Origin: Chromatiaceae bacterium
GTDB lineage: Bacteria; Pseudomonadota; Gammaproteobacteria; Chromatiales; Chromatiaceae
Reading direction: 5' to 3'
Length of the DNA stretch: 32,288 nucleotides
NCBI GenBank assembly: GCA_007693535.1
Contig: REDK01000100.1
Span: forward strand, 1 to 32,288
Shown piece by piece: positions 1-32,288 of the stretch. The notes under the pieces are model-generated. The model had not been told where the DNA came from, made no database searches, and saw only the letters and a program-made list of their open reading frames with translations. Both the position numbers and the translations under genes were made by a program. How positions within the stretch are numbered: the stretch's first letter is position 1; each line of letters begins with the position of its first letter.

Positions 1-9
1 GCACATCCG

Positions 10-1557
<1,548 letters not shown>

Positions 1558-1937
1558 GTCTGGCTCCCGTCGTTCAAGTCGCGGCGTGAATCAGTCCAGC
1601 ACGACCAGGGATCTGATGACCAGCGCCACGGGCCGCACCGCCCAGGCATCCGGGCGGCGATGCGCCCGGACCAGACCCAGTCGTTCCCAGGCGTTCGCAG
1701 AGGCGTTTCCAGAGGGGTTCCAGTGACGCAGAATACCGGCGATGTTGCTGGCGGCATCGCCCGAGCGTGACGCGAGTTGCATGTCGGCTCCGACCCCCCT
1801 CCGCAGTCTGCCGCGCCCGCACGCCTGCCCGCGCCTGGCCAGGGGCCGCAATCATCCCACCGCTGGACGCACCGGATGAGCCCCCGGTGCGTTAGGCTTG
1901 CAGCAATTCCCGTACCACTCCCCATGCCCCTGCCGCC
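1558..1937. other. Intergenic region between hsdM and the cupin-like gene
   Basis: Divergent 380-nt gap that should hold promoters for hsdM (minus) and the cupin-like gene (plus). Apart from the possible 63-residue ORF at 1591-1782, no convincing gene, repeat or promoter pair was found. Confidence 0.4.
1591..1782 (-). CDS. Possible small ORF (63 aa) upstream of hsdM, unrecognised
   Basis: An ATG-started 63-residue reading frame on the same strand as hsdM, ending 33 nt before it. Codon third positions are mostly G/C, as in true genes here, and the translation has mixed composition (for example NASANAWERLGLVRAH) rather than the Arg/Pro-rich look of shadow frames. No family is recognised and no strong ribosome site is seen. 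It could be a small gene, the decayed end of a larger gene, or chance. Confidence 0.25.
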   Translation of the reverse strand: MQLASRSGDAASNIAGILRHWNPSGNASANAWERLGLVRAHRRPDAWAVRPVALVIRSLVVLD

Positions 1938-2453
1938 GTGCACCTGATCGAGACCCTGCTGGAACGTCTGACCAATCATCTGCCCTGCCGTATCATCGAT
2001 GGCGAGGGCGGCGAGCCCTACCTGGAACGCTATTACCTCGCCGGTCTAGGCGGCTGGCATGCCTATCTTCATCGTTTCGTGGATTCGGACCCGGACCGCG
2101 GGCTGCACGATCATCCCTGGGACCTAGCCCTGAGCCTCATCCTGACCGGCGGTTACGATGAACTGCGGGCCGCCCCGGGCAATGATCCGCCGGTGCAGCG
2201 ACGCACGCGCCGCCCCGGCGGCTTCAACCAGCTGCGCGGGCAGGACTACCATCGCATCCTGTTGCGTGCCGGGCGCCCGGCCTGGACCCTGTTCGTGCAT
2301 GGTCCGCGGGTCAAGGGCTGGGGCTTCGTGCGCGAGGGGATCCATCAGCCGATGGCGGCCTCCGCTGCCGACTTCCGGCATCGCGACTGGTGGCGACAGG
2401 CGCCCAAGGGTCATACAGTACGGACTGAGCGCGCCGCCCGCCCCGCGGCCTGA
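1938..2453 (+). CDS. Small cupin-like hypothetical protein
   Basis: 171 residues starting at GTG; no in-frame ATG is close by. The motif HDHPWDLALSLILTGGY (about 57-73), followed by a second half with HRILL and a TLFVHGPRVKGWGF segment, is the pattern of a small single-domain cupin family often annotated as hypothetical or phage-like. The two His-rich stretches could bind a metal, and this is inferred from the cupin fold. Substrate and role are unknown. It is followed on the same strand, after 213 nt, by the Kunitz lipoprotein gene. The family call rests on pattern recognition of the HDHPW block. Confidence 0.65.
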   Translation: MHLIETLLERLTNHLPCRIIDGEGGEPYLERYYLAGLGGWHAYLHRFVDSDPDRGLHDHPWDLALSLILTGGYDELRAAPGNDPPVQRRTRRPGGFNQLRGQDYHRILLRAGRPAWTLFVHGPRVKGWGFVREGIHQPMAASAADFRHRDWWRQAPKGHTVRTERAARPAA

Positions 2454-2479
2454 ATCCCGCGACCGGAATCCCGCGACCG
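2452..2479. repeat. 14-bp tandem duplication after the cupin-like gene
   Basis: The unit gaatcccgcgaccg occurs twice head to tail (2452-2465, 2466-2479), with a partial third copy (gaatcc) after it. The first copy overlaps the TGA stop of the cupin-like gene. Confidence 0.8.
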
Positions 2480-2615
2480 GAATCCTCCCGTCGAGCACCG
2501 CCCGACTAGACTCGTCGGTCGCGCGGACATCGCGTCGGTGCCACGATGGTCTGGCCGCGGGTGCGGCGGTGAGCATGGCTTGCGGTGCACCAGAACGGCC
2601 CCGCGCCGGCGACCT

Positions 2616-2636
2616 ACCACCCACCACCCACCACCC
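2616..2636. repeat. 7-bp microsatellite (ACCACCC) x3
   Basis: Three exact copies of ACCACCC lie in the leader of the Kunitz lipoprotein gene, ending 30 nt before its ATG. Confidence 0.8.
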
Positions 2637-2666
2637 GCTGGCCCCGCAGCCCCAGGCCCGATCCGG

Positions 2667-2945
2667 ATGTTTCCACGACCCGCCGCCCTGCCCGCCATCG
2701 CCGCCGCACTCCTGCTGAGCAGTTGCGGCAGTACACCGCAGGAGGCCATCCCCACCGAACTGCTCCATGTGAGCTGTCTGCAAGCCCCGGTGACCGGCCG
2801 CTGCGCCGGCGAGACCCCCGGGGCCTGGTATGACTATCGTACCGACACCTGCCGCCCGTTTCCGATGACTGGCTGCGGCGGCAGTGCCCCATTCCGCACC
2901 CTGGCCGATTGCATCAGGACCTGCGGCGCCAAAACTGCGCCTTAG
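2667..2945 (+). CDS. Kunitz/BPTI-domain lipoprotein (putative protease inhibitor)
   Basis: 92 residues. The start is placed at the ATG at 2667 because it opens a lipoprotein signal peptide: hydrophobic AALPAIAAALLLSSC with lipobox LSSC, lipidated Cys20. The mature part is one Kunitz domain with all six cysteines (37, 46, 62, 70, 82, 86). Spacings are 8, 15, 7, 11 and 3 residues; bovine BPTI has 8, 15, 7, 12, 3. It also has the TG-C pair before Cys46, aromatic residues WY at 54-55 (BPTI F22/Y23), the F-x-x-x-G-C block, Phe76 (BPTI F45) and the IRTCG ending (BPTI MRTCG). Expected disulfides are 37-86, 46-70 and 62-82. The P1 residue, directly after the second Cys, is Ala47, which suggests elastase-like rather than trypsin-like targets. 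It would sit in the outer membrane or periplasm. Kunitz domains are mainly animal proteins and bacterial cases are few. Fold call is strong; inhibitory function is inferred. Confidence 0.85.
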   Translation: MFPRPAALPAIAAALLLSSCGSTPQEAIPTELLHVSCLQAPVTGRCAGETPGAWYDYRTDTCRPFPMTGCGGSAPFRTLADCIRTCGAKTAP

Positions 2946-3033
2946 GCGGACAACAAGCAAGCGGCCATCCTGCCCGATTCCTCGGCGTCGCCCCGGGTGT
3001 ACTCGCGACCCAACCAGCGACCAGCACCGCCTG

Positions 3034-3807
3034 TCAGTGCACCGCGGAATTGCTGTCGGGGCCGCTGTCCGCCGTCGTCGTGGCCGCGGTGGCCGGCAGC
3101 CGTTCACCGATCAGACGCAGGTTGTTCAGCGAGTGCAGGTGCAGATAGATCAGGTCCAGCTCGTCGCTGTGCAGCAGGTCGTGGACGGCCTGGGCGTCGA
3201 GGGCCTTGAGGCGGTGACGGTCCACCACCCGCAGGCCGTTGAGGACGCGCCGGGCGCCCCCGGCCGCCGATAACTGCGCCTGCACGGTCTGCAGCAGGCC
3301 GAGCCCGACCAGCCGCTTGCAGAACTCCCGCGTGCGCTGATGCTGCGCCTGATAGGCCTGTTGGAAGCTCAACACCTGCTGCAGATAAGCAGTGCGCTCG
3401 CCGTCGGCATCGAACAGGCGCTCGCCGTGGCCCTCATGGTTGCAGCCGGCGAATTGCTCGTCGATGCACAGGGTCAAGGTCTTGCCTTCCGGGCTCTGGG
3501 CAAGGACGAAGGGATAGCGGCGCACAAAGGCTGGGATGTAATGGGCATTCCAGGTGCCGTCGGCATTGAGATAGAGGTTCTGATCCTGCTGGGCCCCAAG
3601 CACCACGATGGGGGTGAGGGCCGCATCGGTGCCGGCAAAGACGATGGCGTATTCATGCACCGCAACGGGAAACTCGGCGCTGGTCAGCGGGACCGCATTG
3701 GTTTGGCGGGCAAAGCGATAGTCGTTGCCCAGCTTGACCGATAGGTCGCGATGGGCAGTGGCATTCAACGGGGTCGCCTGGGCGTAGAAGAGCAGTTGCG
3801 TGGCCAT
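3034..3807 (-). CDS. SapC family protein
   Basis: 257 residues with the SapC-family layout: N-terminal YAQATPLNATAHRDLSVK, then the segments FARQTNAVPLTSAEFPVAV and YIPAFVRRYPFVLA, then the CIDEQFAGC...GERLFDADGE block. The family is named after a Campylobacter S-layer secretion gene, but most proteobacterial members are of unknown function and often sit beside tryptophan halogenase, cupin or TonB-receptor genes, none of which are here. No signal peptide is visible. The C-terminal 20 residues are low-complexity (Ala/Thr/Ser). Convergent with the Kunitz lipoprotein gene. The ATG at 3807 has only a weak ribosome site. Confidence 0.85.
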   Translation of the reverse strand: MATQLLFYAQATPLNATAHRDLSVKLGNDYRFARQTNAVPLTSAEFPVAVHEYAIVFAGTDAALTPIVVLGAQQDQNLYLNADGTWNAHYIPAFVRRYPFVLAQSPEGKTLTLCIDEQFAGCNHEGHGERLFDADGERTAYLQQVLSFQQAYQAQHQRTREFCKRLVGLGLLQTVQAQLSAAGGARRVLNGLRVVDRHRLKALDAQAVHDLLHSDELDLIYLHLHSLNNLRLIGERLPATAATTTADSGPDSNSAVH

Positions 3808-4204
3808 GGTTCAGTGGGGCTCCGAAGCGAGAGGTGGGCCGGGCGGGGCACGGCGTCAACGGCGCCGGTTGAACTCCGCTCCGGCCGCTCTTTCTTAGGG
3901 TGTAAGTGACCAGCGACACCTGGGCGTGCCGGGCGAGGTCGGCCAGCATTGGCAGCAGGTGCGCGGCCAGTTGCAGACGCATGCAGGGCGGTTCGCTCGA
4001 CGGCCAGGCCGCGCTGGCGCCGCACCAGCGCAGCTCCATGCGGTCCCGAAGGAAACCTGCGGCACGTCACAACGCTGGAGGAGTTAGGGGCAAATCGGCT
4101 GAAGCGCCGACCCGATGGCAATCGCCTCACGGCTCCAGCCACGCGCGCAGGATCGCCAGCACCCCCCAGCCTGCCACCGGGGCCAGTTGCCGCCGGCTCG
4201 AGCG
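3808..4204. other. Degenerate region between SapC and the macro-domain remnant
   Basis: No intact gene. On the minus strand at roughly 4063-3890 an open stretch (GC-rich third positions; for example AHLLPMLADLARHAQVSLV) looks like a piece of coding sequence, but it is opened by a TGA and runs into less codon-like sequence. I do not recognise it. Together with the neighbouring macro-domain piece it suggests decayed genes. Confidence 0.35.
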
Positions 4205-4396
4205 GCAGATACGGCCGCGGCGGAGCTGCTGCGCGGCTGCTTCGAGGCAACCTTTGATCTGGCCCGGTCGCAGGGTCTGCGCAGCCTCGCCTTCCCAGCC
4301 ATCAGCACCGCCGTGTACGGCTATCCCGAGCGCAGCGCCGCGGCCATCGCGGTGGCCGCGATGACCGCGGCGACGCCCGACTTCGATCGCATCGTC
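4205..4396 (+). pseudogene. Macro-domain (ADP-ribose-binding/deacetylase) C-terminal remnant
   Basis: About 64 codons match the C-terminal half of YmdB-type macro domains: an A-ELLRGCFEATFDLARSQGL helix, then RSLAFPAISTAVYGYP, which is the conserved FPAISTGVYGYP ligand-binding loop, then AAAIAVAAM and DFDRIV. Intact members hydrolyse O-acetyl-ADP-ribose or remove ADP-ribose from proteins. The N-terminal half, with the substrate-binding Asn/Asp region, is absent upstream in any frame. After DFDRIV the usual F-CF strand is scrambled, as if by small indels. In the invariant loop the usual Gly is Ala (STAVYG). The frame stays open to 4765 but overlaps the DUF2934 gene on the other strand. Confidence 0.7.
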
Positions 4397-4442
4397 GCCT
4401 CAGCGGGCAGCAGGCCGGTCCCGCTGCTTCCGGCGGCCGGGG

Positions 4443-5120
4443 TCAGTCCTGCCCGGCGCGGCGGCGGCGCAGCATCTCCTCGACCTCGGCCTCAGCCGCG
4501 AGCCAGTCCTCGTGTTCGTGCCCGGAGGCAAACTGGCGCCGCTCGGCACGGTAATAGGCGGCATCAGCGATCATCCGATAGCGTTCCTCCGGGGTCGGCT
4601 CGTCGCCGGGTGCCCCCAGCTCCACCGCGCGCTCCTCCAGCGGGCGCAGCTCCGAGGGCCGGTCGCGGGCAACAGCCGCCGTCCGCGCAGTCGCGCCGGC
4701 CTGCCTGGGGCTGGTCTTGCGCGTGGTGCGCCTGGCCGCGCTGGCACCGGTACCGATCGCACTAGCCGCCGCCTTAGGCGCGCCCGTACGGGCCGCACCG
4801 GCGGCCGTACTGGCCTCTGAGCCGGCCGCCGGACTGGTTCGCGAACTGGCTCCCGAACTGGCTCCCGAACTGCCTTTCGAGCTGGCCCCTGTTCGGGCCC
4901 TAGCGGTGGCGGCGCCGGACGTGCGCGCCGCGCCCTTGTGGGGGCCGGCAGCCGGCGGCGCATCGACTGCCGCAGCGCTGGCGCGGGCCTTGGTCCCAGC
5001 ACCCCTGGCCGCGGTGGTCTTCTTGGCGGCGGTTTTCTTGGTCACCACAGGGGTACCCGCCGCCTCGGTCTTGATCTGGGCCTTCTTGGTTACGACCTTT
5101 TTCACGTCGGCCATTGTCAC
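4443..5120 (-). CDS. Histone H1-like Ala/Lys/Ser-rich protein with C-terminal DUF2934
   Basis: 225 residues in two parts. Residues 1-150 are low-complexity and basic, with VTKKTAAKKTTAARG-type repeats like histone H1 or AlgP tails, and a Gly/Ala/Ser/Arg middle (GSSGASSGASSRTS, partly from a 12-nt tandem repeat at 4842-4865). Residues about 170-215 (EERYRMIADAAYYRAE...DWLAAEAEVE) match DUF2934, a short helical domain of unknown function. The tail suggests nucleic-acid binding; this is inference. The start is a GTG at 5120 with GGAGG 7 nt upstream; an ATG two codons later (5114) is the alternative. No operon partner. Confidence 0.75.
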   Translation of the reverse strand: MTMADVKKVVTKKAQIKTEAAGTPVVTKKTAAKKTTAARGAGTKARASAAAVDAPPAAGPHKGAARTSGAATARARTGASSKGSSGASSGASSRTSPAAGSEASTAAGAARTGAPKAAASAIGTGASAARRTTRKTSPRQAGATARTAAVARDRPSELRPLEERAVELGAPGDEPTPEERYRMIADAAYYRAERRQFASGHEHEDWLAAEAEVEEMLRRRRAGQD

Positions 5121-5172
5121 TCACTCGCCTCCGGTATCGCTGTATTCAGTCCCGCACGGGCCCCCGTGATGG

Positions 5173-5188
5173 AAGCGGCCGGCCGCTT
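5173..5188. promoter_or_regulatory. Perfect 16-bp palindrome in the DUF2934 upstream region
   Basis: AAGCGGCC-GGCCGCTT is fully self-complementary, 53 nt upstream of the histone-like gene. It could be an operator or chance in GC-rich DNA. Confidence 0.35.
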
Positions 5189-5200
5189 GCGCCCGCGCAC

Positions 5201-5223
5201 TGTATTCCTAGTCCAAGAATACA
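5201..5223. promoter_or_regulatory. Inverted repeat TGTATTC-N9-GAATACA, possible operator
   Basis: A 7+7 perfect AT-rich dyad with a 9-nt spacer stands out from its GC-rich surroundings. A partial copy of the left half with the following bases (ctgtattcagtcc) occurs at about 5140-5152, between this site and the histone-like gene. The layout resembles a two-site operator for an unidentified regulator. Confidence 0.4.
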
Positions 5224-5404
5224 CGACCGGGTCGCCGCGTCGCATGACCGGATCAGCGGCAGCGGCACGGCGGGTATCGCCGACAAGCGCCCCGGCCGTG
5301 CCAGAAGAGCCCGCGCGATTGCGCCGTCGCCTGCCTATTCCATTCGATAAAAAAGGTAATGACGCAGGATCAGCGAGCACGCGCATTGCCGTGCTCAGGC
5401 AGCG

Positions 5405-7984
5405 CTACTCATCGCGCAAGGCCCGCGCCGGGGTCACCTGCGCCGCGCGCTGGGCCGGATAGAGACCGGCAAGCAAAGCGGCGATCCAGGCCAGCAGCAG
5501 ACCCGAGGCCAGGATCCACGGCTCGATGCGCAGTGGCATGGTCCAGCCGAAGCTGCGCAGGTTGATGACCCGGATCAGCAGATCGCCCATGGCCAGCCCC
5601 AACGGGATGGCGAGCAGGCCGGCGGCCAGCCCCAGGGCCGAGGTCTGTAGCAGGATCAGCCGCCCGAGCTGGGCGCGCGTCATGCCAGTCGCGCGCAGCA
5701 CCGCATAATCCCGCGCCCGTTCCAGTTCCAGCGCCATCAGAGCACTCAGGATGCCGACGAAGGCCACCCCGATGGCGAGCAGGCGCAGCACTTTGGTGAT
5801 GGTGAAGGTGCGGTCGAAGACGGTCAACGAGAGTTCGCGGATGGCGCGATTGGTCTGCATGCTCACCGGGGTCGGCAGCCCCGCGAGCAGGTCTTCCACC
5901 GCCGCGACGCTCGCTTCCAGGTCGGCATCGGCGGCCAGCACCAGACCCAGGGAGGTCACCCCGGGATCATCCCAGCGTTCCGCATAGACCGGTCGCGTCA
6001 TGACCAGCATGCCGCTGTCGCTGCCATAGTCGCGGAAGACGCCGCCGACGCCGAAGCGCTGCCAGCCGTGGGCGGTAAACAGTTCGAGTTCTTCGCCGAC
6101 GCCGAGCTGGCGATGATAGGCAAATGGCTCCGAGATCAGCACCAGCTCGCCGGCCTGCCAACGCGGCCAGAGGTCGGCTGCGGTCGCGCCGAGGAACTGA
6201 AAGCCCCGCGGCGGCCCGTCGCTGCCGCCCAGCGCCAGCAGCAGCACCGGGCCGGCGCGGGTCTCCACCCGCCGGCTGCGGCCCTCGCCCAAAGTCTGCA
6301 CCCCGGGTAGGGCTGCCAGCCGGGGTGCCAGGTCGGTCGGCAAGGTTCCGTCGCGTCCCCCAGCGGGCGCATCGGCCGAGACATAGATGTCGCTGGTCAG
6401 CGTATGCGCCAGCCAGTCGGAGACGCTGGCGCGGAAGCTGCCGATCATAATGCCGACGCCGATGCTGGCCGCCACCGCGACCGCCAGCGCTGCCACCGCC
6501 AGCCCGCTGCGGGTGACCGCGGCGGTAATTCCCCGCGCGGCGAGCCGGCCCTCGATACCGAACAGCCGCCCGAACAGCGGGGTGGTGGCTTGCGCGAAGC
6601 CCTGCACCAGCAGCGGCATGCCCAGGCTGGCCCCGACAATCACCAGGAACAGGGCGGCAAAGCCGAAGGTCATCGACCGCCCGGACGCCCCCACCAGGGC
6701 CAGGCCAGCGAGGATCAGCAGCCCCCCGGCCGCGGCCAGCCAGGGCAGCAGGCGGCGTCCGCGCTGCTCTACCAGGGTACGGCGGATCACGTCCCGCGGC
6801 TGCGAGCGGGCTGCCTCCAGGGCCGGCCCCAGCGCGGCGAGCAGGGTCACCCCCAGGCCCAATCCAACCCCTTTGATCAGTGACCAAGGCGCCAGATGCA
6901 GCTGGCGCACATTGAGCTGGAAATAGATGTCGTTGATGGTCTGGGTGACCAGTTGCACCAGCCCGGCGCCGACGATGATGCCGGCCAGACACCCGAGCAG
7001 GGCTCCGATCACGGACAGCACCAGTGCCTCGACCAGCACCAGCAGGAACATCTGGCCGCGGGTGACCCCGAGCATGCGCAGGGTGCCCAGTAAGGTACGC
7101 CGCTGCAGCACCGCGAAGGTCATCGTGTTATAGACGATGAACCCGCCTACCAGCATCGCCAGCAGGCTCATCGCGGTGAGATTGGTCTGGAAGGCGCGGG
7201 TCATCTGCACCAGGGCATTGCTGCGCTGCAGGCTCGGCTGCAGGCGCAGCCCCGGCGGCAAGGCCGCCGCCAGCGCGCTCGCACCAGCGTCGTCGAGGAC
7301 CAGATCGATGTGATCGATCGCATCATCGCGCCCGAGCAGTTCCTGGGCGGTCGCGATGTCGGTCAGTACCAGCCCCTGCAGCCCGGCGCCGTCGGCAGCG
7401 GTCTCCGGCAACAGCGCGACGACCCGCAACGAGCGGCTGGAGCCGGCCAGCGCCACGTCGACCCGATCGCCGACGCCGACCCCCAGGCGGGCAGCGTCGG
7501 CGGCCGCCAGCGCCAGGCTGTCCGGCTCGCGCAATAGGCGCAGCAGCCCGCCGGCGGCATCCGCGGGCGCGCTGCCGGCGCCCCCGGTGAGCACCTCGAC
7601 CGCGGCCAGGCCCGGCACCTGAGCGGCAGCGATCAGGTCCAATCCAAGCAAGGTCAGGGGGCGGTCATCGATGCGGATGGCCGCATCGATCACTGGCACC
7701 GCCTGGCGCAGGCGATGGTCGCGGCGCAGGCTGGCATAGACCGCCGCCGGGATGCGGCCGGAGGCGGCCTCGATGCGATGGGTGGCCGGCCCGGTCACCT
7801 GCGCCACCGAGAGCTGGAAACCACGCCGGGCGCTGGCGTTGGCCAGGTCCACGGCGATCACCACCGCCACCCCGAGGGCAATACCGATGATCGACAGCCA
7901 GGTCTGCCAAGGGTGGCGGGTCAGATAGCGGCGGCTGCTGATCAGCAGGGCTGGGGTCGGACGGGGGATACTGGGCATGGGCAT
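5405..7984 (-). CDS. ABC transporter permease, FtsX family, two FtsX domains (YbbP-like)
   Basis: About 859 residues from the ATG at 7984 (an ATG at 7978 is equally possible). About ten transmembrane segments are visible: one near the N-terminus (WLSIIGIALGVAVVIAV), three in the first FtsX domain (around LLAMLVGGFIVYNTM and VLVEALVLSVIGALLGCL), central ones (LAAAGGLLILAGLALVG and FAALFLVIVGASLG), and the second FtsX set near the C-terminus (LRLLAIGVAFVGILSALMAL and later). Large periplasmic domains follow the first TM of each half. Ten TMs and this length fit the YbbP or AttF/G type of type VII mechanotransmission transporters rather than the 4-TM MacB/LolCE type. The ATPase gene is immediately upstream on the same strand. 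Likely role is extraction or export of a lipidic or periplasmic substrate; the substrate is unknown. Confidence 0.85.
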   Translation of the reverse strand: MPMPSIPRPTPALLISSRRYLTRHPWQTWLSIIGIALGVAVVIAVDLANASARRGFQLSVAQVTGPATHRIEAASGRIPAAVYASLRRDHRLRQAVPVIDAAIRIDDRPLTLLGLDLIAAAQVPGLAAVEVLTGGAGSAPADAAGGLLRLLREPDSLALAAADAARLGVGVGDRVDVALAGSSRSLRVVALLPETAADGAGLQGLVLTDIATAQELLGRDDAIDHIDLVLDDAGASALAAALPPGLRLQPSLQRSNALVQMTRAFQTNLTAMSLLAMLVGGFIVYNTMTFAVLQRRTLLGTLRMLGVTRGQMFLLVLVEALVLSVIGALLGCLAGIIVGAGLVQLVTQTINDIYFQLNVRQLHLAPWSLIKGVGLGLGVTLLAALGPALEAARSQPRDVIRRTLVEQRGRRLLPWLAAAGGLLILAGLALVGASGRSMTFGFAALFLVIVGASLGMPLLVQGFAQATTPLFGRLFGIEGRLAARGITAAVTRSGLAVAALAVAVAASIGVGIMIGSFRASVSDWLAHTLTSDIYVSADAPAGGRDGTLPTDLAPRLAALPGVQTLGEGRSRRVETRAGPVLLLALGGSDGPPRGFQFLGATAADLWPRWQAGELVLISEPFAYHRQLGVGEELELFTAHGWQRFGVGGVFRDYGSDSGMLVMTRPVYAERWDDPGVTSLGLVLAADADLEASVAAVEDLLAGLPTPVSMQTNRAIRELSLTVFDRTFTITKVLRLLAIGVAFVGILSALMALELERARDYAVLRATGMTRAQLGRLILLQTSALGLAAGLLAIPLGLAMGDLLIRVINLRSFGWTMPLRIEPWILASGLLLAWIAALLAGLYPAQRAAQVTPARALRDE

Positions 7985-8088
7985 CTCGAGATCATTGAGG
8001 ATGACCGGCGGGCACGGGCCGCGCCGCCGGTGCACGGGCCGGGCGCACGACCGGGCCCGAGACTGGATTACCCCGCTTCGCCAGGCCG

Positions 8089-8118
8089 TCGGTTCACCAA
8101 GACTCGGTTCACCAAGAC
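8089..8118. repeat. 15-bp tandem duplication at the ABC ATPase stop codon
   Basis: tcggttcaccaagac is present twice head to tail (8089-8103, 8104-8118). The upper copy contains the TGA stop of the ATPase (8109-8111), and the second copy repeats the last codons and stop downstream. Confidence 0.85.
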
Positions 8119-8825
8119 AGGGCCGCGGTCTCCGCGGTCAGACGCCCGGCATCTAGGGCCAGCACGCGGCCGGCAATCTCCGAGACCTTGCGGCTGTGGG
8201 TAACCAGGATCAGGGTGCGGCCCTCGTCGCGGAACAGGTGCACGAGGAGATCCAAGATGCGCTGACCAGTGCGAGCATCGAGGTTGCCGGTAGGCTCGTC
8301 CGCCAGCACCAGGGCCGGCTCGTGGATGATCGCCCGGGCGATGGCGACGCGCTGCTGCTCACCGCCGGAGAGCTGGTCGGGAAAGGCCCCGTCGCGGCCC
8401 TCGAGCCCTACACGCTCCAGCAGCGCGGCAATGCGCACAGGCCGCTCGGTGGCGAGGACCCCGTTCAGCTCAAGCGGCAGCGCGAGATTCTCGGCCAGGG
8501 TCAGGGTTGGGATCAGATTGAAGAACTGGTAGATGAAGCCGATGTGCCGGCGGCGCAGCAGGGTCAGGGCCGGCTCGCCGAGGCGTCCCAGGCTCTGGCC
8601 CAGGATGCGGACCTCGCCGTGGTCGGGCCGATCGATGCCGGCCAGCAGATTGAGTAGGGTAGATTTGCCCGAGCCACTGCGACCGATCAGGGCCAGGCAT
8701 TCCCCGGCAGCAACGCTGAAGTCGAGGTCGGTCAGCACTGTGCGCCGCTGCCGACCCTCGGCATAAGATTTGCTTACCGCGTTGACGGTCAGGATGGGTT
8801 CCAGGTTCGGTTCACTTAGCGGCAT
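8109..8825 (-). CDS. ABC transporter ATP-binding protein (LolD/YbbA type)
   Basis: 238 residues with every ATPase signature: Walker [10 protein letters not shown] (48-56), Q-loop Gln100 in YQFFNLIP, signature LSGGEQQR (152-159), Walker B LVLADE (172-177) and switch His210. The YQFFNL-type Q-loop region and DEPTGNLD are typical of the LolD/MacB/YbbA/FtsE group that partners FtsX-like permeases. It should energise the permease encoded just downstream (about 125-nt gap, same strand). Start ATG at 8825; ribosome site weak. The last codons lie in a 15-bp tandem duplication. Confidence 0.93.
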
Positions 8826-8943
8826 CGGGTTGGCATCCCGGGATTGGACGGTGGAGTCGGGGCGTCTGGCTCGGCCGCATCCGGCGCCAGCGCTCCGGGC
8901 GCTGTCGTGGCCGCGATGGTCGTGGCGCCCTGCAGGCTAGCCA

Positions 8944-9183
8944 TCAGTCCAACCATCGCACCAGGTAATAGAGCTGCTGCCCCTCCGAGGAGGGTGATGG
9001 GCCGTAGACCAACGCCGGCAGCAGCCCGCGCGCGGGGTCACGCCCGGCCCGCGCCGCCTGCTCGTCGGCCATCAGCTCGACACAGCCAGCCGGGAAGCGG
9101 GCGCGCCGCCGCCGCGGCGCGCGGATCAGGGCGAAATGCTCGGACAGGGATCTGGATTCGGGATCGACGATGACCTGTGGCAT
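8944..9183 (-). CDS. Small conserved-looking hypothetical protein (79 aa)
   Basis: A 79-residue frame from the ATG at 9183: MPQVIVDPESRSLSEHFALI at the N-terminus and a GQQLYYLVRWLD end. Composition is normal for a soluble protein and codon use matches the neighbours. The same frame is open further upstream, but that part is Arg/Pro/Ala-rich and looks non-coding, hence the later start. No family is recognised and no TM or signal is seen. Divergent from the first GH57 gene and 118 nt upstream of the ABC ATPase on the same strand, so it may be co-transcribed with it. Confidence 0.6.
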   Translation of the reverse strand: MPQVIVDPESRSLSEHFALIRAPRRRRARFPAGCVELMADEQAARAGRDPARGLLPALVYGPSPSSEGQQLYYLVRWLD

Positions 9184-9585
9184 GCGGATGAATTCGGTCT
9201 CACGGCGTGGAACATTGGATGCGCTGACCCCGGTGTCACCTCGCGTCACCTTGTTGGACCGCTTAGCCGCGGAAACAAGGGCGCGCTGCCCTGAGCCGGA
9301 TGCCACTGGTTGCCGCGTTGCACCGATGCGGCGCAGGTGGCCGGCACCTCCGGACCACAACCTGCTGCATACCGGTGCAAGGTCAGGCTGCGCCGCAGCC
9401 GCGCAGCAACGCTCGGCCGCATCCGGCCGATTTCGACCCCATCGATCCGCGCGGCGCCGACGCGGCGGCAATCCCTCGTTGCCAACGGCGATCCGCTATC
9501 ATCATGGCCGTCGCGCACCGCCCCTGGCCACATCGGGCGCGCCGGTCCGCCCGTGGGCCGGCGCCCGCACGCGAGAGACCGCCTC
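9184..9585. other. Divergent intergenic region upstream of the first GH57 gene
   Basis: 402 nt between the 79-residue gene (minus) and GH57 (plus). It contains an inverted repeat CCTTGTT/AACAAGG (9249-9255 and 9274-9280) that could be regulatory. No clear -35/-10 pair and no convincing ORF. Confidence 0.3.
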
Positions 9586-10938
9586 ATGCCCGTCCATCAT
9601 GCCCTGGTCCTGAACCTGCACCAGCCCCCCGGCAACCTGGAGTATCTACTCGAACACCAGACCTGGGAGGCCAAGGAGATCCTGTTTGCGCTCGACCGCA
9701 TCCCGCGCAGCCTGTGGGGCCACGAGGATCTGGCCCGGGTGCACCTGTCGCTCTCCGGCACCCTGCTGGAGACCCTCTCCGACCCCGGCTTCCAGGAGCG
9801 GGTCTACGGCATCATCGATTGCGGCAAGCTGCTGTGGTATCTGCAGAACCAGGACCTGATCGAGGTCCTCGGCACCGGCTATTACCATCCGGTGCTGCCG
9901 CTGATCCCGGCCGCCGATCGCCCCGAGCATCTGCGCCGCTGGCAGGGCATCGCCCGCCACCTATTCTGGCGCCCGCGCTTCGATGGCTTCTGGCCGCCGG
10001 AGATGGGCTTTTCGATGGAGTTGATCCCGCTGCTGCGCCGCTTTGGTTACCGCTATGTGATGGTGGACAGCGAGCATGTCGAGCCGGTGGACCCGATGAG
10101 CTGGCAGGAACTGCGCTACCGGCCGCACCTCGCCCGGTATGGCGAGGATGAGATCATCGTGGTGGTGCGCGACCGCGAACTGTCCGACGCGCAGGAATCC
10201 GGGATGGACGTGGAGTGGTTCCTGCACGAGGTGGCCGATCGCACCCGCTGGTGCGATTTCCCACCCCTGGTCACCACCGCCACCGACGGTGAGAACGGCG
10301 GCTGGTTCCGCAATGTCACCGCTGGCGCCAACTTCTGGAGCGCCTTCTATCTGCCCCTGCTGGAGCGCATCCGCGCCGGCGACAGCGACCTGCGCCCAAC
10401 CTTCATCGGTAGCTACCTCGACGCCCACGGTCCCTTCGGTGAGGTGCGGGTGGCCACCGGCGCCTGGAACACCGGCTGGCACCACGGCCGCGGCTTCACG
10501 CAATGGACCGGCTCTGCCGCCCAGCGCGCAGTGATCGCCCGCTACGGTGAGGCCAGCACGGCGCTGTGCGCGGCACTTGAACGCGCCGCCATCGCCCCCG
10601 ACAGCACCCCGCTCTGCGTAGCCCTAGAGGAGGCACGCTGGCACCTGCTGCGGGCCGAGACCAGTTGTTTCATCTACTGGGGAGAGGCCTGGGTGGATCG
10701 CGCAGAGGCCGACCTGGCCCAGGCCACCGAGGCCCTCGCCGAGGCGCGGCGGATCGAAGAGCAACTAGCGCGTCGTAACACACCACCCACCCCGCCGGCC
10801 GAGCTAGCCACGGCCGCTGCAGCACCGGCCGCCGCATCCGTGCCAGCGGTCTCGCCCGTCGCTGCACCGACCACGGCAACCGACGACGACGCGACCGCCG
10901 CAATGTCTCCTGGTCCTGGCCCTGGTCCTGACGATTGA
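9586..10938 (+). CDS. Glycoside hydrolase family 57 protein (alpha-glucan active)
   Basis: 450 residues. GH57 enzymes are retaining alpha-amylases, glucanotransferases or branching enzymes acting on glycogen and starch. The conserved regions are in order: HQPP (12-15), GTGYYHP (96-102), FWPPEMGF (135-142) with candidate nucleophile Glu139, VMVDSEH (158-164), and TDGEN (233-237) with candidate acid/base Asp234. The barrel ends near 400 and is followed by an Ala/Pro/Thr-rich tail of about 50 residues ending in GPGPGPDD, probably disordered. The ATG at 9586 was chosen because it immediately precedes the HQPP strand and has a GAGAGA ribosome site; the frame is open further upstream but that part looks non-coding. 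Followed after 189 nt by a second, distinct GH57. Precise activity cannot be told from sequence. Confidence 0.9.
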   Translation: MPVHHALVLNLHQPPGNLEYLLEHQTWEAKEILFALDRIPRSLWGHEDLARVHLSLSGTLLETLSDPGFQERVYGIIDCGKLLWYLQNQDLIEVLGTGYYHPVLPLIPAADRPEHLRRWQGIARHLFWRPRFDGFWPPEMGFSMELIPLLRRFGYRYVMVDSEHVEPVDPMSWQELRYRPHLARYGEDEIIVVVRDRELSDAQESGMDVEWFLHEVADRTRWCDFPPLVTTATDGENGGWFRNVTAGANFWSAFYLPLLERIRAGDSDLRPTFIGSYLDAHGPFGEVRVATGAWNTGWHHGRGFTQWTGSAAQRAVIARYGEASTALCAALERAAIAPDSTPLCVALEEARWHLLRAETSCFIYWGEAWVDRAEADLAQATEALAEARRIEEQLARRNTPPTPPAELATAAAAPAAASVPAVSPVAAPTTATDDDATAAMSPGPGPGPDD

Positions 10939-11127
10939 TCCCGCAGGGACCGGGGCGCCGACCCGGGCATCGGTTACCAGCTTGAATGCTCCGACGCGAT
11001 ATTCGACACTTTTCGTTCTGATCAACGTGCCGACGCCAGCCCGGCGGCGCACTCGCCGCGCCACCGGGGACGTCGGACCCTGCCCATCGACTCCAGACCG
11101 AGCCCAATCGACACAGGAGCCCACCAG

Positions 11128-12594
11128 ATGACTGCCCTCCCCGAGTACATCGAAGGCCTGCCCAACATCTGCGGCGCCGAGCCCGAGGTCGCCCGGGCCA
11201 TGGCCGCCGGCCGCGTCAAGACCCTGAGCGCCGGGGCTGGCGCCGTGGATTTCGGGTCCGTCCGCGCCGCCGCTGCTATCGCCCTGCACCAGCATCAGCC
11301 GCTGATCCCGGCCGGCGGCGGCGACCTGCGCACCGCGGCCATCATCAGCAACCTCAAGTACATGATGGACAACCAGCACATCGGGGATAACTACAACGCC
11401 CCGGCCTTCGTCTGGTGCTACAAGCGCATAGGGGAATTCATCCCGCAGATGATCCACGAGGGCAAATCGCCGCGGGTGATGCTGGAATATTCCGGCACCC
11501 TGCTGCACGGCCTGCGCGCGATGGGCGAGGATCACGTCGTCGAGGCCCTCAAGGGCATCACCACGAACCCCGACTACAACTGGGCGGTGGAATGGCTGGG
11601 CATGCCCTGGGGCCATGCGGTCGCTCCCTCCACCCCGGTACAGGACTACCGGCTGCATGTGCAGGCCTTTCAGCATCACTTCGCCGCCATCTTCGGGCTA
11701 GAGGCATTGGAGCGCCTGCGCGGCTTCTCACCCTCAGAAATGGCCCTGCCCAATCATCCGGATGTTGCCTACGAGTTCGTCAAGACCCTGGTCGACTGCG
11801 GCTATCAATGGGTGCTGGTGCAAGAGCACAGCGTCGAACAGGTCGAAAACGGCTGGCATCCTCAGCGCCCACACCTGCCGCACCGGCTGGTCTGCACCAA
11901 CTCCGCCGGTGAGACCGCAAGCATCATCGCCCTGGTCAAGACCCAGGGTTCCGACACCAAGCTGGTCGCCCAGATGCAGCCCTGGTACGAGGCGCAATCC
12001 CTAGATCGCTGGGAGCTGGCCGGCAAATCGGTGCCGCCGCTGGTCACCCAAATTGCCGACGGCGAGAACGGCGGGGTGATGATGAACGAGTTCCCCGGCA
12101 AGTTCTTCGAGGTGGTCAATGCCGCCAGCGGCGGTCCGGTACCGCTGATGAACGGCAGCGAATACCTGGAACAGCTCTTCGCACTCGGCATCACGGAAGC
12201 CGACTTCACCGCGATCCGCCCGGTCAAGCAAGGCAAGATCTGGGAGCAGATGCAGCCCGGCGACGGCCCCGAGAAGCTGGCCAAGGTCATCGAAGAACTC
12301 AAGGCCTCCGACCATCAGTTCCATATGGACGGCGGCAGTTGGACCAATGACCTGTCCTGGGTCAAGGGCTACGAGAACGTGATCGGCCCGATGGAGGAGG
12401 CAAGCGTCCTGTTCAATGACAAGATCCTGAGCAAGGACATCGCCACCGATGATCCCCATTACCGCAACGCCCTGTTCCATCTGATGTCCTCGCAGACCAG
12501 TTGCTACCGCTACTGGGGCCAGGGTCTGTGGACCGACTACGGCCGCGAGATCTGCCGCCGGGTCATCGACATCATCAACTACGACTTCGGTTGA
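11128..12594 (+). CDS. Glycoside hydrolase family 57 protein, second type
   Basis: 488 residues from an ATG with AGGAG upstream. The GH57 blocks are ALHQHQPLIP (52-61), MPWGHAVAPS, GFSPSEMALPNH (nucleophile region), WVLVQEHSVE and QIADGENGG (acid/base region). The first 45 residues form an extension before the barrel. The C-terminal SSQTSCYRYWGQGLWTDYG segment resembles the ETSCFIYWGEAW segment of the upstream GH57, so the two share fold and origin but are clearly divergent, not a recent duplication. Both would act on cytoplasmic alpha-glucan, as no signal peptide is present. Probably co-transcribed with the first gene; a strong GC hairpin follows the stop. Confidence 0.9.
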   Translation: MTALPEYIEGLPNICGAEPEVARAMAAGRVKTLSAGAGAVDFGSVRAAAAIALHQHQPLIPAGGGDLRTAAIISNLKYMMDNQHIGDNYNAPAFVWCYKRIGEFIPQMIHEGKSPRVMLEYSGTLLHGLRAMGEDHVVEALKGITTNPDYNWAVEWLGMPWGHAVAPSTPVQDYRLHVQAFQHHFAAIFGLEALERLRGFSPSEMALPNHPDVAYEFVKTLVDCGYQWVLVQEHSVEQVENGWHPQRPHLPHRLVCTNSAGETASIIALVKTQGSDTKLVAQMQPWYEAQSLDRWELAGKSVPPLVTQIADGENGGVMMNEFPGKFFEVVNAASGGPVPLMNGSEYLEQLFALGITEADFTAIRPVKQGKIWEQMQPGDGPEKLAKVIEELKASDHQFHMDGGSWTNDLSWVKGYENVIGPMEEASVLFNDKILSKDIATDDPHYRNALFHLMSSQTSCYRYWGQGLWTDYGREICRRVIDIINYDFG

Positions 12595-12600
12595 CCCGCT

Positions 12601-12633
12601 GCCCGGGGCGGGCCGACGCGGCCCGCCCCGGGC
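12601..12633. terminator. GC-rich hairpin after the GH57 pair
   Basis: Perfect 14-bp stem (gcccggggcgggcc and its complement) with a 5-nt loop, 6 nt after the GH57 stop. No T-run follows, so it is a weak intrinsic terminator or an mRNA-protecting hairpin. It lies between convergent GH57 and rdgC. Confidence 0.6.
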
Positions 12634-12768
12634 GCGGGTCGGGATCGGCAATGCCCCGGTCCGGACTGGCGGCTCGGCGGGAAACACCGATGCCAGCACC
12701 GCTGCCCAACGGTTAGAGCATGGACGCGGCGGATCGGTCCGGCACCGATGGCCGCCGCGGCGCATTAT

Positions 12769-13668
12769 TCAGACCGGCTCGCCGGCAGCAAACTCCTCGC
12801 GCAGGCGCGCCAGCAGGGCACGCAACTCCAGGGCCATCAGCGCAAACTCGGCATCCTGGCGCGCCTGTTCATCTTCGCCATCGTCCAGGTCGTCGAGTAG
12901 GCCGTCAGCAAAGCGCAGGCGCTTGAGCCCGAGATCCTCGTCCAGCACCAGCGAAAGGTGATCGTTCCAGGTCAGCCCCAGCCCGACGACCCGCTTGCCG
13001 GAGTCCAGGTGCTGGCGGATCTCCGGGGCGGTGAGGTCGAGGCCGCGGCAGCGCACCACTGCACCCTTGTCGCCGGGATCACGCAGCACGCACTGATCCT
13101 CCAGCACGAACCCGTTCGCCGCGGTACCGCCCGCGACCCAGGCGCTCAGGCGCTCGGCCACTGGCACCGTCGGCCGCAGCGGTTTGACTGGCAGCGAGGA
13201 CAGGGCCTCGCGCAACAGCGATAGCAGGTCCTCAGCGACCTTGTCGCTGCTCGCATCGACCACGATCCAACCCGACGCCGGATCGATATAGGCGCGGATC
13301 AGCCGCGAGCGGGTAAAGGCCTGCGGCAGCATCTCGGCCAGCAGGGCATCGCGCAATTGGGTGCGTTCGCGCCGGCCCACATCGCGCATCTCGGCCTGCT
13401 CGATCTCGGCGACACGCTCGGCCAGGGCCTCGCTGACCACCGAGCCCGGGAGCAGCCGTTCCTGCCGCCGGGCGGCCAGCAGTAGACAGCCATCGACCGC
13501 GTGCACCAGCAGTTCCGCCGCCGGTCCCAGCGGCGAGGCAAAGCCCAGGGTGGCCTGCTCTTGCGGACCACAAGGGCGGAAGCGGTGCGCCGCCAGGCGC
13601 TCGTGCAGCGGCAGCTGCCCCCAATCGAACGGGCTGCTCAGCCGGTACACCTTGGCATTTTTGAACAC
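12769..13668 (-). CDS. rdgC: Recombination-associated protein RdgC
   Basis: 299 residues (E. coli RdgC is about 303). RdgC is a ring-shaped, non-specific dsDNA-binding protein that limits RecA activity. The start is the GTG at 13668, giving MFKNAKVYRLS, which matches the family N-terminus (MLWFKNLMVYRLS in E. coli), with GAGGAG 5 nt upstream. Other matches are GWIVVDASS, LVLDEDLGLKRLRF and the acidic DDLDDGEDEQARQDAEFALM segment near the C-terminus. Convergent with the GH57 pair, with its own upstream region containing an AT-rich palindrome. Confidence 0.93.
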   Translation of the reverse strand: MFKNAKVYRLSSPFDWGQLPLHERLAAHRFRPCGPQEQATLGFASPLGPAAELLVHAVDGCLLLAARRQERLLPGSVVSEALAERVAEIEQAEMRDVGRRERTQLRDALLAEMLPQAFTRSRLIRAYIDPASGWIVVDASSDKVAEDLLSLLREALSSLPVKPLRPTVPVAERLSAWVAGGTAANGFVLEDQCVLRDPGDKGAVVRCRGLDLTAPEIRQHLDSGKRVVGLGLTWNDHLSLVLDEDLGLKRLRFADGLLDDLDDGEDEQARQDAEFALMALELRALLARLREEFAAGEPV

Positions 13669-13753
13669 GACAACTCCTCGCCTTGGAAGGGCGCTGGGGA
13701 ACGGGCGGCGCATTATCCTAGAAACCGCGACCGACTGCCGCGACCATCACATA

Positions 13754-13763
13754 AACAATTGTT
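13754..13763. promoter_or_regulatory. AT-rich palindrome AACAATTGTT upstream of rdgC
   Basis: 10-bp perfect palindrome in a short AT-rich patch 86 nt upstream of the rdgC start. It may be part of the rdgC promoter or an operator; no clear -35/-10 pair could be fixed. Confidence 0.3.
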
Positions 13764-13853
13764 CAAGCGATGTTTTTTCGCCTAGCGGGGAGCGCTTCAT
13801 GAGGCTGGAGCGCGGCGACTGCGCGGCCGTAACACTCCGGGTTGGGCGGGCGC

Positions 13854-13884
13854 AAAAAACCCGGCGACAAGCGTCGCCGGGTTT
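13854..13884 (-). terminator. Intrinsic terminator of the heat-shock cluster
   Basis: A 12-bp perfect stem (aaacccggcgac with its complement, 13857-13868 and 13873-13884) and 4-nt loop, followed on the minus strand by a run of six T (13859-13854). It lies about 125 nt after the dnaJ stop. It also ends in TTT on the plus strand but without a long run. Confidence 0.88.
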
Positions 13885-14010
13885 CACCTGCCGCTGGCCG
13901 CCGCTGAACTGGTCAGAAAGGCCGAAGGCTTCGTCGAGCCAGTTGCCTCAGATGGGCCGAGACCTGCTGTCGGTCGGGATCAACGGGCGTTGGAATCAAT
14001 GGGCATCAGG

Positions 14011-15150
14011 TTACAGCCCCATCCGCTCGAAGAAGCTCTTGACGCCGTCGAGCCAAGAACTGGAATGCGGGCTGTGATGCTTACCGCCGGCGCTGACGCT
14101 GTCCTCGAACTCCCGCAGCAGCTCCTTCTGGCGCTCGGTGAGATTGACCGGGGTCTCGACCAGCACCCGGCAGATGAGATCGCCGGTGGGGCCGCCACGC
14201 ACCGGGCGCACGCCCTTGCTTCGCATCCGGAACATCTTGCCGGTCTGGGTGCCGGGCGGAATCTTGAGCATCACCTTACCATTGAGCGTCGGCACCTCGA
14301 GTTCGCCACCGAGGGCGGCGGTGACAAAGCTGATCGGCACCTCGCAGAACAGATGGCTCTCCTCGCGCTTGAAGATCGGATGCTCTTCAACGCGCACCTG
14401 CACATAGAGATCGCCGGCTGGGCCGCCATGCTCACCGGCCTCGCCCTCGCCGGCGAGGCGGATGCGGTCACCGGTATCGACCCCGGGCGGTACTTTGACT
14501 GCCAGGGTTTTCTCCTCGCGCAGGCGCCCGACCCCGCGGCAATGGGGGCAATGCTCCTCGATGATCTTGCCGGTGCCCCGACAGGTGGGACAGGTCTGTT
14601 GGATCGAGAAAAAGCCCTGCTGCATGCGCACCTGGCCGGTGCCATGACAGGTAGGACAGTCCTTGGGCCGGGTGCCGGGCTTGGCGCCGGTACCGCCGCA
14701 GTGGTGACATTCCACCGTGGTCGGGATGCGGATCTTCACGTCCTTGCCAGCGACGGCCTCTTCGAGGCTCAGTGACAGGTCGTAGCGCAGGTCGGCCCCC
14801 CGATAACTGCGCCGACCGCCCCCAGCGCGACCACCGAAGATGTCGCCGAAGACATCGCCGAAGATGTCCTGGAACGAACCGTTGCCGAAGTCCGGGCCGC
14901 CGGGACCACCGAACCCGCCCTGATTGCTGACCCCCGCATGCCCGAATTGATCGTAGGCCGAGCGCTTGCGCGGATCGGTCAGGACATCGTGGGCCTCTTT
15001 CGCCTCCTTGAATTTGGCCAGCGCCTCGGCGTTATCCGGATTGCGGTCAGGATGATATTTCATCGCCAGGCGGCGAAAGGCCTTCTTGATGTCCTGCTCG
15101 CTGGCATTGCGACTCAGGCCGAGGGACTCGTAATAGTCGGGTTTGGCCAT
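14011..15150 (-). CDS. dnaJ: Molecular chaperone DnaJ
   Basis: 379 residues, full length for type I Hsp40. The J domain (about 5-70) carries the HPD triplet at 33-35 that stimulates DnaK ATPase. A Gly/Phe-rich linker ([15 protein letters not shown]) follows, then four zinc-binding CxxCxGxG repeats ([32 protein letters not shown]) and the C-terminal substrate-binding domains. Last gene of the hrcA-grpE-dnaK-dnaJ cluster. The 364-nt gap from dnaK is larger than usual and holds a small hairpin. An intrinsic terminator follows. Confidence 0.97.
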
Positions 15151-15514
15151 GCGGCATTAGCCTCCGATCACCAGCCGCATGCACCGGACCACATCGGTGC
15201 CGCGGTAACGACCGCCAGGACCGGCGCGCCGACCGCTCACGCGGTGCTGCTTCCCCGCCGCAGAGACGGGACCCTGCGCGGGGTCAGGGTTGCCATTCTC
15301 AGGTGTCGATGATGGGCACGGGCGCATGCGGTTGCTCGCTTACTCTGGCGTCGCCAGGCACTGGCGACGGCGGAAAATGGAACGCGGCCACCACGGGCCG
15401 CGCCAGACTCGCAGACGACCGCTAGGCCGCTGACCAGCGCGCCACCCACCGGCTCGCGGGTGCTGCAACGGGTAGGCCGGCGGCCACGTTGCTGCGCCGG
15501 GACGCGGCAGCAGG
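15151..15514. other. dnaK-dnaJ intergenic region with a hairpin
   Basis: 364 nt without a convincing ORF. It contains a 9-bp perfect stem with a 3-nt loop (cgtcgccag-gca-ctggcgacg, 15349-15369) and no T-run, which could attenuate read-through or protect dnaK mRNA. No sigma32-type promoter was found ahead of dnaJ. Confidence 0.5.
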
Positions 15515-17461
15515 TCAGCGCTTGTCGTCCTTGACCTCTTCGAACTCGGCGTCCACCACGTCATCGGTGGCACCGCCGCCGCTGCCGCTGGCACCGGCAC
15601 CACCGGCGCCAGCGCCACCCGCATCAGCGGTGCCGGGTTGGGCCTGGGAATAGAGCCGCTCAGCCATCTTGGCCGAGGCATCGCCGAGGGTCTTGGTGAG
15701 GTCTTCGATGCGGCCCTTATCCTCGCCCTTCATCGCCTCTTCCAGGTCATTGATGGCACGCTCGATGCTGTCCTTCTCGCCCGCCTCGAGCTTGTCCTCG
15801 CCTAGCTGGGCGATGGACTTACGAGTGGCGTGGATCATGCTGTCCGCCTGGTTGCGGGCGGCGATCAGCTCATGGAAACGGCGATCCTCCTCAGCATGTG
15901 CCTCCGCGTCTTTGACCATGCGCTCCACCTCAGCATCGGAGAGGCCGGAGCTGGCCTTGATGATGATCGACTGCTCCTTGCCGGTGGCCTTGTCCCTGGC
16001 TGAGACGTTCAGGATGCCGTTGGCGTCGATGTCGAACTTGACCTCGATCTGCGGCACGCCGCGCGGCGCCGGCGGGATGTCGCTGAGGTCGAAACGGCCC
16101 AGGGATTTGTTGTCAGTGGCGCGCTGGCGCTCGCCCTGTAGCACATGCACGGTGACCGCGGTCTGGTTGTCGTCGGCGGTGCTGAAGACTTGGCTGGCCG
16201 AGGTCGGGATGGTGGTGTTCTTCTCGATCAGCTTGGTCATCACCCCACCGAGGGTTTCGATCCCGAGCGACAGCGGGGTCACGTCGAGCAGCAGTACGTC
16301 CTTGACCTGGCCGCCGAGCACGCCGCCTTGGATCGCCGCACCGACCGCGACCGCCTCGTCCGGATTGACGTCCTTGCGGGGGGCCTTGCCGAAGAACTCC
16401 TCGACCTTGGCCTGGACCTTGGGCATGCGGGTCTGGCCGCCCACTAGGATGACCTCGTTGATGTCACCGGTGACCACCCCAGCGTCCTTCATTGCGATCC
16501 GACAGGGCTCGATGGTGCGATCGATCAACTCTTCCACCAACGATTCCAGCTTGGCCCGGGTCAGCTTGACGTTCAGATGCTTGGGGCCATTCTGGTCAGC
16601 GGTGATATAGGGCAGATTGATGTCGGTCTGCTGGCTGGTCGAGAGTTCAATCTTAGCCTTCTCGGCGCCCTCCTTCAGACGCTGCAGCGCCAGCGGATCA
16701 TTGCGTAGATCGAAGCCCTGCTCCTTCTTGAAGGTGTCGACCAGGAAATCGATGATGCGCAGATCGAAATCCTCGCCTCCGAGGAAGGTGTCACCATTGG
16801 TAGACAGCACCTCGAACTGATGCTCACCCTCAATCTCGGCAATCTCGATGATGGAGATGTCGAAGGTGCCGCCGCCGAGGTCATAGACCGCAATCTTCTG
16901 ATCGCCACGGCGCTTGTCCATCCCGTAGGCGAGCGCTGCCGCGGTCGGCTCGTTGATGATGCGTTTGACATCCAGGCCGGCGATGCGTCCGGCATCCTTA
17001 GTGGCCTGGCGCTGTGAGTCGTTGAAGTAGGCCGGCACCGTGATCACTGCCTCGGCGACGGTCTCGCCGAGATAGTCCTCGGCAGTCTTCTTCATCTTCT
17101 GAAGAACCTTAGCCGAGATCTCCGGCGGCGCCATCTTCCGCCCGTTGACTTCGACCCAGGCATCGCCGTTATCGGCCCGCACGATCCGATACGGCACCAT
17201 GTCCTTGTCCTTGGAGACGACGGCGTCATCGTAGCGGCGCCCGATCAGGCGCTTGATCGCAAACAGTGTGTTCTTCGGGTTGGTGACTGCCTGCCGCTTG
17301 GCCGACTGCCCCACCAACACCTCGCCATCGCTGCTAAAGGCGACAATGCTCGGCGTGGTGCGATCGCCTTCGGCGTTCTCGATCACCTTGGGCTTGTCAC
17401 CTTCCATCACGGCGACGCAGGAGTTGGTCGTTCCGAGATCGATGCCGATGATCTTTCCCAT
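15515..17461 (-). CDS. dnaK: Molecular chaperone DnaK (Hsp70)
   Basis: 648 residues. The start is the ATG giving [19 protein letters not shown], with GGAG 8 nt upstream; a frame-open extension before it is ignored. The ATPase domain has phosphate-binding [25 protein letters not shown] and the [12 protein letters not shown] motif. The linker [19 protein letters not shown] leads into the substrate-binding domain. The lid ends in a Gly/Ala-rich stretch with [17 protein letters not shown], the usual EEVxD-type bacterial tail. Works with DnaJ and GrpE encoded in the same cluster. A sigma32-like promoter lies upstream in addition to HrcA control at the cluster start. Confidence 0.98.
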
Positions 17462-17527
17462 GTTGTTTCTCCGCTGCAATTCGTTGCGTTGTTCGGCGCC
17501 GCGTGGGGGCGCCCTGCACTGCCCCAG

Positions 17528-17556
17528 ACTTGGGGCAAAACCTTGTTCGTCTCAAG
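17528..17556 (-). promoter_or_regulatory. Sigma32-like promoter upstream of dnaK
   Basis: Minus strand: CTTGAGA, 14-nt spacer, CCCCAAGT, against the heat-shock sigma consensus CTTGAAA / CCCCAT-T. It ends 66 nt before the dnaK ATG. The -10 half lies in a small palindrome, GCCCCA-GACT-TGGGGC (17521-17536). Match judged by eye. Confidence 0.55.
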
Positions 17557-17606
17557 CCTACTGCGCACCGGCCCACGGCGCCGCGCGGGGCGCGGTGGCG
17601 GCAGGC

Positions 17607-18272
17607 TCAGTCGGCCGCCTTGGAGACCATCACCAGGGCCGGGCGTGCTAGCCTGCCGTTGAGCAGATAGCCGCTCTGGATCACCGCCACCACGGTGTTG
17701 GGCGGCACATCGGCCCGTGGCTGCACCGACATCGCCTGGTGATAGTCGGGATTGAACGGCTCGCCCTCGGGGTCGACACGCTCCACCCCAAACTTGCCCA
17801 TCACGTCGCCGAGCAGCTTGAGGGTCAGCTCACTGCCCTCCCGCAGGCTAGCCACCTCGGCCTCTGGCCCTTGGGCCGCGGCCACGCCCAGCTCCAGACT
17901 GTCGCGCACCTGCAACAACTCGCGCACGAAGCCGTCAAGGGCGTATTTGTGGGCATTCTCGAGTTCCTTGGCCTGCCGGCGTCCCATGTTTTCCATCTCG
18001 GCGCGGGTCCGCAGCAGTTGGTCCTGCAGTTGGTCCGCACGCGCGCGCGCCTCTTCAAGCTGGCGCAGCAGTTCGCCGCTATCTGGCTGCGCCGCGGCGC
18101 CGGACACCTCTGCATTGGCGTCCTCCGCGGCGGACGGCTGCGCATCCGGGGTCCCTGCCAAGGGGTCGATCTCGGTGGCAGCCGTCTCGGCGGTGCCGTT
18201 TCCGGTCTGGTCAACGCCGGTGTCTGCCAAGTCTGCCTCTTCGTGGTGTTGTCGATCGGGTTCCATCGTCAT
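17607..18272 (-). CDS. grpE: Nucleotide exchange factor GrpE
   Basis: 221 residues from the ATG at 18272, with GAGGT 5 nt upstream. GrpE dimers release ADP from DnaK. An acidic, low-complexity N-terminal part (about 1-75) precedes a long coiled coil (LLRQLEEARARADQLQDQLL) with RAEMENMGRRQAKELENAHKY, then the beta domain near the end with the family segments GVERVDPEGEPFNPDYHQAM and VVAVIQSGYLLNGRLARPA. Between hrcA (101-nt gap) and dnaK (145-nt gap). Confidence 0.96.
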   Translation of the reverse strand: MTMEPDRQHHEEADLADTGVDQTGNGTAETAATEIDPLAGTPDAQPSAAEDANAEVSGAAAQPDSGELLRQLEEARARADQLQDQLLRTRAEMENMGRRQAKELENAHKYALDGFVRELLQVRDSLELGVAAAQGPEAEVASLREGSELTLKLLGDVMGKFGVERVDPEGEPFNPDYHQAMSVQPRADVPPNTVVAVIQSGYLLNGRLARPALVMVSKAAD

Positions 18273-18373
18273 GCTGTACCTCATCTGTCCCCGCGGCGGG
18301 GGCCGTGACCGCCAGCGCAATCGCAACCGGTGGATGCGCGCGCATCCAATCGGGCTGCGCTAGCAGTGGAAGA

Positions 18374-19456
18374 TCATTGATGCCGCAGCGCCGCGGCCAG
18401 CAGCCGGGCCGTGACGTCCACGACCGGAATCACGCGTTGATAGTCCATCCGCGTCGGCCCGATCACCCCCAGCACGCCGAGCACCTGATCCTCCACCCGA
18501 TAGGTCGTGGTGACCAGGCTGCAATCGTCGAGCAGGGCGTAACCGGACTCGTCGCCGATGAAGATCTGCACCCCTTCGGCCTCGATACAGCGATCCAGCA
18601 GATCCAGGATCTGGCGCTTCTCGGTGAAAGCGTCAAACAGCGTCTTCAGCCGCTCCATACTGGCCAGCTCCTCGAACTCCATCAGGTTGGTCTGCCCGGC
18701 AATCATCAGATCGTCCTTGTGCTCGGCCACTTCCACCACCCGCTGTGCCATCTGCAAGGCGCGCATCATCAGCGCGTCGATATGCCGGTGGGTCCGCTTG
18801 AGGTCGTCTACCAGGCGGCGGCGCACCTCGCGCAGATCCTGGCCGGTGAACAGCTCAGTCAGCAGATTGGCGGCCTGCTGCAACTGCGCCGGACTGAGCA
18901 TCTGGTCGGTGTGGATGATGCGGTTGTGCACCTCGCCGTCGCCGGTGACCAGGATCGCCAGCACCCGGGTGCTGGACAGGGGCAGAAAATCGATCTGCCG
19001 GAATTGATCGCGCTCATGCCGCGGCACCATCACCACCCCGGCCAAATGAGTGACCCCAGAGAGCAGCCGCGAGGCCGTCTCCAGCAGGGTCTTGGCGTCG
19101 GCATCGGCGGAGAAACCGGCACGCAGAGCGGCCAGCTCGTCCGCTCGCATCGGCGTGACGGTCAGCAGGCTGTCGACAAACAGCCGATACCCGGACACCG
19201 TCGGCACTCGACCGGCGGAGGTGTGGGGCGAGCTGACCAGGCCCATGTCCTCAAGGTCGGCCATCACATTGCGCACCGTCGCCGGGCTCAGGTCGAGGCC
19301 GGTATCCTTGGCCAGGGTGCGTGAGCCGACCGGCTGACCGTCGCGGATATGACGCTCGATCAGGGCCTTTAGGAAATGCAGCGCGCGCTCGCTGACCTGC
19401 CCGGGGGCCGGTCGCGGGGTTCGCCTGCTATCACTGGCTGGAACGCTGCCGCTCAC
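18374..19456 (-). CDS. hrcA: Heat-inducible transcription repressor HrcA
   Basis: 360 residues from a GTG at 19456. The frame is open for another 127 codons upstream, but the family begins close to SERALHFLKALIERHIRDGQ, and GTG is the nearest start ahead of it. The N-terminal winged helix has QPVGSRTLAKDTGLDLSPAT and VRNVMADLEDMGLVSSPHTS, the DNA-recognition part typical of HrcA. Later blocks are LLEDCSL-type GYALLDDCSLVTTTY and a C-terminal GVIGPTRMDYQRVIPVVD. HrcA binds CIRCE and is kept active by GroEL. A perfect CIRCE lies 375 nt upstream, so the gene is autoregulated, with an unusually long leader. Confidence 0.94.
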   Translation of the reverse strand: MSGSVPASDSRRTPRPAPGQVSERALHFLKALIERHIRDGQPVGSRTLAKDTGLDLSPATVRNVMADLEDMGLVSSPHTSAGRVPTVSGYRLFVDSLLTVTPMRADELAALRAGFSADADAKTLLETASRLLSGVTHLAGVVMVPRHERDQFRQIDFLPLSSTRVLAILVTGDGEVHNRIIHTDQMLSPAQLQQAANLLTELFTGQDLREVRRRLVDDLKRTHRHIDALMMRALQMAQRVVEVAEHKDDLMIAGQTNLMEFEELASMERLKTLFDAFTEKRQILDLLDRCIEAEGVQIFIGDESGYALLDDCSLVTTTYRVEDQVLGVLGVIGPTRMDYQRVIPVVDVTARLLAAALRHQ

Positions 19457-19830
19457 GTTGCTCTGTCTTGGGACCCAACGGGCCACCGTGGCGCCCGGGT
19501 CTTGCACCTCCCGTCTGGCTAAGGGGTTCCGCTGCGGCGACAACTGGTACCGCGTCGGGGATTGCAGGCCGGGGTAGGCGCATGCGCCTGGCCCCTGAAG
19601 GGCCGCGACTGAGAGCCGCTGCCGCCAGCTGTCAGCGCCCACTACCGTCTGCCGGTGCAGAAGGCCGGTGCACAACCCTGGTCCGGGCGCAGTCTGCCGC
19701 GGGTAGCGGGGTCCGGTCGAACCGGCCCAGGTTGTAACGGCACCATCGGTATTGCCTGTCGGGCGGTCTTGCCTGTCGGGACCGCATGCGGTCATCTCCC
19801 CGACAAGCCATCGCCCCGCGCTCGACCGCC
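19457..19830 (-). other. Long hrcA leader (5' UTR) between CIRCE and hrcA
   Basis: 374 nt between the CIRCE operator and the hrcA start, open in the hrcA frame but with no plausible family match. It includes two exact copies of ttgcctgtcggg (19752-19763 and 19769-19780). No recognised riboswitch or small gene. Confidence 0.5.
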
Positions 19831-19857
19831 TTAGCACTCTTACGCCGAGAGTGCTAA
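19831..19857. promoter_or_regulatory. CIRCE operator (HrcA binding site)
   Basis: Exact TTAGCACTC-N9-GAGTGCTAA, the full consensus inverted repeat recognised by HrcA. It sits just downstream of the -10 element of the hrcA promoter, as expected for blocking transcription start. Confidence 0.98.
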
Positions 19858-19866
19858 CCGCCAGGC

Positions 19867-19895
19867 AATCTAGGGGGTGGCGCCAGGGCTGTCAA
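19867..19895 (-). promoter_or_regulatory. Sigma70 promoter of hrcA
   Basis: Minus strand: TTGACA (19895-19890), 17-nt spacer, TAGATT (19872-19867). The perfect -35 box, ideal spacing and 4/6 -10 box, with the start site falling next to or inside CIRCE, make it the likely promoter of hrcA-grpE-dnaK-dnaJ. Confidence 0.85.
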
Positions 19896-19947
19896 GCGCG
19901 GGGCCGGGACCGAGGTCGGTACTCGGACCCGGACCGCGACCGAAACC

Positions 19948-19971
19948 GGGACTGGGACTGGGACTGGGACT
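19948..19971. repeat. Microsatellite (GGGACT)x4
   Basis: Four perfect hexamers between the rimI stop and the hrcA promoter, preceded by degenerate GGAC/CGGACC-type copies from about 19920. A possible slippage site. Confidence 0.85.
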
Positions 19972-19980
19972 CGAACCGGC

Positions 19981-20460
19981 CTACAGCGCCCGCGCCATGA
20001 CCACCGCATCTTCGCGTTTAGGGTTGCCCTGCTGTACGTGTGGGTAATACCCTTGGCGCCGGCCAATCTCGTCGAAGCCCTCGCTCTGGTACAGGGCCAT
20101 GGCCCCGCGATTGCTGGCGCGCACCTCCAGGAAGGCGGTGTCGGCCTCGTGGCGACGGGCCAGGTGCAGCAGACGCCGCAGCAGGCGACGCCCCAGGCCC
20201 TGGCGATGGAAGCCCGGATGGACACAGAGGTTGAGGAGGTGGCATTCGCCGGCCGCAACCGACATCACGCCGTGACCGATCAGGGTCATGCGGCACTCTG
20301 CAACCAGGCAACAATAGTGCACCCGCAGACAATCGCGAAAGATGCCTTCGCTCCATGGGGTAAGGTAAGCGGCGCGCTCAACCTGCAGCACCGCGGACAG
20401 GTCCTCGGTGCGCATCTGGCGCAAGGTGACGGCGACAGCCGCTGCAGGCTGGGCGTTCAT
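19981..20460 (-). CDS. rimI: Ribosomal-protein S18 alanine N-acetyltransferase RimI
   Basis: 159 residues, GNAT fold. RimI acetylates the N-terminal alanine of S18. Family hallmarks are AYLTPWSEGIFRDCL (about 31-45), the acetyl-CoA-binding block LCVHPGFHRQGLGRRLL with QGLG, the EVRASNRGAMALYQSEGF motif with its N-x-x-A-x-x-LY pattern, and the end REDAVVMARAL. The start is the ATG at 20460; an ATG six codons upstream (20478) is possible. Upstream of hrcA on the same strand, but separated from it by hrcA's own promoter. No tsaB gene, a common partner, is seen next to it. Confidence 0.92.
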   Translation of the reverse strand: MNAQPAAAVAVTLRQMRTEDLSAVLQVERAAYLTPWSEGIFRDCLRVHYCCLVAECRMTLIGHGVMSVAAGECHLLNLCVHPGFHRQGLGRRLLRRLLHLARRHEADTAFLEVRASNRGAMALYQSEGFDEIGRRQGYYPHVQQGNPKREDAVVMARAL

Positions 20461-21188
20461 ATCGATCACTGTTGGCATCCCATATCGTGCAAACTGGTCA
20501 GGCACGAAATGCGTTGCAAAAGGGCCGGATTGCTCCTTCACTAAGGGCCGGCTGACACCAGTACCTGCTGCGGTCGATCCCCAACACATGTTCTTGGTGG
20601 GCGATCATACCTGGCCGGCAGCATGGTTAGGATGCCGCGCGTGTTCCGATGATGCTGCCAAAATGGAAGCCGGCAACCGATGCCAACCGGGACACCGATC
20701 CGGGGGCACCGAGAATCTGGGCCCTGATAGAACCGGTCAGAGCCCGACCGGCGCAACCCGGCACGAGCGCCCCGGCCGCACTTCGGACCACGCCAACCAG
20801 ACGCGCCGCTATAGTAACCGCGAGCCGGCCGATCCCAATCCTTCCGCGAGTCCCGACTGCCGAATCCAAGCCCCCGAAGTCAAGCCCGACGCCCCGACCA
20901 GCACTGCCCGAGCCTGCGCTGCTGCTCCGGCCCGGCCCGACTGGCAGTCGCCGCTGACGCTCCCGGCCGCGCCGCCCCTTGCACGTGCGACCGCGGCGGT
21001 AGCGGTCGCGGCAGCCGCTGCACTGCGCTCCCGGGGACACTGCTCGCCCGAGGAGTGCGGCGCGTGTAGACCGGTCCCGCTTGCCACCTCGTGCACCCGG
21101 CAGACCAGCCCAGGTCACTCGTCCGCCAGATCCTGGCAAATGCCGTCCCCGAGCCCCCTTACCACCTCAGCCAAACCGGGATTTACCG
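20461..21188. other. Long divergent intergenic region rimI/nifJ
   Basis: 728 nt. Several open frames cross it, but all are Arg/Pro/Ala-rich and none resembles a protein family. A TATAGT hexamer at about 20813 could be a -10 box for nifJ but lacks a good -35. No FNR-type dyad was seen. It likely holds the nifJ promoter and a long leader. Confidence 0.4.
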
Positions 21189-24779
<3,591 letters not shown>

Positions 24780-24899
24780 CGCGGCCAAGTGGGCGGCGGC
24801 CATGGGCCGTCGCCCCGCGCCTGCCAGGCCCGACCACGGGCCACACCCCAGGGGCGCTGCCCCCGGAATCTGGCATTTGCACCCTATCCGGAGATCACC

Positions 24900-25916
24900 A
24901 TGGACTTGACCACTCAATACCTGGGCTTCACGCTGAAAAACCCGCTGGTCCCATCGGCCTCGCCGCTTTCCAAGAGCGTCGATCAGGCCAAGGAACTGGA
25001 AGACAACGGCGCCTCCGCCCTGATCATGTACTCCTTGTTCGAGGAGGCGATCACCGCCGAGACCGAGACCATGAACCGCTTCCTGCATCAGCAGGACACC
25101 GGTTTTGCCGAGGCCGACGAAGGCTTCCTGCCCGACTGGCAGGACTTCAGCACCGGGCTCGACCAATACCTGGAGAACCTGCGCCGGCTCAAGGAGACCC
25201 TGGACATCCCGGTCATCGCGAGCCTCAACGGCGTCACCCCCGGCGGCTGGATCAATCATGCCAAGGAGTTGCAGCAGGCCGGCGCCGACGCCCTGGAGCT
25301 GAACGTCTATTACGTCGCTGGCGACATCGATCTCAGCGGGGCCGAGGTCGAAGAGCGTTATCTGGAGATCCTGCGCCTGCTCAAGGGCAATATCAGCATC
25401 CCGATCAACATGAAGCTCTCACCCAGCTTCAGTTCCGTCGGCAACATGGCCCGCCGCCTGGCCGGCGCCGGCGCTGATGGTGTCGCCCTGTTCAACCGCT
25501 TCTATCAGCCCGATATCAATACCGACAGCCTGCGCCTGCAGCCAAGCCTGCATCCCTCGACCTCGGCGGAGGCGCTGCTGGCGATGCGCTGGATCGCGAT
25601 CCTGTACGGACGCATCGACGGGCTCTCGCTGGGTGCCACCGGCGGCATCCACACCGCCGACGACACCATCAAGCTGCTCCTCGCCGGATCCGATGTAGTC
25701 CATCTGTGCAGCACCCTGCTCAAGAACGGCCCGGCCCAGATCGCCCGCATCCTCAAGGGCCTGACCAACTGGATGGAGGAGCAGAGTTTCGAATCGGTGG
25801 CCGACCTGCGCGGGCGCGTCAGCGCCCTAACCATCGCCAATCCGGCCGAGTTCGAGCGCGCCAACTACGTCAACATCCTCGACAGCTACAGCTTCGCCCC
25901 AGGGGTAATGGTATAA
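24900..25916 (+). CDS. Dihydroorotate dehydrogenase-like flavoprotein
   Basis: 338 residues from an ATG with GGAG 8 nt upstream. It is a PyrD-like TIM barrel with an FMN site (PSASPLSKS near the N-terminus; NMKLSPSFSS; LGATGGIHTADD phosphate-binding loop). It belongs to the dihydroorotate-dehydrogenase-like group regularly encoded next to nifJ. The DLTTQYLGFTLKNPLVPSAS start is typical. Its position suggests a flavin partner in PFOR-linked redox metabolism rather than pyrimidine synthesis, but function is not established. No signal or TM segment, so it is cytoplasmic. Confidence 0.9.
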   Translation: MDLTTQYLGFTLKNPLVPSASPLSKSVDQAKELEDNGASALIMYSLFEEAITAETETMNRFLHQQDTGFAEADEGFLPDWQDFSTGLDQYLENLRRLKETLDIPVIASLNGVTPGGWINHAKELQQAGADALELNVYYVAGDIDLSGAEVEERYLEILRLLKGNISIPINMKLSPSFSSVGNMARRLAGAGADGVALFNRFYQPDINTDSLRLQPSLHPSTSAEALLAMRWIAILYGRIDGLSLGATGGIHTADDTIKLLLAGSDVVHLCSTLLKNGPAQIARILKGLTNWMEEQSFESVADLRGRVSALTIANPAEFERANYVNILDSYSFAPGVMV

Positions 25917-26347
25917 CCGGCGGCCGGCGGCGCGCCGTCACATGACCGCGTGGATTCCGCAGGGCCGCCCGCTGGCGGTTCCGTGCTAGCGCACTCCTCG
26001 GTAGCGGCCGGCACCGGATACTGGGGCGGGGATTGCCCCGCCATCACGACCGGCCCGAACACAGGCGGCGCTGAGCCCCGATCATGAGCCCCGATCAAAG
26101 GCGGCCCGAGCACGGAAACGCCCGGGCCGCATGCAGTGCAGCGGGCTCCTGTTGGCCTGCGCGGTTGTTGACATCGCCGCGCCCGCTTAGGCACCCTATC
26201 CTCGCGTCGATGGTGTGAGCCGTCACGCCGTTCCTGCCAGCCCCGCGTCGTTCCGACCTGGCCAGCGTCTTCCCCGATCCCGGCGCCCGCTGATCCGGCC
26301 CTGTTGCCGACCAGCCAGCGCCGTGCCTGCCCAGGTGGAGCGCTGGT
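25917..26347. other. Intergenic region upstream of the haem-degradation operon
   Basis: 431 nt. It contains a perfect 13-bp tandem duplication (26072-26097) and a TTGACA hexamer (near 26167) without a well-spaced -10 box. No Fur-like AT-rich box was recognised. No ORF of note. Confidence 0.4.
26072..26097. repeat. 13-bp tandem duplication upstream of hutW
   Basis: tgagccccgatca occurs twice with no spacer (26072-26084, 26085-26097). Confidence 0.85.
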
Positions 26348-27973
26348 ATGTCCTCATCCCCTACTCTGTCCCCGCCGCAGCCCCCCGCAGTCGCGGCATC
26401 GGCCGCAGTCGCGCCGTCAATCCCGTGCGGTCCCATGCCGACGCCGCACGCCGCGATTGCCGAGCATCTGGCGTACATCGGCGACGACCCCCTGCGCACC
26501 GCCTTTGTGGCCCGCCGGCCGTTGATGCCTTGGTCAGTCAAGACGCCGCTGCCGCCTGCCGCCATCGCCGAGCAATGGAGGCGCCTGGCAGGCGCGGCTT
26601 CGCCGCCGTCGCGGCGGCCGCGCCTGGTCTATGTCCATATCCCCTTTTGTACCAACCATTGCCTCTTCTGCGGTTTCTATCGCCAGCGCTTCGATGCCGC
26701 CGCCGGGCGCGCCTACACCGACCTGCTGCTAGCCGAGATCGAGCGCGATGCTGCCGCCCCCGGTCTCGGCACGGTGCCGATCCAGGCGGTCTATCTGGGC
26801 GGTGGCACGCCGAGCGCGCTGGCCGCCGCCGATCTCCGACGCCTGCTGACGGCACTGCGCCGCGCACTTCCGCTGGCCCCGGACTGCGAGATCACTGTCG
26901 AGGGCCGCGTCGCCGGCTTCACCCCGGAGAAGATCGATGCCTGTCAGGCGGCCGGGGCCAACCGCTTCTCGATCGGCGTGCAGAGCTTCGATACCGGCCT
27001 GCGCCGGCGCCTGGGCCGCAAGGCCAGCGGCGCGGCGGTGCAACGCTTCCTCACCGATCTGCGCACCCGCACCGATGCCGCCCTGGTGCTGGACTTGATC
27101 TACGGCCTGCCCGGCCAGGCCGGGGCCGTCTGGCAGACAGACCTGGCAACCTGCGCGGCGCTAGCACCGGACGGGGTGGACCTCTACAGCCTGCACCTGA
27201 TCCCCGGCACCCCGCTACGGGAGGCGATCGCCGCGGGGCGACTGCCGGCAGCGGCGGACATCGGCACCCAGGCCGCCCTCTACGCGCAGGGGGTCGCGAC
27301 CCTGGCCGAAGCAGCCGATCAGGGCTGGCAGCAAATCAGCAACAGTCATTGGGCGCGCACCCCGCGCGAGCGCAATCGCTATAACCGCCTGGTCAAAGAG
27401 GGGGCCGACTGCCTCGCCTTCGGGGCCGGGGCCGGTGGTGCGATCGGCCCTTACAGCTTCAACCTGCAGGCCGACCTGGACCGCTACCGCACCGCAGTCG
27501 AGCAGGGCCACAAGCCACTGGCCAGCATGCACCGCGCCGATGCGCGTCAGCCCCTGCGCGATCTCCTGAGCGGCGCCATCGAGGCCGGCACGCTGGACCT
27601 CGCGGCCCTCGCGACCCAGTTGCATCCGGCGCTGACCGACTGGTGGGAGGCGGCCTGGCCGGCCGCCGCGCAGACCCCGGCAGGGTCTGGGATGGCCGCT
27701 GGTGCCGAGACCGAGGCACCGCCGGTGCCAGCACTTCCGGCACTGGGAGGCCAGGCCGACGCCGCCGCCGATGCGGCACTCGCCCAGGCCATGGCCATGC
27801 TGTTGGCACAATGGACCCGGGCCAGCCTGCTCACCGGCGCCGGGACCGGGCTGCATCTGACCACCGCTGGGCGCTTCTGGGCGCCCAACCTGTCGCGCGC
27901 GCTCAATAGCCTGTGCAGCACCTATCCGGCGAGCCCCGCGGCCGCCGCCATCCCGACCGAGACCCAACCATGA
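26348..27973 (+). CDS. hutW: Radical SAM haem-degrading methyltransferase (ChuW/HutW, anaerobilin synthase type)
   Basis: 541 residues; ATG with GGAG 7 nt upstream. ChuW/HutW opens the haem ring without oxygen, using SAM and a reduced flavodoxin or ferredoxin, to give anaerobilin and free iron. It has the radical SAM motif CTNHCLFC (Cys101/105/108), the GGGTP SAM-binding segment (151-155), VEGRVAGFTPEK, NRFSIGVQSFD and LIYGLPGQ, as in the HemN-like family. It is distinguished from HemN/HemW by QQISNSHWARTPRERNRYN and by the following hutX. Longer than E. coli ChuW (about 445): a Pro/Ala-rich N-terminal extension of about 30 residues and an Ala/Pro-rich insertion around 430-470 account for the difference. 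Stop overlaps the hutX start (ATGA). Confidence 0.9.
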   Translation: MSSSPTLSPPQPPAVAASAAVAPSIPCGPMPTPHAAIAEHLAYIGDDPLRTAFVARRPLMPWSVKTPLPPAAIAEQWRRLAGAASPPSRRPRLVYVHIPFCTNHCLFCGFYRQRFDAAAGRAYTDLLLAEIERDAAAPGLGTVPIQAVYLGGGTPSALAAADLRRLLTALRRALPLAPDCEITVEGRVAGFTPEKIDACQAAGANRFSIGVQSFDTGLRRRLGRKASGAAVQRFLTDLRTRTDAALVLDLIYGLPGQAGAVWQTDLATCAALAPDGVDLYSLHLIPGTPLREAIAAGRLPAAADIGTQAALYAQGVATLAEAADQGWQQISNSHWARTPRERNRYNRLVKEGADCLAFGAGAGGAIGPYSFNLQADLDRYRTAVEQGHKPLASMHRADARQPLRDLLSGAIEAGTLDLAALATQLHPALTDWWEAAWPAAAQTPAGSGMAAGAETEAPPVPALPALGGQADAAADAALAQAMAMLLAQWTRASLLTGAGTGLHLTTAGRFWAPNLSRALNSLCSTYPASPAAAAIPTETQP

Positions 27974-28497
27974 CCGAGATCTCCACCGACCCCGACCCCG
28001 CCGCCCTGCGCCAGGCCTTGGCCCAACACCCCGGCGTGGTGCTAGAGTCCCTGGCCCGCCAGCATGAGGTGTCCTACCGCACCGCGCTCGATTGTCTGCC
28101 GGCGGAGATGCAGACCCAGGTGCCCGGCACCTGCTTCGCTGCCGCGATGGCCGATATGACCGACTGGGGGGATGTCGTCGTCATCGTGCATACCGCCGAC
28201 CTGGTCCTGGAGGTCAAGGGACCGTTGCCCGCAGGCAGCTTCGGCTCCGGCTTCTACAACCTGCACGGCGAGACCGGCCTGAGCGGCCATCTGCGTGCCA
28301 ACCACTGCGCGACCATCGCCTTCGTGCGGCGTCCCTTCATGGGCAAGGACAGCGCCTCGGTGCAATTCTTGAATCAGCAGGGTGAATGCATGTTCAAGGT
28401 CTTCGTCGGTCGCGATGCGGACCGGCAATTACTGCCGGAGCAACTGGCGCGCTGGACCCAACTGCGCGACCGGCTGGCCGCCGAGGGCTGCGCATGA
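27970..28497 (+). CDS. hutX: Haem-utilisation carrier protein HutX/ChuX
   Basis: 175 residues. HutX is a cytoplasmic haem-binding protein that passes haem to the degrading enzyme. The blocks MTDWGDVVVIVHTADLVLEVKG, GSFGSGFYNLHG and GLSGHLRANHCATIAFVRRPFMG match the family. His74 and His107 are 33 residues apart, the same spacing as the two haem-liganding histidines recalled for E. coli ChuX (His65, His98). Start ATG overlaps the hutW stop by 4 nt and its own stop overlaps the next gene the same way, so the three are translationally coupled. Confidence 0.92.
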   Translation: MTEISTDPDPAALRQALAQHPGVVLESLARQHEVSYRTALDCLPAEMQTQVPGTCFAAAMADMTDWGDVVVIVHTADLVLEVKGPLPAGSFGSGFYNLHGETGLSGHLRANHCATIAFVRRPFMGKDSASVQFLNQQGECMFKVFVGRDADRQLLPEQLARWTQLRDRLAAEGCA

Positions 28498-29186
28498 ACG
28501 CACCGGCGGTGATCCTGTTCGGAGCCAGCCGCGGCACCGGGCTGGAACTCGCGCGGGTCTTGCGGCAGCGCCAGGTACCGGTGACCGCGATGCTGCGCGG
28601 CGAGGCGGGACGGGGAGAACTGGACGCGCTCGGGGTAGCCCTAGTCGCCGGCGATGCGCTGAACCCGGCCGACCTGACCCAAGCCCTAGCCGGCATGCCG
28701 GCCGGCTATCGCATCGTCTCAACCCTGGGCGGCAGCGCCCGCGACGGCCAATTGGTGGATGAGATCGGCAACATCGCCCTGGCGGATGCCGCCCTGGCCG
28801 AGGCGGCGCGCGAGCATGGGCCGGTCCGTCTGGTGCTGATCACCTCGTTGGGCTGCGGCGAGATGGCGCCGCACCGCTCGGCGGCAGCGATCGCCGCCTT
28901 CGGCAGCGTGGTCGATGCCAAGACCCGCGCCGAGGACCATCTGCGCGCCAGCGGCCTACCCTGGACCATCCTGCGTCCCGGCGGCCTGCGCAGCGAGCCC
29001 GCCACTGGCCGTGGGGTGCTGAGCGCCGACCCGGAGATCCATGGCTTCATCCATCGTGCCGACCTGGCCCTGCTCACCGAGCGCGTGCTGCGCGACCCGG
29101 CGACCCTGCACCAGGCCCTAGCGGCAGTAGATGCCGACCAATGCCACGGCCCCAACCCACTGACCCCCTTTGCGCTGGCGCCCTGA
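28494..29186 (+). CDS. NAD(P)-binding reductase, ChuY-like (probable anaerobilin reductase)
   Basis: 230 residues of the NAD(P)-binding, biliverdin-reductase-B-like fold. The nucleotide-binding loop is FGASRGTGLELA (9-20), followed by a DALNPADLTQAL segment, LVLITSLGCGE and LPWTILRPGGLRSEPATGRG. In E. coli O157 ChuY reduces the anaerobilin made by ChuW with NADPH. The same order here, with ATGA overlap to hutX, supports that role by context. On sequence alone it would be only an SDR-like NAD(P)H-binding protein. Last gene of the operon; no T-run hairpin is seen afterwards. Confidence 0.82.
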   Translation: MNAPAVILFGASRGTGLELARVLRQRQVPVTAMLRGEAGRGELDALGVALVAGDALNPADLTQALAGMPAGYRIVSTLGGSARDGQLVDEIGNIALADAALAEAAREHGPVRLVLITSLGCGEMAPHRSAAAIAAFGSVVDAKTRAEDHLRASGLPWTILRPGGLRSEPATGRGVLSADPEIHGFIHRADLALLTERVLRDPATLHQALAAVDADQCHGPNPLTPFALAP

Positions 29187-29324
29187 GCGACGGCTACGCA
29201 TCGGAAAACCGGTGGGTGGCAGAGCAGTTTGCAACTGCCGCGCGGCGGCGAGTCCCGAGCGGCCCCGACCACGTCCGGCACCGCGCCCCATCTCGCTCGC
29301 AAACGCGGGCTCCAACTAGGAGTC

Positions 29325-29516
29325 ATGGGGAGCAAGCCTTGTGTTCGAGGGCTTCGGATAACGGTCGGCACCATCACCGGCTTGCTTGCATCAGGCGAAA
29401 CGATTGAAAGGGTGCTGGAACTCTATCCCAGCCTGGAAAGGGAAGACATCGATGCTGCCCTGGCCTATGCATTATGGCGGGCCGAAGAGTACGGCGTGCC
29501 GCTTGAGGCATCATGA
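29325..29516 (+). CDS. DUF433 antitoxin-like protein
   Basis: 63 residues. It matches DUF433, the helical antitoxin of DUF433/DUF5615 pairs: MGSKPCVRGLRITVGTITGL, then LELYPSLEREDIDAALAYAL. Family members normally have about 10 more residues before MGGKPxIRG. Here the ATG used is the Met of that motif and AGGAG is only about 2 nt upstream, so the start region may have been lost. The frame is open further upstream without family similarity. Codon use is less GC-biased than neighbours, suggesting horizontal transfer. Overlaps the toxin start by ATGA. Confidence 0.78.
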   Translation: MGSKPCVRGLRITVGTITGLLASGETIERVLELYPSLEREDIDAALAYALWRAEEYGVPLEAS

Positions 29517-29887
29517 AGATCATCCTGGACATGAATATCCCAGAGGCCTGGGGAGACTTCCTCCGCGATGCCGGATACGAGGCGATCCATTGGAGCAGGA
29601 TCGGAGACATCCGGGCCGACGACGATGCCATCGTGGCATGGGCCCGCGAGCATGGCCATGTCATCTTCACACACGATTTGGATTTCGGCTCCCTGCTGTT
29701 CACAACCAACGCGACAGCTCCAAGTGTCCTCTAGCTTCGGGTTCAGCATATCGTGCCCGATGCAGTGGGAGATGCTGCCTTGGAAGCCCTGATCACAGCA
29801 GCGGGTCCTCTCAAGTCAGGGGCATTGGTGACGATCCCTCCAAGGCGCTACAGCATCCGACTGCTGCCACTAAGACCTACCCATTAG
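29513..29887 (+). pseudogene. DUF5615 PIN-like toxin, interrupted by an amber stop
   Basis: A PIN-like nuclease toxin. The N-terminal part MKIILDMNIPEAWGDFLRDA and ARADDDAIVAWARE-like segment, with the acidic THDLDFG motif, is intact over 73 codons, then meets TAG at 29732-29734. The same frame then continues with normal family sequence (LRVQHIVPDAVGDAALEALI to SIRLLPL) to a real stop at 29885-29887, 124 codons in total. The stop stands where the family has Gln (SVLQLR), so a single C-to-T change, CAG to TAG, explains it. The catalytic Asp residues all precede the stop, but the C-terminal strands are lost. Either inactive toxin, suppressor read-through or sequencing error. Confidence 0.85.
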
Positions 29888-30059
29888 ACAAAGCAGGGTC
29901 GGGCCTTGCCAAGAGTCAAGACCCAACCCAGAACACTTCGCAGTTGATCCTTGCCCGCTTGCTGGAGAAGTGGAGGACCGCCGGAAATCGTAAACGTTGG
30001 GGATCAAAGGCACGAGGTTCTCGTAAAAGCCGCAATGTCCCCGTAATTCAGAGAACGAT

Positions 30060-31031
30060 ATGACTGATGCCAACGCAGACACAGGTGAATTCATCCGCTG
30101 GGAATCGGGCTTCCGCAACTGGATTACGCCGGACGGCAGCCCGGGTCCGTCCGGCGAGGGCGGCTTCAAGGCCGAGCCTGGCCGCTATCACCTTTATGTG
30201 TCCTACGCCTGCCCTTGGGCCCATCGCCCGCTGATCTTCCGAGCGCTGAAGGGCTTGGAGGATGCGATCTCCGTATCGGTCGTGCATCCGCTGATGCCGC
30301 CGGAGAGCTGGGTGTTCGGTGACTATCCGGGCGCCACGCCGGATCAGGTGCACGGCTTCGACAAGCTGCTCCAGCTCTATGAGCACAGCGCGCCGGGCTT
30401 CGATGGCGTCGTCACCGTGCCGGTGCTGTACGACAAGCAGCGTGATGTCATCGTCAACAACGAATCGTCAGAGATGATTCGCATGCTGAACAGCGCCTTC
30501 GACGCCTGGGGACGCGCGGATCTGGACTACTATCCGGCAGAACTGCATGAGGAGATCGACGCCGTCAACGCGTTGGTCTACGAGAACGTCAACAACGGCG
30601 TCTACCGGACCGGCTTTGCAACGACGCAGGGCGCCTACGAGGCGGCCTTCGATCGGCTGTTCGAAACGCTCGATCAACTCGAAGCCCGGCTCGCCCGGCA
30701 GCGCTACCTGGTCGGCGACCGGATCACCGAGGCCGACTGGCGCCTGTTCACGACCCTCGTGCGCTTTGACCCCGTCTACCACGGGCACTTCAAATGCAAT
30801 CAGCGGCGCCTGGTGGACTATCCGAGCCTCTGGGCCTATACGCGCGAACTCTATCAGGTGCCCGGCGTCGCGCAGACCGTGAATATGGACCACATCAAGC
30901 GGCACTACTACGGCAGCCACAAGCTGATCAACCCAACCGGCATTGTGCCGAAGGGGCCGGCGCTGGACTTCACGGCGCCCCACGGGCGCGAGCGGCTCGG
31001 AGGCGGAGTCAGCGGTATGACTGGCGAGTAA
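30060..31031 (+). CDS. Glutathionyl-hydroquinone reductase (Xi-class GST, YqjG/PcpF family)
   Basis: 323 residues. These enzymes reduce glutathionyl-hydroquinones to free hydroquinone using glutathione. The active site is Cys51-Pro-Trp in YVSYACPWAHR. Next come the thioredoxin-like part with VTVPVLYDKQRDVIVNNESSE, then the helical domain with YYPAELHEEIDAVNALVYENVNNGVYRTGFATTQ and RYLVGDRITEADWRLFTTLVRFD. The C-terminal NMDHIKRHYYGSHKLINPTGIVPKGP is diagnostic for the class. Stands alone; cytoplasmic. Start ATG at 30060, ribosome site weak. Confidence 0.95.
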   Translation: MTDANADTGEFIRWESGFRNWITPDGSPGPSGEGGFKAEPGRYHLYVSYACPWAHRPLIFRALKGLEDAISVSVVHPLMPPESWVFGDYPGATPDQVHGFDKLLQLYEHSAPGFDGVVTVPVLYDKQRDVIVNNESSEMIRMLNSAFDAWGRADLDYYPAELHEEIDAVNALVYENVNNGVYRTGFATTQGAYEAAFDRLFETLDQLEARLARQRYLVGDRITEADWRLFTTLVRFDPVYHGHFKCNQRRLVDYPSLWAYTRELYQVPGVAQTVNMDHIKRHYYGSHKLINPTGIVPKGPALDFTAPHGRERLGGGVSGMTGE

Positions 31032-31126
31032 AACGCGACCAATCGATCTGGCTCGTAAGCCGCAGCCCGCGGAGGACCGAGCCATCGCGCCTGACTGCAG
31101 CAGACCCAGGAAAGCAGAAAGGGGTG

Positions 31127-31153
31127 GCAGGGTCACCATTTAGCTGACCCTGC
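31127..31153. repeat. Inverted repeat GCAGGGTCA-N9-TGACCCTGC
   Basis: Perfect 9-bp arms with a 9-nt loop, 95 nt after the GST gene. No T-run, so not a classical terminator. Resembles REP-type hairpins. Confidence 0.5.
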
Positions 31154-31289
31154 TCAATAGGCGGTCACCTCCCTCCGTGTCAACGAGAGCCAAATGGAAT
31201 GCTCCAGCCCGTAGTCATAATCCTAGAAGCGGCAGTTGAACGGCCCCCAGGGTGCGTCCCGCGTGGTGTCCGGCAAGGCGCAACGAGGC

Positions 31290-31307
31290 GGAATAGTTAT
31301 CTATTCC
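31290..31307. repeat. Inverted repeat GGAATAG-TTAT-CTATTCC
   Basis: Perfect 7-bp arms with a 4-nt loop, standing out as AT-rich within GC-rich sequence. Flanked by two CAACGAG copies (31281-31287 and nearby at 31310). Confidence 0.5.
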
Positions 31308-31439
31308 AACGAGTTGTAACGCAGACGGGCGCCGCGCGGGGCGTGCCCTGGGGGCCGTAGCGGCCCGCACCCGAAAGGTGATGCCGAGGCGAGCGCAGAA
31401 TTCCTCACCAGTCAATCACTTGCGTGATGCACGAAGCGT

Positions 31440-31718
31440 TCAACTGCCGTTTCTAGGATAATGGGTAAATGCGCTGCCTGTGTTGTAGGGCGGGTCGATG
31501 AAGACACACTTCACCTGACCTGCAAACTCCGCCTCCAGTGTCTTAAGCGCCCGCAGGTTGTCCACGGAGATCAGCCGGTTGTCGAAAAGATCCTGATCCG
31601 TCACGCGATGCTTGGAGTGGTAAGACCGCACCGGATCGTCCAGCAAAATCCGCGGCTCAAGACGCGGCCGGTTCTCCTTGCCGATCCAGGTCAATTCCAG
31701 TTTCGCCGTGCTTGCCAT
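31440..31718 (-). pseudogene. Truncated adenine-specific DNA methyltransferase (type III Mod-like), N-terminal fragment
   Basis: 92 residues from the ATG at 31718, which lies 7 nt after the stop of the upstream gene. It reads like the beginning of a Mod or site-specific DNA methyltransferase: KLELTWIGKENRPRLEPRIL, then NRLISVDNLRALKTLE and the catalytic DPPYNTGSAF (DPPY at 75-78). The usual next part (HYDDGLEHSLWL and about 300-500 more residues with the SAM-binding motif) is missing: after FTHY the frame gives PRNGS and stops. No continuation is visible further along. Non-functional as it stands. Confidence 0.85.
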
Positions 31719-31725
31719 TGAAGCC

Positions 31726-32288
31726 CTAAGCCAGTTGGCCGATGCGCCAGATCGAGGTGGCCTGATTGGCCATCGAGACCTGGCGGGCGGCGATTTGTTC
31801 GGGTGTCCATTCGGCGTATTCCTGTGCCAGGCGCCGGGTGATCGCAAAGCCGCTTTCCTCATATGCCATCCGCTTGGCTGGATAGGGGGCGTCACCTAGA
31901 TCCCGGTTGGCCCCGGCCTGAATCAGGGTGAGATTTCCCAGGCGGTCGACCAGGTTCTCCGCCTCTTCGTCGGTGAAGCCATCCCAACCGGTCTGGGGGT
32001 TCTGGGGTAGGACGTGCGCCAGGGTGAAGGCGTCGCTGGTGAAGTCGTAGTCGTGGTCCGATACCAGGTGACGTTCCAGGGCGCAGAGGATGAATAGGTA
32101 TCGAGATCCTCTTCCATATCGCGCAGAAGTTGGAAGACGGCCTCGCGGGTCTTGACCTGACCGCGAATGTTCTTGAACAACTCGGCCTGGCGGGCGAAGG
32201 GGCGCCGGCTGTTCCACTGCACGCGCAGGAAATCGGGCGGATCTTCCAGCGGAGGCAGCGGCGTATGGGCACGTAACCATATCAATAA
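31726..32288 (-). pseudogene. DUF262/DUF1524 (HNH-type, GmrSD-like) protein, partial and frameshifted
   Basis: Only the C-terminal part is in the window; the gene continues beyond the right edge. The piece from 32288 to about 32100 is open in one frame (DFLRVQWNSRRPFARQAELF ... LLRDMEEDLDTY). The piece from about 32100 to 31726 is open in another frame (YLFILCALERHLVSDHDY ... ). The join falls within about 32090-32105. The C-terminal DUF1524 is complete: AHVLPQNP (HNH-like His), VDRLGNLTLIQAGANRDLG, the K-x-x-Y region and W-x-x-E-x-I-x-x-R. Such proteins are usually type IV-like restriction or defence nucleases. Directly upstream of the truncated methyltransferase, so the two formed an operon. 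Confidence 0.82.

Follow-up and report, generated by a model that had tools for sequence, protein, structure and literature searches.

A conserved Kunitz-type putative lipoprotein of the Chromatiaceae and its possible role as an envelope-anchored protease inhibitor

The gene at 2667..2945 (+ strand) of the window, by which we mean the whole 32,288-nucleotide stretch of DNA analyzed here, encodes a genuine bacterial Kunitz protein that is conserved and carries a lipoprotein signal. The open reading frame starts with ATG at 2667, stops at 2943-2945, and yields a 92-residue product that matches PF00014, the animal Kunitz/BPTI family (MEROPS I2). What the protein does we infer from computation: with a probability of just under one half, it would be anchored in the outer membrane and inhibit S1 proteases, foreign ones more probably than the bacterium's own, with a loop specificity that has shifted in the genus to which the window belongs. 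A conserved, single-copy bacterial Kunitz subfamily with a hallmark of its own raises the question of where this fold originated. It also provides a candidate protease defence for purple sulfur bacteria and for the lineage of Candidatus Thiosymbion, which are symbionts of nematodes and worms.

A Kunitz domain behind a lipoprotein signal peptide

The signal peptide (MFPRPAALPAIAAALLLSSC; 2667..2726, + strand) extends through Cys20, the predicted lipidation site. It ends in the lipobox LSSC (residues 17-20, 2715-2726, + strand), which is followed by a glycine at position +2. This motif, in-frame behind the ATG at 2667, agrees with the lipoprotein signal read in the preliminary description. A longer in-frame start exists, a GTG at 2538, and we favor the ATG because it yields the signal peptide. 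A tether of 16 residues separates Cys20 from the Kunitz domain (residues 37-86; 2775..2924, + strand), in which the six cysteines at residues 37, 46, 62, 70, 82 and 86 are spaced 8-15-7-11-3, compared with 8-15-7-12-3 in BPTI. Across all six reading frames of the window, this exact pattern is found a single time.

In a Pfam profile search the protein matched PF00014 with 35.5 bits (E 1.2e-8), over the curated cut-off of 21. No other Pfam family matched at E values up to 1, and profile searches of NCBIfam and PHROGs returned nothing for this protein. Using phmmer against the Protein Data Bank, the top chain, which has three domains, was found at E 9.3e-12 and the top single-domain chain at E 4.5e-9. 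The best sequence match of the domain was SmCI (4bd9), from a marine worm.

An AF2 model, generated with 63 aligned bacterial sequences as input, had a mean pLDDT of 79.3 and a pTM of 0.67. Its elements (H17-20, E31-38, E43-50 and H61-68) follow the helix-hairpin-helix order of BPTI. When Foldseek was used to find similar structures, all 50 of the 174 matches listed were Kunitz-fold chains with a probability of 1.00, although the best E value was only 4.9e-4. A VIA comparison with a BPTI variant gave a Z of 6.8, where anything under 8 is middling, and an rmsd of 2.0 over 57 residues. The domain is thus predicted to have the Kunitz/BPTI fold, with an N-terminal turn, a twisted beta hairpin and a C-terminal helix. 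The claim that all six Kunitz cysteines are present was therefore upheld by the spacing and the profile score, and the two checks proposed with it, a Kunitz HMM search and a predicted structure compared with BPTI, both returned a Kunitz domain. The HMM score, the fold and the conservation described below together rule out a chance or artefactual reading frame.

A bacterial Kunitz subfamily

Our next question was how widely the gene is distributed. The genome of the window holds a single PF00014 match. Within the Chromatiaceae the family was detected in 62 of 210 genomes and 17 of 61 genera, always in exactly one copy, and in 8 of 8 genomes of the window's genus, so the search of related genomes suggested earlier did return homologues. 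The remaining 148 family genomes gave no PF00014 match, a number that may include divergent copies missed by the profile (that of genome G001 scores 24 bits); this absence suggests that the trait is dispensable. A sample of 93 genomes that includes the window's own contained 19 with one match. At the level of the phylum the gene is rare, with 2 of 397 other sampled genomes matching (3 of 398 counting our own), and the class sample gave 4 of 369, our own counted. In the class of genome G101, G101 itself was the one match among 48 genomes, and 14 control genomes had no PF00014 match.

Fifteen named records with a copy came to light in a genome scan. They are assigned to Halochromatium (within the Chromatiaceae in the NCBI taxonomy), Lamprobacter, Thiocapsa, Thiohalocapsa, Chromatium, Chromatiaceae and Candidatus Thiosymbion oneisti, and one belongs to an unclassified gammaproteobacterium. 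Cultured strains carrying the gene include Thiocapsa marina 5811, T. roseopersicina DSM 217 and Halochromatium roseum DSM 18859. The lipoprotein signal, the bacterial neighboring genes and the presence across the Chromatiaceae, including strains from culture collections, support the proteobacterial origin assumed from the start.

For comparison among copies we collected 64 contexts, consisting of those of the 62 family genomes together with G282 and G101. Sixty-three of these have all six cysteines, every one spaced 8-15-7-11-3, and three further gammaproteobacterial copies bring the number of six-cysteine bacterial copies with this spacing to 66. The Cys4-Cys5 loop (2877..2909, + strand) has 11 residues in the window, and there is a one-residue gap at this place relative to the animal Kunitz domains in two alignments with PDB chains, all 5 in one and all 11 in the other, the latter leaving out small non-Kunitz fragments of one chain. 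The preliminary description had noted this shorter loop before the fifth cysteine and called it unusual. The loop is indeed shorter, but far from being unusual it is the rule in 66 of 66 six-cysteine bacterial relatives, and such constancy marks a bacterial subfamily. The one context without six cysteines is L066 (genome G490, ~6001-6150, minus strand), which lacks both Cys14 and Cys38 and keeps the other four. The disulfides expected from BPTI are 5-55, 14-38 and 30-51, so the joint loss of positions 14 and 38 is consistent with a single missing bridge and would make L066 a natural two-disulfide variant.

The core of the domain is well kept over the 64 copies (P9 in 61, G12 in 59, D24 in 64, F33 in 61 and F45 in 64), while positions 15, 17, 18, 34 and 39, which lie in or near the contact loops, are variable, as would be expected for an inhibitor. 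What these proteins share with animal Kunitz domains is the six cysteines, the fold, the position of the loop, Gly12, Phe33 and Phe45 and, in most relatives, the P1/P1' pattern. They differ in the shorter Cys4-Cys5 loop, in a proline that precedes Phe45 in 60 of 64 copies and in carrying one domain behind a lipoprotein signal, and the window protein differs further in its alanine at P1. The lipobox pattern occurs in 60 of the 64 copies, the window's included, and none of these 60 has Asp at +2. Under the +2 rule of E. coli, lipoproteins are sorted to the outer membrane when this residue is not Asp, so sorting to the outer membrane would be expected.

In a tree of 67 domains the 62 family copies were split from the five others with support of 100/98. 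The window copy and its seven genus mates came out as sister groups (98/81), and the end branch leading to the window copy measures 1.25. A single branch sets apart each of seven of the ten family genera with at least two rows, the exceptions being g23, g38 and g297, in a tree that was built from 58 columns and bacterial rows only, is midpoint-rooted, leaves 14 forks open and carries a long-branch warning. In all 355 pairs with 0.05 < pS < 0.6, which share ancestry and are not independent, dN was smaller than dS, with a median dN/dS of 0.40. The gene is under purifying selection across the family.

The reactive loop and possible targets

Kunitz loops inhibit chymotrypsin-fold serine proteases by the standard substrate-mimic mechanism. 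In the explanation that we prefer, the lipoprotein would be exported and lipidated at Cys20, and the glycine at +2 would probably direct it to the outer membrane, where the 16-residue tether would display one disulfide-knotted Kunitz domain. Loop residues 11-18 would fit the active site of an S1 (chymotrypsin-fold) serine protease as a tight, scarcely cleaved mimic of a substrate. The likeliest target would be a protease from outside the cell, coming from grazers, hosts or competing bacteria and able to reach the periplasm or the cell surface.

Such a protein would be a tethered counterpart of ecotin (PF03974), the periplasmic or envelope S1-protease inhibitor of Gram-negative bacteria. The presumed protective role, inhibition of S1 proteases in the envelope, would be the same, but the two families are unrelated. 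Ecotin was found in 9 of 210 family genomes, with 0 of 62 among those carrying Kunitz and 9 of 148 among the others, which points towards replacement without reaching significance (Fisher p = 0.06, shared ancestry of the genomes ignored). The genome of the window has no PF03974 match, in a search that was positive for the E. coli control.

The loop of the window copy reads T-G-R-C-A-G-E-T, with Ala at P1 (position 15 in BPTI numbering; 2805..2807, + strand). Over the 62 family copies P1 is Arg in 34, Ala in 6, Ser in 6, Gly in 5, Lys in 4, His in 3, Pro in 2 and Asp in 2, so that 38 of 62 have Arg or Lys, and P1' is Ala, Gly or Ser in 56 of 62. Outside the window's genus the basic residues account for 38 of 54 copies; within it, where P1 is A, S, G, D, S, S, S and S, they account for 0 of 8. 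From the alanine at P1 the preliminary description had argued for elastase-like targets. The residue was read correctly, but it is not conserved even among genus mates, and the elastase argument is not supported in that form, as it hangs on one unconserved residue. In most family copies the basic P1 would suit trypsin-like targets, and the divergence of the loop towards a small or polar P1 in the window's genus would suggest a changed target. These natural variants (Arg, Lys, Ala, Ser, Gly, Asp, His and Pro at P1, and one copy without the 14-38 pair) form a ready series for structure-function work.

Whether every member still inhibits is a separate matter. Val37 in all seven genus mates (7 of 8 in the genus), together with Pro at P1 in two family members, suggests that some members may not. 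The window copy itself keeps all six cysteines, G12, Gly16 at P1' and G37, but has Thr at position 36 (Gly in 52 of 64), Ala21 (F/Y in 61 of 64) and Met35 (Y/W/H in 54 of 64). These substitutions and the end branch of 1.25 count against the inhibitor reading, as do the 148 family genomes in which no match was detected and the middling fold scores (Foldseek E at best 4.9e-4, Z below 8). Judged from its residues, the window loop fits an inhibitor of altered specificity and is also compatible with lost inhibition.

The domain in this genus might accordingly be a non-inhibitory scaffold, either a binding or structural module of the envelope or a protein that is drifting. The eroded loop of the genus would be explained in this way (P1 A/S/G/D, M/Q/R/P at position 35, Val37 in seven of eight), as would Ala21 and the long end branch of the window copy and, in a relative, the missing 14-38 pair beside the loop. 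In animals some Kunitz folds target channels instead of proteases, and such folds are among our structure matches. On balance we find this reading unlikely, since the window copy retains the six cysteines, G12, the P1' glycine and G37, and the gene, retained by all eight genomes of the genus, evolves under purifying selection family-wide.

The target could also be one of the bacterium's own proteases, envelope-bound or secreted, which the lipoprotein would regulate or against which it would protect the cell. The genome has seven PF00089 matches, five of them HtrA-like with Trypsin_2 and four of these five with PDZ, and one S8 subtilase. The other two of the seven, L133 (721-2106, + strand) and L134 (820-2145, minus strand), combine the His and Ser motifs of S1 proteases with N-termini that suggest export (by eye for L133), and L134 resembles the alkaline protease AL20 (E 9e-14) as well as glutamyl-endopeptidase chains. 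They are thus probably S1 proteases outside the HtrA group that leave the cytoplasm, which makes an own target possible and weakens the argument for a foreign one, which is not forced. The alanine at P1 would suit HtrA enzymes, which prefer small aliphatic residues there. However, the P1 residues of the orthologues are mostly Arg or Lys, which HtrA does not favor; HtrA proteases are near-universal, whereas the Kunitz gene is limited to 62 of the 210 genomes of the family; and none of the ten neighbor families scanned against Pfam matched a protease, two of the ten having matched nothing. We regard an own target as quite unlikely, and a foreign S1 protease is still favored because P1 is basic in most orthologues, the presence in the family is patchy and the protein is predicted to be tethered to the envelope.

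Neighboring genes and relation to other Kunitz proteins

Directly upstream lies a gene for a 171-residue cupin-fold protein resembling cysteine or thiol dioxygenases (1938..2453, + strand), separated from the Kunitz gene by 213 bp (2454..2666, + strand). The protein matched PHROG 4786, a cysteine dioxygenase, at E 7.1e-35, and had no Pfam match in a profile search. Its AF2 model (pLDDT 87.5) has the double-stranded beta-helix fold found in cysteine/thiol dioxygenase cupins. Foldseek returned cupin isomerases (E 2.0e-7, TM about 0.45), cysteine dioxygenase (E 4.0e-6, TM 0.55) and also thiol-dioxygenase chains.

This gene occurs in 35 of 210 family genomes, 19 with Kunitz and 16 without. Wherever both are present it lies directly upstream on the same strand (19 of 19, considering ORFs of at least 80 residues), and the conserved linkage anticipated in the preliminary description is real in this part of the family. 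The association is stronger than expected by chance when shared ancestry of the genomes is ignored (19 of 62 Kunitz genomes vs. 16 of 148 others, p = 0.0009). A search that had no positive control found the cupin-like gene in 0 of 5 Kunitz genomes from other families. Of ten Thiocapsa-group loci, nine have a candidate Kunitz start that shares 4 bp with the end of the cupin gene (eight times ATGA, once GTGA), and the gene that precedes Kunitz in the seven genus mates is instead a member of the alpha-amylase family.

The inhibitor model leaves the cupin enzyme as neighbor unexplained. A function in thiol or oxidative-stress metabolism common to both proteins, with protease inhibition secondary or absent, would account for the co-directional pairs, the candidate 4-bp overlaps and the rubrerythrin-like genes (labeled by eye) that lie near Kunitz in 18 loci. 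We find this improbable, as 43 of 62 Kunitz genomes lack the cupin-like gene, 16 genomes have it without Kunitz, and the cupin protein has no export signal by eye.

Taken with the envelope-anchored inhibitor that we prefer, these observations can be joined into a fuller and more tentative account. An old bacterial branch of the Kunitz family, characterized by the one-residue deletion and usually lipid-anchored, would have been inherited mostly vertically in the Chromatiaceae and would occur sporadically in other Proteobacteria. It would serve as a tethered anti-protease shield that replaces ecotin, with the loop retargeted in certain lineages, the Halochromatium group among them, and with co-translation with the thiol-dioxygenase-like cupin in some genera.

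A recent transfer from an animal or contamination of the assembly, which the chiefly metazoan occurrence of Kunitz domains, usually treated as an animal family, and the rarity of the gene elsewhere in the phylum (2 of 397 sampled genomes) might suggest, is highly improbable given a gene tree (of bacterial rows only) that clusters by genus, a deletion common to all six-cysteine copies, and genes with lipoprotein signals and bacterial neighbors in named culture-collection strains, the last of which rule out contamination. We also rejected cargo of phages or plasmids, as no Kunitz relative was found in viral contigs, plasmids or phages, where the query for plasmids and phages was the Kunitz domain of one relative (L024) and the viral-contig search rested in part on one short peptide pattern.

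Apart from the cupin pairing the neighborhood is variable, and other neighbors of Kunitz genes include pyruvate-dehydrogenase-type (by eye), porin, CHAD, ankyrin and transglycosylase genes. A conserved, secreted-looking protein of 257 residues (family F14), which had no Pfam match in a profile search, lies near Kunitz in L084 (5111-5881, minus strand) and nine other loci. In the window the gene immediately downstream is SapC, on the opposite strand. Beside the cupin-Kunitz pair, at the window edge, is a type I restriction-modification HsdM methylase (10-1557, minus strand; PF02384, PF12161). The C-terminal part of a Macro domain at 4115-4765 (+ strand) matches positions 70-118 only of the PF01661 profile (E 5.8e-9) and is apparently a truncated gene remnant.

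Bacterial members of PF00014 are probably auto-annotated in public databases. A literature search covering papers outside subscription returned none that combines Kunitz proteins and purple sulfur bacteria. In the same scope, one paper among the matches listed describes a bacterial Kunitz protein, that of Acinetobacter baumannii F6W77 (PMC11511053). This protein resembles ours in being a Kunitz protein in a bacterium, but has five domains behind a 15-residue signal peptide where the window protein is a single-domain lipoprotein, and its recombinant domains inhibited coagulation factors. According to Table 1 of the paper, residues P2-P2' of its first domain are the same as in the fluke inhibitor Schixator, an identity in sequence from which we suspect that the F6W77 assembly may be contaminated.

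Two further copies have other architectures. L126 (1411-2142), in a 2.0 Mb genome, encodes a lipoprotein-like gammaproteobacterial protein that combines Kunitz with a VWC/pacifastin-like cysteine-rich stretch, an animal-like pairing in which the VWC match (E 1.4e-5, 25.7 bits) is under the cut-off of 27.6. L109 (5992-6177, minus strand), from another class, encodes a Kunitz protein with Gln at P1 and a signal-peptide-like N-terminus without a lipobox, and is probably secreted.
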